DNA of 64,000 bases from contig NZ_AP014637.1 in assembly GCF_000829415.1 (NCBI RefSeq), positions 124,001 through 188,000 of the forward strand, read 5' to 3'. Within the stretch, counting starts at the first letter, position 1; every line of letters begins with the position of its first letter. The notes below the pieces were generated by a model, which worked only from the letters and a program-made list of their open reading frames with translations, ran no database searches and had not been told where the DNA came from. The translations under genes were made by a program, and so were the position numbers. The DNA comes from Pseudomonas sp. StFLB209 (GTDB lineage: Bacteria > Pseudomonadota > Gammaproteobacteria > Pseudomonadales > Pseudomonadaceae). This document shows, one piece after another, positions 1 through 64,000 of the stretch.

Positions 1-352
1 CGGCTTCGGACAGCGACTTGGGCAATGGCTTGCCCAACTGCGGCATCTCGACTTGCAGGGTCGGGTCGACGGCGATCAGCTTTTCGCGCAACAGGTAGCG
101 ATAAAAACCACGCAATCCTGAAAGCAGACGCGCCGTGGAACGCGGCTTGTAGCCGTTATCCACGCGCCAGGCCAGATGATCGAGAATCACCTCGCGGCCA
201 GCCTCGGACAACTGCACATTGCGCTCGCTCAACCAGCCATTGAACAGCGTCAAATCACTGCGATAGGACTCGCGGGTGTTATCAGAGAGGCCTTTCTCCA
301 GCCACAGGGCATCGAGAAAGCGGTCAATCAGAGGGTGATCCAGGGCAGGCAT
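1..352 (-). CDS. xerD: Site-specific tyrosine recombinase XerD, N-terminal part (cut by window edge)
   Basis: Reading the minus strand from the ATG at 352 gives an open frame of 117 codons that runs off the window start. The translation begins MPALDHPLIDRFLDALWLEK and continues through GLSDNTRESYRSDL and RSTARLLSGLRGFYRYLL, which is the core-binding (SAM-like) domain of XerD. The catalytic C-terminal domain (R, K, H-x-x-R, Y) lies outside the window. XerD works with XerC at dif to resolve chromosome dimers during division, together with FtsK. A tnpB-type IS lies about 100 bp upstream of the start codon and could affect the promoter but does not interrupt the gene. Confidence 0.93.
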   Translation of the reverse strand, partial: MPALDHPLIDRFLDALWLEKGLSDNTRESYRSDLTLFNGWLSERNVQLSEAGREVILDHLAWRVDNGYKPRSTARLLSGLRGFYRYLLREKLIAVDPTLQVEMPQLGKPLPKSLSEA

Positions 353-451
353 TGCGGTTCGAGGCACACAGAAGAGGATGACAGACCCTACTACAAGACT
401 TTCGGCAGATAAACGCAAGTCACCAAAAAGATCCCGCAGCCATGGGACTGC

Positions 452-1977
452 CTGACCATCGGGGCGCGACAAGCCCCGCCGTTCAGGGCGGGGAAGGATA
501 GCGCGGACGGCGTAGCCGTCCCTGGTTGCCGTGGGGTGTCTGCTGCTGTTCGATGGATGCACCGCCACAGGATGATGCGACGTAATACGGCGACACAGAT
601 GCCCTTATACGGCGGTATTTCGTTACAAAGACCCCATGGTCATGCACCTTGAAAACACCGTGCCGTCCGCGCCTAATGGCGTCTTCATTGCTCATGGCTC
701 AAGAGCAGCATGCAACGACTTCAAGCCTTCAAGTACGAACTCATGCCAGACGGCCGGCAGGAGCGGCAAATGCGCCGCTTTGCGGGCTCCTGTCGCTTCG
801 TCTTCAACAAGGCGCTGGCGTTGCAGAAGGAACGTCACGAGCAAGGCGAGAACAAGCTCGGCTATGCGGGCCTGTGCAAGTTGCTGACCGAGTGGCGCCA
901 TAGCCCGCCAACCGCATGGCTGGCCGATGCGCCTGTTCACCCGTTGCAACAGAGCCTCAAGGATCTGGAGCGGGCCTACACCAACTTCTTCGCCAAGCGA
1001 GCCGACTTTCCCCGGTTCAAGAAGAAGGGGCAGAACAACAGCTTGCGCTATCCCGACCCGAAACAGATCAAGCTCGACCAGACCAACAGCCGCCTGTTTC
1101 TGCCCAAGCTGGGCTGGCTGCGCTACCGCAACAGCCGCGAGACGCTGGGTACTGTGAAGAACATCACCGTGAGCCAGTCGTGTGGCAAGTGGTTCGTGAG
1201 CATCCAGACCGAACGCGAGATTGATGAGCAGCCCACGGCACAGGGTGCGGCAATCGGCATCGACATGGGCATTGCCCGGTTCGCCACGCTTTCGGATGGC
1301 TCGTTCTACGCACCCCTGAACAGCTTCAAACGCCATGAAACCGCGCTGTGCAAAGCGCAGCAGGCGATGAGCCGCAAGGTCAGATTCAGCCGCAACTGGA
1401 AGAAGGCGAAAGCTTGCGTCCAGCGCATTCATTCCCGAATCGGCAATGCCCGCCGCGACTACCTGCACAAGTGCTCCACCACGATCAGCCAAAACCACGC
1501 GATGGTGTGTATCGAGGACTTGCAGGTACGCAATATGTCCAGGTCGGCGGCAGGCACGGCCGAGGCACCGGGAAGAAACGTTCGGGCCAAATCTGGCCTG
1601 AACAGGGCCATCCTCGATCAGGGCTGGTTCGAGTTCCGCCGCCAACTGGACTACAAGCTGGCGTGGCGCGGCGGCTGGCTGATTGCCGTGCCGCCGCAAA
1701 ATACCAGCCGCAGGTGCCCGTGTTGCGAACATGTGTCGGCGGCCAACCGCCAGACGCAAGCGCTGTTCAGGTGTGTGGGATGTGGTTTTGAAGGCAACGC
1801 CGATGTGGTCGGGGCGATCAATGTACTAAGGGCGGGACACGCCCGGTTAGCCTGTGAAGTGAGCGCAGAGGTCATGGCGCCAGCAGCAGGAACCCACCGA
1901 AGCGACTCAGGGGCAGCTCGATGCCGCGCCTGAGCGCCGCAGGAATCTCCGGCCTTCAGGCCGGGGAGGATGTCAAC
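452..1977 (+). mobile_element. IS200/IS605-group (IS1341-like, tnpB-only) element, copy 1
   Basis: The limits come from comparison with the second copy at 55028-56555: similarity starts at CTGACCATCGGGG (452) and ends at GAGGATGTCAAC (1977). A GC hairpin sits just inside the left end (474-493, TTCA in the loop) and another near the right end (1948-1969, again TTCA in the loop); both are followed by a GGAT motif. There are no terminal inverted repeats and no target duplication, as expected for this family. The only gene is tnpB; no tnpA (Y1 transposase) is present, so movement would need TnpA in trans. The shared left edge may include the retained target motif, so the 5' boundary is uncertain by a few bases. 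It is inserted between xerD and the rplS terminator. Confidence 0.88.
710..1933 (+). CDS. tnpB: TnpB RNA-guided nuclease (IS605 OrfB family), full length
   Basis: This 407-residue protein has the TnpB layout: an N-terminal OrfB helix-turn-helix/WED region (about 1-170), then a split RuvC domain. The visible catalytic residues are D185 (in GIDMGI), E269 (in CIEDL) and D365 (in NADVVGAIN). A zinc finger sits between RuvC motifs II and III, with Cys at 336, 339, 355 and 358. Family knowledge: TnpB is an omega-RNA-guided DNA endonuclease that cuts the empty donor site beside a target-adjacent motif and so helps keep the element. The start at 710 matches copy 2. All catalytic positions are intact, so the protein is probably active. 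It differs from copy 2 at more than ten residues, so the two are not a very recent duplication. Confidence 0.93.
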   Translation: MQRLQAFKYELMPDGRQERQMRRFAGSCRFVFNKALALQKERHEQGENKLGYAGLCKLLTEWRHSPPTAWLADAPVHPLQQSLKDLERAYTNFFAKRADFPRFKKKGQNNSLRYPDPKQIKLDQTNSRLFLPKLGWLRYRNSRETLGTVKNITVSQSCGKWFVSIQTEREIDEQPTAQGAAIGIDMGIARFATLSDGSFYAPLNSFKRHETALCKAQQAMSRKVRFSRNWKKAKACVQRIHSRIGNARRDYLHKCSTTISQNHAMVCIEDLQVRNMSRSAAGTAEAPGRNVRAKSGLNRAILDQGWFEFRRQLDYKLAWRGGWLIAVPPQNTSRRCPCCEHVSAANRQTQALFRCVGCGFEGNADVVGAINVLRAGHARLACEVSAEVMAPAAGTHRSDSGAARCRA

Positions 1978-1993
1978 GAACTCGCAGACTCCA
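1850..1993 (+). ncRNA. Predicted omega-RNA (reRNA) of tnpB copy 1 with its 16-nt guide
   Basis: In characterised TnpB systems the guide RNA overlaps the 3' end of tnpB and the right end of the element, and the guide is the first ~16 nt of flanking DNA. Here the right end closes with a hairpin (1948-1969) followed by GATGTCAAC. The guide would be 1978-1993 (GAACTCGCAGACTCCA). The 5' limit is a guess. The call rests on family knowledge and position, not on expression data. Confidence 0.4.
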
Positions 1994-2043
1994 GCTCAGA
2001 AAAAAGCTTCGCGACCCAGGTCGCTGCCACCGTACAGCAGACG

Positions 2044-2073
2044 AAAAAAAAGCAGCCCGAAGGCTGCTTTTTT
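2044..2073 (-). terminator. Rho-independent terminator of the rpsP-rplS operon
   Basis: An AGCAGCC/GGCTGCT stem with a short CGAA loop is flanked by A8 on one side and T6 on the other. It lies 20 bp after the rplS stop on the minus strand and could work in both directions. Confidence 0.85.
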
Positions 2074-2092
2074 CATGCATCGAAAAACTGTA

Positions 2093-2443
2093 TCAGGACA
2101 GTTTTTCCTTGATGCGTGCTGCTTTACCGGACAGGTCGCGCAGGTAGTACAGCTTGGCCTTGCGAACGTCGCCGCGACGCTTGACAGCCAGGCTGTCGAT
2201 TTGCGGGCTGTAGGTCTGGAAAGTACGCTCAACGCCAACGCCGCTGGAGATCTTGCGAACAGTGAAAGCACTGTTCACGCCACGGTTACGCTTGGCGATG
2301 ACAACGCCTTCGAACGCCTGCAGACGGCTACGATCGCCTTCCTTCACTTTCACCTGAACGACAACAGTGTCGCCCGGGGCGAAGGCCGGGATTTCTTTCT
2401 GCATCTGCTCGGCTTCGAGGGCCAGAATGATTTTGTTGGTCAT
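2093..2443 (-). CDS. rplS: 50S ribosomal protein L19
   Basis: This 116-residue protein begins [19 protein letters not shown] and contains the L19 core [38 protein letters not shown] and a basic C-terminus. L19 lies at the interface of the 30S and 50S subunits. It is the last gene of rpsP-rimM-trmD-rplS, 30 bp after trmD, and is followed by a strong terminator. The length and gene order are normal for gammaproteobacteria. Confidence 0.97.
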
Positions 2444-2473
2444 GCTTGTGCTCCTAAGGGTGATCCTCCCGGA

Positions 2474-3241
2474 TCAGCCATCGATACGTTTACTATCGTC
2501 CCGCTCACGGATGTATTCCGTCAGCAGCTTCTGCTCTTCTCCAGAAAGTGAGCGACTTTCCAGAAGATCAGCGCGTCGCTCGAAAGTCCGCCCAAGGGAC
2601 TGCTTCAAACGCCAACGCCGGATATGTGCATGATTGCCACTTAGCAATACGTCGGGAACACGCTGATCCGCATACACCTCAGGTCGGGTGTAGTGCGGGC
2701 AATCAAGCAGACCGTCCGTGAAGGAGTCTTCCTCCGCGGAGTCTACATGCCCTAAAGCTCCAGGCAGCAGTCGTGTAACCGCATCGATCAGTACCATCGC
2801 CGGCAGCTCACCGCCAGACAGGACATAGTCGCCAATCGACCACTCTTCATCCACGTGCGCTTCAATGAAACGCTCATCGATGCCTTCATAACGACCGGCG
2901 ATGAGAATGAGAGCACTCTCTTGCGCCAGTTCGCGCACCGCTGGCTGACTCAGCCTGCGGCCTTGCGGCGAAAGGTAAATCACCTTTGCCTTGTCTCCGG
3001 CTGCCAGCCTGGCCTCGGCCAGCGCATCTTCCAGAGGCTTGATCTTCATCACCATGCCGGGGCCGCCACCGAAGGGGCGATCGTCCACAGTGTGATGGCG
3101 ATCCGTGGTGTAGTCCCGCGGATTCCAACAGGTCAGCTGCAACAGCTCCTGTTTCACCGCACGGCTGGTTATGCCGTATTCGCTGATGGCGGAAAACATC
3201 TCGGGAAACAGCGTGATAACGTCTATGCGCAGGCTAGCCAT
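2474..3241 (-). CDS. trmD: tRNA (guanine-N1)-methyltransferase TrmD
   Basis: TrmD methylates N1 of G37, next to the anticodon, using SAM, and so prevents +1 frameshifting. I chose the ATG at 3241 ([16 protein letters not shown]), giving 255 residues; a longer in-frame extension to 3310 would run back into rimM and lacks family similarity. The trefoil-knot SAM site is visible as [15 protein letters not shown] and [20 protein letters not shown]. It lies 5 bp after the rimM stop in the ribosomal operon, so the genes are probably co-transcribed and translationally linked. Confidence 0.97.
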
Positions 3242-3246
3242 GGCAC

Positions 3247-3786
3247 TTAGAAATCCGCATCCCAATCCACCTTCATCTCGCCGGCTTCCAGGTCGACAGC
3301 CAACACGCAATGCTCCGTATAGGGCAACAGGCGTTCGCGATCATCCAGGCTACCCGCGCAGGGCTTTACCACCATTACATCGTTCGAGCCGGTTTCAAGC
3401 AGGTGATCGATCTTGCCGAGCAATTGCCCGAGCGTGTCGATAACCTTGAGTCCTTCCAGTTGATACCAGTAGTACTCGCCATCATCCAGATCAGGGAACA
3501 GGCTACGCGGCACACAGACTTCGCAACCGGCCAGAAGCTGGGCTTCATCACGATCATCGAGGCCTTTGAGCTTTGTGACCAGAAACTTGCTCTGCAAGCG
3601 TCCACTGACCAGCTCGACCTGTTTTTCCACACGGCCTTCGCGCCGCAGCGTCCAGGTCTTGTAGTCCAGCAGGTTGTCAATCGGATCCGTGAAGGAGTAC
3701 ACCTTCACTTCGCCGCGAACGCCATGAACCGAGAAAATCTTGCCAATGACGATCAGATCGTCGGCAGATGCAGGCGTCGCGTTCAT
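3247..3786 (-). CDS. rimM: 16S rRNA processing/30S maturation factor RimM
   Basis: This 179-residue protein has an N-terminal beta-barrel ([20 protein letters not shown]) and a C-terminal PRC-barrel ([16 protein letters not shown]). RimM binds S19 and helps mature the 3' domain (head) of the 30S subunit. It sits 5 bp after rpsP and 5 bp before trmD, the conserved order of this operon. Confidence 0.97.
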
Positions 3787-3791
3787 AAGAC

Positions 3792-4049
3792 TCAGGCCGC
3801 AGCCTTGGTCTTGTTGCTCTCTTTGATCAACTGGGCAACGCGCTCGGAAGTCTGAGCGCCAACGCTCAGCCAGTAGTTCAGGCGTTCTTCGTTGATGGAC
3901 AGGCGAACTTCCTGACCACGAGCGATCGGGTTGAAGAAACCGATCTGCTCTTTGTGAGAGCCGTCACGGGCGTTGCGGCTGTCAGTGACAGTCACGTGGT
4001 AGAACGGGCGCTTTTTGGAGCCGCCAAGGGCAAGACGAATGGTTAGCAT
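3792..4049 (-). CDS. rpsP: 30S ribosomal protein S16
   Basis: The ATG at 4049 starts [19 protein letters not shown], the standard S16 N-terminus, and gives 85 residues. The frame stays open further upstream to 4208 but that part does not look like S16. The region before it is GC-poor and should hold the operon promoter; an AGGAA ribosome-binding site is visible. It is the first gene of rpsP-rimM-trmD-rplS. Confidence 0.97.
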
Positions 4050-4305
4050 TGAACATCGTTCCTGTTTAGTCGGTGCTGCAAATCTTTGTTGCACAAATGG
4101 GCACGGGTGCCCAAAAGGCCGCATATTCTCAAGGAATATACGGACATTTGCAAACGACTTTTTCCGACGACTGAGCGCCTGCCGTAAAGATCTGCATGGG
4201 CCGGCCACCGTGGCGACCGGGTAAATCCCCTCCTTACAGAGAGGCGCACAGGGTCAGCCCCTGCACGACGAACGGGCACGGCCTGCGCCGCACCTGGTTG
4301 TCTGG

Positions 4306-5685
4306 TTACATCTTGGGCATGCCGCCACCGCCCGGGAACATACCGCCCAGACCGCGCATCATTTTCGACATGCCACCTTTGGTGGAGAACTTCTTCATCA
4401 TCTTCTGCATCTGCTTGTGCTGCTTGATCAGCCGCCCGATGTCCTGCACCTGGGTACCGGAACCCAGCGCGATGCGGCGCTTGCGCGAGCCGCTGATCAG
4501 GTCAGGGTCGCGGCGCTCGGCCGGCGTCATCGAGTTGATGATCGCTTCCATCTGCTTGAACTGCTTCTCGGCCGCGCCCTGGGCGTTGCCCATCTGCGAC
4601 AGGTTCATGCCGCCGATGCTCGGCAGCTTGTCCATCAGCCCGCCCAGGCCGCCCATGTTTTTCATTTGTTGCAATTGGTCGCGGAAATCTTCGAGGTCGA
4701 AGCCCTTGCCCTTCTTGAGCTTTTTGGTGAGCTTCTCGGCCTTCTCGCGGTCCAGCGTCTGCTCGGCCTGCTCGATGAGGCTGAGCACGTCACCCATGCC
4801 CAAGATCCGCGAAGCGATACGATCCGGATGGAATGGCTCAAGGGCGTCGCTCTTCTCGCCCATACCGATGAACTTGATCGGCTTGCCGGTGATCGAGCGC
4901 ACCGACAGTGCAGCACCACCACGTGCGTCGCCGTCGACCTTGGTCAGGATCACACCGGTCAACGGCAGCGCATCACCAAAGGCCTTGGCGGTGTTGGCCG
5001 CGTCCTGACCGGTCATGGCGTCGACCACGAACAGGGTTTCGACCGGCTTGACCGCAGCGTGCAGCGCCTGGATCTCGGCCATCATCTCGGAATCGATATG
5101 CAGACGGCCGGCGGTGTCGACGATCACCACATCGATGAATTTGAGCTTTGCTTCGCGGATCGCCGCCTGGGCAATGTCCACCGGCTTCTGGCTGGTATCG
5201 GACGGGAAGAAGGTGACCCCAAGATCGTTGGCCAGGGTTTCGAGCTGCTTGATCGCCGCCGGACGGTAGATGTCGGCCGACACCACCATCACGCTCTTCT
5301 TCTTGCGCTCTTTGAGGAACTTGGCCAGCTTGCCGGCGGTGGTGGTCTTGCCCGCACCCTGCAGACCGGCCATCAGCACCACGGCAGGTGGCGCAGCATT
5401 GAGCGCCAGGTCTTCGTTGGCCGCCCCCATGATGCTTTCGAGTTCGGCCTGGACGATCTTCACGAACGCCTGGCCCGGCGTCAGGCTGCGCGACACCTCG
5501 GTGCCGACCGCCCGCTCCTTGATATTGTTGACGAAGTCCTTGACCACTGGCAACGCGACGTCAGCTTCGAGCAACGCCATGCGCACTTCGCGCAAGGTGT
5601 CCTTGATGTTCTCTTCGGTCAGCTTGGCCTTGCCGGTGACATGGCGCAGCGTCTGGGAAAGGCGTTCCGTTAGATTTTCAAACAT
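4306..5685 (-). CDS. ffh: Signal recognition particle protein Ffh (SRP54)
   Basis: The start at 5685 gives MFENLTERLSQTLRHVTGKA, 459 residues in all. The N domain is followed by the GTPase domain with P-loop GLQGAGKTTTAGKLA, DTAGRLHID (G3) and TKVDGDARGG (G4/G5). The C-terminal M domain is rich in Met and Gly (GGMSKMMRGLGGMFPGGG). Ffh with 4.5S RNA delivers nascent inner-membrane proteins to FtsY. It stands alone, divergent from the ccsA-like gene and 256 bp downstream of the region ahead of rpsP. Confidence 0.97.
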   Translation of the reverse strand: MFENLTERLSQTLRHVTGKAKLTEENIKDTLREVRMALLEADVALPVVKDFVNNIKERAVGTEVSRSLTPGQAFVKIVQAELESIMGAANEDLALNAAPPAVVLMAGLQGAGKTTTAGKLAKFLKERKKKSVMVVSADIYRPAAIKQLETLANDLGVTFFPSDTSQKPVDIAQAAIREAKLKFIDVVIVDTAGRLHIDSEMMAEIQALHAAVKPVETLFVVDAMTGQDAANTAKAFGDALPLTGVILTKVDGDARGGAALSVRSITGKPIKFIGMGEKSDALEPFHPDRIASRILGMGDVLSLIEQAEQTLDREKAEKLTKKLKKGKGFDLEDFRDQLQQMKNMGGLGGLMDKLPSIGGMNLSQMGNAQGAAEKQFKQMEAIINSMTPAERRDPDLISGSRKRRIALGSGTQVQDIGRLIKQHKQMQKMMKKFSTKGGMSKMMRGLGGMFPGGGGMPKM

Positions 5686-5933
5686 GCGCGTTCCTAGTAA
5701 GGCTCCGGTCGCCCCTGATGGGTGCGGCACGGCCCGCAATGGAGATAAATGGCGCGCGGCGAGTCGGCGGCCTGAACAGGGCGCAGATTATAGCCGAGAG
5801 TCCGGCACACGGACAGAGAGCGTCCAGCCACACGACATGCATCAAGGCCAATGGCGTTCACAACGCCTCGCACTTTCTTGCAGAGCCGGGGTATGCCAAA
5901 CTCAGCCCCTTTCAGGGCCCGCCCGTCAGGATC

Positions 5934-6746
5934 ATGTTCCCTTTGCCAGCCAGCCTGTTCCCCAGCCTCATCGCCGCCAGCCTGTATGCCGCCGCGACCG
6001 TCTATCAAGGCATCCGCCTGCGCCGCGCCACCAGACCCGACAAGCGTCTGCTGTGGCTGCTCGGCTCCCTGGCGATCATCGCCCATGCCATCGGCCTGTG
6101 CTCGCAACTGATTCGCCCGGCAGGCCTGGGCCTGGATTTTTTCAACGCCGCCAGCCTCATCGCCCTCGCGGTCATCTTCCTGATTCTGCTCGGGACCGTG
6201 CGCATTCCAGTGGAAAACCTGCTGGCGCTGCTGTTTCCGCTCGGCATGATAACCGTCTTGCTCGCGCAGTTCGTGCCCAGCGGGACGGCGCAACCGATCG
6301 TCGAGTCGCCAGGCATCCTCAGCCATGTACTGCTGTCGATATTGTCGTACGGCATGTTCACGATCGCCGTGTTCCAGGCGCTGCTCCTGCTCTTGCAGGA
6401 CTACCAGCTCAAGCACAAACACCCGTCCGGGCTGATTCGCAATTTTCCGCCACTGCAAACCATGGAAAGCCTGCTGTTCGGCTTCTTGTGGGCTGGCTGG
6501 ACCCTGTTGTCGCTGTCGCTGATCTCAGGCTGGATCTTCGTCGAGAATCTGTTCGCCCAGCATCTGGTCCACAAGACCCTGCTGTCTTGCCTGGCCTGGG
6601 TGGTGTTCGGGGTCCTGCTCTGGGGTCGCACGCGGCTGGGCTGGCGTGGCCACAAGGCAATCCGCTGGACACTGGGCGGCTTCTGCCTGCTGATGCTGGC
6701 CTACTTCGGCAGCAAGCTGGTACGCGAATTCATCCTGCATATCTGA
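5934..6746 (+). CDS. CcsA/YpjD-family inner membrane protein (cytochrome c assembly-like)
   Basis: From the ATG at 5934 the product has 270 residues with about eight hydrophobic segments, beginning MFPLPASLFPSLIAASLYAA. The segments around ILSHVLLSILSYGMFTIAVFQALLL and the Trp-rich stretch WAGWTLLSLSLISGWIF resemble the CcmC/CcsA haem-handling family. The gene sits divergently beside ffh, as it does in many gammaproteobacteria (YpjD). Its exact role is not established; a haem- or envelope-linked function is an inference from the family. The following CNNM-like gene is 26 bp away, suggesting one operon. Confidence 0.8.
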   Translation: MFPLPASLFPSLIAASLYAAATVYQGIRLRRATRPDKRLLWLLGSLAIIAHAIGLCSQLIRPAGLGLDFFNAASLIALAVIFLILLGTVRIPVENLLALLFPLGMITVLLAQFVPSGTAQPIVESPGILSHVLLSILSYGMFTIAVFQALLLLLQDYQLKHKHPSGLIRNFPPLQTMESLLFGFLWAGWTLLSLSLISGWIFVENLFAQHLVHKTLLSCLAWVVFGVLLWGRTRLGWRGHKAIRWTLGGFCLLMLAYFGSKLVREFILHI

Positions 6747-6772
6747 CTACACCCATCTAAAGAGCCGCACTC

Positions 6773-7975
6773 ATGAATAGTCTGCCCATCGCTCCCCTGC
6801 TCGGTGTGCTGGCCCTGCTGACGCTCTGGTCAGGACTGTTTACGGCGGCCGAAGCGGTGTATTACCTGGCAGGCCCGCGGGCCAGAAACGAGGCCGATCT
6901 GCACAGCCTGATACTGGGCAATACCCTGCTCAAGACCCTGCTGGTGGTCATCACGCTGCTGGTCTGCTTGCGTTACTGGGTTTATCAGGGGCCATTACTG
7001 GCCTGGCTGGGCAGCTCAGCCGCGCTGCTACTACTCACCGAATACCTGCCGCGGCGTCTGGCCAGTCGCTATCCACAGCCCATCCTGAAACTGGTCAACA
7101 GCCTGCTGCGCGGGCCTTTACGCCTGCTGCAGCCACTGGCCTGGCTGCTTGAGCGTACCGCGGGCCTGCTGCTACAGCCGCTTGCCCGGCGCCCAGGCCC
7201 CGGCGGCGAGCTGCAGCATGACCAGGTGCAGCCATACCACGCGCACCAAGCGCAAGCCGACAGCAGCCCAAGCAGCGTACTGGCCGGCATTCGCGCCCTG
7301 GACCGCATGACGGTCAACGACATCCTGATTCCGCGCAGCGAAGTGGACGGGATCAATCTGGATGAACCGATCGGCCAGATCATCGAGAACCTGATCATCT
7401 CGCGCCACACCCGCCTGCCGGTCTATCACAACGACATCAATCAGGTGCAGGGGGTTCTCAACACCCGCCAGATCAGCCATCTGCTGCCCAAGGCCGAACT
7501 GACCAAGGACCACCTCCTGAGCGCCTGCTACGAGCCTTACTTCGTCCCGGAAAGCACGCCATTGCAGCTGCAGTTGCTGAATTTTCACAAGCAGCAACGC
7601 CGCCTGGGCGTGGTGGTTGATGAGTACGGCGAGGTGCTGGGCATCATCAGCCTGGAAGATATTCTCGAAGAGATTGTCGGCGAGTTCGAAAACGAGCACC
7701 TGGATAACCCGCACATCACTCAACTGCCTGACGGCCAGATGGCAGTCGACGGCGCGGCGTCGATTCGCGAACTGAACAAGAGCCTGGGCTGGCATCTGCC
7801 GTCCGATGGCCCCAAGACCCTTAACGGCCTGGTCACCGAAGCGCTGGAAACCATTCCCGAAGGCCCGGTTTGCCTGAAGGTTGGTCCCTACCGGCTGGAA
7901 ATCCTCGAAACCGAGGATAACCGCGTGACCCGGGTACTGATGTGGCGGCATGCACCGTTGCGCCCCCGTCTCTGA
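6773..7975 (+). CDS. CNNM/CorC-family membrane protein (DUF21 - CBS pair - CorC_HlyC)
   Basis: This is a 400-residue protein. The N-terminal ~145 residues are hydrophobic with the DUF21-like GLFTAAEAVYYLAG and the PRRLASRYPQ turn. A CBS pair follows (MTVNDILIPRSEVDGINLDE; VVVDEYGEVLGIISLEDILEEIVGE), then a C-terminal CorC_HlyC domain (DGAASIRELNKSLGWHLP...TLNGLVTEALETIPEGP). Related proteins take part in Mg/Co efflux or resistance. It probably shares a transcript with the ccsA-like gene. Confidence 0.85.
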   Translation: MNSLPIAPLLGVLALLTLWSGLFTAAEAVYYLAGPRARNEADLHSLILGNTLLKTLLVVITLLVCLRYWVYQGPLLAWLGSSAALLLLTEYLPRRLASRYPQPILKLVNSLLRGPLRLLQPLAWLLERTAGLLLQPLARRPGPGGELQHDQVQPYHAHQAQADSSPSSVLAGIRALDRMTVNDILIPRSEVDGINLDEPIGQIIENLIISRHTRLPVYHNDINQVQGVLNTRQISHLLPKAELTKDHLLSACYEPYFVPESTPLQLQLLNFHKQQRRLGVVVDEYGEVLGIISLEDILEEIVGEFENEHLDNPHITQLPDGQMAVDGAASIRELNKSLGWHLPSDGPKTLNGLVTEALETIPEGPVCLKVGPYRLEILETEDNRVTRVLMWRHAPLRPRL

Positions 7976-8001
7976 CCGAGCGCGCCCGCGCCTGTTACCA
8001 C

Positions 8002-8031
8002 TTGTTTCAAAAGCCGCAGCATTCCTATAAT
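8002..8031 (+). promoter_or_regulatory. Strong sigma70-type promoter for the MFS gene
   Basis: TTGTTT at 8002-8007 and a perfect TATAAT at 8026-8031 are separated by 18 bp. The next gene on this strand starts at 8263, leaving a leader of about 220 nt that is GC-rich and without an obvious ORF. Confidence 0.6.
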
Positions 8032-8262
8032 CGGTCAGCTTATCCAGCCCGGCCGATCGACGTGCTACCCGCACGCGGTACGATCCGCCCAACAACAGCC
8101 TGAACGACCCGCATACCCTCAGGCCTGGCTCACCATCCCCCGGGCCATTCCCCTGCCTTGCCGCCCAACCGGGCCGACCAGCTCAGCGCTGCCCGCACCT
8201 ATAACAAATGAATGCCTGCCGCCACTTTGGTCGCCGCAGCTGACATGACAGGGATAATCCGC

Positions 8263-9570
8263 ATGACCACAACGACCCTCGCTGATACCGAGAGCACCCA
8301 ACCGCCGCCGGCCAACTCTGCCACGCGGGTGGCCACCGCCAGCTTTATCGGCACCGCCATTGAGTTCTACGATTTTTATGTATACGCCACCGCTGCTGCG
8401 CTGGTGATCGGCCCGGTGTTCTTCCCGCAAACCTCAGGCACCGCGCAGATGCTCGGCGCTTTTCTGAGCTTCGGCATTGCGTTTCTCGCCCGCCCACTGG
8501 GCTCGGCGCTGTTCGGCCACTTTGGTGACCGGATCGGCCGCAAATCGACACTGGTGGCTTCGCTGCTGCTGATGGGCGTCTGCACCACCCTGATTGGCGT
8601 GCTGCCCGGTTATGCCAGTATCGGCGTTTGGGCACCGATCCTGCTGTGCCTGCTGCGCTTTGGCCAGGGCCTGGGACTGGGTGGTGAATGGGGCGGCGCT
8701 GCGCTGCTGGCCACCGAAAACGCACCCAAAGGCAAACGTGCCTGGTTCGGCATGTTTCCGCAACTGGGCCCCTCCATTGGCTTTCTGGCCGCCAACGGCC
8801 TGTTTCTGACCCTGGCCGTGGTCCTTGATGACCAGCAGTTTCGCGAATGGGGCTGGCGCATTCCGTTTCTGCTCAGCGCAGCGCTGGTGATTGTCGGCCT
8901 GTATGTGCGCCTGAAACTGGAAGAAACCCCGGCGTTCGCCAAGGTCGTGGCCAAGCACGAACAACTGCGCCTGCCGATCGTCGAAACCTTCAGCAAACAC
9001 TGGCAGCCCATGCTGCTCGGGGCTGCAGCAATGGTGGTGTGCTACGCACTGTTCTACATCTCGACTGTATTTTCGCTGAGCTACGGCGTCTCGACCCTGG
9101 GCTACACCCGTGAGACCTTCCTGGGCCTGCTGTGTTTTGCCGTGCTGTTCATGGCCCTGGCAACGCCGATATCAGCCTGGGCCAGCGACCGGTTTGGCCG
9201 TAAACCGGTGCTGTTGACCGGTGGCGTGCTGGCGATTGCTTCGGGCTTTGCCATGGAGCCGCTACTGACTCACGGTTCGACCTGGAGCGTGGCGCTGTTT
9301 TTGAGCATCGAGCTGTTTTTGATGGGCGTGACCTTCGCGCCGATGGGCGCGCTGCTGCCCGAGCTGTTTCCGACCAAGGTGCGTTACACCGGAGCCTCGG
9401 CGGCCTACAACCTGGGTGGCATCGTCGGCGCCTCGATGGCACCGTTCTTTGCCCAGAAGCTGGTGACCATGGGCGGTTTGAGCTGGGTCGGCGGCTATGT
9501 ATCGGCCGCCGCCCTGCTCAGTGTCCTGGCCGTACTGGCCCTTAAAGAGACCCGCGATACAGAACTGTAG
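8263..9570 (+). CDS. MHS-family MFS transporter (metabolite:H+ symporter)
   Basis: The ATG at 8263 (MTTTTLADTES) is preceded by AGGGA at good spacing and is preferred over the in-frame 8212 start. The 435-residue product has the twelve-helix MHS pattern: FIGTAIEFYDFYVYATAAA in helix 1, FGHFGDRIGRKSTL in loop 2-3, GLGLGGEWGGAALLATE in helix 4 and SDRFGRKPVLL in loop 8-9. This subfamily takes up organic acids and betaines such as alpha-ketoglutarate, shikimate or proline; the substrate here cannot be read from sequence. It stands alone and is followed by a REP pair. Confidence 0.88.
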   Translation: MTTTTLADTESTQPPPANSATRVATASFIGTAIEFYDFYVYATAAALVIGPVFFPQTSGTAQMLGAFLSFGIAFLARPLGSALFGHFGDRIGRKSTLVASLLLMGVCTTLIGVLPGYASIGVWAPILLCLLRFGQGLGLGGEWGGAALLATENAPKGKRAWFGMFPQLGPSIGFLAANGLFLTLAVVLDDQQFREWGWRIPFLLSAALVIVGLYVRLKLEETPAFAKVVAKHEQLRLPIVETFSKHWQPMLLGAAAMVVCYALFYISTVFSLSYGVSTLGYTRETFLGLLCFAVLFMALATPISAWASDRFGRKPVLLTGGVLAIASGFAMEPLLTHGSTWSVALFLSIELFLMGVTFAPMGALLPELFPTKVRYTGASAAYNLGGIVGASMAPFFAQKLVTMGGLSWVGGYVSAAALLSVLAVLALKETRDTEL

Positions 9571-9575
9571 GACAT

Positions 9576-9630
9576 GTCGCAGGAGCCGCTTTAGCGGCGA
9601 AGACCATTCGCCGCTAAAGCGGCTCCTACG
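9576..9630. repeat. REP pair (inverted) between MFS and purT
   Basis: AGGAGCCGCTTTAGCGGCGAA and its inverted copy, ending in AGCGGCTCCT, face each other around a short centre and form a long stem. This is the Pseudomonas REP/BIME type, placed between two convergent genes where it may also act as a terminator. Confidence 0.85.
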
Positions 9631-9644
9631 GCTTGCATCTGCCG

Positions 9645-10826
9645 TTACAGCTTGACGTCAACCGCCTGCGAGGCGCGGTTGGCCTTGGCGCGGGCGGCTT
9701 CGATCGACTCGTCACGTGCCAGGGCCACGCCCAAGCGGCGCTGGCCGTTGACCTCTGGCTTGCCGAACAGGCGCAGGGCGGTGTCAGGCTCAGCCAGTGC
9801 TGCGCCGAGGTTGGCGAACGCAGTCTGGGTCGACTGGCCTTCAACCAGAATCACCGACGATGCCGACGGGCCGAACTGACGAATCAGTGGCACTGGCAGG
9901 CCGAGAATGGCCCGGGCGTGCAGGGCGAACTGCGACAGGTCCTGGGAAATCAGGGTCACCAGACCGGTGTCGTGCGGGCGCGGCGACACTTCGCTGAACC
10001 ACACCTGATCCCCCTTGATGAACAGCTCCACGCCGAACATGCCACGACCGCCCAACGCCTCGGTAACCGCCCTGGCCACACGCTCGGACTCGGCCAGCGC
10101 CACCGGACTCATTGCCTGCGGCTGCCAGGATTCCTGGTAATCGCCCTTCTCCTGACGATGGCCAACCGGCGCACAGAACGTGGTACCGCCAGCATGGCGC
10201 ACGGTCAGCAGGGTGATTTCATAATCGAAGTCGATAAAGCCTTCAATGATCACCCGGCCCTTGCCAGCGCGACCGCCCTCCTGAGCGTAGTCCCAGGCTT
10301 TCTGGATGTCGGCAGTGCTCTTGAGCAGGCTCTGGCCTTTGCCCGAAGAACTCATCACCGGCTTGACCACACACGGGAAGCCCAGGCTTTCGACAGCCTT
10401 GCTGTAGTCTTCGAACGTGTCGGCAAAAAAGTACGGCGAAGTCGGCAGGCCCAGCTCTTCAGCGGCCAGACGGCGGATGCCTTCGCGGTTCATGGTCAAC
10501 TGCGCAGCGCGAGCGGTCGGCACCACGGTAAAGCCTTCGGCCTCCAGCTCCACCAGGGTCGCGGTGGCGATGGCTTCGATTTCCGGCACGATGTAGTGCG
10601 GCTTCTCGGCCTCGATCACGGCGCGCAGGGCGGCGCCGTCGAGCATGTTGATCACGTGGCTGCGATGGGCAACTTGCATGGCCGGAGCGTTGGCGTAGCG
10701 ATCGACAGCGATCACTTCGACACCCAGGCGTTGCAGTTCGATGACCACTTCTTTACCCAGTTCGCCGCTGCCGCACAGCAAAACACGGGTCGCGGTGGGC
10801 GACAGTGGAGTTCCGATTTGAGTCAT
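9645..10826 (-). CDS. purT: Formate-dependent phosphoribosylglycinamide formyltransferase 2
   Basis: PurT makes formyl-GAR from GAR, formate and ATP in purine synthesis, the folate-free alternative to PurN. The ATG at 10826 ([17 protein letters not shown]) gives 393 residues, the usual length; the open frame runs on to 11102 without support. An ATP-grasp layout is visible: [18 protein letters not shown] (N-domain), [17 protein letters not shown] (nucleotide loop), [20 protein letters not shown] and [12 protein letters not shown] (metal/substrate site). Confidence 0.96.
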
Positions 10827-10930
10827 CTCAGGTCCTCGAAGAGCAGATGTCGAGGGCAGCCCGCCAGTAAACGGGCAACCACGGTGGAGAAAGGCGCGCA
10901 ATTTACCATGAAGCCCTGTGCGATGCAGGG

Positions 10931-11398
10931 TTATCCCGGACAGGCGTGTCGACGCTGCCGCCAGGCCATGATCAGCCACACCGCCGTGACCCCGGCGAAT
11001 TTCGAGGCCAGGGCGGTAATCAGTACCGGTGCGCTGAGTGCGTCGATCATGCCGAAGAAGATAAAGGTGTCCAGCGGAATACTCAGCGCCGAGCTGATCC
11101 ACAGGCGATCATGCAACGGGCGTTTGGTAATGGTGAACACCAGCCAGTCGATCAGTTCAGAAACGGCAAAGGCCGTGGCGCTGGCCAGGGCAATGGTCGG
11201 GTCGCTGGTGATGTAAGACAACAGCAGCGCGGCCAGCATGGCGATAATCGCGCCATGGCCAAAGCGGGTCTGGACCATGTCGCGCAGTACAAACACCAGG
11301 CCGCCCCAGCATGACCAGATGATGTCCAGATGCGGAGCCGCCGAAAAAGCGAAGTTGATCAATACGACGCTGGCGATGTAGGCGATAAGAAAGAGCAT
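10931..11398 (-). CDS. VUT-family (Vut_1/YhhQ-like) membrane transporter
   Basis: Starting at the ATG at 11398 ([19 protein letters not shown]), the product is about 155 residues with five or six hydrophobic segments. [17 protein letters not shown] and the [11 protein letters not shown] stretch match the Vut_1 family, some members of which carry queuosine precursors. No queuosine gene is adjacent, so the substrate is open. The frame extends to 11446, but the added residues are unlike a membrane N-terminus. Confidence 0.7.
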
Positions 11399-11495
11399 GG
11401 CAACTGGCGGGTAAACAAGGACAGGCGCGCATGGTAGCAGATTCACTTTTTACCCGAGTGCCTTTGTATGGCATTGCCCGCAGGCAAACCCGGGC

Positions 11496-12185
11496 TTATC
11501 GGCAGACCCGCCACATACCCATATCCAGGTGAAAGTGATTGCGATGCGCGGCGTTGTAGTCAGGCCCCAGCACCGTGTTGAAGTGCTCACAGGCCGCTTG
11601 CTGGACGCTGCGCAGAAACTGCCCCTTGGCGCCGCTGTCGTTCCAGTCACGCAGCAGGTCGATGCGCTCGCCGTTGGCCAGGCGAAACCCGGCAATGTCC
11701 AGCGCGTTGGCGCTGGCGTGCTGGCTGAGCCGGCCTTCGCTGCGGTTGTAGATGTTGCGGCAGGCAAAGCTGCCCAAGTGGTCGATACGCGCAACCCGCT
11801 GGCCCAGTGTGGCTTGAGCAACAGGCTGCAGGCTGTGGTGCTCGAACAGCGCATAAGCCACCGCCAGCGGGCAACTGGCCAAAAAGCTGCTACTGAGCGC
11901 CACCTCGCCGCCCTGAATCCGCAGGGTATTGCTCAACGGGCAATTGGCCGAAGGCGGGCTGTCAGCCTGGCGGCTGAAGCGCAGGGTCGATGATGCCAAT
12001 GCCTGATCGCACAACTGCGCATTATCCTGCAAGCGCCAGAGCTTGAATGAAGTCAGCAGATTGGGTTCGGCACGAATGTCCAGCGGTGCCCAAGGGTTCC
12101 AGCGCGGCGGCACCTCAACCCAGCTACGCCACACCGCCAGTGAGGCCAGGGCACACAACAGCAATACCACGATAACCAAGCGCAT
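11496..12185 (-). CDS. Extensin-like C-terminal domain protein (putative envelope metallopeptidase fold)
   Basis: This 229-residue protein has an N-terminal membrane anchor or signal (MRLVIVVLLLCALASLAVW). The C-terminal half carries the Extensin-like_C pattern: LSQHASANALDIAGF with the His and Asp of a zinc site, and NHFHLDMG with the second His pair. These features resemble D,D-/L,D-type Zn peptidases of the M15 group, so a cell-wall role is plausible but not shown. Several Cys residues (CDQ, NCPL, SCPL, FACRN, ACEH, VCR) suggest disulphides in the periplasm. Confidence 0.75.
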   Translation of the reverse strand: MRLVIVVLLLCALASLAVWRSWVEVPPRWNPWAPLDIRAEPNLLTSFKLWRLQDNAQLCDQALASSTLRFSRQADSPPSANCPLSNTLRIQGGEVALSSSFLASCPLAVAYALFEHHSLQPVAQATLGQRVARIDHLGSFACRNIYNRSEGRLSQHASANALDIAGFRLANGERIDLLRDWNDSGAKGQFLRSVQQAACEHFNTVLGPDYNAAHRNHFHLDMGMWRVCR

Positions 12186-12224
12186 GGTGGGACTCTTAAA
12201 CCAATGGGTTCACCCTCATGGACC

Positions 12225-13088
12225 TCAAAGAAGCCCCAACTGCTCCACCTCGGGCCCACGATCAATCTGCACCAGCGGCGCCAGGCCCGGCAAACGCGCC
12301 ATCAATTGCTCATGAAAGCGCTGCGCCAAGGCGGGTGCACGATGGTTGTCGGGGGTATGCAGGTACACGTAAGGCGTGCGCCCTTCTTCAATCCAGGCGG
12401 CGACTTTCTCGACCCAGGGCGCCATGTACGGATCATTGGCATCCAGTTCCGGGCGACCGATAAACCGCACCTGCGGTGCCTGGGTCAGCGCGGCAGGCCG
12501 CACGGGGACCTTGGGCTTTTTCGACTGGGCGTGCAGAACGGCCGGATCGCTGGAGATGCAGCTGAACAGTGCCCGCGAATCCAGGCATATCCGCTCGATG
12601 CCGTTATCGAGCAGCAGCCGGTTGAGCGCACGCTCTTCGTCGCCCTTGAGAAAAAATGCCTGGTTACGGACTTCAACGGCCAACGGCACCTTGATCTCGG
12701 CGATGAACATTGCCAGTTCAGCGAGGCGTTGTGGGCCGAAGCTGGCCGGCAACTGCAGCCAGAACGGCGTGACCCGCTCACCCAGCGGCGCCAGCATGTC
12801 AACAAATGCCTGGGCCGCGTCGAGCTGCAGGCGCAGATCGCCCTCATGGCTGATATCGCGATGAAACTTGGCGGTAAAGCGAAAGTGCGCCGGCATGGTC
12901 TGCGCCCAGCGCTGCACCGTAGCGGCGTTAGGCCGGGCGTAAAGCGTGGTGTTACCTTCAACCGTGTTGAAGACCTGACAGTAAAGGCCAAGAAAATCAG
13001 TGCTGCGGGCGTCTTGCGGATAGAAGAATTCGCGCCAGGTATTGTCGGCCCAGGACGGGCAACCAAGGAAGTAAGGCAGGCTGGTCAC
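12225..13088 (-). CDS. DUF72 (YecE-like) TIM-barrel protein
   Basis: The likely start is the GTG at 13088 (giving LPYFLGCPSWADNTWREFFYP after the first residues), because the upstream gene ends at 13091 and no better start lies closer. The product is 287 residues. FLGCPSW, NTVEGNTTLYA, FRFTAKFHRDISH and PLAVEVRNQAFF are typical of DUF72. The biochemical function of the family is unknown. The start lies within 3 bp of the preceding stop, so translation is probably coupled. Confidence 0.85.
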   Translation of the reverse strand: MTSLPYFLGCPSWADNTWREFFYPQDARSTDFLGLYCQVFNTVEGNTTLYARPNAATVQRWAQTMPAHFRFTAKFHRDISHEGDLRLQLDAAQAFVDMLAPLGERVTPFWLQLPASFGPQRLAELAMFIAEIKVPLAVEVRNQAFFLKGDEERALNRLLLDNGIERICLDSRALFSCISSDPAVLHAQSKKPKVPVRPAALTQAPQVRFIGRPELDANDPYMAPWVEKVAAWIEEGRTPYVYLHTPDNHRAPALAQRFHEQLMARLPGLAPLVQIDRGPEVEQLGLL

Positions 13089-13090
13089 AA

Positions 13091-13402
13091 TCAGACGTGC
13101 AGATCGAGCTCCGCCACTTCCATCTCCCAATCGCCGAAACTGGCGGTGGTCAGGTAGCTGGCCAGGGCGGTGGCCACTCGCGAACTCATGGAGCGCGGGA
13201 AGATCATGTCTTGCGGGCGTGCCGGAACGTTGGGGGTAGGGACGTGTACGTCAGCAGACTCACGACGCGCACTGCGGGCTGGCTGCGCAGGTTGTTCGAT
13301 ATCGCTGTCGACTTCCTCGAAGGCACCCTCAATCGTCGCAGGGCCTTTGCGGGGCTTGCGCTTGATGGGGTACGAGCGTTGTGAGGGACCGTCTATGCGC
13401 AT
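13091..13402 (-). CDS. Conserved hypothetical protein, Pro/Arg-rich
   Basis: The product is 103 residues, starting MRIDGPSQRSYPIKRKPRKG. The middle is acidic and Pro-rich and probably disordered. The C-terminal part (FPRSMSSRVATALASYLTTA and SFGDWEMEVAELDLHV) looks folded. I do not recognise the family. The stop nearly touches the start of the DUF72 gene, so the two probably form a small operon. Coding use matches the neighbours. Confidence 0.6.
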   Translation of the reverse strand: MRIDGPSQRSYPIKRKPRKGPATIEGAFEEVDSDIEQPAQPARSARRESADVHVPTPNVPARPQDMIFPRSMSSRVATALASYLTTASFGDWEMEVAELDLHV

Positions 13403-13808
13403 CGATGATTACTCGGCGTCTGTAGTGGCAATTTAACGTCACGGATAGGCGCTTTGGCAAACATCCGAATGATAACTAGACCACACAAATTGCACGTTAT
13501 TCGGGCCGCAGGGCATTTCCATAGACTGAGGCGATGAGCGGTAGATGGCCGATTGATGCCATTCATGATGAATGGCGGTGTCTGCCAATATCGTTTTCAG
13601 TCGTAATGGGTATCGTCTGGGACGGGGTTTTCTTGAGGGGCTCGGGGTCTTGCGCGGGTCGATGACTCTTACTTTCGGCGTAGGAGCGGCTTTAGTCGCG
13701 AAGGCTTTGCCATTGTCCAAAGGTCATTGCCGCGGTTGCCTGAACTGCCGGTTCTGCTCCGATGGGCGGGTTCCTTTGAAACACCAAAGGAACCAAAGCG
13801 CCTGTTCT
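13403..13808. other. 406-bp intergenic region with one REP half and a stem-loop
   Basis: It holds a single REP half (GTAGGAGCGGCTTTAGTCGC, about 13680-13699) and a perfect 10-bp stem-loop at 13769-13794 (GGTTCCTTTG/CAAAGGAACC) just after the tsaB stop, which may end tsaB transcription. The remaining short open frames look non-coding. Nothing else was identified. Confidence 0.5.
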
Positions 13809-14483
13809 TCAAGCGCCTTTTGGCGTCGCCACCTTGTCGCGCAGGTAGACCGGTTGGGCTTGATCGGCTGGCATGGCGGCGCCGCGCTGCCAGGCGAAGG
13901 TGGCGAGGCTGAGCAGGTCTTCGGCATGGGGCAGCATGCCGGCGTCGCAGCCACTCAGTTGCACGGGCAGGCGTGGGGCGTAGCCCCAGCCGGTGCCGGC
14001 GCCAAACCAGTCGCCGCTGGCTTCGGCCGGCAGGCTGGCCTGTTCGGGCGGCAGCACGGCTTCCTCACCGATCAGGCACATTTCACCGGCGCTGGCGCGG
14101 TAGCAGCCCCAGTAGACTTCATCCATGCGCGCATCGATGGCCGCCGCGACCTGGCTGGCGCCATGTTCGCGCAAGGCGCGCTGGGCCAGCACCGCGAGGT
14201 TCGAAACGGGTAATACCGGGCGATCCAGGGCAAAAGCCAGGCCCTGAACCACGCCAATGGCAATCCGCACGCCGGTGAAGGCACCCGGGCCACGGCCAAA
14301 GGCGATGGCGTCCACCGCCGACTTGGGCAAGCCCGCCTGGGCAAGCAGGTCCTGAATCATCGGCAACAGCTTCTGGGCATGCAGACGTGGCGCCACCTCA
14401 TAGTGGCTCAGCACCTTGCCATCGTGCAGCAAGGCGACCGAGCAGGCTTCAGTGGCAGTGTCCAGGGCCAGCAGGGTGGTCAT
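13809..14483 (-). CDS. tsaB: tRNA t6A synthesis protein TsaB (YeaZ)
   Basis: Start at 14483 (MTTLLALDTATEACSVALL), 224 residues. The actin-like fold shows LALDTATEACSVAL and GRGPGAFTGVRIAIGVVQGLA. TsaB is the scaffold that pairs with TsaD, TsaC and TsaE to put the threonylcarbamoyl group on A37 of ANN-decoding tRNAs. It lies after adk on the same strand, but a perfect 17-bp stem between them suggests partly separate transcripts. Confidence 0.93.
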   Translation of the reverse strand: MTTLLALDTATEACSVALLHDGKVLSHYEVAPRLHAQKLLPMIQDLLAQAGLPKSAVDAIAFGRGPGAFTGVRIAIGVVQGLAFALDRPVLPVSNLAVLAQRALREHGASQVAAAIDARMDEVYWGCYRASAGEMCLIGEEAVLPPEQASLPAEASGDWFGAGTGWGYAPRLPVQLSGCDAGMLPHAEDLLSLATFAWQRGAAMPADQAQPVYLRDKVATPKGA

Positions 14484-14520
14484 CGAGGTATCCGTCGCAA
14501 ATGAAAAGTGGCGCAGTATA

Positions 14521-14556
14521 AATGACAAATGGCCCGCAAGCGGGCCATTTGTCATT
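14521..14556. terminator. Long palindromic terminator between adk and tsaB
   Basis: A 36-nt near-perfect palindrome with the core ATGGCCCGCAAGCGGGCCAT lies 16 bp past the adk stop. T-rich stretches flank both sides, so it could stop transcription in both directions. Confidence 0.7.
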
Positions 14557-14571
14557 GTCGGGTGGTGCGGA

Positions 14572-15312
<741 letters not shown>

Positions 15313-15460
15313 TCAAGATACACAGCCGACTCTGGCCGCACAAGCCGCCCAAGGTCGCAGCCACAGCCGCATCGCCAGGCCTTACAGTAGTCGGCTAAAT
15401 AGCCTGGCGGTGCCAGCGGCGCACGCCGCGCCACTGACCTGCCAAGCCCGGGTCAATCCG

Positions 15461-18097
15461 TTAACCGGTGTTGCGCAGCCCAGCCGCAATACCCGCCACT
15501 GAAACCAGCAGGGCCAGCTCCAGCGGGCTGTCCAGACGCGCTTCGCGGTTGCGCGAGCGGGCCAGCAGTTCGGCCTGCAACAGGTGCAACGGGTCCAGAT
15601 AGGTATTGCGCAGGCTGATGAATTCCAGCGTCTCGGGGCTGTGCGCCAGCAGCCGCTGTTGGCCGGTCAGGCCCAGCACCACCGCGCACGCCTGCGACAA
15701 TAGGTCGCGTAAATGCGCCCCAAGATGCTGCAGTGGCGCAGCGACCAGACGCTCATCGTAGAGCTGGGCGATATCACTGTCGGCCTTGGCCAGGACCATT
15801 TCCAGCATGTCGATCCGGGTACGGAAGAACGGCCAGTGCTCGCGCATCTGCGCCAGCAGCTCGCCTTCACCGCGCTGCAGTGCATTGCCCAGCGCCGCCT
15901 CCCAGCCCAGCCAGGCCGGCAGCATCAGGCGGGTCTGGGTCCAGGCGAAGATCCATGGGATCGCCCGCAAGCTCTCCACCCCGCCTTCACGTCGCTTGGC
16001 CGGACGGCTGCCCAATGGCAGGCGCCCCAACTCCTGCTCCGGCGTAGCCTGACGGAAATACTCGACAAATTCAGGATGCTCCCGCACCACTGCGCGGTAG
16101 GCCTTAACGCCGTCATCGGCCAGGCGATCCATCAGGGCCCGCCAACCAGGCTCGGGCAGTGGTGGCGGCAACAACGTCGCCTCCAGCACCGCTGCCAGAT
16201 ACAGATTGAGGTTCTGCTCGGCGATGCCCGGCAGGCCAAACTTGAAGCGGATCATTTCGCCCTGTTCGGTGGTCCGGAACCGCCCCGCCACCGAGCCCGG
16301 CGGTTGCGACAGGATCGCCGCATGAGCCGGACCGCCGCCACGTCCGACCGTACCGCCGCGGCCATGGAACAACAGCAACTCGACCTGTTGTTGGCGGCAG
16401 ATATTCACCAGGGTTTCCTGGGCCCGGTACTGCGCCCAGGCCGCCGCTGTGGTGCCGGCGTCCTTGGCCGAATCGGAATAGCCGATCATCACTTCCTGCG
16501 GGCCGTGCAAGCGTGCGCGGTAACCCGGCAGCCCCAGCAGCCGCTCGAGCACAGGTCCTGCGTTATCCAGGTCGGCCAGGGTCTCGAACAGCGGCACCAC
16601 GCGCATTGGCCGCAGCACGCCGGCCTCTTTGAGTAGCAGTTGTACCGCCAGCACATCCGAAGCCGCACCGGCCATGGAGATCACATAGGAGCCCAGCGAT
16701 GCGGCCGGCGCTGCCGCCACTTCCCGGCAGGTGGCCAACACCTCGGAGGTCTCGGCAGCCGGCTTGAAATGGGCGGGCAACAACGGACGCCGGCTGCTCA
16801 ATTCCTGAGTGAGAAATTCAATGCGGGCGTCTTCGCTCCAGTCTTCATAACGGCCCAGCCCCAGGTAATCAGTGATCTCACTCATCGCCGCGCTATGCCG
16901 GCTGGAGTCCTGGCGCACGTCGAGCCTGACCAGGAACAAGCCGAAGGTCACCGCCCGACGCAGGCAATCAAGCAGCGGGCCATCGGCAATCACGCCCATG
17001 CCGCAGTTATGCAGCGACTGATAACACCGTTGCAGGGGTTCGAGCAGGTCGCGGTTGTCATGCAGCACCGCCTCTGGCGCGGGCTGGGGAACACTCAAGC
17101 AAGCATGCGCCCAATTGCGCGTGGCCCGCAGCCGCTCACGCAAGTGTTTGAGTTCGGCGCGGTAGGGTTCGGCGCTGTCGCCGACTCTGGCGCGCAGTTC
17201 GGCGCTGGCCTCTTGCATCGACAGGTCGGCGGCCAGGCTGTCGACGTCGCGCAGGTACAGATCGGCCGCCATCCAGCGCGCCAGCAGCAACACCTCCCGG
17301 GTCACACTGGCGGTCACGTTGGGGTTACCGTCACGGTCGCCGCCCATCCACGACGCAAAGCGGATCGGCGCGGCGTCCAGCGGCAGCCGAAACCCGGTGG
17401 CAGCGTGCAGGGCCTGATCAGCCTTGCGCAGGTAACTGGGGATGGCTTGCCACAACGAATGCTCGATGACTGCAAAGCCCCATTTGGCTTCATCCACTGG
17501 CGTGGGCCGGGTACGGCGGATTTCTTCGGTGTGCCAGGCCTCAGCAATCAGCCGCTGCAGGCGGGTGACGATCTGTTCGTATTCCTGACTATTAAGGTCG
17601 CGGTGATCGAGCGCGGCCAGTTGATCGGCAATCGCATCATACTTCTGGATCAGGGTGCGCCGCGCCACCTCTGTAGGGTGGGCGGTGAGGACCAGTTCGA
17701 TGTCCAGCTTGCCCAACTGGCGGGCCAGCGCCTCGCTACTGTGCCCGGCCTGGGTGAGGCGCTCGAGCAACTCAGGCAATACCGTGCTTTCGAACGGCGC
17801 AGCCTGGCTGTCGTCGCGGCGGCGCAACAGCTGGTACTGCTCGGCGATATTGGCCAGGTTGAGAAACTGGTTGAAAGCCCTCGCCATCGGCAGCAGCTCA
17901 TCTTCGTCCAGACTGGCGACACTGGCAGTGAGCTGTTCGGCACCCTGTGCTGAACCACGACGGCCGGCCTTGGCGGCCTTGCGAATGCGCTCGATGGTGT
18001 CGAGAAAGTCCGCGCCGCGCTGCTCGCGGATCGTGTTGCCCAACAGCTCGCCCAGCAAGTGGACGTCTTCGCGCAAACGGGCATCTATATCGGCCAT
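15461..18097 (-). CDS. ppc: Phosphoenolpyruvate carboxylase
   Basis: This 878-residue enzyme carboxylates PEP to oxaloacetate and so refills the TCA cycle. Active-site regions are present: [14 protein letters not shown] (catalytic His), [37 protein letters not shown] and [20 protein letters not shown]. The C-terminus ends [15 protein letters not shown], the conserved tail needed for allosteric control by aspartate. It is monocistronic. Confidence 0.97.
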
Positions 18098-18227
18098 CCT
18101 CAGTCCTCCTTACTGTTGTTGTGAGACCGACAGTGCCGCAAAAAACCGCTGCTGCCAAACCCTTTGCGAACCCCCGGCACATCGCAAGGGTCCAAAGGCA
18201 GTACCCGACACTCGTGGAGGCATCTTG

Positions 18228-18536
18228 ATGAACAGTTTTCAGACCCTGCTCAGCGAATGGGAAGCCAAGGCCCGGCAACAGCACGAACGCAGTGAAGTGA
18301 CCCTGAGCCTGTACCGTCACGACCTGGTGAAAATCAAGGCGCTGGCCGAAGCCTACGGCCTGGATGAAGCGACCATCACCGAAGGCCTGCTGCATGCGGC
18401 GCTTCAAGAAGCCGAAGCGGCCATTCCCTACGTGCAAGGTTCAGAGGTGATCCGCGTCGAAGAAGGCGAGCCGGTGTACGCCGATGCCGGCAAAACCCCG
18501 GCGTTCGTAGCCGCCGAGCAACGAATTCTCAGGTAA
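18228..18536 (+). CDS. Conserved small hypothetical protein
   Basis: The start at 18228 has a perfect GGAGG at good spacing. The 102-residue product is acidic and helical (MNSFQTLLSEWEAKARQQHE, then LYRHDLVKIKALAEAYGLDE and ITEGLLHAALQEAEAAIPYV). It has no signal peptide or membrane segment. I do not recognise a named family; the LxxLAEAYGL pattern recalls short DNA-binding or toxin-antitoxin helices, but that is weak. It is followed by its own terminator. Confidence 0.75.
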   Translation: MNSFQTLLSEWEAKARQQHERSEVTLSLYRHDLVKIKALAEAYGLDEATITEGLLHAALQEAEAAIPYVQGSEVIRVEEGEPVYADAGKTPAFVAAEQRILR

Positions 18537-18554
18537 CCCCCCGCGTCTTTCCCG

Positions 18555-18577
18555 AGCCCTCTGCCTGGAGGGCTTTT
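18555..18577 (+). terminator. Rho-independent terminator
   Basis: GCCCTC/GAGGGC stem with a six-base loop and TTTT, 18 bp after the stop at 18536. Confidence 0.75.
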
Positions 18578-18785
18578 GGCGTTCACGGCACGCCACACCG
18601 GTGGTTTCCTGCCCCGAAAAAGCTGACCGGGCAGCCTGGAAAAATCTCTGAACTATTTAAAAAAGCCACAGGTCCGACCCATTAGCCATTACAGGAACAG
18701 ACCGCAGGTAACAGGCGCCCAAGCGTCGCTTGCCTCACTTCCCGGCCGCCACTGTCATGGATAACCAAGCACTTGGAGTTAAACA

Positions 18786-19199
18786 ATGGAGTTGATGACC
18801 ATGAACAACCTCACTGCCAAAACCCCGTTCGCACGTCTGCGTGGGCTGAAACTGGCTGCGTTGGCCCTGGGTAGCTCTCTGGTACTGGCCGGCTGTGCCG
18901 GCAACCCGCCGTCGGAACAGTACGCAGTCACCCAGTCTGCGGTGAACAGCGCAGTCAGCGCCGGTGGCACCGAGTTCGCTGCAGTGGAAATGAAATCCGC
19001 GCAAGACAAGCTGCGCCAGGCCGATGTGGCCATGCAGGATCACAAGTATGACGAAGCACGCCGTCTGGCCGAGCAGGCCGAGTGGGACGCGCGCGTTGCC
19101 GAACGCAAAGCCCAGGCCGCCAAGGCCCAGAAAGCCGTGCAGGACGCTCGCCAAGGTGTGAACGAACTGCGTGAAGAAAGCCAGCGTCAGATCCAGTAA
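18786..19199 (+). CDS. DUF4398 lipoprotein
   Basis: The product is 137 residues from 18786; starts at 18795 or 18801 are possible. A lipoprotein signal ends in SSLVLAGCAG (lipobox LAGC). The mature part is one DUF4398 helical repeat, rich in Ala/Glu/Lys/Gln, predicted coiled coil (EMKSAQDKLRQADVAMQDHK). It is followed 55 bp later by an OmpA-domain lipoprotein whose N-terminal half also looks like DUF4398, so the two probably act together at the outer membrane/peptidoglycan. Confidence 0.88.
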   Translation: MELMTMNNLTAKTPFARLRGLKLAALALGSSLVLAGCAGNPPSEQYAVTQSAVNSAVSAGGTEFAAVEMKSAQDKLRQADVAMQDHKYDEARRLAEQAEWDARVAERKAQAAKAQKAVQDARQGVNELREESQRQIQ

Positions 19200-19254
19200 G
19201 CCGCTCCCTTTCGCATTTTCACGTATTCGCCATTGATTTAAGGACGACCAAACC

Positions 19255-20037
19255 ATGCGCAAACAACTGATGATCCCTGCCCTGCTGGCCGTGAGCGTTG
19301 CCCTGGGGGCCTGTGCTACCAAGCCGAACCCAAGCCTGGAACAAGCGCGTACCAACTTCTCTGCGCTGCAAAGCAACCCTGAAGCGACCAAGGTTGCGGC
19401 CCTGGAAACCAAGGACGCCAACGACTGGCTGACCAAGGCCGACAAAGCCTTCCGTGACGGCGAAGACGCCAAGAAGGTCGATCAGCTCTCGTACCTGACC
19501 ATTCAGCGTATCGAAGTGGCCAAGCAGACCATCGCCTTGCGTACCGCTGAAGCCGATCTGCAGAAAGCCGGCGCCGAACGCGCCAAGGCTCGTCTGGATG
19601 CGCGCGACGCGCAGATCGCCAAACTCAAGGAAAGCCTCAACGCCAAGCAGACCGAGCGCGGTACGCTGGTGACCTTCGGTGACGTGTTGTTCGACTACAA
19701 CAAGGCCGAACTCAAGCCGGGCGCACAGGGTAACATTGCCAAGCTGGCCGGCTTCCTGCAGGAAAACCCTGACCGCAAAGTGATCGTCGAAGGCTACACC
19801 GACAGCACCGGCTCCGCTGGCTACAACCAGGAACTGTCCGAGCGCCGTGCCAATTCGGTGCGCGCAGCGCTGGTCCGCGCCGGTGTAGACCCGCTGCGCA
19901 TCGTCGCTCAGGGCTATGGCAAGGAATACCCGGTGGCCGACAACACCAGCAATTCCGGCCGCGCCATGAACCGTCGTGTAGAAGTCACCATCTCCAACGA
20001 CAACCAGCCAGTCGCGCCACGTTCGACCCTGCGCTGA
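19255..20037 (+). CDS. OmpA-family lipoprotein with N-terminal DUF4398-like helix
   Basis: This 260-residue protein has a lipobox in VSVALGACAT. The N-terminal half is a helical, DUF4398-like coiled coil. The C-terminal OmpA domain has DVLFDYNKAELKPGAQGNI, EGYTDSTGSAGYNQELSERR and NRRVEVTI, with the Asp and Arg that bind diaminopimelate in peptidoglycan. It is therefore likely to tie the outer membrane to the cell wall. It is co-directional with the DUF4398 lipoprotein and followed by a strong terminator. Confidence 0.93.
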   Translation: MRKQLMIPALLAVSVALGACATKPNPSLEQARTNFSALQSNPEATKVAALETKDANDWLTKADKAFRDGEDAKKVDQLSYLTIQRIEVAKQTIALRTAEADLQKAGAERAKARLDARDAQIAKLKESLNAKQTERGTLVTFGDVLFDYNKAELKPGAQGNIAKLAGFLQENPDRKVIVEGYTDSTGSAGYNQELSERRANSVRAALVRAGVDPLRIVAQGYGKEYPVADNTSNSGRAMNRRVEVTISNDNQPVAPRSTLR

Positions 20038-20056
20038 TCGTTTGAGGTGAGTTAAC

Positions 20057-20092
20057 CAAAGCCCCGCCAGCCCTGGCTTGCGGGGCTTTTTT
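20057..20092 (+). terminator. Rho-independent terminator after the OmpA gene
   Basis: AAAGCCCCGC/GCGGGGCTTT stem with T6, 20 bp after the stop. Confidence 0.85.
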
Positions 20093-20223
20093 GTGGATGT
20101 CATGTCGAGCACAGGTACGCGACGGTCGCAATCGCGCTGGACTTCATGGCCCCTGCTTAAGCACCGTGTTTCAACCCGCGCCACGGCGTGTGCAATTCGC
20201 TTGATCGGAGATCGCAATCAGCT

Positions 20224-22194
20224 ATGGCCCAGAAGAACGAGCCAACCCCAAAATCCGCCCTCAACCCACCGGTGTTCTGGATTTCGGCAGTCCTGCTTCT
20301 GCTGCTGGTGCTGTTCACCAGCGCCTTTCAGAGCACCGCGCAGACCATGTTCAGCCTGATCCAGAACTGGATCATCACCAATGTCAGCTGGTTCTACATC
20401 CTCGCGGTCGCAATCATCCTCTGCACCGTGGTGTTTCTCGGCATCAGCCGCTATGGCGATATCAAGCTCGGTCCGGACCACAGCACCCCCGACTACAGCA
20501 GCACCACCTGGTTTGCCATGCTGTTCTCGGCCGGCATGGGCATCGGTCTGATGTTTTTCGGCGTGGCCGAGCCGGTGATGCACTTCATCAACCCTCCCTA
20601 CGGTGACGGCTACAGCGTGGCGGCGGCGCGCGAGTCGATGGAGATCACGTTCTTCCACTGGGGTCTGCACGCCTGGGCGATCTACGCCATCGTGGCGCTG
20701 ATTCTGGCCTACTTCAGTTACCGTCATGGCCTGCCGTTGACCCTGCGCTCAGCGCTTTACCCGCTGATCGGCGAACGCATCAACGGCCCGATCGGCCATG
20801 CCGTGGATATCTTCGCGATCATCGGTACGGTGCTGGGGGTGGCCACTTCGCTGGGCTTCGGCGTCGCGCAGATCAATACCGGTCTGAACGCCATGTTCGG
20901 CTTACCGGTGAGTACCGGTGTGCAGATTGTGCTGATCATCGGTACGACGGCACTGGCCACCCTGTCGGTGGTTTCAGGCCTGGACAAGGGCATCCGCCGC
21001 CTCTCGGAACTGAACCTGGGGCTGGCCGTGTTGCTGTTGCTGATGGTGGTGCTGCTAGGCCCCACGGTGTTGATCCTGCAAACCTTCGTACAGAACACCG
21101 GCGGTTACCTCAGCGACATCGTCAGCCGCACCCTGAACCTGTATGCCTATGAGCCGTCCGACTGGATCGGCGGCTGGACCCTGTTCTACTGGGGCTGGTG
21201 GCTGGCCTGGTCGCCGTTTGTGGGCCTGTTCATCGCGCGCATTTCCCGCGGCCGGACGATCCGCGAGTTCGTCACCGGCGTGCTGCTGGTGCCGACCGCC
21301 TTCACCCTGTTGTGGATGACCGTGTTTGGCAACACCGCGATTCACCTGATCCTCGATGAGGGCATGGCCGACCTGGCCGCTGCCATCGACAAAGACACCG
21401 CGCTGGCGTTGTTTGCCTTCTTGCAGCACTTCCCGTTCGCCAGCTTCATTTCGGTATTGGCGATCATCATGGTGGTGGTGTTCTTCGTCACCTCGGCTGA
21501 CTCCGGGGCCATGGTGGTCGATATGCTGGCCTCGGGCGGCAATGACCACACCCCGGTGTGGCAACGGATCTTCTGGGCGGCGAGCATGGGCCTGGTGGCC
21601 ATCGCCCTGTTGCTGGCCGATGGCTTGAAGGCGTTGCAGACAGCGACTATCGCCAGTGCCTTGCCGTTCACCATTGCCCTGCTGTTCAGCATGCGCGGCC
21701 TGCTCAAAGCGCTGAAGCTCGACGCGACCAAACGCGGCCTGCGCCACTACAGTATCTCGGCGTCCACCGCCCGTACCCCCGGCAGTTGGCAGCGGCGCTT
21801 GCGCAACATGGCGATGTTCCCGCGTCGCGCCCACGTGGTGCGCTTTATCAGCGAAGTGGCCAAACCGGCCTGTGTATCGGTGGCCGAAGAGTGGCGTCGC
21901 CAGGGCTATGCCTGCCAGGTGGACGACGGTGAGGATGGCAGTGTAAGGCTGACCGTCGGCCCGCTGGACAACCCTGAATACCTGTATGCGGTGATTCCCA
22001 AGGCCTATGCGATGCCCAGTTTCGTGATGGGTGATACCCAGAGCGAAGAGCGCAAGTACTTCCGCGCCGAAGTGCACCTGCGCGAAGGCGGCCAGGACCA
22101 TGATGTGATGGGCTGGTCACGCGAAGACGTGATCGGCGACATCCTCGACCAGTACGAGCGGCACATGCACTTCTTGCATCTGGTCGGTGACTGA
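20224..22194 (+). CDS. betT: BCCT-family transporter, BetT type (choline/glycine betaine)
   Basis: Starting at the ATG at 20224 (MAQKNEPTPKSALNPPVFW), the product is 656 residues with twelve membrane segments. The BCCT signature is present: FSAGMGIGLMFFGVAEP (the Gly-rich helix 3 region) and FYWGWWLAWSPFVGLFIARISRGRT (helix 8 aromatic box). A soluble C-terminal tail of about 150 residues (MFPRRAHVVRFISEVAKPAC...) is typical of BetT and is linked to osmotic sensing. Choline is the likely substrate, but other betaines cannot be excluded; no bet genes are adjacent. Confidence 0.88.
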   Translation: MAQKNEPTPKSALNPPVFWISAVLLLLLVLFTSAFQSTAQTMFSLIQNWIITNVSWFYILAVAIILCTVVFLGISRYGDIKLGPDHSTPDYSSTTWFAMLFSAGMGIGLMFFGVAEPVMHFINPPYGDGYSVAAARESMEITFFHWGLHAWAIYAIVALILAYFSYRHGLPLTLRSALYPLIGERINGPIGHAVDIFAIIGTVLGVATSLGFGVAQINTGLNAMFGLPVSTGVQIVLIIGTTALATLSVVSGLDKGIRRLSELNLGLAVLLLLMVVLLGPTVLILQTFVQNTGGYLSDIVSRTLNLYAYEPSDWIGGWTLFYWGWWLAWSPFVGLFIARISRGRTIREFVTGVLLVPTAFTLLWMTVFGNTAIHLILDEGMADLAAAIDKDTALALFAFLQHFPFASFISVLAIIMVVVFFVTSADSGAMVVDMLASGGNDHTPVWQRIFWAASMGLVAIALLLADGLKALQTATIASALPFTIALLFSMRGLLKALKLDATKRGLRHYSISASTARTPGSWQRRLRNMAMFPRRAHVVRFISEVAKPACVSVAEEWRRQGYACQVDDGEDGSVRLTVGPLDNPEYLYAVIPKAYAMPSFVMGDTQSEERKYFRAEVHLREGGQDHDVMGWSREDVIGDILDQYERHMHFLHLVGD

Positions 22195-22235
22195 ACCGAA
22201 TCAGGGCGCGGCCTGGGCCTGGTAAATAACCTCGC

Positions 22236-23141
22236 TCAGCCCATCGCCATCAACAACCGCGCAAAATCACAATGCTGGCTGGCCAGTTCGACGATGTGCG
22301 GGTTGATGCCATGGCGGCGATCTGCACGGTAGATCGCGGCGTATTGAATGGGCGGCAGTTCAGGCAGGGTGCGCACCACTTGCAGCACCCCGCGTCCGGT
22401 CAGGTGTGACAAGCAGTTCTGCGGCAGATAACTTACACCGATACCAGAGATGGTCAGGCCGACCTGCACCAGCAGATTGTGGCTGGTCAGCGTACGTGGC
22501 AACTGAATGTCGTGCAGGGCCAGCCAGCGCTCATAGATCAGCCCGGTGCCGGAACTCGCCCCCTGGGTCAGCACGGTAACCTGCGCCAGCTCGGTCAGGT
22601 CCACCGTGCGGTCAGCCGGCAGCATGCCCGGTGCGCACATCCAGGTGTTGTCGACGCTCTGCAGCGGGACCGAGACAAAGCGTACATCGTCGAGCACATC
22701 TGGCATCACGATCACGTCCAGTTGATCGCCCTCCAGCTTGCGCAACAGCTCGCTGCTCAGTTCGACAGTAGGCTCGATCTGCACCTTGGGATAAGCCTGG
22801 CGAATCGCGTCGATGAACGCCGGCAGCCAGGTCAATGCAGTCAGCTCAGTCACCCCCAGGCGCAGGCGGCGCACCAGCACGTTCTGCGAGCTGATGCGCT
22901 CAAGCAGCACGTCGCGGCGCTCCAGCAACTCGCGGGTACAGTCGAGCAGTTCGGCACCCTTTTCTGTCAGCCGGGCGTTGCGTTTGCTGCGGTCGAACAG
23001 TTGAACCTCAAAGGTGTCTTCCAGCTCCTGAATGCGTTTGGAAATGGCTGACTGCGACATGTTCAGATGATTGGCGGCAGCTTCGAAACTGCCGGTTTCG
23101 GCAATCCAGAACAGCGCTTCCATCTGCTTGAAAGTGACCAC
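22236..23141 (-). CDS. LysR-family regulator of the adjacent RraA/aminotransferase cluster (proposed)
   Basis: This 301-residue protein has an N-terminal winged helix (MEALFWIAETGSFEAAANHLNMSQSAISKRIQELE) and a LysR substrate domain. It is divergent from the RraA-like gene with 136 bp between them, the usual LysR arrangement, so it probably controls that cluster. The inducer is unknown; by context it could be the imported amino acid or its keto acid. Confidence 0.9.
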   Translation of the reverse strand: MVTFKQMEALFWIAETGSFEAAANHLNMSQSAISKRIQELEDTFEVQLFDRSKRNARLTEKGAELLDCTRELLERRDVLLERISSQNVLVRRLRLGVTELTALTWLPAFIDAIRQAYPKVQIEPTVELSSELLRKLEGDQLDVIVMPDVLDDVRFVSVPLQSVDNTWMCAPGMLPADRTVDLTELAQVTVLTQGASSGTGLIYERWLALHDIQLPRTLTSHNLLVQVGLTISGIGVSYLPQNCLSHLTGRGVLQVVRTLPELPPIQYAAIYRADRRHGINPHIVELASQHCDFARLLMAMG

Positions 23142-23189
23142 CCGGTGCGCTCCTGGACGTCTTTACATTCATTTTAGTGATGGTTAATC

Positions 23190-23205
23190 AGCGAAAAATA
23201 TCGCT
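23190..23205. promoter_or_regulatory. Candidate LysR operator
   Basis: An AGCGA-N6-TCGCT inverted repeat in an A/T-rich stretch lies halfway between the divergent LysR and RraA genes. It fits the size of a LysR site, but a single site gives no consensus to test. Confidence 0.35.
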
Positions 23206-23277
23206 AAAAGTATTTATACGCCAGCCCTACCATCCGGACCACAGCCTTGATCGGCGCTCACCCAACCGGAGGTTCTC

Positions 23278-23952
23278 ATGTCATTACCCGGCACCCGCAT
23301 CCTGCCTTCGCCACCGCTGGCCTCCAGCGCGGTGGTTCAAGCCCTGCACAATGTGGTCACCCCGCACATCAGCGACAATCTGGGCCGGCACATTGGTGCC
23401 CGTGGCCTGACCCGCTACAACCGCTCCGGCAAGCTGGTGGGTACCGCACTGACAGTCAAGACCCGCCCCGGCGACAACCTGTACATCTACAAGGCGCTGA
23501 CCCTGCTGCAGCCCGGCCATGTGCTGGTGGTGGACGGCCAGGCCGATACCACCAACGCCATGATCGGCGAGCTGATCAAGCTGTATGCGCTGCAGCGCGG
23601 CTGCGTGGGCTTCGTGATCGACGGTGCGATCCGCGATGTCGCCAGCTTCGAAGACGTGCCCTGCTATGCCCGTGACGTGGTGCACTGCGGCCCGTACAAG
23701 ACCGGCCCTGGCGAAATCAACGTACCGGTGTCGATTGGCGGCATGATCATCGAACCGGGCGACCTGATCGTCGGCGACGAAGACGGCCTGGTGGCCTTCC
23801 CGCAGGCACTGGCCGACGACGTCCTGCGCGCAGCGGCCCGGCATGCCGAGTTCGAAGAAGCAGTTAAAGCCGAGATCGCCACCGGCAACCCCAGTCAATC
23901 GTGGATCGAAGCCCCACTGAAGAAATTCGGCCTGCTGGAGAACGACCTGTGA
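23278..23952 (+). CDS. RraA-family protein, probable class II 4-hydroxy-(4-methyl-)2-oxoglutarate aldolase
   Basis: This 224-residue protein has the RraA/HMG-aldolase fold: TPHISDNLGR near the start, GTALTVKTRPGDNLYIYKAL, VLVVDGQADTTNAMIGELIK and GFVIDGAIRDVASFEDVPCYAR. The acid-x20-R-D pattern known for RraA-like aldolases can be read as E98-x20-R119-D120. Family members split 4-hydroxy-4-methyl-2-oxoglutarate to two pyruvates and also decarboxylate oxaloacetate. The stop overlaps the next gene's start (GTGA), so it is translationally coupled to an aminotransferase that could supply a keto acid. Aldolase activity is inferred; an RNase E inhibitor role is unlikely in this setting. Confidence 0.8.
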   Translation: MSLPGTRILPSPPLASSAVVQALHNVVTPHISDNLGRHIGARGLTRYNRSGKLVGTALTVKTRPGDNLYIYKALTLLQPGHVLVVDGQADTTNAMIGELIKLYALQRGCVGFVIDGAIRDVASFEDVPCYARDVVHCGPYKTGPGEINVPVSIGGMIIEPGDLIVGDEDGLVAFPQALADDVLRAAARHAEFEEAVKAEIATGNPSQSWIEAPLKKFGLLENDL

Positions 23953-25157
23953 GCCACGCTTTTCTCTCCCAGCGCCTGCTGGACATCCAGCCCTCGCCGA
24001 GCATCGCCGCCAACGCGCTGGTCAGCCAGTTGCGCGCCGAAGGTCGCGATATCGTCAATTTAACCGTAGGCGAGCCAGACCTCGACACCCCGGAGCACAT
24101 CCTCATAGCGGCCGAAGCGGCCCTGCGCGGCGGAGACACTCACTACACCGCCACCACCGGCACCCTGGCGCTGCGCCAGGCCATCGTCACCAAACTGGCA
24201 CGCGACAACGACCTGCCTTATACGGTTGATGAAGTGGTCGCCGGCTGCGGCGGCAAGCACATCATCTACCACGCCCTGGCCGCGACCCTGAACCCTGGCG
24301 ATGAAGTGATCGTGCACACGCCGTATTGGGTCTCATACCCGGACATTGCCCGCCTTAACGGCGCCAACCCGGTGATCATCCCCGGCAGCGAGGCGCAGGG
24401 CTTCAAGCTCAGCCCGCAGGAGCTGGCACAAGCCATCACTCCACGCACCAAGTGGGTGATCCTCAACAGCCCCAACAACCCCAGCGGTGCGGTGTACAGC
24501 GAGGCCGAGCTGTCGGGGCTGGCCAACGTCTTGCGTCGCCACCCACAGGTGCTGGTGATGTCCGACGAAATCTACGAGCATTTCGTGTTCGGCGAGGCGC
24601 GGCATGTATCACTGCTCAATGTCGCCCCAGACCTGAAGCAGCGCACCCTGATCATCAACGGTGCGTCCAAGGGCTACGCCATGACTGGCTGGCGCCTGGG
24701 GTTCGGTGCCGGCCCCGCGTTTCTGATCGCGGCGGTTGCCAAGCTGCTGTCGCAGACCACCACCTGCCCCAGCTCGATCAGCCAGGCCGCAGCCGTCGCA
24801 GCATTTGCCGGTGACCAGCAGCCCATCGCGGCGATGCGCGAGATCTACCAGCAGCGTCGGGCACGGATGCTGGATCTGCTGGCAGAGATTCCCGGCCTGA
24901 GCTGCACGCCGCCGGCGGGTGCGTTCTATGCCTTCGTCAATGTCTCGGGCCTGCTCGGCAAACGTACGCCGGAAGGTGCCGTGCTGCACAGCGACACCGA
25001 CGTGGTGACCTGGTTGCTCAACGAGGCCGGTGTGGCCACGGTAGGCGGCGCGGCTTACGGCATGTCGCCGTATATTCGCCTGTCGTTTGCCAGTGCCATT
25101 GAGGTCATCGAACAAGGATGCCGCCGCTTCAAGGACGCCGCAGAGCGCCTGAGCTGA
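23949..25157 (+). CDS. Class I/II PLP-dependent aminotransferase
   Basis: The start is the GTG at 23949, overlapping the RraA stop by 3 nt; 402 residues (SHAFLSQRLLDIQPSPSIAA...). It belongs to the aspartate aminotransferase fold-type I group: VGEPDLDTPEHI, YTATTGTLALRQAI, LNSPNNPSGAVY, MSDEIYEHF, INGASKGYAMTGWRLGF (PLP Lys) and the terminal IRLSFA Arg. The substrate is not determined; with the RraA aldolase and the dicarboxylate carrier, a 4-substituted glutamate is a reasonable guess. Confidence 0.9.
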   Translation: MSHAFLSQRLLDIQPSPSIAANALVSQLRAEGRDIVNLTVGEPDLDTPEHILIAAEAALRGGDTHYTATTGTLALRQAIVTKLARDNDLPYTVDEVVAGCGGKHIIYHALAATLNPGDEVIVHTPYWVSYPDIARLNGANPVIIPGSEAQGFKLSPQELAQAITPRTKWVILNSPNNPSGAVYSEAELSGLANVLRRHPQVLVMSDEIYEHFVFGEARHVSLLNVAPDLKQRTLIINGASKGYAMTGWRLGFGAGPAFLIAAVAKLLSQTTTCPSSISQAAAVAAFAGDQQPIAAMREIYQQRRARMLDLLAEIPGLSCTPPAGAFYAFVNVSGLLGKRTPEGAVLHSDTDVVTWLLNEAGVATVGGAAYGMSPYIRLSFASAIEVIEQGCRRFKDAAERLS

Positions 25158-25224
25158 TTAATGGATACTGCGGCCAGGGATGGCCAGACGCTGCCTATAA
25201 CAACAACGCATTTAGGGTGTCTCT

Positions 25225-26490
25225 ATGCAACCTCGTATCCCCCTGGTCTGGCAAATCCTCATCGGTCTGGTGGCCGGCATCGCCCTTGGCGCGCTGCTGC
25301 ATGAATTCCCGGACTCGAAACAATGGCTGGTGGCCAACGTCCTGCAACCGGCCGGCGACATCTTCATCAAGCTGATGAAAATGATCGTGGTGCCCATCGT
25401 CTTCTCGTGCATGGTGGTCGGCATCGCCGGTCATGGTGACGGCAAGGCACTGGGGCGCATCGGCGTGCGGGCGCTGCTGTATTTCTTCGCAGTGACCACT
25501 ACGGCGATCATCATCGGCCTGCTGATCGGCAACCTGCTGCAACCTGGTGCGGGCACTGAACTGGGCAGTCTCAAAGCCGCTGCCATCACAGTACCGGGCG
25601 CCGATGCCCATCGCGGCCTGGGCCAGATCATCGTCGGCATCATCCCGGACAACATCATCAACGCCATGGCCCAGGGCAGCCTGCTGTCGGTGCTGTTTTT
25701 CGCGGTGATGTTCGGTCTGGCAGTCGGGCAACTCGATGAAGCCCGCAAGGCACCGCTGATCGACACCCTGCGCGCAGTCTCGGATGCGATGTTTCGGGTG
25801 ACCTCAATGATCATGGCCTACTCACCAATCGGGGTGTTCGGCATGATCGCCGTCACGGTATCGAACTTCGGCTTCAGCTCCTTGCTGCCGCTGGGCAAGC
25901 TGATTCTGGTCAGTTACGTGGCGATCCTGTTCTTTACGCTGGTAGTGCTGGGCAGTATTGCGCGTTACAACGGCATCAGCCTGTTCGGACTGATGCGCCA
26001 CATCAAGGATGAACTGTTGCTGGCCTTCTCCAGCGCCAGCTCCGCCGCGGTGATGCCACAACTGATGAAGAAGCTGGAGAGCTACGGCGCGCCACGTTCG
26101 CTGGTGAGCTTCGTGGTGCCGGTGGGCTATTCGTTCAACCTGGACGGTGCTTCGCTGTTTCTCGGTATCGGCACCCTGTTTGTCGCGCAGCTATACGGTA
26201 TCGAGCTGTCGCTCACCCAGCAGGCACTGCTGGTGGTGACCATGGTGCTGACCTCCAAGGGCGCAGCAGGCGTGCCGGGGTTCATGTTTGTGATCCTGTC
26301 CGCCACCCTGGCCAGTGCCGGTCTGCCGCTCGAAGGCGTGGCTTTCATCGCCGGCGTCTACCGCCTGATGGAGATGCCCACCACCGCCCTCAATGTGCTG
26401 GGCAATGCTCTTGCGCCGCTGGTGATAGCACGATGGGAACAACGTGATGGTGTACAACCACAGCAAGCAGAAGATCTGAACGCACGCTAA
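25225..26490 (+). CDS. Dicarboxylate/amino acid:cation symporter (DAACS family, GltP-like)
   Basis: This 421-residue membrane protein has the SLC1/DAACS signature: helical hairpin 1 SSASSAAVMPQLMKKLESYG, the NMDGT-like motif as SFNLDGASLFLGIGTLF, SKGAAGVPGFMFVILSATLAS and the C-terminal YRLMEMPTTALNVLGNALAPLVI (binding Asp replaced by Glu-Met-Pro-Thr-Thr context). It is co-directional with RraA and the aminotransferase and ends in a strong stem-loop, so it probably is the importer of the substrate they degrade. Confidence 0.9.
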   Translation: MQPRIPLVWQILIGLVAGIALGALLHEFPDSKQWLVANVLQPAGDIFIKLMKMIVVPIVFSCMVVGIAGHGDGKALGRIGVRALLYFFAVTTTAIIIGLLIGNLLQPGAGTELGSLKAAAITVPGADAHRGLGQIIVGIIPDNIINAMAQGSLLSVLFFAVMFGLAVGQLDEARKAPLIDTLRAVSDAMFRVTSMIMAYSPIGVFGMIAVTVSNFGFSSLLPLGKLILVSYVAILFFTLVVLGSIARYNGISLFGLMRHIKDELLLAFSSASSAAVMPQLMKKLESYGAPRSLVSFVVPVGYSFNLDGASLFLGIGTLFVAQLYGIELSLTQQALLVVTMVLTSKGAAGVPGFMFVILSATLASAGLPLEGVAFIAGVYRLMEMPTTALNVLGNALAPLVIARWEQRDGVQPQQAEDLNAR

Positions 26491-26502
26491 GACAGGGTTG
26501 TC

Positions 26503-26540
26503 GGCAGAACTGCCTCAGTAAACGTGTAGGCAGTTCTGCT
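26503..26540. terminator. Stem-loop between convergent genes
   Basis: CAGAACTGCCT and AGGCAGTTCTG form an 11-bp stem around a 14-nt loop, between the symporter and the fusion protein gene that converge here. Confidence 0.65.
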
Positions 26541-26552
26541 GGCGCCAATCTT

Positions 26553-29021
26553 TCAAGACAGCGGCTGTTCTGGATTCGGCGGATTTTGCTCCACGCGCCG
26601 CAAGACCCCATCGCGGTAAATCACTTCCTGACCCAGCCAGGCCGGGTCAACCTGCGGCAGCACGGCCGATGGCTTGCGCAGTTCACGCAACAGCGTCGAG
26701 CCGTGCGACAACCGTCCGCCCATTCGCGCAATCACCGCTTTGGCGGCCTGGTAATGCGCATGACGGCCAGGATCGAGGGTGTCTTCGAGCAAAATGTCCT
26801 GGCCCAGAACGCCGCGCACCTGCCCCGGATAAATCATGAACCCGGCCGCCTGCTCGCGGCCTTCACGGCCGTCCTGCCAGAAGCTGCCATCGCGGTTGCG
26901 CACGTCAGGATGCGGCGCGAACCAATGCCCGCGCTCGGCCTCGGGCATGGCGTGATGCAGACGAAAGAAAATGCGCATCAGGTTGTCGCGATACCACTCG
27001 CGCACTTGCAGGTAGTAGCCACGCAGTCCTGGCAAGCCGACTTTGTGCGCCAGGCCGATTGCCAGCGGCCATTGCGGGAAAGCCTGTAGCGGCAAGGCGG
27101 TCAGTGCCGGTCGTGGCGTGCCAGGGTCAGTTTCCCAAGGCAGCCGGTGCGGGCAGTTTTGCAGGTTGTCGTATGCCGTCGGTGGCCGGCCCAGCGCCGC
27201 CCCACCACTGCTGGCCAACGCAGTGGCAATGCACAGGTTGCCCTGCACCACGAACACGTAGAAGCGGCTGAACCAGTCGGCCAGTTGCTGGCCGTTGGCG
27301 CCCTGCTCGACCTGTTGCGCCAGTTCGGCGTCGAAGCGCTGCAGCTGTTGCTCAAGGGTCAACAGGTGCCTACGCGCAATACGCTGCATGCGCAGCAAAA
27401 CCGGCAATGAGCGCAACAGCCGCCAGGGTCGCATCGGCAGGTGCGGCGTGGCGCCGCCGACTTCACCGGCATAGTGGCTCGATGGGATGCCCCAATCGGC
27501 CAGACGCGCCAGGAACAGGTCATTGTTGATATACGACGCGCCGCCAAACACGGCGGTGAAGGGTTCGTTATCCTGCAACACCCGCGCATCCCAACCCGCC
27601 ATGATCGCCGGAATACTCGCAGCAGCACGGCGCTGGCCATACTCGACAAACCGGCTCGGCTGCGGCGGCAGGATCTCGGCGATATTCGCTGCCGTCAAAT
27701 GCCGACGCCAGCCGTAATCGCTGATCGGCCGGTACTGCAACAGCCATAACTGCTGGCCGTCCCAGGCCCATTCCACATCGCCTGGCACGTAGTGAAAAAC
27801 CCGCAACACGCCTTGCAGAAAGTCCCAGAGCATCGTTTGCGTCAACCCGTGACAAGCCGTGAATGCCCCGCTGCTCCACGCCTCACCCAATCGGGAAATA
27901 GTCGCCCGCTGTGGGCTGACCTGGCCGTCGGCCAGCGACTCCAGGTGCCCCTCGACCCACTCCAGCTCGACCGCCAGATGGCGCACGAAACCAATACCGG
28001 AAATCACTGGTTTGATGAAGCGCTGCACCACCACTTGCTCGACACCCGCACCAAGCAGCTCATCAACCCGTGCGCTCAGCTCTTGGGGCGTAACACGCAG
28101 GAAGGTGGTGCTCAACCCGGCATTGGCAGCATCGGCCTGATCCTCGCTAAAACTGGATGAGCGCACCGCCCAAAGCGTATCGGCCGCCGCGCCCAGTAAC
28201 TCTGGCAGGCGCGAGTCGCTGCTGCTCTGCACAACCAGCGCCGCCGGCACCGGTTGCCCGGCCATTTGCGCCAGCTGCAGGCGGCCGCCCTTGGTGTGGG
28301 CGACAAAGCCCTGCTCGCCCGACTCCAGCCAGCCAACGAAACCGGCCGGATCATCGATCCATGGGTAATGTCCCCAGCCCGCTTTGAGGCTGATGCGCAA
28401 ATCGGCCCGCGCCAGAATCGCCGACCAGGCCGCCGCCTGTTCGATGCCGAGCACGCCATCCTGATCGCCCCATACCAGCTCGACCGGGTCCTGGACCCAT
28501 TCCAGCAATGGCAGCGCGGTGCTGGCGCGCAGCAGATCCCAATACGGCACAAACGCCCGGCAGCGCGCATAACCCTCGCCCATGCGCTGGTACTGCGCCG
28601 GGGTCCAGCTGCGACGGGAAAACTTGCTGGCGAACAAGGTCGGTCGATTGGCCAGCAGCCAATGGATGGTCTTGCGAATCGGCAGCGGCGACATCAGCGC
28701 CGGAAGCCGCCGCTGCCAAAGAAAGGCGCCCACCGGCGCCAGCAATACACTGCGAGAAAAGTGCCCCGGCTGACGCTGCAAGGCATGCAACACCAGCAAG
28801 GCATTGACACCCACGGCCATGATCGCATTGCCGGGCCGGGTGGCAGCGATCAGCGCACTGACATAACCATCAAGGTCACTGCAGGGTGGCTCGGGGTTGT
28901 CCCCAAAGCCCGGCAACTCCAGCGCCTGAACCCGGTAGTGGTGAAAGTGTGGCAGCGCATCATCCCACCAGCGGGCGGTGCTGCCGTTGCCGGCCAACAG
29001 GTACATCAAGGGCTTGCTCAC
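26553..29021 (-). CDS. Fusion: degenerate alpha/beta-hydrolase + PEP-synthase-type ATP-grasp + phosphohistidine domain (rifampicin-phosphotransferase-like)
   Basis: This 822-residue protein starts at a GTG at 29021. Residues about 1-240 resemble an alpha/beta-hydrolase (oxyanion LLAGNGS, acid WGDQD, His GWGHYPW), but the nucleophile elbow reads VGVNALL, with Asn73 in place of Ser. Residues 245-435 are a compact ATP-grasp: GGRLQLAQMAGQPVPAALVV, AVRSSSFSEDQ, VVVQRFIKPVISGIGF and DVEWAWDGQQLWLLQYRPI, all PPDK/PEP-synthase hallmarks. The centre (440-720) is unassigned. Residues 722-812 are a swivelling domain with phospho-accepting H773 in MGGRLSHGSTLLREL. There is no C-terminal PEP-binding barrel, so the plan matches rifampicin phosphotransferase (ATP, substrate and His domains) rather than PpsA. 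A dikinase-type phosphorylation of a small molecule is inferred; the substrate is unknown. It overlaps the upstream membrane gene by 4 nt. Confidence 0.85.
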   Translation of the reverse strand: MSKPLMYLLAGNGSTARWWDDALPHFHHYRVQALELPGFGDNPEPPCSDLDGYVSALIAATRPGNAIMAVGVNALLVLHALQRQPGHFSRSVLLAPVGAFLWQRRLPALMSPLPIRKTIHWLLANRPTLFASKFSRRSWTPAQYQRMGEGYARCRAFVPYWDLLRASTALPLLEWVQDPVELVWGDQDGVLGIEQAAAWSAILARADLRISLKAGWGHYPWIDDPAGFVGWLESGEQGFVAHTKGGRLQLAQMAGQPVPAALVVQSSSDSRLPELLGAAADTLWAVRSSSFSEDQADAANAGLSTTFLRVTPQELSARVDELLGAGVEQVVVQRFIKPVISGIGFVRHLAVELEWVEGHLESLADGQVSPQRATISRLGEAWSSGAFTACHGLTQTMLWDFLQGVLRVFHYVPGDVEWAWDGQQLWLLQYRPISDYGWRRHLTAANIAEILPPQPSRFVEYGQRRAAASIPAIMAGWDARVLQDNEPFTAVFGGASYINNDLFLARLADWGIPSSHYAGEVGGATPHLPMRPWRLLRSLPVLLRMQRIARRHLLTLEQQLQRFDAELAQQVEQGANGQQLADWFSRFYVFVVQGNLCIATALASSGGAALGRPPTAYDNLQNCPHRLPWETDPGTPRPALTALPLQAFPQWPLAIGLAHKVGLPGLRGYYLQVREWYRDNLMRIFFRLHHAMPEAERGHWFAPHPDVRNRDGSFWQDGREGREQAAGFMIYPGQVRGVLGQDILLEDTLDPGRHAHYQAAKAVIARMGGRLSHGSTLLRELRKPSAVLPQVDPAWLGQEVIYRDGVLRRVEQNPPNPEQPLS

Positions 29022-29467
29022 GCTGCACTCCGGTCATGACGGTACAGCCACAGCAACGGCGGTACCAGCGCGAGCAGCGCCAGGCTGTCGATCAGCAGAT
29101 GCGACCAGACGCCGGCCTGCAAGGAAATCACAATATCCTGCGGCGCCCACAGCAGCAGCCCGGCCATCAGCCAGCCCCAGACCATCGGCTGGCGCACGCG
29201 GCTGCCGATATGAATCAACGCCAGCATGTACAGCGAATAACTCTGCAAGGTCGCACCAAACAGCGCCAGCCACCAGGTCTGCTGCTCACGCGCCGCGAGC
29301 GGTGCAATGCCTCCCCAGAACGCCTGTTCCAGCGACGCCAGATACTGATCGAACAGCCCGCTGGGCGCCGCCCAACTGAGCAGCAACCCGCCCAGCAGGT
29401 GCCCACCGGCAACCAGATAAAGCCAGCGGATAAGGTGTTTGCGCTGCGGCGAGGATGAAGGTGGCAT
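29018..29467 (-). CDS. Small membrane protein, partner of the ATP-grasp fusion
   Basis: From the ATG at 29467 (MPPSSSPQRKHLIRWLYLV) the product is 149 residues with four predicted membrane helices (LVAGGHLLGGLLLSW, WWLALFGATLQSYSLYMLAL, PMVWGWLMAGLLLW, LLIDSLALLALVPPLLWLY). I do not recognise a named family. Its stop overlaps the start of the fusion gene (GTGA), so the two are translated together and are likely to work together. Confidence 0.75.
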   Translation of the reverse strand: MPPSSSPQRKHLIRWLYLVAGGHLLGGLLLSWAAPSGLFDQYLASLEQAFWGGIAPLAAREQQTWWLALFGATLQSYSLYMLALIHIGSRVRQPMVWGWLMAGLLLWAPQDIVISLQAGVWSHLLIDSLALLALVPPLLWLYRHDRSAA

Positions 29468-29586
29468 TCCAGGTCCCGGGAAAATCCTTGAAAGCTGGCG
29501 AGTGTAGCGAGTTGTGCAGCAGCGGGTAAGCATCCCGCTATACCCTTCGACTTGACGCTCGGGTCGACCTATTCAGTAGCGATCAA

Positions 29587-30534
29587 TCAAAGCCTGCTCA
29601 AGCGCAGCACCTCTTCATCACTCAATTGCAAGGTCGCCGCACGGGCCAGGCTTTCGACCTGGGCCACGCTGGTTGCGCTGACAATCGGCGCCGTGACGCC
29701 GGGCTGGCGTAGCAGCCAGGCCAGTGCCACTTCCGAGGGGCTGGCACTGTGGGTCATCGCCACGTCGTCCAGCGCATCGAGAATCGCCAGGCCGCGGCGG
29801 TTGAGGTATTTGCCGATGCTGCCGCCGCGCTGGCTCTTGTGCAGGTCAGCCTCGGAGCGGTATTTGCCGGACAGAAAGCCCGACGCCAGGCTGTAGTAGG
29901 TCACCACACCGATATCGGCATGGATGCACAGTTGCTGCAGGTCGCCGGCAAAGCCTTCACGGTCGTACAGGTTGAACTCCGGTTGCAGCACCTGATAGGA
30001 CGGCAGGCCCGGTTGCTGGGCGACAGTCAGGGCCTCGACCAGTTGCTCATAATTGAGATTGGACGCGCCGATGCTGCGGATTTTGCCTTCTCCGAGCAGC
30101 TTGCCGTAAGCCGCCAGGGTTTCCTGATAAGCGACGTCAGGATCGGGCCAGTGAGAGAAGTACAGGTCGATGTAATCGGTCTGCAGCCGCGCCAGTGACG
30201 CTTCCACGGCCTGATCGATCCAGCGCTGCGACAAGCCTTTGCACTCTTCGCTGCCCATCTGCGAACCGACCTTGGTAAACAACCGGATCTTGTCGCGCAG
30301 CCCCGGCCGGGCCTGCAGCCAGTTGCCGATGATGGTTTCCGACTCTCCGCCCTGATTACCTTCAGCCCAGGCCGAGTAGACGTCAGCGGTGTCGATGGCA
30401 TCGAAACCGTGGTCGATAAAGGCGTCCAGCACCGCAAAGCTGGTTTTCTCATCGATGGTCCAGCCCAATACATTGCCGCCGAATACCAGCGGCGAAATGT
30501 CGAAACCGGTCGCGCCCAGAGTGCGTCGTTGCAT
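29587..30534 (-). CDS. Aldo/keto reductase
   Basis: Starting at 30534 (MQRRTLGATGFDISPLVFGG), 315 residues of an AKR (beta/alpha)8 barrel. The catalytic set is visible: GFDAIDTADVYSAWAEGNQG (Asp, Tyr), LFTKVG (Lys) and IDLYFSHWPDPD (His). The NADPH-binding tail is PIVSATSVAQVESLARAA. Natural substrates of this group (general aldehyde reductases/YghZ-like) are varied; nothing nearby identifies it. Confidence 0.88.
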   Translation of the reverse strand: MQRRTLGATGFDISPLVFGGNVLGWTIDEKTSFAVLDAFIDHGFDAIDTADVYSAWAEGNQGGESETIIGNWLQARPGLRDKIRLFTKVGSQMGSEECKGLSQRWIDQAVEASLARLQTDYIDLYFSHWPDPDVAYQETLAAYGKLLGEGKIRSIGASNLNYEQLVEALTVAQQPGLPSYQVLQPEFNLYDREGFAGDLQQLCIHADIGVVTYYSLASGFLSGKYRSEADLHKSQRGGSIGKYLNRRGLAILDALDDVAMTHSASPSEVALAWLLRQPGVTAPIVSATSVAQVESLARAATLQLSDEEVLRLSRL

Positions 30535-30711
30535 GATGGTCTCCCCCCTCGATTGCATTAAATAGCTGAGTATCGGAACCCCGCAGAGCCCCGTCGGTTC
30601 GATGACATCGGGATTAAATCGCTCTGCGGGCAGATTTTTTTGGCAGGCCTGTCCCCTTTTCCTGTCTCGCGTGTCATGAGTCTTATCAGTACTCAAAAAG
30701 AGAGCACCTCA

Positions 30712-33156
30712 ATGCCCGCACTGCCACGCCGCCGTTCGCTTCTGGCGTCCTCGATTTCCCGCTCAACGTTGTGCCTGAACCTGGGCATGGGCCTGGCTTT
30801 GGGCGTACCCGCGCTGCTGCCGCAAATGGCCGTTGCGCAGACCCAGCAGCAAAGCTATGACATCCCGGCCGGCGATCTCGGCTCGGCGCTGACCCGTTTC
30901 GCCGGGCTGGCCGGGGTCAGCCTGTCGGTAGAGCCAGGACTGGTCCAGGGTCGGCAAAGCACCGGCCTGTCTGGCAGCTACAGTGTCGAAGACGGCTTTG
31001 CCCGGCTGCTGCAAGGCAGCGGCCTGCAACTGCAAAGCGTGGGCAACAGCAGCTACACCCTGGTTCCGGCCCCTCAGGCGTCCGGCGCAGGCACGCTGGA
31101 ACTGGGCAGCACCGCGATCGTCAGCACCAGTATTCTGTCGTTCAACGGTGACGGTGAGCGCTACGCCGGTAATCAGGTGGCGCGGCGCGGTTCGCTGGGC
31201 CTGCTCGGCTCGCGGGACTTCATGGACACGCCGCTGAGCAGTACCACCTATACCAGCGAAACCGCCAAGAACCTGCAGGCCCGGACCCTCAGTGATCTGG
31301 TGGCCAGTGACCCGTCGGTGCGCGCCACCAACCCGGCCGGCGGGCGCTTCGAGCAGTTCACCATTCGTGGCTTCAGCCTGTTCAACACCGATGTGTCGTA
31401 CAACGGCCTGTACGGCGTGTTGCCGACCTACTCCATCGACATGGAAATGGCCGACCGGGTTGACGTGTTCAAAGGCACCAACCAATTGCTCAACGGCATT
31501 TCGCCACGCGGCAGCATCGGCGGCGGCGTCAACGTGGTCGCCAAGCGCGCCACCGATAAACCCATTACCGAGTTCACCGGCAGCGTCGCCTCCGACAGCC
31601 AGGTTGGCGGTGCCGTGGATCTGGGCCGGCGTTTTGGTGACAACAATGAATACGGCATCCGCTTCAACAGCGTGAAGCAGTCCGGTGATACTGAGTGGGA
31701 TCACCAGCACGTTGACCGCGAACTGTCGGTGCTGGGTCTGGATTTCCGTGGCGAGCGACTGCGCGTCTCGGCGGATATCGGCCGCACCGAACGCGATACC
31801 GATGCGCCACAGGAGCGTATCCAGGTCGGCGCCAACGCCCGGGTCCCCAGTGCCGGCGCCATCGACAAGAACTACGCCCAGGCCTGGAGCTGGGCCAGTA
31901 CCAACGACACCTTCGGCGATCTGAACGCCGAATACGACATCAGCGACTCGTTCATGGTCTACGGCGCGGTCGGCGCCCGCGAGAGCAACCACGAGTTCAT
32001 GCGTCATGCAGTGTCGGTCAGCAACAACGCCGGCGACTTCACTGTCTCGCCACGCTTCTTCACCCGTGACGAGAGCGTACGCACCGCCACCGTGGGGGCG
32101 CGCAAATGGCTGCAGACCGGCCCGGTCAGCCACGAGCTGAACATCTCGGCCACGCACTTTTACATGGACTTCACCAACGGCGGCGCGCGTTATGCCACCG
32201 CAGCGGGCAATATCTACAACCCGGTGCAACGCGCTCTGCCGAACACCCCGACCCGCCTGGACTCAAAGGACTACACCGAGAACCGCTTCGACAGTATCGG
32301 CCTGGCCGACACCCTGGGGTTCTTTGATGACCGTCTGCTGGTCACCCTGGGTGGACGCTTCCAGCGGGTGCAGGTCGAAGACTGGAGCGATGGTGTGCGT
32401 GGCGAGACGGCCTACGACGAGAAGAAGTTCTCGCCCTCCGGCGGCGTGGTGTACAAGGTCACCGATCAGTGGTCGCTGTACGCCAACTACATGGAAGGCC
32501 TGAGCCTGGGCAAAATCGCCCCGTCGACCTCGATCAACGAAAACCAGATCTTCGCGCCGTTCATCAGCCGTCAGGTCGAAATCGGCAGCAAATACGACCT
32601 GGGTTCGCTGGCCTTCACCGCCAGCGTGTTCCGGGTCAAGCAGCCGGCCTACGAGACCAACGCCACCACACGGGTATTCGGCCCCAGCGGCAAGCGTGAA
32701 AACACCGGCCTGGAGTTAAACGTGTTCGGTGAACCGCTGCAAGGCGTGCGCCTGCTGGGCGGGGTGATGTACATCCACAGCGAACTGACCGACACGGTCA
32801 ATGGTGTCTATGACGGCAACCGCGCACCGGCCACGCCCAAGTACAACGTCAATCTCGGCGCCGAATGGGATGTGCCAGGCGTACAGGGCGTGACCCTGAC
32901 CGCCCGCGGCATCCACTCCAGCTCGCAATATCTGGACCAGGCCAACAGCAAGTCCATCGATAGCTGGCAACGGGTGGACCTCGGCGCGCGCTACGCCTTC
33001 AAGGTCAACAGCACCGACGTCACCCTGCGCGCCAATGTCGAGAACGTTCTGGACAAAGCCTACTGGGCCTCGGCCGGTGCCTCCGACGACAGCGAACCAG
33101 GCCTGACCCTGTCGACCCCGCGTACCTACCTGCTGTCGGCCACTGTCGGGTTCTGA
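30712..33156 (+). CDS. TonB-dependent siderophore receptor with N-terminal STN signalling domain
   Basis: The start at 30712 (MPALPRRRSLLASSISRS) gives 814 residues with a long Arg-rich signal peptide ending in MAVAQ. An STN domain (YDIPAGDLGSALTRFAGLAG...SGSYSVEDGFARLLQGSGLQ) is followed by the plug (TLSDLVASDPSVRATNPAGG, FTIRGFS, FKGTNQLLNG) and a 22-strand barrel ending in LSATVGF. STN domains normally signal to a FecR-type anti-sigma factor, but no fecI/fecR pair is nearby, so the partner must be encoded elsewhere or the domain has lost its role. The ligand is probably a hydroxamate or similar siderophore (inference). Confidence 0.92.
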   Translation: MPALPRRRSLLASSISRSTLCLNLGMGLALGVPALLPQMAVAQTQQQSYDIPAGDLGSALTRFAGLAGVSLSVEPGLVQGRQSTGLSGSYSVEDGFARLLQGSGLQLQSVGNSSYTLVPAPQASGAGTLELGSTAIVSTSILSFNGDGERYAGNQVARRGSLGLLGSRDFMDTPLSSTTYTSETAKNLQARTLSDLVASDPSVRATNPAGGRFEQFTIRGFSLFNTDVSYNGLYGVLPTYSIDMEMADRVDVFKGTNQLLNGISPRGSIGGGVNVVAKRATDKPITEFTGSVASDSQVGGAVDLGRRFGDNNEYGIRFNSVKQSGDTEWDHQHVDRELSVLGLDFRGERLRVSADIGRTERDTDAPQERIQVGANARVPSAGAIDKNYAQAWSWASTNDTFGDLNAEYDISDSFMVYGAVGARESNHEFMRHAVSVSNNAGDFTVSPRFFTRDESVRTATVGARKWLQTGPVSHELNISATHFYMDFTNGGARYATAAGNIYNPVQRALPNTPTRLDSKDYTENRFDSIGLADTLGFFDDRLLVTLGGRFQRVQVEDWSDGVRGETAYDEKKFSPSGGVVYKVTDQWSLYANYMEGLSLGKIAPSTSINENQIFAPFISRQVEIGSKYDLGSLAFTASVFRVKQPAYETNATTRVFGPSGKRENTGLELNVFGEPLQGVRLLGGVMYIHSELTDTVNGVYDGNRAPATPKYNVNLGAEWDVPGVQGVTLTARGIHSSSQYLDQANSKSIDSWQRVDLGARYAFKVNSTDVTLRANVENVLDKAYWASAGASDDSEPGLTLSTPRTYLLSATVGF

Positions 33157-33175
33157 TAACGGCGCTATGACCCGC

Positions 33176-33239
33176 CGTAGGAGCGGCTTCAGCCGCGAAG
33201 GCTCCGCCGCTAGCCTTCGCCGCTGAAGCGGCTCCTACG
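33176..33239. repeat. REP pair after the TonB receptor gene
   Basis: GTAGGAGCGGCTTCAGCCGC and its inverted copy face each other around a short GC-rich centre between the convergent receptor and patatin genes. Confidence 0.85.
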
Positions 33240-33279
33240 GGGTCATGTGTTTGCTGCGCGATAGGCCCCACAGGTTCAA

Positions 33280-34455
33280 TCAGGCAATACGCAGAAACCG
33301 CTTGAGCTCTTCGCCCTGCACCTTGGCGTCGTGCCGGCCCAGTTCGATCAGTTCGCTGCAATAGCCTGCTTCGAACAACAGGTAGCTCAAAACACTGGCG
33401 CCGCTGGTCTTGGTCGCGCCCGGGCCGCGCAGAAAGGTGCGCAAGGCTGGCGGCAGCTCGTGGCGATGGCGTGCGGCGATTTCGTCCAGCGGGCGACTCG
33501 GCGAGATCACCAGTACCTCGACTGGCGCCATACCCGGCTGACGGCGCGCCTGTTCGTCGGGCAGCAGTGCACTGAGGGTATTGAGCCGTTCCAGCAGCTC
33601 GATGTCGCCTTCCAGACTGTCAATAAACGTACTGTTGAGCAGGTGACCGCTGATCTGCGCCATGCTCGGCTGATTCCCCGTGGTAACCCGGTGCACCTGA
33701 GGCTGGGCTTGCACCCCGCGCGGGTTGCCGCTGACCCCGATGACCAGCACCCGGTTGGCCCCCAAATGCAGCGCCGGGCTGATCGGCGCCGACTGACGCA
33801 CCGCGCCGTCACCGAAATATTCCTGCTCGACCTTGACCGGCGCAAACAACAACGGGATCGCCGAGCTGGCCAGCAGGTGGTCCACGGTCAAGCGCGAAGG
33901 CAGGCCCACGCGCCGATGACGCAACCAGGGCTCGATACTGCCTTTGCCCTGGTAAAAGGTCACCGCCTGACCAGACTCATAACCAAACGCCGTCACCGCC
34001 ACCGCGCGCAAGTGTTGCGCCTCGATGGCCTGCTCGATGCCTGACAGGTCCATGCGCTCGTTGAGCAGATCACGCAACGGCGAGCTGTTGAGCAGCGCCA
34101 CCGGAGCTTGGGAACCAAGGCCCAGCAGGCTCTTGCCGACAAAGCGGCTGGCCTGGCGAATCACCCCTGGCCAGTCGCTGCGCAGCACTTGATGGCTGCG
34201 AAAGTTCTGCCAGAACAGGGTCAGTTGATGGACCGCCACGCGAAAGCGCATGGCGTCGCTGGCCAGTTTCACCGCATTGATCGCGCCGGCCGAGGTGCCG
34301 ACGATCACCGGAAACGGATTCATTGCGCCATACGGCAGCAGGTCGGCGATACCGGCCAGAACCCCGACCTGATAGGCGGCACGCGCACCGCCACCGGAAA
34401 GAATCAGGCCTGTCACGGCCTGATCTGAAGATCCAACTACTGCGGGTTCAGCCAT
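33280..34455 (-). CDS. Patatin-like phospholipase
   Basis: The ATG at 34455 (after a redundant TTG at 34458) gives 391 residues. Patatin catalytic features are visible: the oxyanion loop LSGGGARAAYQVGVL, nucleophile elbow IVGTSAGAIN (Ser55) and the Asp of YFGDGAVRQ. There is no signal peptide, so a cytoplasmic or inner-face lipase is likely. It sits on the same strand as lpxL with 27 bp between lpxL and its start region, so the pair may be co-transcribed. Confidence 0.9.
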   Translation of the reverse strand: MAEPAVVGSSDQAVTGLILSGGGARAAYQVGVLAGIADLLPYGAMNPFPVIVGTSAGAINAVKLASDAMRFRVAVHQLTLFWQNFRSHQVLRSDWPGVIRQASRFVGKSLLGLGSQAPVALLNSSPLRDLLNERMDLSGIEQAIEAQHLRAVAVTAFGYESGQAVTFYQGKGSIEPWLRHRRVGLPSRLTVDHLLASSAIPLLFAPVKVEQEYFGDGAVRQSAPISPALHLGANRVLVIGVSGNPRGVQAQPQVHRVTTGNQPSMAQISGHLLNSTFIDSLEGDIELLERLNTLSALLPDEQARRQPGMAPVEVLVISPSRPLDEIAARHRHELPPALRTFLRGPGATKTSGASVLSYLLFEAGYCSELIELGRHDAKVQGEELKRFLRIA

Positions 34456-34481
34456 CAAAACGAACCTCAGTCATCCATTTT

Positions 34482-35411
34482 TTATTTTTTCGCGTACAGC
34501 CTCGGCTCACCTTCTGGCCGACTCTTGAAGCGCCGGTGCGCCCACAGGTATTGCGTAGGGCACTCGGTAATGGCCTTTTCTACCCATTGATTGATACGCA
34601 GGCAATCGGCTTTGTCGTTTTCACCGGGAAACTGCTCCAGCGGCGGATGAATCACCAGCCGATAACCACGGCCATCGGCCAGACGCTGCTGGGTAAACGG
34701 CACCACGCGAGCCTTGCCCAGCTTGGCAAATTTGCTGGTTGCGGTCACGGTCGCGGCCTGGATGCCGAACAGCGGCACAAAGACACTCTGTTTGGCGCCA
34801 TAGTCCTGATCCGGGGCATACCAGATAGCCCGGCCCTTGCGCAGCAGTTTAAGCATGCCACGCACGTCCTCGCGCTCGACCGCCAGCGAGTCGAGGTTGT
34901 GCCGCTCACGGCCCCGGCGCTGGATGAAGTCAAACAGCGGGTTCTTGTGCTCGCGGTACATGCCATCGATGGTGTGTTGCTGGCCGAGCAGCGCCGCGCC
35001 GACCTCCAGGGTGGTGAAATGCAGGGCCATGAGGATCACGCCCTCGCCAGCCTGCTGCGCCTCACGCAGGTGTTGCAAACCCTCGATGTGCGCCAGTCTG
35101 GCCAGCCGCTGTCGTGGCCACCACCAGCTCATGGCCATCTCGAAGAAGGCAATGCCGGTAGAGGCGAAGTTTTCCTTGAGCAGGCGTTTGCGCTCGGCCG
35201 CCGACAACTGAGGGAAACACAGCTCCAGGTTGCGTGCGGCAATGTATTTTCGATCAGCGGCAAACCCGTACATCACCAGCCCCAGCCAGCGGCCAAGCAC
35301 CAGCAGCAGCCGGTACGGCAACTGCACGATCAGCCACAGCAGCCCCAGGCCCAGCCACAGGGCCCAGAAACGCGGGTGCAAAAAATACGGTCGAAAATGC
35401 GGGCGGTCCAT
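34482..35411 (-). CDS. lpxL: Lipid A lauroyl-type acyltransferase LpxL (HtrB)
   Basis: This 309-residue protein has one N-terminal membrane anchor (FWALWLGLGLLWLIVQLPY) and the acyltransferase HX4(D/E) motif in MALHFTTLEVG, with the downstream APDQDYG and VPFTQQRL blocks typical of LpxL/LpxM. It adds a secondary acyl chain from acyl-ACP to the lipid A precursor at the inner membrane. It is divergent from minC. Confidence 0.93.
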   Translation of the reverse strand: MDRPHFRPYFLHPRFWALWLGLGLLWLIVQLPYRLLLVLGRWLGLVMYGFAADRKYIAARNLELCFPQLSAAERKRLLKENFASTGIAFFEMAMSWWWPRQRLARLAHIEGLQHLREAQQAGEGVILMALHFTTLEVGAALLGQQHTIDGMYREHKNPLFDFIQRRGRERHNLDSLAVEREDVRGMLKLLRKGRAIWYAPDQDYGAKQSVFVPLFGIQAATVTATSKFAKLGKARVVPFTQQRLADGRGYRLVIHPPLEQFPGENDKADCLRINQWVEKAITECPTQYLWAHRRFKSRPEGEPRLYAKK

Positions 35412-35532
35412 TTAGGCTTCCGTCAGGACAATGGCCGCGCATTCTACATCGGTTCGCCATGGCTTGCGGCTGACGGATGTTCTCGTTATAAGTCTCGGCA
35501 CTTTTAGCGACAAGCTGTTGTCTATGCCGACC

Positions 35533-36276
35533 ATGAGTCAGACCGAATCGCAAAACCTCGACCCCGTGTTTCAGCTCAAGGGCAGCATGCTGGCCATCAC
35601 CGTTATGGAACTGGCACGCACTGACCTTGAGGCTCTGGACAGACAACTGGCAGCCAAGGTCGCCCTGGCCCCGAATTTCTTCAGCAATACGCCGCTGATT
35701 CTGGCTCTGGACAAGATTGCGCCCCAGCAAGGCACGGTCGACCTGCCGGGTCTGGTGCGTATCTGCCGTCAGCATGGCCTGCGGACCCTGGCGATCCGCG
35801 CCAGCCGCATCGAAGACATCGCCGCAGCGATTGCCATCGACTTGCCGGTGCTGCCGCCCTCCGGTGCCCGCGAGCGGCCGCTGGAGCCGATAGAAGCCGC
35901 GCCGCCAGCGCCGAAAGCCCCGGAAAAGCCACCCGAGCCGACCGTCCGGCCAACCCGCGTCATTACCTCACCGGTGCGCGGTGGGCAACAGATCTATGCT
36001 CAGGGCGGCGACCTGGTCGTGGTAGCGCCAGTGAGCCCCGGTGCGGAACTTCTGGCCGATGGCAACATCCATGTGTATGGCCCGTTGCGCGGCAGGGCAC
36101 TGGCCGGCATCAAAGGAGACACCAAGGCCCGGATCTTTTGCCAGCAGATGGGCGCCGAACTGGTCTCGATCGCCGGTCAGTACAAGGTTTCGGAAGACCT
36201 GCGCAGGGACCCGTTATGGGGCACCGGCGTACAGGTCAGCCTGTCCGGGGACGTGTTGAACATCATTCGGCTTTAA
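35533..36276 (+). CDS. minC: Septum site-determining protein MinC
   Basis: The start [20 protein letters not shown] (35533, 247 residues) is the family start; 35524 is possible. The N-terminal domain inhibits FtsZ assembly. A Pro-rich linker ([14 protein letters not shown]) leads to the C-terminal beta-helix domain ([37 protein letters not shown]), which binds MinD. The gene precedes minD with a 221-bp gap, so minDE may also have their own promoter. Confidence 0.96.
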
Positions 36277-36497
36277 CGGATACTGCCGCTATTTACCTAA
36301 GCATCTCTGACTCGTCGCGAAAACGTAGCAAAGGTTGTAGGAAATTCAGAAACACGTGTGTTTTATCCAGCGCCACCCGACGGGACGCTATAAAAGGCCG
36401 ATGATTTGATGATTTCCGGCATTGCTCTACTGACGCCGCTTCAAGGGACGCTCTTCAGGGACTTTCAATAGTCCGTATCCTCTAGGGGTGAAACACC

Positions 36498-37307
36498 TTG
36501 GCCAAGATTCTCGTAGTTACATCCGGCAAGGGTGGTGTGGGCAAGACCACCACCAGCGCCGCCATCGGTACCGGCCTCGCACTGCGCGGCCACAAGACCG
36601 TGATCGTCGACTTCGACGTCGGTCTGCGTAACCTCGACCTGATCATGGGCTGCGAACGCCGCGTGGTTTACGACTTCGTCAACGTCGTCAACAACGAAGC
36701 CAACCTGCAGCAGGCGCTGATCAAGGACAAGAAGATCGAAAACCTGTACGTGCTGGCAGCCAGCCAGACCCGCGACAAGGAAGCCCTGACCAAAGACGGC
36801 GTCGAACGCGTGCTCAACGAGTTGCGCCAGTCCTTCGAATACATCGTCTGCGACTCGCCGGCCGGTATCGAAACCGGTGCCCACCTGGCCATGTATTTCG
36901 CCGACGAAGCCATTGTGGTCACCAACCCTGAAGTGTCTTCGGTCCGTGACTCCGACCGCATGCTGGGGCTGCTGGCCAGCAAATCGCGCCGCGCCGAAAA
37001 CGGCGAAGACCCGATCAAGGAACACCTGCTGCTGACCCGCTACAATCCGGAGCGCGTCAGCAAGGGCGAAATGCTCGGCGTGGATGACGTCAAGGAAATT
37101 CTAGCAGTGACCCTGCTGGGCGTGATTCCTGAATCCCAGGCCGTGCTCAAAGCGTCCAACCAGGGTGTTCCCGTGATCCTCGATGAACAGAGCGACGCCG
37201 GCCAGGCTTACAGTGATGCCGTCGACCGCCTGCTTGGCAAGGACCGGGAACATCGCTTCCTGGATGAGAAAAAGAAAGGATTCTTTGAACGTCTGTTCGG
37301 GGGTTAA
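36498..37307 (+). CDS. minD: Septum site-determining ATPase MinD
   Basis: This 269-residue ParA/MinD ATPase has the deviant Walker A KGGVGKTTT, SPAGIETGAHLAMYFADEAI (switch region) and a C-terminal amphipathic tail (KKKGFFERLFGG) that binds the membrane. It recruits MinC and is driven by MinE in the pole-to-pole oscillation. minE follows after 3 bp. Confidence 0.98.
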   Translation: MAKILVVTSGKGGVGKTTTSAAIGTGLALRGHKTVIVDFDVGLRNLDLIMGCERRVVYDFVNVVNNEANLQQALIKDKKIENLYVLAASQTRDKEALTKDGVERVLNELRQSFEYIVCDSPAGIETGAHLAMYFADEAIVVTNPEVSSVRDSDRMLGLLASKSRRAENGEDPIKEHLLLTRYNPERVSKGEMLGVDDVKEILAVTLLGVIPESQAVLKASNQGVPVILDEQSDAGQAYSDAVDRLLGKDREHRFLDEKKKGFFERLFGG

Positions 37308-37310
37308 CGC

Positions 37311-37571
37311 ATGAATATTTTCGACTTCTTTCGTGACCGCAAGAAAGCCAGCAGCGCTTCGGTTGCGAAGGAGCGTCTTCAGATCATCGTGGCGCACGAG
37401 CGCGGCCAACGCGGTAACAGCACCCCCGACTACCTGCCTGCGTTGCAGAAGGAACTCGTGGAAGTGATCCGCAAATACGTCAACATCGAGTCCGATCAAG
37501 TGCAGGTCGCTCTGGAAAACCAGGGTAGCTGCTCGATTCTGGAACTCAACGTCACCCTGCCCGATCGCTGA
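37311..37571 (+). CDS. minE: Cell division topological specificity factor MinE
   Basis: This 86-residue protein has the anti-MinCD N-terminal region ([31 protein letters not shown]) and the C-terminal dimerisation domain ([19 protein letters not shown]). Length and position after minD are standard. Confidence 0.97.
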
Positions 37572-37671
37572 TCCGGCAGTCGCCAGCGGCGCAACCGGCA
37601 ACCCTCATCCGTCGAGGGTCGCTGCTTGCGCCGCTGGCATTTTTCATAGCGTACCGAGGCCGTCTACCCGC

Positions 37672-38307
37672 ATGCCGTTGTCGAATATCCGCATCCTCCA
37701 TCAGGACAGTGCCGTCCTGGTAATCGATAAGCCCACGCTTCTGTTGTCGGTTCCTGGCCGCGCCGAAGACAACAAGGACTGCCTGATTACCCGCCTGCAG
37801 GAAAACGGTTACCCCGAGGCCCGCATCGTGCATCGCCTGGACTGGGAAACCTCCGGCATCATCCTGCTGGCCCGTGATGCCGACAGCCACCGCGAACTGT
37901 CGCGGCAGTTTCACGACCGCGAGACCGAGAAAGCCTACACCGCGCTGTGCTGGGGCCAGCCGACGCTGGATAGCGGCAGCATTGACCTGCCGCTGCGCTA
38001 CGACCCGCCGACCAAACCGCGCCATGTGGTGGACCACGAGCATGGCAAACACGCCCTGACGTTCTGGAAAGTCCTCGAACGGGCCGCCGACCATTGCCGC
38101 GTCGAACTGACCCCGATCACCGGACGCTCGCACCAGTTGCGTGTGCACATGCTGTCGATCGGTCATCCACTGCTCGGTGACGGCCTGTATGCCCACCCGC
38201 AAGCACTGGCGGCGTATCCACGCCTGTGCCTGCATGCCAGCATGCTGAGCTTCACCCACCCGGTCAGCGGCGAGCGGTTACGCTTCGAGTGCCCGGCACC
38301 GTTCTGA
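37672..38307 (+). CDS. rluA: RluA-family pseudouridine synthase
   Basis: This 211-residue protein has the RluA motif HRLDWETSGIILLARD (catalytic Asp) and TGRSHQLRVHML near the C-terminus. There is no S4 domain, and the length fits RluA, which makes pseudouridine at 746 of 23S rRNA and 32 of some tRNAs. It lies 100 bp after minE on the same strand, a common Pseudomonas arrangement. Confidence 0.9.
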   Translation: MPLSNIRILHQDSAVLVIDKPTLLLSVPGRAEDNKDCLITRLQENGYPEARIVHRLDWETSGIILLARDADSHRELSRQFHDRETEKAYTALCWGQPTLDSGSIDLPLRYDPPTKPRHVVDHEHGKHALTFWKVLERAADHCRVELTPITGRSHQLRVHMLSIGHPLLGDGLYAHPQALAAYPRLCLHASMLSFTHPVSGERLRFECPAPF

Positions 38308-38324
38308 GATTTTGTCACGTACCC

Positions 38325-38380
38325 GTAGGAGCCGCTTTAGCGGCGAAGGCTACCGCCTTCGCGAGCACACTCGTTCCTAC
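38325..38380. repeat. REP-type element before apeB
   Basis: A GTAGGAGCCGCTTTAGCGGC half-element is followed by a CGCGAGCACACTCGTTCCTAC half-element of the second REP subtype, in inverse orientation. Confidence 0.75.
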
Positions 38381-38438
38381 AAGCGCCATATTGCCAGCCA
38401 ATGCGTTAAACTCGCGCCATTGCTGTCTGGAGTGACTT

Positions 38439-39728
38439 ATGCGTGAAGAGTTGAACAAGGGCCTGATCGACTTCCTCAAGGCCTCGCCTACCCCGTTCCA
38501 TGCCACCGCGACCCTGGTGCAACATCTGGAGGCCGGTGGCTTCCAGCGCCTGGACGAGCGTGACACCTGGGCCGTCGAGGCTGGCGGCCGCTATTACGTG
38601 ACCCGCAATGACTCATCCGTCGTCGCCTGGCGCATGGGCCGCCACTCACCGCTGATCAGCGGCATCCGCATGGTCGGCGCGCACACCGACAGCCCGTGCC
38701 TGCGGGTCAAGCCACAGCCGGAGCTGCAACGCCAGGGCTTCTGGCAACTGGGTGTGGAAGTCTACGGCGGCGCGTTGCTTGCCCCCTGGTTCGACCGCGA
38801 CCTGTCGCTGGCAGGGCGTGTGACCTTCCGCCGTGACGGCAAGGTCGAGAGTCAGCTGGTCAATTTCAAACAGCCGATTGCGGTGATCCCCAACCTGGCG
38901 ATTCACCTCAACCGTACCGCCAACGAAGGCTGGCAGATCAACCCGCAGATCGAGCTGCCACCGATTCTCGCCCAGGTGGCCGGTGATGAACGCCCGGACT
39001 TCCGCGCCTTGCTCACCGATCAACTGGCCCGTGAGCACGATCTCAATGCCGACGTGGTGCTCGACTACGAGCTGAGCTTCTACGACACCCAGAGCGCCGC
39101 GGTGATTGGCCTCAATGGCGACTTCATCGCCGGTGCGCGGCTGGACAACCTGCTGTCGTGCTACGCCGGCCTGCAGGCGCTGCTGGGCAGCGACAGCGAG
39201 GAAACCTGCCTGTTGGTCTGTACCGATCACGAGGAAATCGGTTCGGCTTCAGCCTGTGGCGCCGACGGGCCGATGCTGGAGCAGATCGTTCAGCGGCTGG
39301 TCAGTGATCATGAAGATTACGTGCGCACGATCCAGCGCTCGTTGTTGATCTCTGCCGACAATGCCCATGGGGTGCACCCTAACTATGCCGACAAGCATGA
39401 TGGCAATCATGGTCCCAAGCTCAATGCCGGCCCGGTAATCAAGGTCAACAATAACCAGCGCTACGCGACCAATAGTGAAACAGCCGGTTTTTTCCGTCAT
39501 CTGTGCATGGCGGTGGAAGTGCCGGTGCAGAGTTTCGTGGTACGCAGTGATATGGGCTGTGGTTCGACCATTGGGCCGATCACTGCCAGTCATCTGGGTA
39601 TTCGCACGGTAGATATTGGCTTGCCGACCTTTGCGATGCATTCGATTCGCGAGCTGGCGGGCAGTCATGATCTGGCGCACCTGGTCAAAGTCCTGGGCGC
39701 GTTCTACACCAGTAACGAGTTGCCTTGA
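38439..39728 (+). CDS. apeB: M18-family aminopeptidase
   Basis: This 429-residue enzyme has the M18 zinc ligands in [14 protein letters not shown] (His, Asp), [20 protein letters not shown] (Asp/Glu pair), [11 protein letters not shown] and the final DLAH His. [20 protein letters not shown] is also characteristic. It removes N-terminal residues, with a preference for acidic or neutral ones in the family. It is monocistronic. Confidence 0.95.
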
Positions 39729-39745
39729 CCATTGACGGCCTTCGC

Positions 39746-39773
39746 CCGCAGGAGCGGCTAGCCGCGAAAAGGC
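39746..39773. repeat. Decayed REP half after apeB
   Basis: GCAGGAGCGGCTAGCCGCGAAAAG is a shortened REP unit inside the 267-bp gap between apeB and the GntR gene. No gene was seen in the rest of that gap. Confidence 0.55.
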
Positions 39774-39995
39774 GTGATCTGCGCAGCGATAGAAAATCCT
39801 TTTTCGCGGTTTCTGGACTGCAGGTTTCGCCCTGCTGGGCGAGTTACTTTGGGAGTCAGTTCAGCGCTTGCCACGGCTAGTCCCGCTTCAAGCGGGATTC
39901 CCTCACTCCGGCGCCGACTTGGCGGTCGGCGTCGTCTATGCCATCCCGGCTCGAAGAGCAAAAGCAGAAGCTTAACGCCAGTGGCAGCAGTTCCT

Positions 39996-40715
39996 TCAGT
40001 CCCCACCCATCACGGCACTGACCCGTATCGCATCATGCCGCCAGTATTCCAGGTCGCAGTCGATCAGTCGTCCGTTGCGGTCATGATTGACTCTGGCGAT
40101 GCACAACCCAGGCGTGCCGATCGAGACTTTCAGGGCGGCGGCGGCTTCGGCATGCAGGGCGGTGGGTGACAGTTCGAAGTTGACCCGCCCGTATTGCAAC
40201 CCATAGCGCTCGGTATAAAGCTCGGTCAGTGATTGGCTCAGGTCACAGTCGAGGATGCCGGGGAAGCACTCGGGGCGCAGGTAGTGCTCCACATACAGCA
40301 CCAGACGTTGATCGATGCGCCGGGCGCGGCAGATCTGAATCACACTGGACAACGCCGGCAGTTGCAGCCGCTGGCAGATGACAGCCGAAGCCGGTTGCAG
40401 GCGGGCCGAGAGCAGCTGGGTATGCGCCTGCCGTCCCTGGGCGCTGACCATGGCATGAAAGTGACTGCGGCTGTTGAGGTCATAGGCCAGGCGTGGTGGC
40501 GAGATGAACCAGCCGCGGCGTTCTTCCCGGTAGATCAATCCTTGAGCTTCCAGTTGCAACAAGGCCTCGCGCAGGGTAATGCGCGTGGTGGCGAATACTT
40601 CGCTGAGTCGTCGCTCTGCCGGCAGCTTGCTGCCCGGCGGCAGCAGGCCGCTCTCAATCTGCTCCTGCAAGGCTTTGCCGATAGTGACAACGGCTCGTGG
40701 TTCATCGTCGCGCAT
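39996..40715 (-). CDS. GntR/HutC-subfamily regulator (UTRA domain)
   Basis: The ATG at 40715 (MRDDEPRAVVTIGKALQEQI) gives 239 residues. The winged helix spans LPPGSKLPAERRLSEVFATTRITLREALLQLE, followed by a UTRA ligand domain (residues about 90-235, with GRVNFELSPTALHAEAAAAL and CDLEYWRHDAIRVS). It is divergent from an ABC importer operon, and the 332 bp between them holds four palindromes typical for this subfamily, so it very likely represses that operon. Confidence 0.9.
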   Translation of the reverse strand: MRDDEPRAVVTIGKALQEQIESGLLPPGSKLPAERRLSEVFATTRITLREALLQLEAQGLIYREERRGWFISPPRLAYDLNSRSHFHAMVSAQGRQAHTQLLSARLQPASAVICQRLQLPALSSVIQICRARRIDQRLVLYVEHYLRPECFPGILDCDLSQSLTELYTERYGLQYGRVNFELSPTALHAEAAAALKVSIGTPGLCIARVNHDRNGRLIDCDLEYWRHDAIRVSAVMGGD

Positions 40716-40728
40716 TGAGCGTCCTGAA

Positions 40729-41008
40729 TGGTCTAGTCCAGCGCCATAAGTGAGCACCAGAGCCTTCTGGCATCTGGCTCGATAGCCTAGTTCGCACAGA
40801 TGACTGTCCTGTGACAATTGCTCGTCGAGGTCAGCCAAGACTAGATCACAATCTGTTGCAACACCTTGCCGATCAAGGGTTCAAGCTTGGTCTACGCTGT
40901 ACACCCAGAGCGACCTGAGCAACGGATTTTTCCATTGCACACCCCATGCCGACACGAAAATGTCATGCAAGGCGCCTAATTTGGCTCAGGTATTGCTGAT
41001 CTAGACCA
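40729..41008. promoter_or_regulatory. Four candidate HutC-type operators in the 332-bp divergent region
   Basis: Copies of a TGGTCTAGACCA-like palindrome occur at 40729-40740 (TGGTCTAGTCCA), 40837-40848 (read on the minus strand TGATCTAGTCTT), 40888-40899 (TGGTCTACGCTG) and 40997-41008 (TGATCTAGACCA). This is close to the motif known for DasR/NagR-type GntR proteins. The first lies next to the gntR start and the last 40 bp before the ABC start, so both promoters would be covered. The rest of this region has no ORF. Confidence 0.7.
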
Positions 41009-41047
41009 AGACCACCCTCTTGCCGCATGTGCATCAAGGAGCTTCGA

Positions 41048-42112
41048 ATGAAACACCTTTTGTTGGCATCACTGCTGGGTTCAGCCATTGCCCTGAGCAA
41101 CACGGCCTTCGCGAACACTGATCTGAAATCCCTGGAAGACGCCGCCCGTGCCGAAGGCGCGGTCAACAGCGTCGGCATGCCTGATGACTGGGCCAACTGG
41201 AAAGGCACCTGGGCTGACCTGACCGCCAAGTACGGCCTCAAGCACAGCGATACCGACATGAGTTCGGCCCAGGAAGTGGCCAAGTTCGATGCCGAGAAAG
41301 ACAACGCCAGCGCCGACATCGGTGACGTGGGCGCCGCCTTCGGCCCGATCGCCACGGCCAAGGGCGTGACCCAGCCTTACAAGCCGAGCACCTGGGAGCA
41401 GGTACCGGACTGGGCCAAGGACAAGGACGGCCACTGGGCGCTGGCCTACACCGGCACCATCGCGTTTATCGTCAACAAGAACCTGCTGCACGGATCGGAA
41501 ATTCCAAAAAGCTGGGCCGATCTGAAAACCGGCAAGTACAAGGTCTCCATCGGTGACGTCAGCACCGCCGCGCAAGCCGCCAATGGTGTGCTGGCCGCCT
41601 CGTTTGCCTTCAAGGGCGACGAAACCAACATCGAGCCGGGCCTGCAACTGTTCACCGAACTGGCGAAGCAGAAGCGCCTGTCGCTGGCCAACCCGACCAT
41701 CCAGACCATCGAGAAAGGTGAAATCGAAGTCGGAGTGGTCTGGGACTTCAACGGCCTGAGCTACAAAGCCAAGATGGCCAAACCCGATGACTACGTGGTG
41801 CTGATTCCGTCCGATGGCTCGGTGATTTCCGGCTACACCACGATCATCAACAAATACGCCAAGCACCCCAATGCAGCCAAGCTGACCCGTGAGTACATCT
41901 TCAGTGATGCCGGGCAGATCAACCTGGCCAAGGGCAACGCCCGGCCAATCCGCGCCGAGCACATCACCCTGCCGGACGAGGTCAAGGCCAAGCTGCTGCC
42001 CAACGAGCAGTACAAGCACGTGACACCGATCAAGAACCCCGATGCCTGGGAAAAAACCTCCAAGGCCTTGCCGCAAAAGTGGAACGAGCAAGTCATCATC
42101 GAGATGAATTGA
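41048..42112 (+). CDS. ABC importer periplasmic solute-binding protein (family 1)
   Basis: The ATG at 41048 has AAGGAG six bases before it. The 354-residue product has a signal peptide ending in NTAFA and a two-lobed binding protein related to iron(III)/polyamine/phospho-compound types (FNGLSYKAKM, IPSDGSVISGYTTIINKYAKHPNAAKL). The ligand cannot be fixed from sequence. It heads an operon of two permeases, an ATPase and a HAD phosphatase. Confidence 0.88.
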   Translation: MKHLLLASLLGSAIALSNTAFANTDLKSLEDAARAEGAVNSVGMPDDWANWKGTWADLTAKYGLKHSDTDMSSAQEVAKFDAEKDNASADIGDVGAAFGPIATAKGVTQPYKPSTWEQVPDWAKDKDGHWALAYTGTIAFIVNKNLLHGSEIPKSWADLKTGKYKVSIGDVSTAAQAANGVLAASFAFKGDETNIEPGLQLFTELAKQKRLSLANPTIQTIEKGEIEVGVVWDFNGLSYKAKMAKPDDYVVLIPSDGSVISGYTTIINKYAKHPNAAKLTREYIFSDAGQINLAKGNARPIRAEHITLPDEVKAKLLPNEQYKHVTPIKNPDAWEKTSKALPQKWNEQVIIEMN

Positions 42113-42121
42113 CCGACCCAC

Positions 42122-42229
42122 GGTAGGAGCGGCCGGGCGGCGATCCGCTTTAGCCGCGAATGGGCCGAGACAGACGCTGCATCTTAAGCGCCTGGAATAT
42201 TGCCTTCGCGAGCAAGCTCGCTCCTACCC
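42122..42229. repeat. REP-type units between the binding protein and first permease
   Basis: A disrupted unit at 42122-42160 (GGAGCGGCCGGGCGG... CCGCTTTAGCCGCGAA) is followed by a second subtype at 42202-42229 (CTTCGCGAGCAAGCTCGCTCC). Such intra-operon REP units often leave the binding-protein mRNA more abundant than the permease part. Confidence 0.7.
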
Positions 42230-42255
42230 TATTTCACCCTCTGGGAGCGTCTGAC

Positions 42256-43098
42256 TTGAAGTCTCTTTCCCGCGGGCAATGGCTGGCGCTGTTATGCCTG
42301 CTACCCTTCGCCCTGTTTTTCATCGTGTTCCAGATCGCGCCGCTGGCCTGGGTTGCGATCCATAGCCTGCAGTCGGACAACGGCTGGGGGCTGGATAATT
42401 TCGCCAAGGTGTTCAACTCACGGTTTTACCGTCAGGCGATCCAGTTCAGCCTGGAGATCAGCTTCTGGTCGAGCCTGTTCGGCATCGTCATTGCGCTGAT
42501 TGGCGCCTGGTCGCTGCGTCAGGTCGACTCAAGGCTGCGCGACTTCGTCAGCGCCTTTGCCAACATGACCAGCAACTTCACCGGCGTGCCGCTGGCCTTC
42601 GCGTTCATTATCCTGCTGGGTTTCAACGGTGCCGTGACCCTGATGCTCAAACAGGCCGGGATCATCGATGACTTCAGCCTGTACTCCAAGACCGGGCTGA
42701 TCATTGTCTACACCTATTTCCAGATTCCTCTGGGCGTGCTGCTGCTCTACCCGGCCTTCGATGCGCTGCGCGAAGACTGGGCCGAGTCGGCGGCGCTGCT
42801 CGGTGCCAGCCCCTGGCAGTTCTGGCGGCATATCGGCCTGCCGGTGCTGACCCCGGCGCTGCTGGGCACCTTCGTGATTCTGCTGGCCAACGCGCTGGGC
42901 GCCTACGCCACGGTGTATGCCCTGACCACGGGCAACTTCAACGTGCTGCCGATCCGCATCGCCGCGCTGGTGGCCGGTGACATCACCCTCGACCCCAATA
43001 CCGCCAGCGCCCTGGCGATGATCCTGGTCGGGCTCATGACCCTGGTGACCGTGGTGCATCAATGGCTGCTGAGAAGGAGCTACCATGTCGCGCGCTGA
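42256..43098 (+). CDS. ABC importer permease 1
   Basis: I chose the TTG at 42256, which has GGGAG eight bases upstream; the frame extends to 42160 across a REP unit, which is unlikely to be translated. The product is 280 residues with six membrane helices and the EAA loop EDWAESAALLGASPWQFWRHIGLP, the coupling helix for the ATPase. It overlaps the next permease by 14 bp. Confidence 0.88.
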   Translation: MKSLSRGQWLALLCLLPFALFFIVFQIAPLAWVAIHSLQSDNGWGLDNFAKVFNSRFYRQAIQFSLEISFWSSLFGIVIALIGAWSLRQVDSRLRDFVSAFANMTSNFTGVPLAFAFIILLGFNGAVTLMLKQAGIIDDFSLYSKTGLIIVYTYFQIPLGVLLLYPAFDALREDWAESAALLGASPWQFWRHIGLPVLTPALLGTFVILLANALGAYATVYALTTGNFNVLPIRIAALVAGDITLDPNTASALAMILVGLMTLVTVVHQWLLRRSYHVAR

Positions 43099-43894
43099 GA
43101 AAGGCTCTTCACAACAACAGGCCAGCCTGTATCACCGTGCGGTGGTGTGGTTGCTGTTTTTGATCCTGCTGCTGCCGCTGGCCGGCACGTTCCTGTACTC
43201 CATCTCAACCAGCTGGTCGGCCACCGTGCTGCCCAGCGGCCTGACCTTCAAGTGGTACTTGGCCTTGTGGAGCGACGCGCGGTTTCTGACCGCCTTCGCC
43301 CAGTCGCTGCTGGTCTGCGTCGGCGCCCTGCTGCTGTCGGTGCTGTTGATTCTGCCGCTGCTGTTCGTGGTGCATTACCACTTCCCGCGGCTGGACGGGC
43401 TGATGAACATCCTGATCCTGCTGCCCTTTGCCGTGCCACCGGTGGTGTCGTCGGTGGGGCTGCTACAGCTGTATGGCTCCGGGCCAATGGCCATGGTCGG
43501 TACGCCGTGGATCCTGATCGGTTGTTACTTCACCATCGCCCTGCCCTTCATGTACCGGGCCATCACCAACAACCTGCAGGCGATCAACCTCATCGACCTG
43601 ATGGACGCCGCCCGGCTGTTGGGCGCCAATACCTGGCAGGCGGCGTTTCTGGTGGTGTTGCCCAACCTGCGCAAGGGCCTGATGGTCGCCCTGCTGCTGT
43701 CGTTCTCTTTTCTGTTCGGCGAATTCGTGTTTGCCAACCTGCTGGTCGGCACCCGCTATGAAACCTTGCAGGTGTACCTGAACAACATGCGCAACAGCAG
43801 CGGCCACTTCAACAGTGCCTTGGTGGTTTCCTATTTTGTCTTCGTGCTGGCACTGACCTGGGTCGCCAACCGACTGAACAAGGACAAGAGCTGA
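43085..43894 (+). CDS. ABC importer permease 2
   Basis: The ATG at 43085 follows AAGGAG. The 269-residue product has six membrane helices (VVWLLFLILLLPLAGTFLYS first) and an EAA loop (LMDAARLLGANTWQAAFLVVLPNLRKG). It overlaps permease 1 by 14 bp and ends 1 bp before the ATPase. Confidence 0.9.
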   Translation: MSRAEKGSSQQQASLYHRAVVWLLFLILLLPLAGTFLYSISTSWSATVLPSGLTFKWYLALWSDARFLTAFAQSLLVCVGALLLSVLLILPLLFVVHYHFPRLDGLMNILILLPFAVPPVVSSVGLLQLYGSGPMAMVGTPWILIGCYFTIALPFMYRAITNNLQAINLIDLMDAARLLGANTWQAAFLVVLPNLRKGLMVALLLSFSFLFGEFVFANLLVGTRYETLQVYLNNMRNSSGHFNSALVVSYFVFVLALTWVANRLNKDKS

Positions 43895-43895
43895 C

Positions 43896-44885
43896 ATGAG
43901 TTTTATCAGTATCGAAAAGCTGCAAAAGAGCTACACCGGCACGCCTGTGTTCAGCGACATCAACCTGCACATCGACCAAGGGGAGTTCATTACCCTGCTC
44001 GGCCCGTCCGGGTGTGGCAAGTCGACGCTGCTGCGCTGCATTGCCGGGCTGACACCGGTGGACAGCGGGCGCATCCTGCTCGACGGCCAGGACCTGGTGC
44101 CGCAAACCCCGCAAAAGCGTAACATCGGCATGGTGTTCCAGAGCTACGCGCTGTTCCCCAACATGAGCGTGGAGCAGAACGTCGCCTTCGGCCTGCGCAT
44201 GCAGAAGGTCAGCGCTGACGACAGCCAACGCCGGGTCAGTGAAATTTTGCAGTTGGTCGAACTGCAGGATTTTGCCAAACGCTACCCACACCAGTTGTCC
44301 GGCGGCCAATGCCAGCGGGTGGCCCTGGCCCGTTCGCTGGTGACCCGCCCGCGCCTGCTGCTGCTCGATGAGCCGCTGTCGGCACTGGATGCGCGGATTC
44401 GCAAACACCTGCGTGAACAGATCCGCGCCATCCAGCGTGAGCTGGGCCTGACCACGATCTTCGTCACCCATGACCAGGAAGAAGCCCTGACCATGTCGGA
44501 CCGCATCGTGCTGATGAATCAGGGTCAGATCGTCCAGAGCGGCGACGCCGAAACGCTCTACACCGCACCGGTGGATGCCTTCGCTGCGGGCTTTATCGGC
44601 AACTACAACCTGCTCGACGCCCAGACCGCCAGCCGCCTGCTGCAACGCCCGGTCGACAGCCGCATCGCCATCCGCCCGGAGGCCATCGAACTGAGCAGCA
44701 GCGGCGAGCTGGCCGGCGAAATCGTCAGCCACAGCCTGCTGGGCAACGTGATCCGTTACCGCGTGCAGGTCAACGGCGTGGCGCTGGTAGTCGACGTGCT
44801 CAACCGCTCGGCAGCGGACCTGCAGCCCGACGGGCAGGCAGTGGGGCTGAACATCGAACCCGCCGCGATTCGCCATCTGCAGTAG
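43896..44885 (+). CDS. ABC importer ATPase
   Basis: This 329-residue ATPase has Walker A GPSGCGKST, Q-loop FQSYALFP, signature LSGGQCQRVALARSL, Walker B LLLLDEP and the switch His VTHDQEEAL. A C-terminal TOBE-like domain (VDSRIAIRPEAIELS...) is typical of the putative spermidine/iron/phospho-compound subfamily. It is in the same operon as both permeases. Confidence 0.94.
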   Translation: MSFISIEKLQKSYTGTPVFSDINLHIDQGEFITLLGPSGCGKSTLLRCIAGLTPVDSGRILLDGQDLVPQTPQKRNIGMVFQSYALFPNMSVEQNVAFGLRMQKVSADDSQRRVSEILQLVELQDFAKRYPHQLSGGQCQRVALARSLVTRPRLLLLDEPLSALDARIRKHLREQIRAIQRELGLTTIFVTHDQEEALTMSDRIVLMNQGQIVQSGDAETLYTAPVDAFAAGFIGNYNLLDAQTASRLLQRPVDSRIAIRPEAIELSSSGELAGEIVSHSLLGNVIRYRVQVNGVALVVDVLNRSAADLQPDGQAVGLNIEPAAIRHLQ

Positions 44886-44974
44886 GAGCGAGGTTGCTGG
44901 CGAAAAAAATCAGCCCTGACGCAACATCTCGGGCGTCTGGACGACAGCTTTCGCGACCAAGCTCGCTCCCACAA
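44882..44974. repeat. REP-type units between the ATPase and HAD genes
   Basis: A GTAGGAGCGAGGTTGCTGGCG unit overlaps the ATPase stop codon and is followed by an inverted TTCGCGACCAAGCTCGCTCCC unit. Confidence 0.7.
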
Positions 44975-45013
44975 GGTACAGTGTCGCCATCACGCTCATA
45001 AAGGACCCTATCA

Positions 45014-45667
45014 ATGCCCGTAGCGATTTTCGATCTGGACGAAACCCTCATCGATGGTGACTGCTCCACCTTATGGTGCGAGCAGATGGGCCGCCTGGGC
45101 TGGGTCGACCCGGCCTCGTTCATGCGCCGCAACGACGAGATGATGGAGGCCTACAAAGCCGGTGAACTGGCCATGGAGGACTACATGGCGTTCAGCCTGG
45201 AGCCAATGGCTGGCCGTACTCCTGAAGAGATCGAGCATTTGGTCGGCCCCTGGGTCGAGGACTTCATTGAGCCGATCATCTTTTCCGATGCCTGCAAGGC
45301 CATCGCCGAACACCGCGCAAAAGGCGACCGAATTCTGGTGATCTCTGCCTCTGGCGTGCATCTGGTGGCGCCGATCGCCGAGCGCTTGGGTATCGATGAA
45401 GTGCTGGCCATTGATCTGGACATACAGCATGGTCATTACAGCGGCGCCACAACCGGCGTGCTGACCTACCAGCAAGGCAAGGTCACCCGCCTGCTGGAAT
45501 GGCTCGACGCCGAAGGCGAGAACCTTGAAGGCGCCAGTTTCTATTCCGATTCACGCAACGACCTGCCCTTGCTGCAGACCGTTGACCACCCGCATGCGGT
45601 CAATCCTGACCCGCTGCTGCTGGCCCACGCGCAACAGGCCGGCTGGCCGGTGCATGCCTGGAAATAG
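45014..45667 (+). CDS. HAD-IB (SerB-like) phosphatase
   Basis: This 217-residue protein has HAD motif I FDLDETLIDGD, motif II ISASG, motif III region QGKVTRLLEWL and motif IV SDSRNDLPLL; the helical cap is in the SerB position. Phosphoserine-like monophosphates are typical substrates. It is 128 bp downstream of the ABC ATPase, on the same strand, so it may remove phosphate from the imported molecule; that link is an inference. Confidence 0.88.
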   Translation: MPVAIFDLDETLIDGDCSTLWCEQMGRLGWVDPASFMRRNDEMMEAYKAGELAMEDYMAFSLEPMAGRTPEEIEHLVGPWVEDFIEPIIFSDACKAIAEHRAKGDRILVISASGVHLVAPIAERLGIDEVLAIDLDIQHGHYSGATTGVLTYQQGKVTRLLEWLDAEGENLEGASFYSDSRNDLPLLQTVDHPHAVNPDPLLLAHAQQAGWPVHAWK

Positions 45668-45684
45668 ACTGGCGCCTGGGCGGG

Positions 45685-46650
45685 TCAGCTCAGGCTGCCA
45701 TCAATGATCAGCACCAGCTTGCCCGACACCTGGTTGCTGGCAAGCTCTTCGAAAGCCGCCTGGGCCTGTTCGATCGGGTAAGTCCGCGCCAGCTGCGGGC
45801 TGAGCCGGCCTTCGGCGAACAGCGGCCAGACCTGCTGGCCGAGGTCGCTGAGCAAGTCGGCCTTGAACTGATCATCGCGGCTGCGCAGGGTCGAGCCCAG
45901 CAACTGAATACGCTTGCCCAGCACGTGGGCCAGGTCGAGCTGGGCATGGCGCCCGCCCATCATGCCGATCAGCACCCAGCGACCGTCCTGGGCCAGCAGT
46001 TTGAGGTTGGCATTGGAATAATCTTCGCCACCGACCGGATCGAGGATCGCGTCAAACGGGCCAAGCGCTTTCAGCCCATCCAGACCTTCGCTGCGTAGCA
46101 CACCGCCCTGGGCACCGAGCTGAACACAATAGTCCAGCCGCTCAGCGGAGCCGACACTGACCCAGACCGGGCTGCCAAAAGCCTTGCAGAGCTGAATCGC
46201 GGCTGAACCAACGCCACTTGCACCGGCGTGCAGCAAGACCTTTTCGCCAGGCTTGATGGCTGCCAGCTGGAACAGGTTCAGCCAGGCCGTGGCGTACACC
46301 TCCGGCAACGCTGCCGCTTCGGCCAGGCCCAGGTTTTCCGGGACCGGCAGAACATGGCGGGCATCGACCACCACCTCTTCAGCCATGCCGCCCCCGGCCA
46401 GCAGGGCGCAGACCCGGTCACCGACCTGCCAACTGCTGCCCGGCCCTACCTCGGCGATCACCCCGGCGCACTCCAGACCAAGTATTTCGCTGGCTCCAGG
46501 CGGTGGCGGGTACTTGCCTTCGCACTGCAGCAGGTCGGCGCGGTTGAGACCGGCAGCCGCCACCTTGATTCGTACTTGTCCTACATCGAGGGCTGGACTT
46601 GTGCTGTCAGCCCATTCCACATGTCCGTTAACGCCTTGCAATGCCTTCAC
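45685..46650 (-). CDS. NADPH:quinone oxidoreductase (zinc-free MDR family)
   Basis: The GTG at 46650 (KALQGVNGHVEWADS follows) starts a 321-residue medium-chain reductase. GLNRADLLQCEGKYPPPPGA is the QOR signature and LHAGASGVGSAAIQLCKAFG the NADPH site. Zinc ligands of the alcohol dehydrogenases are missing, as in QOR/PIG3-like proteins. It is convergent with the HAD gene. Confidence 0.88.
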   Translation of the reverse strand: MKALQGVNGHVEWADSTSPALDVGQVRIKVAAAGLNRADLLQCEGKYPPPPGASEILGLECAGVIAEVGPGSSWQVGDRVCALLAGGGMAEEVVVDARHVLPVPENLGLAEAAALPEVYATAWLNLFQLAAIKPGEKVLLHAGASGVGSAAIQLCKAFGSPVWVSVGSAERLDYCVQLGAQGGVLRSEGLDGLKALGPFDAILDPVGGEDYSNANLKLLAQDGRWVLIGMMGGRHAQLDLAHVLGKRIQLLGSTLRSRDDQFKADLLSDLGQQVWPLFAEGRLSPQLARTYPIEQAQAAFEELASNQVSGKLVLIIDGSLS

Positions 46651-46786
46651 AGTGCCTCCATAGTGAGTCAGGACTGAGCCCGCGGCCTATGCCGGGGGCT
46701 TTTGCATTATGCGACCGGGTCCATGGAACCGGCGATCTCTAAGACGGCCTAATATGCGTTATCAATTGTCTCCGCGTCGAATCAGC

Positions 46787-48868
46787 ATGAAGCATTTTAT
46801 CCCGAGCACCGCCCTCGCACTGCTCATCGGCCTGGCCACCCTGCCGATGTCAGCCAGCACCTTTGCCGCCAACAGCTGGGACAAGCTTCAGCCTGATCGC
46901 GACGAAGTGATTGCCAGCCTGAATGTCGTGGAGCTGCTCAAGCGCCACCACTACAGCAAGCCGCCACTGGACGACAAGCGTTCGGTCATCATCTACAACA
47001 GCTACCTCAAGCTGCTCGACCCCTCGCGCAGCTACTTTCTGGCCAGCGACGTCGCCGAGTTCGACAAATGGCAGACCCAGTTCGACGATTTTCTCAAAAG
47101 CGGCGACCTGAACGCCGGCTTCACCATCTACAAGCGCTACCTCGACCGCAGCAAGTCGCGCATGGACTTTGCCCTGGCTGAACTGAACAAGGGCGTCGAC
47201 AAGCTCGACTTCAACGCCAAGGAAACCCTGCTGGTCGACCGCAAGGACGCGCCATGGCCGAAAACCGCCGCCGAGATGGACGACTTGTGGCGCAAGCGCC
47301 TCAAGGATGAAGTCCTGCGCCTGAAGATCGCGGGCAAAGAACCGGCCAAGATTCAGGAGACCCTGACCAAGCGCTACAAGAACCAGCTGTCGCGCCTGAA
47401 CCAGACCCGCGCCGAAGACATCTTCCAGGCGTACCTGAACTCCTTCGCGATGTCTTACGACCCGCACACCAACTACCTGTCACCTGACAGCGCAGAGAAT
47501 TTCGACATCAACATGAGCCTGTCGCTCGAAGGCATCGGTGCGGTGCTGCAGAGCGACAGCGACAACGTCAAGATCGTGCGCCTGGTGCCGGCCGGTCCTG
47601 CGGCCAAGACCAAGCAGGTCTCGACCGCCGACAAGATCATCGGCGTCGCCCAGGGCGACAAGGAAATGGTCGACGTGATCGGCTGGCGTCTCGATGAGGT
47701 GGTCAAGCTGATTCGCGGCCCGAAAGGCTCGGTGGTGCGCCTGGAAATCATCCCGGCCAGCAATGCGCCGAACGACCAGACCAGCAAGGTGGTGTCGATC
47801 ACCCGCGAAGCGGTCAAGCTTGAAGAGCAGGCGGCCAAGAAGTCGATCCTCAACCTCAAGCAGGACGGTCGCGACTACAAGCTCGGCGTCATCGAAATCC
47901 CGGCCTTCTACCTGGACTTCAAGGCCTACCGCGCTGGCGATCCGGAGTACAAGAGCACCACCCGTGACGTGAAGAAACTGCTCACCGAGCTGCAGGCCGA
48001 GAAGGTCGACGGCCTGGTACTGGACCTGCGCAACAACGGCGGTGGCTCGCTGCAGGAAGCCACTGAGCTGACCAGCCTGTTTATCGAGAAAGGCCCGACC
48101 GTGCTGGTGCGTAACGCCGACGGCAAGGTCGATGTGCTCGAAGACGAAGCCAAAGGCGCCTTCTATAAAGGCCCGATGGCGGTACTGGTCAACCGGCTCT
48201 CGGCTTCGGCTTCGGAGATCTTCGCCGGCGCCATGCAGGACTATCATCGCGCACTGATCATCGGTGGCCAGACCTTCGGCAAAGGCACCGTGCAGACCAT
48301 CCAGCCGCTCAACCACGGCGAACTGAAGCTGACCCTGGCCAAGTTCTACCGGGTGTCCGGGCAAAGCACCCAGCACCAGGGTGTGGTGCCGGACATTACC
48401 TACCCGTCCTTGATCGACACCAAGGAAATCGGTGAAAGCGCTCTGCCTGAAGCCATGCCATGGGACAGCATCCCGCCGCGCATCCGCCCGGCAAGCGACC
48501 CGTTCAAGCCGTTCCTGGCGCAGTTGCAGGCGCGCCATGACCAGCGCAAGGTCAAGGACGCCGAGTTCGTGTTCATCGAAGACCGTCTGGCCCTGGCCCG
48601 CAAGCTGATGAGCGAGAAGAGCGTCAGCCTCAACGAGATCGATCGTCGCGCCGAACACACCGCCATCGAGAATCAGCAACTGGCGCTGGAAAACACCCGG
48701 CGCAAGGCCAAAGGCGAAGAACCGCTCAAGGAGCTGAAAAAGGAAGACGAAGAGGCGCTGCCAGTGGAAGACGAGAAGACCAAACCCGAGGATGACGCCT
48801 ACTTGGCCGAAACCGGGCGCATCCTTATCGACTATCTGGGCCTGAGTGCCACGGTGGCGAAAAAGTGA
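46787..48868 (+). CDS. prc: Tail-specific (C-terminal processing) protease Prc
   Basis: I chose MKHFIPSTALALLIGL (46787), which gives a clean signal peptide and 693 residues; 46754 is an alternative. The N-terminal helical domain is followed by a PDZ domain (MSLSLEGIGAVLQSDSDNVKI...GWRLDEVVKLIRGPKGSVV) and the S41 core, with Ser in VNRLSASASEIFAGAM and Lys in TFGKGTVQ forming the Ser-Lys dyad. A C-terminal DUF3340-like helical part follows. In the periplasm Prc trims lipoproteins and peptidoglycan hydrolases. Confidence 0.95.
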   Translation: MKHFIPSTALALLIGLATLPMSASTFAANSWDKLQPDRDEVIASLNVVELLKRHHYSKPPLDDKRSVIIYNSYLKLLDPSRSYFLASDVAEFDKWQTQFDDFLKSGDLNAGFTIYKRYLDRSKSRMDFALAELNKGVDKLDFNAKETLLVDRKDAPWPKTAAEMDDLWRKRLKDEVLRLKIAGKEPAKIQETLTKRYKNQLSRLNQTRAEDIFQAYLNSFAMSYDPHTNYLSPDSAENFDINMSLSLEGIGAVLQSDSDNVKIVRLVPAGPAAKTKQVSTADKIIGVAQGDKEMVDVIGWRLDEVVKLIRGPKGSVVRLEIIPASNAPNDQTSKVVSITREAVKLEEQAAKKSILNLKQDGRDYKLGVIEIPAFYLDFKAYRAGDPEYKSTTRDVKKLLTELQAEKVDGLVLDLRNNGGGSLQEATELTSLFIEKGPTVLVRNADGKVDVLEDEAKGAFYKGPMAVLVNRLSASASEIFAGAMQDYHRALIIGGQTFGKGTVQTIQPLNHGELKLTLAKFYRVSGQSTQHQGVVPDITYPSLIDTKEIGESALPEAMPWDSIPPRIRPASDPFKPFLAQLQARHDQRKVKDAEFVFIEDRLALARKLMSEKSVSLNEIDRRAEHTAIENQQLALENTRRKAKGEEPLKELKKEDEEALPVEDEKTKPEDDAYLAETGRILIDYLGLSATVAKK

Positions 48869-48996
48869 TAGAGGTCAGATGGCGATAGCATAGTGCCAAT
48901 CTGTCATCATACAGTCATGAAACTGTCGTGAAATAAGGGTCTGCTGACAACGTCAAGCAGACCCTTATTTTTTGCAGTCTTGCAGTAGAGATCGCC

Positions 48997-50769
48997 ATGA
49001 CCGTGACTGAACAACTGAGCGCCCTGGGTTCCATCCTGGCACAGGGTGATTTGCACAGCTTGTTCCAGCCCATCGTCATGCTTTCAGAGCGTCGCGTGCT
49101 GGGCTATGAAGCCCTGACCCGCGGCCCGTCCAACAGCCCCTTGCACTCGCCCATCAGCCTGTTCGCCGTGGCTCGCCAGGCCGGCCGTCTGAGCGAACTG
49201 GAACTGGCCTGCCGCGAGAGCGCATGCCGGCGCTTCAGCCAGCAACAACTGCCGGGCAAACTGTTTCTCAACGTCTCCCCCGAGTCGCTGCTCGAAGCCT
49301 CGCATCCGCCGGGACGCACCCTGAAGATGCTGCAGCGCTACAACATCGAGCCGCAGAACGTGGTCATCGAGCTGACCGAGCAGACCCCCACTGACGACTT
49401 CGACCTGCTCTACAAGGCTTTACACCACTACCGCGACATGGGCTTTTCGATTGCCCTGGACGATTTGGGCGCCGGCTATTCCAGCCTGCGGCTGTGGTCG
49501 GAGTTGCGCCCGGACTACGTGAAGATCGACAGGCACTTTATCGACGGCATTCATCAGGATGCCGTGAAGCGCGAATTCGTCGGTTCCATGCTGCAGATGG
49601 CCAAGGCATCGCGGGCGACGGTGATCGCCGAAGGCATCGAACTGGCGGATGAACTGGCGGTACTCACCGAAATGGGCATCGATCTGGTTCAAGGTTATCT
49701 GCTGGCCCGTCCTCAGGAATGCCCGCCGCGTGATGCCGGGCGCATGCTGCCCAAGGCCGAAGCCGCGCTGGTGCCGCTCAACGAAGACAACGCCGACCTC
49801 AGCGTGCTGCTGATCGCCCAGGCGGCGGTCAGCAGTGACACGCCCACGGCAAAAGTGCTCGATGCCTTCCGCCAGCAAGCCAATCTCAACTCGGTGGCGG
49901 TGCTGGATGCCAATTCCCGGCCTTGCGGCATCGTGCATCGACACTCGCTTTCAGAAGCCCTGCTCAAGCCCTTTGCCACCGAGCTGTTCGCCCGCAAGCC
50001 AATCAGCCGGTTGATGAGCGATGATTTTCTTGCCGTCGAGCTGAGCCAATCGCTGCAACAGGTCAGCCGCCTGCTGACCAGCCGCGCCCGCCAGCGCATC
50101 GAAGAAGACTTTATCATCACCAGCAACGGTGCCTATCTGGGGCTGGGCCGGCTGATCGACGTGCTCAAACTGATCACCGAGCAGAAGATCCAGCAAGCCC
50201 GTTACGCCAACCCGCTGACCTTGCTGCCCGGCAACGTGCCGATCCAGCAATGCCTGACGAGGGTGCTGCAACAACAGCGCGAGGCGGTGATCTGCTACGT
50301 CGATATCGATAGCTTCAAGCCGTTCAACGATATCTACGGCTACGCGCGCGGTGACGAAGTGTTGCTCTGCCTGGCGCACTGCCTGAACGAACGTATCGAC
50401 CCCAGCCGCGACTTCGTCGGGCATATCGGCGGTGACGACTTTCTGATGGTGCTGGGGGTGGAAGACTGGGAGAAACGCCTGCAGGTGCTGCTGGAGGACT
50501 TCCAGAATCAGTGCCGGCGCTTTTACCGCGCCGAGCACCTGCAAGCCGGCTGCTTCAACGCCTTGAACCGCCAGGGCGTGCGCCAGGAGTTTGCCCTGCT
50601 GTCGCTGTCGATCGGGGTGGTGTACCTGCGCGTGGAGGCCTGCGCGCAGATCGATGCCAGCCAGTTGGCGGACCTGGCGTCACAGGCCAAGCACTACGCC
50701 AAGGATGTGATCGGCGCCAGTATCCATTGCATCGATACCGCGCGGGTTGAGGAGTTGAGTGGCATCTGA
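48997..50769 (+). CDS. EAL-CBS-GGDDF protein (probable c-di-GMP phosphodiesterase)
   Basis: This 590-residue soluble protein has an EAL domain (about 15-250) with all key positions: GYEALTRG, LNVSPE, IELTEQ, LDDLGAGYSSL, KIDRHFIDGI and AEGIE. A CBS pair follows (about 260-395), then a GGDEF domain (about 415-575) in which the signature reads HIGGDDF. There is no RxxD inhibitory site ahead of it. The EAL half is therefore expected to hydrolyse c-di-GMP and the CBS/GGDDF part to sense nucleotides (inference). It is downstream of prc, as in other pseudomonads. Confidence 0.9.
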   Translation: MTVTEQLSALGSILAQGDLHSLFQPIVMLSERRVLGYEALTRGPSNSPLHSPISLFAVARQAGRLSELELACRESACRRFSQQQLPGKLFLNVSPESLLEASHPPGRTLKMLQRYNIEPQNVVIELTEQTPTDDFDLLYKALHHYRDMGFSIALDDLGAGYSSLRLWSELRPDYVKIDRHFIDGIHQDAVKREFVGSMLQMAKASRATVIAEGIELADELAVLTEMGIDLVQGYLLARPQECPPRDAGRMLPKAEAALVPLNEDNADLSVLLIAQAAVSSDTPTAKVLDAFRQQANLNSVAVLDANSRPCGIVHRHSLSEALLKPFATELFARKPISRLMSDDFLAVELSQSLQQVSRLLTSRARQRIEEDFIITSNGAYLGLGRLIDVLKLITEQKIQQARYANPLTLLPGNVPIQQCLTRVLQQQREAVICYVDIDSFKPFNDIYGYARGDEVLLCLAHCLNERIDPSRDFVGHIGGDDFLMVLGVEDWEKRLQVLLEDFQNQCRRFYRAEHLQAGCFNALNRQGVRQEFALLSLSIGVVYLRVEACAQIDASQLADLASQAKHYAKDVIGASIHCIDTARVEELSGI

Positions 50770-50803
50770 GCCGGATAATCGCTTAACTGATCGGCATTAC
50801 CCA

Positions 50804-50854
50804 ACAGGAGTGGCTTTAGCCGCGAAGGCTTCGCCGCTGAAGCGGCTCCTACAG
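50804..50854. repeat. REP pair
   Basis: CAGGAGTGGCTTTAGCCGCG and an inverted AGCGGCTCCTACAGG unit, between the convergent EAL and LysR genes. Confidence 0.8.
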
Positions 50855-50901
50855 GGCCCTACGCGATGGCAAGACGGCGGCCTGGCCAAACAACCTCAAG
50901 C

Positions 50902-51822
50902 CTACGGCAGGTGCTGGCCGGCCTCATGCACCAGCCAGTCATGCACCGCGCGCCGTGATGGCGTGCTCAATGCGCCTTCGCGGTACACCAGCACGTACTT
51001 TTTACGCGCCTTGATCGGCTGGCCAAACGGCACGATCAGCGAGCCTTCCACCAGTTCGTTGGTGATCAGGGTCTTGCGCGCGATGGCCACGCCCATGCCC
51101 ATGCGCGCCGCCTCGATGGTCAGGTGGTTGCGGTTGAACGTGTGGCCACGGCGCACATCCACCCCCTCGGCGCCAATCGCCGTCAGGTAAAACTCCCACT
51201 CGGCGTATTCGTAGCTGCCGCGCCAGGCGGTGATGTCGTGCAGCAGCGGGTAATGCACCAACTGGCTGGGGCCGTCCAGCGGCGGCCGGCCTTCCAGCAG
51301 TTTCGGCGAGCACACCGGGTACAACTCTTCTTCCAGCAACGGCGTGGTCTGCAACCCTGGGTAGCTGCCGTCGTTAAGGTCAATGGCCAGATCGAAATCA
51401 TCGTCGCGCAGCGAGCCGCTGCTGTCCTCGGCGATCACCCGCAACTGGATGTCGGGAAACGCCTGTTGCAGACGCGGCAGGCGCGGCATCAGCCACTTGT
51501 GCAAAAAGGACGGGATCGAGCGCAGCTTGAACACCCCGCCGATCTGCCCGGAATACAACAGGCGCAACTCATCGCTGATGCGCCCCTGCACCTCGTTGGC
51601 GACCAGCGCCAGACGCTGGCCTTCGGCGGTCAGTTCCAGACCACGGCCGACCCGGTGAAACAGGGCAAAGCCCAGGCGCTCTTCGAGCTGGCGCATTTGC
51701 TGGCTGATCGCGCCAGGGGTGACGTGCAGCTCATCGGCGCAGCGGGTAAAGGACAGATGTCGTGCGGCACAGGCAAACACCTGTAGCCAGGCATGCATCT
51801 GGGCATTGACGATTCGGCTCAT
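50902..51822 (-). CDS. LysR-family regulator (GcvA-like), divergent from sdaA
   Basis: This 306-residue protein has the helix-turn-helix LSFTRCADELHVTPGAISQQMRQLE and a GcvA-like ligand domain (SFLHKWLMPRLPRLQQAFPD). It is divergent from the serine deaminase gene with 122 bp between them, so it is a candidate activator of sdaA in response to serine, glycine or a related amino acid. Confidence 0.9.
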   Translation of the reverse strand: MSRIVNAQMHAWLQVFACAARHLSFTRCADELHVTPGAISQQMRQLEERLGFALFHRVGRGLELTAEGQRLALVANEVQGRISDELRLLYSGQIGGVFKLRSIPSFLHKWLMPRLPRLQQAFPDIQLRVIAEDSSGSLRDDDFDLAIDLNDGSYPGLQTTPLLEEELYPVCSPKLLEGRPPLDGPSQLVHYPLLHDITAWRGSYEYAEWEFYLTAIGAEGVDVRRGHTFNRNHLTIEAARMGMGVAIARKTLITNELVEGSLIVPFGQPIKARKKYVLVYREGALSTPSRRAVHDWLVHEAGQHLP

Positions 51823-51944
51823 TGAACAGTTCCGCTAAAGCGTTGCATAGGAACAATCGTTTGTCGTTTCAGGACCGCCAGCCAAAGATAAAGCCATCAG
51901 ATGGGGCCTGTTGCCTCAGGCTATTTATCCGAGGGTTACACGAC

Positions 51945-53321
51945 ATGGCTATCAGCGTCTTCGACATGTTCAAAATCGGCATCGGGCCGTCCAGTTCGCA
52001 TACCGTCGGGCCGATGCGTGCCGGTGCAACCTTCGTGACCGACCTGCGCAAGCACAATCTGCTGCCGAGCGTGGAACGAATTGAAGTGCGATTGTACGGG
52101 TCTCTGTCGGCCACGGGTATCGGCCATGCCAGCGACCGCGCCACCGTGATGGGGCTGATGGGCGAATGGCCCGACCGCGTCGACATCGTCGATGTCAATC
52201 AGCGCGTCGAAAACCTGCTCAAGGACCAGCGCCTGAACGTCGCAGGCGAGCAGGACATCGAGTTTATCTGGGCACGCGACATGCTGCTGCTCGACGAAAG
52301 CCTGCCCTTCCACCCCAACGGCATGACGATTTGCGCCTATGGCGCGACCGGCGAGTTGTACGAGCAAACCTACTACTCGATCGGCGGCGGCTTCATCATC
52401 AATGCCGAGCAGGCCGCCAGCGGTCAGCTGGACGGTGACAGTACCGAACTGCCTTATGACTTCTCCAGTGCCAAGGAGCTGCTGCGCCTGTGCAAGACGC
52501 ACAACCTGAGCATTTCGGCGTTGATGATGGAGAACGAAAAGTGCTGGCGCAGTGAAGCAGAAATCCGCGTCAAGATTCTCGATATCTGGGCTGCCATGCA
52601 GGCTTGCGTCAACAAAGGCCTGAGCGAACAAGGCATTCTGCCCGGCGGCCTGAATGTGCGTCGTCGCGCCTGGCGCTTGCACCAGAGCCTGCTGGAGGTG
52701 GGCAAGGCCAACGTGATCGGCTCGACCCTCAGCGCCATGGAGTGGGTCAACCTGTTCGCCCTGGCGGTCAACGAAGAAAACGCCGCCGGCGGGCGCATGG
52801 TCACCGCGCCCACCAACGGTGCGGCGGGTATTGTCCCGGCGGTACTGCATTACTTCATGAAATTCAACCCGGCGGCCAATGACGACGATGTGGTGCGGTT
52901 TTTCCTCAGTGCCTCGGCAGTGGGCATCCTGTGCAAGAAAAACGCTTCGATCTCCGGCGCCGAAGTGGGCTGTCAGGGTGAAGTCGGCTCGGCCTGCGCC
53001 ATGGCGGCGGCCGGCATCGCAGAGATTCTCGGCGCCACCCCACAGCAGGTGGAAAACGCCGCAGAAATCGGCCTGGAACACAATCTGGGCCTGACCTGCG
53101 ACCCGGTCGGCGGGCTGGTGCAAGTGCCGTGCATCGAGCGCAACGCGATTGCCGCAGTGAAAGCCATCAACGCAGCACAAATGGCCTTGCGCGGCGACGG
53201 TGAGCACTTCATTTCCCTCGACCAGGCGATCCGCACCATGCGCGACACCGGCGCGGACATGCACGATAAATACAAGGAAACCTCGCGCGGTGGCCTGGCG
53301 GTCAGCCTGGTAGAGTGCTGA
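51945..53321 (+). CDS. sdaA: L-serine ammonia-lyase (iron-sulphur)
   Basis: Start at 51945 ([20 protein letters not shown]), 458 residues; the frame is open to 51822 but the family start is clear. The single-chain SdaA has the beta domain with the SSSHTVGPM turn and the alpha domain with [32 protein letters not shown] and the [16 protein letters not shown] cluster ligands of the oxygen-sensitive [4Fe-4S]. It makes pyruvate and ammonia from L-serine. Confidence 0.95.
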
Positions 53322-53341
53322 GGCCTGGCGTCTCGTGGTTG

Positions 53342-53446
53342 TTGTAGGAGCAGCTTTAGCTGCGAAGGCGTTTCGTAGATTGCCTTTCCCGGCTAATCTT
53401 CCCTGCTAAAGCAGGTCCTACAAACTAAAGCAGGTCCTACAAACTA
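53342..53446. repeat. REP unit with a 19-bp direct repeat
   Basis: A GTAGGAGCAGCTTTAGCTGC unit is followed by CTAAAGCAGGTCCTACAAA repeated in tandem at about 53406-53443. The second half is therefore duplicated compared with the other REP pairs in this window. Confidence 0.75.
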
Positions 53447-53465
53447 ACGCCGAGCAAGCGATCGA

Positions 53466-53726
53466 TTACCCCTGACGTTTGACCGGATCGGCTGCGGCGG
53501 CATGCCGGCGGCTGGCGCGCTCTTTGACATCACGCACCAGCGCGGCAAGATCCCGGCCGCCGGTCAGGCTGGCGACCGGAATCCCAGGCACGAGCAATTC
53601 GCGGGCGTGGCTCTCGGGGTTGAGCAACTCCAGAGTGATGGTGCCTTCTTGGGAAATCGTGCAGCGGCAAGGCGTGGGGGCAAACGCTTTTTCCAGAATA
53701 TGGCGCAGCTCGTTGTGCGAAAACAT
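53466..53726 (-). CDS. DUF1652 protein (copy A)
   Basis: This 86-residue protein begins MFSHNELRHILEKAFAPTPC and has the CTISQEGTITLELLNPES core. It is related to the DUF1652 protein at 54656-54916 (shared L-R-I-E-F-P-C-C pattern at the N-terminus). The family is known only from pseudomonads and their relatives and has no assigned role. Confidence 0.85.
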   Translation of the reverse strand: MFSHNELRHILEKAFAPTPCRCTISQEGTITLELLNPESHARELLVPGIPVASLTGGRDLAALVRDVKERASRRHAAAADPVKRQG

Positions 53727-53845
53727 CAGAACATCCCTTCATCCGTATCGTTGGTTAGCGAGTGAGTCAAGTTCAAAACCTTAGTCTAGACCGCTCAGTG
53801 CAACGTTCAGTGATTTCGCCCGGAATACGACCAAAGTCTCAAAGC

Positions 53846-54541
53846 TCAGCCCAGCATGTCGCTGATCCAGCGCACCTGCTGACTGATGTCCTGGACCTTG
53901 TCCTGCGCCACCGCCTGACGGGCCTTGGCGAAGCCTTTGAGGGTCTGCTGCTTCTGCCGCAGGACCCGTTGCCACTTGTTCAAAAATGCCGGGCTGCGAA
54001 CCTGCAATTGCACCGGGCCGAAGTACAGTTGCTCGGCGCTGTAGCTCACCGGCCCGCTACGTTCAGCGACAATGATTTCATAATCAAAGCGGTTCTCCCG
54101 CAACGCCTCCTCAGCCAGGATGCAATAGCCGTTATCCATCAGCCACTGGCGCAGTTCCCGCTCGCCGCCATTGGGCTGCATGATCAGCCGTTCGGCGCCG
54201 CTCAATCGCGCCCTGCCCGCCTGAAGAATGTCACGGATGGTTTCGCCGCCCATACCACACAGGCTGATCGCGGTGATTGCATCATGAGCTTCGATTGCCG
54301 CCAGACCGTCAGCCAGACGCACGCTGATCTGCGCCTGCAGGCCATATTCACGTACCGTGCGGGTTGCTGCATGAAAGGGCGTCAACGCCACCTCGCCGGC
54401 CACCGCCGAAGCAATCACCCCGCGCTGCACCAAGGCGACCGGCAGGTAGCCGTGGTCCGAGCCGATATCGATAAACCGGGCACCTGCGGGCACGTGAGCG
54501 GCAACGCGCTCCAGGCGCATGGACAAAGTCTGTTGGTTCAC
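53846..54541 (-). CDS. TrmK-like tRNA (adenine-N1)-methyltransferase family protein
   Basis: I chose the GTG at 54541 (NQQTLSMRLERVAAHVPAG follows), 231 residues. The SAM site is FIDIGSDHGYLPVALVQRG, followed by ISLCGMGGETIRDIL and LIMQPNGGERELRQWLMDNG, which match the TrmK/YqfN family (m1A22 of tRNA in Bacillus). Whether this family methylates tRNA in Pseudomonas is not established. It is between two DUF1652 genes on the same strand. Confidence 0.85.
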   Translation of the reverse strand: MNQQTLSMRLERVAAHVPAGARFIDIGSDHGYLPVALVQRGVIASAVAGEVALTPFHAATRTVREYGLQAQISVRLADGLAAIEAHDAITAISLCGMGGETIRDILQAGRARLSGAERLIMQPNGGERELRQWLMDNGYCILAEEALRENRFDYEIIVAERSGPVSYSAEQLYFGPVQLQVRSPAFLNKWQRVLRQKQQTLKGFAKARQAVAQDKVQDISQQVRWISDMLG

Positions 54542-54655
54542 CGGCAGCCCCTTCAAGCACGCGCATCTGGCCCGGATGGCCAGAACGGGGCGCGACTTTA
54601 TCGGGCAATGCCGGGGTTTTCAAATCGGCGTTCAGGATAAACAACCTGCCGGTCA

Positions 54656-54916
54656 TCACGCCCGGCGCTGCTCCTGCTCCCGGGTGATTTGCTCCTGGCG
54701 GGAAAACGCTTGGCGCACCTGCTGGACCAGACCGGAAATCGCTCGGGCCGAGTTCAGTTCCCTGGCATTGAGATTATTGGCGACAAACGCCGGATGGCCG
54801 TATTCAGGACGATAAAGACTGATGGTCATCAAGTGATCGGGGCTGATCGTGCACAGGCATTTGGTTGGCAGAAAGCCGGATTCGATAATCTGACGTAATT
54901 CGAGGGACGACATCAT
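54656..54916 (-). CDS. DUF1652 protein (copy B)
   Basis: This 86-residue protein starts MMSSLELRQIIESGFLPTKC and has CTISPDHLMTISLYRPEYG. It is a diverged paralogue of the gene at 53466. Both are single small ORFs on the minus strand around the TrmK-like gene. Confidence 0.85.
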   Translation of the reverse strand: MMSSLELRQIIESGFLPTKCLCTISPDHLMTISLYRPEYGHPAFVANNLNARELNSARAISGLVQQVRQAFSRQEQITREQEQRRA

Positions 54917-55011
54917 GCTTGATCTCCACGGCCAGACAGTGGCCTATGGCTAATGGATGAAGCACGGGAGAAATCGTTCCGGGAATTAGCTGAGCGGTTG
55001 CTTGTGCCTGG

Positions 55012-55155
55012 CATACAACCGCCCAGCGTTGACATCCTCCCCGGCCTGAAGGCCGGAGATTCCTACGGCGCTCAGGCGCGGCATCGAGCCGCCCCCGAGT
55101 CGCTTCGGTGGGTTCCTGCTGCTGGCGCCATGACCTCTGCGCTCACTTCACAGGC
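55012..55155 (-). ncRNA. Predicted omega-RNA of tnpB copy 2 with its 16-nt guide
   Basis: By the same reasoning as copy 1, the right end at 55028 closes with the hairpin and GATGTCAAC. The guide would be 55012-55027 read on the minus strand (GCTGGGCGGTTGTATG). The 5' limit is not known. Confidence 0.4.
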
Positions 55156-56555
55156 TAACCGGGCGTGTCCCGCCCTTAGTACATTGATCGCCGCCGACCA
55201 CATCGGCGTTGCCTTCAAAACCACATCCCACACACCTGAACAGCGCCTGCGTCTGGCGGTTGGCCGCCGACACATGGCCGCAACACGGGCACCTGCGGCT
55301 GGTATTTTGCGGCGGCACGGCAATCAGCCAGCCGCCGCGCCATGCCAGCTTGTAGTCCAGCTGGCGACGGAACTCGAACCAGCCCTGATCGAGGATGGCC
55401 CTGTTCAGGCCTGACTTGGTCCGAACGTTTCTTCCCGGTGCCTCGGCCGTGCCTGCCGCCGACCTGGACATATTCCGTACCTGCAAGTCCTCGATACACA
55501 CCATCGCGTGGTTTTGGCTGATCGTGGTGGAGCACTTGTGCAGATAGTCGCGGCGGGCATTGCCGATGCGCGAGTGAATGCGCTGGACGCAGGCTTTCGC
55601 CTTGTTCCAGTTGCGGCTGAATCTGACCTTGCGGCTCATCGCCTGCTGCGCTTTGCACAGCGCGGTCTCATGGCGTTTGAAGCTGTTAAGGGGTGCGTAG
55701 AACGAGCCATCCGAAAGCGTGGCGAACCGGGCAATGCCCATGTCGATGCCAACTGCCGCACCCTGCGCCGTGGGCTGCTCATCGATCTCTCGTTCGGTCT
55801 GGATGCTCACGAACCACTTGCCACACGACTGGCTCACGGTGATGTTCTTCACCGTGCCAGGCACCTCGCGGCTGTTGCGGTAGCGCAGCCAGCCCAGCTT
55901 TGGCAGAAACAGGCGGCTGTTGGTCTGGTCGAGCTTGATCTGTTTCGGGTCGGGATAGCGGAAACTGTCGCGCTGCCCCTTCTTCTTGAACCGGGGAAAG
56001 TCGGCTCGCTTGGCGAAGAAGTTGGTGTAGGCCCGCTCCAGATCCTTGAGGCTCTGTTGCAAGGGGTGAACAGGCGCATCGGCCAGCCATGCGGTTTGCG
56101 GGCTATTGCGCCATTCGGTCAGCAACTTGCACAGGCCCGCATAGCCGAGCTTGTTCTCGCCTTGCTCGTGGCGCTCCTTCTGCAACGCCAGCGCCTTGTT
56201 GAAGACGAAGCGACAGGAACCCGCAAAGCGGCGCATTTGCCGCTCCTGCTGACCGTCTGGCATGAGTTCGTACTTGAAGGCTTGAAGTCGTTGCATGCTG
56301 CTCTTGAGCCATGAGCAATGAAGACGACATTAGGCGCGGACGGCACGGTGTTTTCAAGATGCATGCCCATGGGGTCTTTGTAACGAAAGATCGCTGTAGA
56401 GGGGCATACTGTGTCGCCGTATTACTGCGCATCATCCTGTGGCGGTGCGAACATCGAACAGCAGCAGACACCCCACTGCAACCAGGGACGGCTACGCCGT
56501 CCGCGCTATCCTTCCCCGCCCTGAACGGCGGGGCTTGTCGCGCCCCGATGGTCAG
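55028..56555 (-). mobile_element. IS200/IS605-group (tnpB-only) element, copy 2, inverted
   Basis: It is the near-identical counterpart of 452-1977, in the opposite orientation. The right end is at 55028 and the left end at 56555, immediately after the TAG stop codon of the Zn-ribbon gene. The left and right hairpins are conserved. A single-base insertion at about 55189-55195 shifts the tnpB frame near its end. There is no tnpA. It is inserted in the accessory stretch beside tRNA-Arg(CCT). Confidence 0.88.
55148..56296 (-). CDS. tnpB: TnpB, copy 2, frameshifted after the last RuvC Asp
   Basis: The first 368 residues match copy 1 (D185, E269, zinc Cys and D365 all present), then one extra base (GTCGGCGGCGATC here, GTCGGGGCGATC in copy 1) shifts the frame, giving a short tail GDQCTKGGTRPVSL and a total of 382 residues. 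Family knowledge: the C-terminal tail of TnpB is flexible, so activity may survive. The change also lies inside the probable omega-RNA scaffold, which is a second reason to test it. Confidence 0.88.
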   Translation of the reverse strand: MQRLQAFKYELMPDGQQERQMRRFAGSCRFVFNKALALQKERHEQGENKLGYAGLCKLLTEWRNSPQTAWLADAPVHPLQQSLKDLERAYTNFFAKRADFPRFKKKGQRDSFRYPDPKQIKLDQTNSRLFLPKLGWLRYRNSREVPGTVKNITVSQSCGKWFVSIQTEREIDEQPTAQGAAVGIDMGIARFATLSDGSFYAPLNSFKRHETALCKAQQAMSRKVRFSRNWNKAKACVQRIHSRIGNARRDYLHKCSTTISQNHAMVCIEDLQVRNMSRSAAGTAEAPGRNVRTKSGLNRAILDQGWFEFRRQLDYKLAWRGGWLIAVPPQNTSRRCPCCGHVSAANRQTQALFRCVGCGFEGNADVVGGDQCTKGGTRPVSL

Positions 56556-56996
56556 CTAGATGCCGATGCGGGCCAATTGCTCGCGGATCTGCTCAAGCGT
56601 CTTGCCTCGGGTGTCCACGTTCGCACCGGTGGCACGAATCTGGCCGATTTCCTCATCGCTCAAGCCCAGGCAGCGAAGCTTGTCTGTCCATTGTTGCAAG
56701 CGTGCCGGGGCGGTATCACTGGCATTAGGGCCCTGCGCATTGCGCTGGCACACCTGGCACTGGTCATCAGGAAACCGCTTGGTCCCCCAGGTCCCCGGTC
56801 GGCGGTACTCGTACAGGCCACAGTCGCAGCGGCACAGCCATAGCGTGCCCTTGCCCGAACGGCTGGCGCGATACCAGGCAATGGCGGTCATCGTGCCGCG
56901 GCGTTTGCCGGTATGGTCGGCGGCGTTCAGCGGTCGGGGTGAGAGGTTGGGTAAAGCGTCGGTACAAAAGGTGCGGTGGCGTATGGGGCTATGCAT
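56556..56996 (-). CDS. Phage-type Zn-ribbon protein (GxLTVIG/CRCDCG family)
   Basis: The ATG at 56996 has GGAG eight bases upstream. The 146-residue product has the pattern DHTGKRRGTMTAIAWYRAS...GTLWLCRCDCG...CQVC, which is the Zn-ribbon found in many phage and mobile-element proteins, often with HNH or AP2 parts; here it is followed by a helical C-terminus (DEEIGQIRATGANVD). The role is unknown, probably regulatory or nucleic-acid binding. The stop codon touches the left end of the IS. Its ribosome-binding region is the target of the structured RNA upstream. Confidence 0.7.
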   Translation of the reverse strand: MHSPIRHRTFCTDALPNLSPRPLNAADHTGKRRGTMTAIAWYRASRSGKGTLWLCRCDCGLYEYRRPGTWGTKRFPDDQCQVCQRNAQGPNASDTAPARLQQWTDKLRCLGLSDEEIGQIRATGANVDTRGKTLEQIREQLARIGI

Positions 56997-57003
56997 AGGT
57001 CTG

Positions 57004-57032
57004 GCTCCAACTTGAATTATGGAGCTGCCACC
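57004..57032 (-). promoter_or_regulatory. Ribosome-binding region of the Zn-ribbon gene, antisense target
   Basis: The segment reads GGTGGCAGC (57032-57024) and CAAGTTGG (57014-57007) on the minus strand, the second overlapping the GGAG ribosome-binding site. A local hairpin GCTCCA/TGGAGC also covers that site. Both segments are perfectly complementary to parts of the RNA at 57051-57120. Confidence 0.7.
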
Positions 57033-57050
57033 AATCGCCGCGACGCAATT

Positions 57051-57120
57051 GTGGGTGGCAGCCGTGCGCGGGTTCGCGGACCGGGCAAGTTGGCACCCGG
57101 CAGACCCGAAGGTCTCCCAC
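57051..57120 (-). ncRNA. C4-type antisense RNA (phage P1/P7-like)
   Basis: Read on the minus strand, GTGGG (57120-57116) pairs with CCCAC (57055-57051) around three hairpins: AGACC-TTCG-GGTCT, CCGGG-(TGCCAACTTG)-CCCGG and CGCG-AACC-CGCG, a cloverleaf. The loop CCAACTTG (57093-57086) and the 3' segment GCTGCCACC (57062-57054) are perfect complements of the target just ahead of the Zn-ribbon start. Family knowledge: in P1 and P7 the C4 RNA blocks antirepressor translation in exactly this way. I recognise the pattern rather than having run a model, so the family name is tentative; the structure itself is clear. Confidence 0.65.
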
Positions 57121-57380
57121 GCACGACCACCATGAATCGACATTGCAGCCATAAAAATCTGCAAAGGACATGGGGCGCTTGTGCGCCAACTTGTATTGCG
57201 GGCCGCGACGCCCGTTGTCAGCAATGTGACGGGGCGCAAGATACGCGCCGAGGCACGAGGGTGCAAGCCTCGCACAGCACCACAGCCTTGACGCGAACCT
57301 GGCCCATCCAGGTACAAACCCAGGGGCGGCAATGGCTGGCAAAGACGGCGGCACATTCGCGCATGCAAGCACTCGCGTGC

Positions 57381-57998
57381 TTATTCCACAATCGTGGGTG
57401 TATCCCCGTCCCCCAAACAGATCGTCAACTGCTGGCCTTGCTTGTTGAAGGCGCAATGGGGCAGTGCTTGCTGCTTCAAGGCGGCCAGTGGCACGGCTAC
57501 AAAAAATCCACTCAGCGCTGTCGCTACCACTATTTTTCCGAATATTTTTAACCCGGAAAGTGAGGCTCTTTTGGTCGCCGTTTTTGCCCTTCGATAGGCA
57601 TAAAAACCACTGACGAGAATCGCTGCACCAATCAGCATGGCAACCGTGATGTCTGACCGTCCGGGGCTGTACAGCAGATTACCGTTGGCATCGTCCGGGT
57701 AATTCAGTTGCCACCAGCCGCCGATGCACAGTGGCAAAAGCCCGGCAGCGATCCAGGCCAGGATCGCCCCCGGTAGCCGCAGCAGGATGACCACTGTCAA
57801 GCCGAGTGTGGCGACGCCCAGGCCACCAAGGTACAGCTGGGTGCCCATGGCGCCGCCGAACAGGGTGCCGCTGACGTCCTTGGGTGTGAGAAGGGCCCAA
57901 CTGAAGAACGTGATGTGCACAAGCACAGCACATACGGTAATCCAGCTCACTGGGAAGTAAAGCCATAGCCATCGGCTGTTGGAGTGAAGCATGTTCAT
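57381..57998 (-). CDS. Membrane protein of unknown function
   Basis: From the ATG at 57998 (MNMLHSNSRWLWLYFPVSWI), 205 residues with five predicted membrane segments (WLYFPVSWITVCAVLVHITFF, TLGLTVVILLRLPGAILAW, ITVAMLIGAAILVSGFY and others). The C-terminus is soluble with a Cys pair (LPHCAFNKQ and LTICLGDGD). I do not recognise the family. The codon use is a little less GC-rich than the core genes. It stands between the phage-type gene and tRNA-Arg(CCT). Confidence 0.65.
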   Translation of the reverse strand: MNMLHSNSRWLWLYFPVSWITVCAVLVHITFFSWALLTPKDVSGTLFGGAMGTQLYLGGLGVATLGLTVVILLRLPGAILAWIAAGLLPLCIGGWWQLNYPDDANGNLLYSPGRSDITVAMLIGAAILVSGFYAYRRAKTATKRASLSGLKIFGKIVVATALSGFFVAVPLAALKQQALPHCAFNKQGQQLTICLGDGDTPTIVE

Positions 57999-58215
57999 GC
58001 TCGCGCAGTGACAGGAAAGCACGTCAAAGAAATAGGCGTGAAACGGGCGGGTGTCAGCTGAACATGCCGAGCGCCTGATTCGGCTGCCAGTGTGCAATGT
58101 GCTTTTTGGGATTGCATGGTTTTTTCGGCGAGGTGCTTGCCACTCAATTTCAGTGAGGCTCGCCTCGAGCGACGGGGCAGGAAGCGCTACCAAGAGTGTG
58201 CGATACAGCGGGATG

Positions 58216-58287
58216 TGTCCCCTGCAGGAATCGAACCTGCATCTAGCCCTTAGGAGGGGCTCGTTCTATCCGTTGAACTAAGAGGAC
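58216..58287 (-). tRNA. tRNA-Arg (anticodon CCT)
   Basis: The minus strand folds as a tRNA: acceptor GTCCTCT/AGGGGAC, anticodon stem AGCCC-loop CTCCTAA-GGGCT giving CCT, T-arm GCAGG-TTCGATT-CCTGC. There is no encoded CCA. This tRNA is a frequent integration site for islands; the phage-type genes nearby fit that, though no duplicated 3' end was found. Confidence 0.93.
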
Positions 58288-58646
58288 CCGATAGATGATC
58301 TGACGGGCGTTGCCTGAGCGCCCTGTATCAGTGCTGGGCATTTTACGCAAAAACAAGGATTTAGCAAAAAATTCAGCCCGCTTCAGCGCGCAGGGTCATT
58401 CACCGGCCGATGCAGACCGCCAGGACGCGCTGACTCGTGCATCCGGATTTGGTTCCCGTGGCCGTCGTGCATTTTGCAACCCTGCAAATAGCCATCATTG
58501 CAAAACGCAACGCAAAAGCCGTTACATACAAATACAACTATTTGATTTAAAAGGGTTTTTTATTGAATTGCGCTTGGCATGCAGACTGCAATATTACCCG
58601 TGGCAGGCAGAACCTCTCTTCCATCTCCGGGCACAGGTACACGACT
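58288..58646. other. 359-bp region without a recognised gene
   Basis: It contains a GGGCG/CGCCC hairpin (about 58303-58322) close to the 5' side of tRNA-Arg and an A/T-rich stretch at 58520-58565 that could carry the promoter of the small gene at 58647. Nothing else was seen. Confidence 0.4.
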
Positions 58647-58883
58647 ATGAACATGATCCTCACCGCGTTGAACGCAGTCGCTCTGGTAGCGCTGGTGACC
58701 TTTCATCTTCAAGGCACTGCCACCCCTGTCGAGCAGGTGAATATCGAGATTCAGAGTGGCCTGCAAAAACCTGCGCAACTGGCAGTGATGACTGACAAAC
58801 GTGCCAACCCGGCTATGCTGACCAATGACACACAACAGATGCCCCGCGCCACCGGCAGTGCGACACAGCGCTGGGTGTTCTGA
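58647..58883 (+). CDS. Small secreted/membrane-anchored hypothetical protein
   Basis: The ATG at 58647 (MNMILTALNAVALVALVTFH) gives 78 residues: one N-terminal hydrophobic segment, then a polar tail rich in Gln and Thr. I do not recognise the family. It is 52 bp before another small membrane protein on the same strand, so both may be one transcript. Confidence 0.5.
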   Translation: MNMILTALNAVALVALVTFHLQGTATPVEQVNIEIQSGLQKPAQLAVMTDKRANPAMLTNDTQQMPRATGSATQRWVF

Positions 58884-58935
58884 ACCATTGCCTAGAACCG
58901 TGCCTCACACGCTTAAAGAGAAAGAGAGAGCCGCC

Positions 58936-59121
58936 ATGTCCAAGTCCGCACTGTCGTTTCTGATCCTTACGTTGATGAGTGTTGCTGTAGACCTGTTGCT
59001 GCCCGAGCAAGCGCTGGCCTTGAATCTGGCTGCCAGGATCGCTGGCGGTGTGTTTGTCAGCCTGTTCCTCGGCGCGCTGGTCGTCGGCCGCCGCTTCAAG
59101 TTTGATCCCGTTCTGCGCTGA
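58936..59121 (+). CDS. Small two-helix membrane protein
   Basis: The ATG at 58936, with GAGAGAG just ahead, gives 61 residues: MSKSALSFLILTLMSVAVDL and a second hydrophobic segment IAGGVFVSLFLGALVVG, then a basic RRFKF end. Two membrane helices are predicted. Function unknown. Confidence 0.6.
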   Translation: MSKSALSFLILTLMSVAVDLLLPEQALALNLAARIAGGVFVSLFLGALVVGRRFKFDPVLR

Positions 59122-59599
59122 GCCCTTCGCACCTCTGCTACTGCTGATGGTTGTACTGGTCACCTGGCCTGCTGGCTGCGACCGGATCATCAGCTCGGGT
59201 CACGTACCCGCCCCGCCTGCAACGTCTTTTTACGCCTTATTCACCTCCCGTTCAGCACGTTGGTCGGAGCGCATTCGTATTCGCGGCCAGAAACAACTAC
59301 GCTCTGAGTACAGATAGCCATGATGGCAAAAAGCAGTCAGGCGATCAGGGAGATCGTTGGAAGGGTGAACGGGGACACGCTATGCAAATTCGTTCGCAAT
59401 TCTGATAATCGGTGCTGGCCATACGCCTTTATCTGAGTCAATATTTGTCACAGAATTGACGCCAAGGTTCCGACGTAATGGGGCATGATGCTGACCCCTT
59501 GATAGCGCGGTTGAACATTTAGCCAAAAGTGCTGTCACACAAGGACAAACTTGCGGCCACTTGCTAGAACCGCTTCCCCTGAACTAACCGGTTAAATAT
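59122..59599 (+). promoter_or_regulatory. 478-bp region upstream of amrZ with one AmrZ-like site
   Basis: No gene was recognised. GGCAAAAAGC at 59325-59334 resembles the GGCAAAACGCC core reported for AmrZ, which is known to repress its own gene in P. aeruginosa. No confident sigma70 or AlgU promoter could be placed by eye. Confidence 0.35.
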
Positions 59600-59926
59600 A
59601 TGAGCCCTATGAAACAGGCTACTTATTCCAGCCGTACGGCTGACAAGTTCGTCGTCCGCTTACCCGATGGCATGCGTAATCGTGTGCAAGAGGTAGCTAA
59701 AAACCACCACCGCAGCATGAACTCGGAAATCATCGCACGGCTCGAGCAGAGCCTCATTCAGGAAGGCGCTTTTGGCGACGAGCCAGCTGTGCGCCTTGAT
59801 AGCCCTGAGCTGACGCTGAGCGAGCGTGAACTGCTGCAACGTTTCCGCCAGCTCTCTCATCGGCAACAGAACGCCCTGGTGTCTCTGATTGCCCATGACA
59901 CTGAACTGGCGGCTGAAGAGTCGTAA
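59600..59926 (+). CDS. amrZ: Ribbon-helix-helix regulator AmrZ (AlgZ)
   Basis: This 108-residue protein has an N-terminal arm ([20 protein letters not shown]) and the Arc-like ribbon-helix-helix [32 protein letters not shown], then a C-terminal tetramerisation region ([20 protein letters not shown]). It closely matches AmrZ of P. aeruginosa, which controls alginate, flagella, pili and c-di-GMP genes. It is followed by its own terminator. Confidence 0.94.
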
Positions 59927-59943
59927 GTATCAAGTAAAACCTC

Positions 59944-59971
59944 AAGCCAGCTCACCAAGCTGGCTTTTTTT
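59944..59971 (+). terminator. amrZ terminator
   Basis: AAGCCAGCT/AGCTGGCTT stem followed by T7, 18 bp after the stop. Confidence 0.85.
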
Positions 59972-60019
59972 CACTGTAGTACCGCTCCCGTTTAGTTGTA
60001 GGAAGCTTCTTCAAAGTAC

Positions 60020-60049
60020 AAAAAAACCGCCACTAAGGGCGGTTTTTTT
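60020..60049 (-). terminator. mgtE terminator, possibly bidirectional
   Basis: AACCGCC/GGCGGTT stem with A7 on one side and T7 on the other, 12 bp after the mgtE stop and facing the amrZ terminator. Confidence 0.8.
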
Positions 60050-60060
60050 GTGAGCCTGAT

Positions 60061-61503
60061 TCAGAGCAGGAATATCGTCGCCAGCCCCAGGAAGATGAAG
60101 AAACCACCACTGTCGGTCATGGCCGTAATCATCACACTGGCGCCCATGGCCGGATCCTTGCCGACCTTGACCAGGGTCATGGGAATGATCACCCCCATGA
60201 ACGCCGCCAGCAGCAGGTTGAGGGTCATGGCCGCGGTCATCACCACGCCCAGCGACCAACTGTCGTATAGCACATAGGCCACCACGCCGATCACCCCACC
60301 CCAGACCAGGCCATTGATCAGCGACACGGCCAGCTCTTTACGCAGTAAACGGGCAGTGTTGCCGGTGCTGACCTGGTCGAGCGCCATGGCCCGTACGATC
60401 ATGGTGATGGTCTGGTTGCCCGAGTTACCGCCAATGCCCGCCACGATCGGCATCAGCGCAGCCAGCGCCACGAGCTTCTCGATCGAGCCTTCGAACAGGC
60501 CGATCACTCGCGACGCCAGGAACGCGGTGATCAGGTTGATCGCCAGCCAAGACCAGCGGTTGCGCAGCGAGCGCCAGACCGAAGCGAAGATGTCTTCGTC
60601 TTCACGCAGACCCGCCATGCTACGGACTTCACTTTCACTCTCTTCACGAATCAGATCGACCATTTCGTCGATAGTCAGACGACCGATCAGCTTGCCGCCC
60701 TTGTCCACCACCGGTGACGAAATCAGGTCATAACGCTCAAACGCCTGAGCCGCCTCATAGGCATCGCCGTCCGGGTGGAAGGTCACCGGGTCGTCAGCCA
60801 TGACCTCGGCGACCTGTTTGTCCGGGTCATTGACCAGCAGGCGCTTGATCGGCAGCACCCCTTTGAGCACCCCGTCGTAATCGACCACGAACAGTTTGTC
60901 AGTGTGGCTGGGCAACTCCTTGAGACGACGCAGGTAGCGCAGCACCACCTCCAGGCTGACATCCTCGCGGATGGTCACCATCTGGAAGTCCATCAACGCC
61001 CCGACCTGCTCTTCTTCGTAGGACAGCGCCGAACGCACACGCTCACGCTGCTGGACGTCCAGCGCTTCCATCAACTCATGGACAACATCACGCGGCAGTT
61101 CCGGCGCCAGGTCGGCCAGTTCGTCGGCGTCCATTTCCTTGGCAGCGGCAAGCAACTCGTGATCGTCCATGTCGGCGATCAGGGTTTCCCGAACGGCGTC
61201 GGACACCTCAAGAAGGATGTCACCGTCACGCTCGGCCTTGACCAGCTGCCATACGGTCAGACGGTCTTCCAGCGGCAGGGCTTCAAGGATGTAGGCGACG
61301 TCGGCAGAGTGCAGGTCGTCGAGCTTGCGCTGCAATTCGACGAGATTCTGCCGGTGGACGAGGTTCTCGACCCGGTCCTGGTGCTGACCTTCCTGGCGGT
61401 GGGTCAGGTCTTCAACAATACGCTGGCGCTGCAACAGATCGATAACCTGAGCCAGGCGATCCTGCAGACTTTCCTGCGTTTTCTTTACTTCTCTTTCAGT
61501 CAT
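60061..61503 (-). CDS. mgtE: Magnesium transporter MgtE
   Basis: The ATG at 61503 (MTEREVKKTQESLQDRLAQV) gives 480 residues. An N-domain of helical repeats (LHSADVAYILEALPLEDR, MDADELADLAPELPRDVVHE) precedes a CBS pair (DKLFVVDYDGVLKGVLPIKR; GDAYEAAQAFERYDLISSPV) and five membrane helices with the pore motif PIVAGIGGNSGNQT. The soluble domain closes the pore when Mg2+ is high. Confidence 0.94.
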   Translation of the reverse strand: MTEREVKKTQESLQDRLAQVIDLLQRQRIVEDLTHRQEGQHQDRVENLVHRQNLVELQRKLDDLHSADVAYILEALPLEDRLTVWQLVKAERDGDILLEVSDAVRETLIADMDDHELLAAAKEMDADELADLAPELPRDVVHELMEALDVQQRERVRSALSYEEEQVGALMDFQMVTIREDVSLEVVLRYLRRLKELPSHTDKLFVVDYDGVLKGVLPIKRLLVNDPDKQVAEVMADDPVTFHPDGDAYEAAQAFERYDLISSPVVDKGGKLIGRLTIDEMVDLIREESESEVRSMAGLREDEDIFASVWRSLRNRWSWLAINLITAFLASRVIGLFEGSIEKLVALAALMPIVAGIGGNSGNQTITMIVRAMALDQVSTGNTARLLRKELAVSLINGLVWGGVIGVVAYVLYDSWSLGVVMTAAMTLNLLLAAFMGVIIPMTLVKVGKDPAMGASVMITAMTDSGGFFIFLGLATIFLL

Positions 61504-61827
61504 AGGCGTACTCCACTCCCAGCAGGGAGCACGCCGGGAGATCAATCAGGTAGAGCTTGATTGTCAAAATCTGAGGTCAAATAACTACTGGGTAAGTCCA
61601 TGGAGGTATTCCACAAGCCCCGGCGGGGCTGACGGGCGCAATCATACACCGCTTTGACCGTTTGGCACGCGTGAAAATTCGGGCAAGAACAAATGCTTGC
61701 GTCACAAACTTAACAATCTTGAGAGTCAGTATTACTACGACGTCACATTCAGCCAACAAAACACGCTCGTCAGCACATTCAGCCATCGCTAGGCTGAGCG
61801 GCATTGTCTGTCATGGAGGACTCGACG
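61504..61827. other. 324-bp divergent region between mgtE and the DUF4124 gene
   Basis: It includes an AGCCCCGGCGGGGCT hairpin at about 61615-61630 close to the mgtE start, without a T-run. I could not see the conserved parts of an M-box or mgtA-type leader. No ORF is supported. Confidence 0.4.
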
Positions 61828-62313
61828 ATGCGCAACATCGCGCTTTGCGTCGCCTTAGGCGCCCTGCTCCACCCCGTGCTCAATGTCCAGGCCAAAAGCA
61901 TTCAGCGCTGCGAAGACGCCCAGGGCCAGGTCACCTTCACCCACCAAGGCTGTACAACCGAGCAACACGGCCAACAGGTTGAAGCCTATAACCGGCCGCC
62001 CGGCAGCGTACTGCCGGCGATACTGCCAAGCCTGCGCAATGATCGTCCCAAACCGCCGGCCAAAGAGATCGTGGTGGTCGGGCAACGCGATGATGGTTGC
62101 GGCAACAGCCTGAGCCCCGAGCGACGGCGCAGTGCGATCATCAACCAGCGCACACCGCCGGGCATGACCCTCAGGGACGTAGAGAGCCTGCTGGGCCGAC
62201 CAGACCGGGTTTCACAGCGCAATGGCGAGCTGCGTTACCACTACACGAGCAAAGAGGGCCGCACCCATCAGGTGAGTTTCGATCAGCATGGCTGCGTGAA
62301 GGGCAAACGCTGA
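61828..62313 (+). CDS. Periplasmic protein with DUF4124 and SmpA-like repeat
   Basis: The ATG at 61828 has GGAGG ten bases upstream and gives 161 residues. The signal peptide ends in LNVQA. The DUF4124 pattern follows (KSIQRCEDAQGQVTFTHQGC), then a C-terminal part (PPGMTLRDVESLLGRPDRVS) that resembles the SmpA/OmlA-type small domain. The role is unknown; an envelope location is likely. Confidence 0.8.
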   Translation: MRNIALCVALGALLHPVLNVQAKSIQRCEDAQGQVTFTHQGCTTEQHGQQVEAYNRPPGSVLPAILPSLRNDRPKPPAKEIVVVGQRDDGCGNSLSPERRRSAIINQRTPPGMTLRDVESLLGRPDRVSQRNGELRYHYTSKEGRTHQVSFDQHGCVKGKR

Positions 62314-62340
62314 AGCCGACAAGTTTTTTCAGGTGCAAAA

Positions 62341-62374
62341 CAAAAAGCCCGTATCTTTCGATACGGGCTTTTTG
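62341..62374 (-). terminator. Terminator after tRNA-Arg 1
   Basis: AAAAAGCCCGTAT/ATACGGGCTTTTT stem around CTTTCG; same sequence family as those after the other tRNA-Arg units. Confidence 0.85.
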
Positions 62375-62379
62375 ATGTA

Positions 62380-62456
62380 TGGTGCACTCGACAGGATTCG
62401 AACCTGTGACCGCTCGGTTCGTAGCCGAGTACTCTATCCAGCTGAGCTACGAGTGC
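62380..62456 (-). tRNA. tRNA-Arg (ACG), unit 1
   Basis: 77 nt with encoded CCA; acceptor GCACTCG/CGAGTGC and anticodon loop CTACGAA (ACG). Confidence 0.97.
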
Positions 62457-62569
62457 ATTTGATGGTGCGCATTATAGGGCCTGCAATAATTCTGTAAAGC
62501 CTTTTCTGAAATAAATTCAAAGACTTACACAAAACCTGCGGGCAACGCTTTGCAGCCCCTGGAAAAACA

Positions 62570-62599
62570 CAAAGCCCGTACCTTTCGATACGGGCTTTG
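62570..62599 (-). terminator. Terminator after tRNA-Arg 2
   Basis: CAAAGCCCGTA/TACGGGCTTTG stem, a variant of the terminator after unit 1. Confidence 0.8.
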
Positions 62600-62605
62600 C
62601 TTGTA

Positions 62606-62682
62606 TGGTGCACTCGACAGGATTCGAACCTGTGACCGCTCGGTTCGTAGCCGAGTACTCTATCCAGCTGAGCTACGAGTGC
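62606..62682 (-). tRNA. tRNA-Arg (ACG), unit 2
   Basis: Identical in sequence to unit 1, with encoded CCA; it lies 6 bp after tRNA-Ser 1. Confidence 0.97.
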
Positions 62683-62688
62683 ATGTTA

Positions 62689-62779
62689 TGGCGGAGAACG
62701 GGGGATTCGAACCCCCGACACCCTTTTGAGGTGTACTCCCTTAGCAGGGGAGCGCCTTCGGCCACTCGGCCAGCTCTCC
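62689..62779 (-). tRNA. tRNA-Ser (GCT), unit 1
   Basis: 91 nt with a long variable arm and encoded CCA; anticodon loop CTGCTAA (GCT). Confidence 0.97.
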
Positions 62780-62884
62780 GCAACAAGGGGCGTATGATAA
62801 TCATCTCGTCGCCTCTTGCAAAGGTCTTTTTTGAATAAATTCAACAGCCTGCCATGGCAAGAAGCCGCTTTTTCAAACACAAAG

Positions 62885-62917
62885 AAAAAAGCCCGTATCT
62901 TTCGATACGGGCTTTTC
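62885..62917 (-). terminator. Terminator after tRNA-Arg 3
   Basis: AAAAAAGCCCGTAT/ATACGGGCTTTT stem, nearly the same as after unit 1. Confidence 0.85.
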
Positions 62918-62921
62918 AATA

Positions 62922-62998
62922 TGGTGCACTCGACAGGATTCGAACCTGTGACCGCTCGGTTCGTAGCCGAGTACTCTATCCAGCTGAGCTACGAGTGC
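62922..62998 (-). tRNA. tRNA-Arg (ACG), unit 3
   Basis: Identical in sequence to units 1 and 2, encoded CCA. Confidence 0.97.
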
Positions 62999-63092
62999 AT
63001 GTGGTGGTTTTATACCAGACCGCCGCTGGTTGAAGCAGATTATCTGTCTAATCGAGCGGCTTAACCACCCCAACTGACAAACAACCTTTAAA

Positions 63093-63169
63093 TGGTGCAC
63101 TCGACAGGATTCGAACCTGTGACCGCTCGGTTCGTAGCCGAGTACTCTATCCAGCTGAGCTACGAGTGC
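63093..63169 (-). tRNA. tRNA-Arg (ACG), unit 4
   Basis: Identical to the other three. It is not followed by its own terminator, so it is probably co-transcribed with unit 3. Confidence 0.97.
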
Positions 63170-63257
63170 ATATTTGGGTGCTGCGCATTTTAGGTTGCTG
63201 AACTCTTTTGTAAAGCGCTTTCTTGCTTCGAAAGCCAGGTTCAACACACTGAAATAA

Positions 63258-63348
63258 TGGCGGAGAACGGGGGATTCGAACCCCCGACACCCTTTTGAGG
63301 TGTACTCCCTTAGCAGGGGAGCGCCTTCGGCCACTCGGCCAGCTCTCC
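63258..63348 (-). tRNA. tRNA-Ser (GCT), unit 2
   Basis: Identical to unit 1 over 91 nt. It is the first tRNA after csrA, as in the csrA-serV-argV order of enterics. Confidence 0.97.
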
Positions 63349-63409
63349 GCAACACGGGGCGTATATTAACTACGCATTTCCCCGTTTGCAAACAAAAAAT
63401 TCAAATAAA

Positions 63410-63598
63410 TTAATGGGTTGGTTCCTGATCCTTCTCTTTCTTGATCCGCAGGTAGATTTCTTCACGATGGACCGCAACTTCCTTGGGGGCATTGACGCCG
63501 ATGCGCACTTGATTACCCTTGACGCCAAGCACAGTCACGGTGATTTCTCCATCACCAATGATCAGGCTCTCTGCGCACCGACGAGTCAGAATCAGCAT
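63410..63598 (-). CDS. csrA: Post-transcriptional regulator CsrA/RsmA
   Basis: The 62-residue product begins [20 protein letters not shown] and contains [32 protein letters not shown], the complete CsrA fold. It binds GGA motifs near start codons. Its own leader carries GAGGAG just before the start, so self-control is possible. It lies between lysC and the Ser/Arg tRNA cluster. Confidence 0.97.
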
Positions 63599-63731
63599 AC
63601 CTTTCTCCTCACGCAATACATTCAGGAACAACAGTCTGAAAAACCACGAGGCAAGTCTGTGACCAAAAAGCCACTAGCCAAGCCTGAGTATTGACTAACG
63701 CAACGAAAAGAACAGTCTTTGTGCGCAGATC

Positions 63732-63766
63732 AAAAAACGAAAGGCGCGGGTCTACCGCGCCTTTCG
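63732..63766 (-). terminator. lysC terminator
   Basis: CGAAAGGCGCGG/CCGCGCCTTTCG stem with a short loop, followed on the minus strand by T6. It lies 10 bp after the lysC stop. Confidence 0.85.
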
Positions 63767-63775
63767 CTTCAACGA

Positions 63776-64000
63776 TCACTCACCCTGGCGGGGAGCGTCC
63801 AGTTCGAAGGCCGTGTGCAGAGCACGTACGGCCAGCTCGAGGTACTTCTCTTCGATCACCACCGAAACCTTGATTTCCGAGGTCGAGATCATCTGGATAT
63901 TGATGCTCTCTTTGGCCAGCGCTTCGAACATGCGGCTGGCTACACCGGCGTGCGAACGCATGCCAACGCCAACGATGGAAACCTTGGCGATCTTGGTGTC
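63776..64000 (-). CDS. lysC: Aspartate kinase LysC, C-terminal part (cut by window edge)
   Basis: The frame enters from the window end and stops at 63776. The visible ~74 residues contain [40 protein letters not shown] and [20 protein letters not shown], the second ACT domain of a lysine/threonine-sensitive aspartokinase. It catalyses the first step from aspartate to lysine, threonine and methionine. The lysC-csrA-tRNA order is normal for Pseudomonas. Confidence 0.95.

Follow-up and report, generated by a model that had tools for sequence, protein, structure and literature searches.

Introduction

What does an antisense RNA of the C4 type do in a bacterial chromosome, and which gene does it address? 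C4 is a known RNA family. According to the available part of PMC5320573, the C4 RNA of phage P1 is cut from its transcript by RNase P, cross-reaction between phages P1 and P7 is already restricted by a difference of 4 nt in their C4 RNAs and targets (cited there), C4 RNAs have been predicted in Pseudomonadales (Weinberg 2010, cited there), and the chromosome of Acinetobacter baumannii AB5075 carries 21 C4-like sRNAs. Both c4 and c4-a1b1 are tabulated in the excerpt of PMC2864571 that was available.

We were interested in a C4-like locus of Pseudomonas sp. StFLB209 (genome G000) that lies in a 64,000-nt stretch of DNA, hereafter the window, to whose positions the coordinates below refer. Here, we report an analysis of its anatomy, of the matching between C4 RNAs and downstream genes in three genomes, and of the target families. 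We consider it quite probable that the window contains a P1-type C4 cassette which now stands ahead of a Zn-ribbon-like gene and silences it by address pairing. In the literature searched (titles and starts of abstracts, with subscription journals thinly covered), we found no paper on C4 cassettes of Pseudomonas or on private addresses, and no description of such cassettes, their targets or a swap to a Zn-ribbon target; the DUF6124 family turned up in no paper there and DUF3077 in one.

A full-length C4 RNA next to a ribosome-binding site

The Rfam C4 model (RF01695) matches the minus strand of the window at 57137-57051 over its full length (model positions 1-87 of 87), with 79.3 bits against a cut-off of 45 (E 6.7e-14 in the window), a score higher than the 68.8 bits obtained by the C4 of phage P1 itself. 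A preliminary description of this DNA had recognized a C4-type antisense RNA with the P1 layout and proposed this covariance-model search on the minus strand; the match bears it out, together with the annotation of a1, b1, c4, a2 and b2 in the P1 record and the co-variation across loci described below. The span given there, 57004-57120, takes in most of the C4 RNA and the target, while the full RNA reaches 57137. By sequence, a GGU stands near the expected 5' end.

As in a typical C4 RNA, two unpaired segments, of 8 nt in a loop and 6 nt in the junction, match sites downstream, one of which covers the ribosome site of the next gene. The P3-loop segment CCAACUUG (b' in P1 terms), complementary to the sites b2 and b1, pairs over 8 nt (57093-57086) with CAAGUUGG at 57014-57007. 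This loop target lies within CAAGTTGGAG (57014-57005), which comprises b2 and the Shine-Dalgarno sequence, and overlaps the GGAG at 57008-57005, 8 nt ahead of the ATG at 56996. The junction segment UCCGCGAA (57080-57073; a' in P1 terms) faces GUCGCGGC at 57044-57037 with 6 nt paired; its CCGCGA pairs with UCGCGG in both a2 (GTCGCGGC, 57044-57037, 6 nt past the end of C4) and the leader site a1. A further match of 9 nt joins GCUGCCACC, the 3' stem strand of the C4 RNA (57062-57054), to GGUGGCAGC at 57032-57024, the position of the stem-like repeat GGTGGCAGC; GTGGCAGC-like stretches are common to many other C4 loci.

The leader upstream of C4 holds a second, identical pair of targets, arranged as in P1: a1 at 57209-57202, with the same sequence as a2, and b1 (CAAGTTGG) at 57193-57186, which pairs with the C4 loop. 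The minus strand thus reads, in order, a promoter-like TTGCAC-N17-TATCTT (57266-57238), a hairpin, a1, b1, C4, a2, GGTGGCAGC, b2 with GGAG, and the ATG. The GenBank record of P1 has the order a1, b1, c4, a2, b2, icd, and the two segments of P1 pair as they do in the window. The c4-icd-ant immunity locus of P1 and P7 (P1 being the one compared) accordingly shares with the window a leader with a1 and b1, a C4 RNA, a2, b2 over the ribosome site and a target gene. It differs in that the window cassette is chromosomal and one of many copies, has no phage genes among the neighbours scanned, and precedes a Zn-ribbon-like gene rather than icd and ant.

The leader and its promoter region

The promoter-like sequence was found by eye, at the site where other C4 loci have a recurrent pattern: TTG...TAnnnT stands ahead of the leader in 90 of 133 C4 loci (T at -35 in 96%, A at -11 in 86%), these 90 being the loci in which a regular expression recognized the leader hairpin as an anchor, and the window locus lying outside them. 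A generic sigma-70 promoter scan found none at the window leader. The first leader hairpin, CCGTCAC...TGACAACGG (57232-57212), is a by-eye counterpart of the GTCGCTG...CAGCGAC hairpin of other leaders. The Rfam leader model c4-a1b1 (RF03163), run on 56400-57500 with E up to 1, did not match, which places the window leader outside that family; elsewhere, the model matches 8 times in the same genome, and 41 and 49 times in two comparison genomes. By eye, the window has also lost the 3' strand of a leader terminator that is present in some copies. One of the strong c4-a1b1 matches (57.6 bits, at G000:C1:5985152-5985203) has no C4 listed beside it and a match to the TnpB domain about 250 bases off; it is possibly a cassette split by insertion.

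We also considered an attenuator, in which a terminator-like leader hairpin before C4 competes with b1. For this purpose, 43 of the 133 leaders, those with a run of at least five T near C4, were folded together with that of P1, with and without a1 and b1 blocked. In 23 of 44 cases, blocking increased the pairing of the terminator by over 0.05; P1 stayed unchanged (0.78 and 0.79), and in the window leader the pairing fell from 0.38 to 0.12. The idea was not adopted.

Loop and junction carry a private address

How far the pairings in the window exceed chance was assessed with 2000 dinucleotide shuffles of the 60 nt downstream of C4 and a leader shuffled likewise. The observed score was reached by 47 downstream shuffles for the loop, 207 for the junction, 6 for the stem and 1 for the sum of the three; in the leader, the counts were 5 for the loop, where b1 and its flank form an 11-nt pairing if G-U pairs are counted, and 567 for the junction. 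Since 207 and 567 of 2000 shuffles reach its score, the junction match of the window does not by itself exceed chance.

The paralogues give a stronger comparison. We oriented 133 C4 loci, namely 14, 39 and 52 matches over the cut-off from three genomes and 28 others; the weaker matches (3 and 3) of the two deeply searched genomes were left out of the pairing test. Loop and junction of each C4 were scored against 75 nt downstream, and own pairs were compared with permuted pairs. In all three genomes, own pairing beats permuted pairing (z 9.3, 18.0 and 21.7), with 0 of 10,000 permutations reaching the observed value in each. After thinning to loci whose C4 frames are less than 85% identical (11, 22 and 26 loci), z remains at 7.3, 13.2 and 13.3 (60 nt downstream). 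The leader copies co-vary as well (own versus permuted leader, z 7.7, 13.1 and 15.5), and the own leader is the strict best at 8 of 14, 12 of 39 and 12 of 52 loci. The loop and junction pattern is therefore secure despite the modest match within the window.

Addresses composed of loop and junction are distinct at 14 of 14, 38 of 39 and 52 of 52 loci. When all C4-linked targets of a genome are compared, 12 of 14, 28 of 39 and 35 of 52 C4 RNAs score strictly highest with their own; at the remaining 2, 11 and 17 loci another target ties with it or outscores it, so that by this simple score the isolation of addresses is imperfect. With an own address for each of the 14 cassettes of Pseudomonas sp. 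StFLB209, silencing by a C4 should be directed mainly at its own gene.

The 9-nt stem match behaves differently. For the 105 C4 loci of the three genomes, own targets hardly beat those of other loci (z -1.0, 0.5 and 2.1; 8352, 3297 and 191 of 10,000 permutations at or above the own value), and the stem therefore carries little or no specificity. Two perfect antisense segments, of 8 and 9 nt, had been described previously; both are exact, but the 9-nt one is a copy of the generic C4 stem, and it is the junction stretch that provides the second segment specific to the locus.

Chromosomal C4 cassettes and their target families

The genome of Pseudomonas sp. StFLB209 contains 14 matches to RF01695, all over the cut-off, and two congeners that were searched more deeply contain 42 (39 over the cut-off) and 55 (52 over the cut-off). 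In a sample of 95 genomes, where up to 40 candidates per genome were scored and the counts per genome are lower bounds, 59 have a C4 match with an E of 0.001 or less, and in 58 of these it exceeds the cut-off. Within the genus, the genome of the window included, at least one C4 occurs in 54 of the 59 sampled genomes, with a median of at least 14; at least 37 genomes have ten or more and at least 25 have 20 or more. The rarity of chromosomal C4 RNAs implied by the preliminary description does not survive this census. Outside the genus, C4 was found in 5 of 36 sampled genomes. The 14 control genomes gave no C4 at E up to 0.001; one of them, Thermus composti, has a single match under the cut-off at E up to 1.

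Most targets fall into a few families. DUF6124 is the commonest, standing behind 8 of 14, 26 of 42 and 35 of 55 C4 matches in the three genomes; conversely, 8 of 8, 26 of 30 and 35 of 41 DUF6124 genes over the cut-off (69 of 79 in total) are preceded on their own strand by a C4 at a distance of at most 500 nt. The same holds for 5 of 6 DUF3077 genes in each of the two congeners; the genome of the window has none. Its 14 targets comprise eight DUF6124 genes, five Bro-N antirepressor-like genes (Pfam PF02498, 1e-8 to 2e-11) and the Zn-ribbon gene of the window. Elsewhere in the genus, the targets include an NPS-type peptide of 52-57 aa and small families without a Pfam match. A rough motif rule left 26 of 134 loci as 'other', broken or wrongly read frames among them, and 4 unassigned. 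In IMG/VR, 41 stretches show the C4 pattern, including targets that by eye resemble DUF3077, DUF6124 and NPS proteins; some of these loci have no called target, and the stretches may include host flanks.

Two further observations concern congeners. The Rfam model of the Pseudomonas sRNA P10 has a match of 37.5 bits in one of them (cut-off 37). In congener G018, a C4 of 64.6 bits (L145, 9542-9633) lacks a recognisable leader as well as an obvious target ORF and is likely a remnant; it stands 2.3 kb behind tRNA-Arg(CCT), and the window C4 1.1 kb.

A Zn-ribbon-like target

The gene addressed in the window (56996-56556, minus strand) encodes a Cys-rich protein of 146 aa with the pattern CRCDCG...CQVC, named Zn-ribbon-like by eye. 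It had been called a phage-type gene, for which we find weak grounds: the PHROG matches are weak (5.7e-8 for PHROG 18493, and 3.8e-6), a tblastn search of 50,697 phage and 72,556 plasmid records gave no match, and a scan of IMG/VR confirmed no relative. A viral origin of the target was rejected on these negative results. The protein has no Pfam match over the cut-off, no NCBIfam match and no solved structural relative (best E 0.61), and its sole match among genome contigs covers 18 residues in a Methanolinea bin.

Relatives occur in 4 of 398 genomes of the genus, with six copies in all, three of them in the genome of the window. Apart from the copy in the window, four lack a C4 in the stretch fetched (E up to 0.01). 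The fifth, a decayed copy at locus L048, does have a C4 upstream, directly behind which lies an ORF for an NPS-type peptide. A paralogue at 1.37 Mb has a divergent helix-turn-helix gene on one side and a Fic gene on the other. With four of six copies lacking C4 and a fifth separated from it by an ORF, the pairing of C4 and Zn-ribbon gene has no conserved orthologue; the family is mostly not found behind C4, and the window presents a C4 cassette placed on a Zn-ribbon gene. This cassette may have arisen recently, or it may have no function.

As a whole (leader, C4 and 50 nt downstream), the window cassette is closest to those of NPS-type peptides (class mean 113 versus 83-98); by C4 alone it is slightly closer to the Bro-N class (57.5 versus 55.2). 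Capture of an N-terminus along with the cassette was rejected: the first codons of the Zn-ribbon gene are no more similar to the NPS peptide than shuffles are (306 of 500).

Proposed mechanism and alternatives

From the anatomy of the locus we infer that C4 controls the Zn-ribbon gene. A single promoter would transcribe the leader with a1 and b1, the C4 RNA and the target together, and the C4 RNA would be cut out of this transcript, presumably by RNase P as in P1. Its junction segment would then bind a2 and its P3 loop b2, which would cover the Shine-Dalgarno sequence and keep the mRNA silent. By titrating C4, the a1 and b1 sites of the leader may serve as a decoy and lift the silencing, as an analogy with IsrK of Salmonella suggests. 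Such a role appears possible because the Rfam isrK model (RF01394) overlaps the C4 leader (35.1 bits in P1, 46.5 bits in L048, both under the cut-off of 50) and because, according to the available part of PMC4825925, the short IsrK RNA turns on translation of a read-through transcript.

That portion of the paper describes, in the isrK-orf45-anrP locus of Salmonella Gifsy-1, a leader RNA, a read-through transcript, complementary segments and a silent downstream antirepressor-like gene, as in C4 cassettes. It concerns a single prophage locus and does not contain the term C4 antisense, and the likeness is drawn from the literature. Judged by sequence, the overlap suggests that the Salmonella isrK loci may be C4 loci. 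Besides L048 (1210-1296), where isrK under its cut-off and RF03163 fall on the same leader, L144 (3231-3312) shows this double match.

Among the alternatives, the most serious is decay: the cassette would retain an ancestral fold and segments and no longer regulate a Zn-ribbon gene that became its neighbour through recombination. This is in keeping with the failure of the leader to match RF03163, the lost terminator strand, the restriction of the Zn-ribbon gene to 4 of 398 genus genomes and to no other place directly behind a C4, and the existence of remnants such as L145. Against it, the C4 fold is intact and scores above that of P1, the loop matches both b1 and b2, the two addresses agree in leader, C4 and target, and the Shine-Dalgarno spacing is normal; we therefore regard decay as unlikely. 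The C4 RNA might instead act in trans, on antirepressors under C4 control in incoming phages (superinfection immunity) or on unlinked host genes, a use proposed for Acinetobacter in the available text of PMC5320573. The private addresses speak against this, the adjacent gene being the strict best among C4-linked targets at most loci of all three genomes, and make a trans-acting role distinctly improbable. A coincidental cloverleaf with chance complementarity would fit the modest shuffle results for loop and junction in the window; set against 79.3 bits to a curated covariance model and 14 genome copies with matching addresses, it can be practically dismissed.

Silencing of the adjacent Zn-ribbon-like gene by a P1-type cassette is thus the reading we prefer. 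The Group 1 C4-like sRNAs of A. baumannii AB5075 are, like those here, numerous in one chromosome, with variable target segments and a GGW processing motif (PMC5320573, available part); no targets are identified in that text, whereas the C4 RNAs analysed here are each matched to the adjacent downstream gene. The question of what chromosomal C4-like RNAs target accordingly has a simple and testable answer, the gene next door, chosen by a matched address. For the genus as a whole, the chances seem to us about even that C4 cassettes passed from a phage immunity part to a family of chromosomal antisense switches, largely orthogonal and often numbering ten to fifty per genome, which carry their private address three times (leader, C4 and ribosome site), mostly silence DUF6124 genes and otherwise Bro-N genes or small peptides, and can be placed on new genes such as that of the Zn-ribbon protein. 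One RNA switch would link two protein families of unknown function, DUF6124 and DUF3077, and the dozens of antisense pairs in one genome form a natural set for measuring how specificity stays separate.

Genomic surroundings

The neighbours scanned in the window are a serine dehydratase, TrmK, TnpB, an Arc-like gene, MgtE and one ORF without a family. With a Zn-ribbon-like target and no phage genes among them, the locus is not a P1-like prophage immunity locus, consistent with the preliminary remark that no other phage genes lie close by. Within 5 kb of the 14 C4 loci, 134 ORFs of at least 110 aa were called mechanically (up to 11 per locus; some are likely to be spurious). Of the 95 PHROG families found there, the first 25, several of which have no description, include no integrase, terminase, capsid or tail family; the first 25 of 123 Pfam families comprise metabolic and regulatory genes, transporters, a few of unknown function, Bro-N, DUF6124 and TnpB.

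On the MgtE side, the arrangement continues to tRNA-Arg(CCT) in the four relatives fetched. TrmK lies elsewhere in congeners, at a distance of about 73 kb in G018 and of roughly 1.1 Mb in G049; the TrmK and MgtE sides being this far apart, a rearrangement junction falls within 54.9-58.2 kb, near tRNA-Arg(CCT). Integration at this tRNA gene was considered and dropped, no repeat of the tRNA end being present among the direct repeats listed for 53300-59000.

A unit bearing TnpB (55028-56555, with the TnpB ORF at 55148-56296 on the minus strand) starts immediately past the Zn-ribbon stop codon and has two further copies in the genome, with 97% DNA identity. The TnpB domain (PF07282) has 57 matches in this genome and none in the two comparison genomes. 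Eight of them lie within 5 kb of six of the 14 C4 loci (L195, L196, L200, L201, L202 and L205), about 1.3 being expected by length, which perhaps reflects shared accessory regions. Further along the window, four tRNA-Arg(ACG) and two tRNA-Ser(GCT) genes form an ordinary-looking cluster at 62380-63348.
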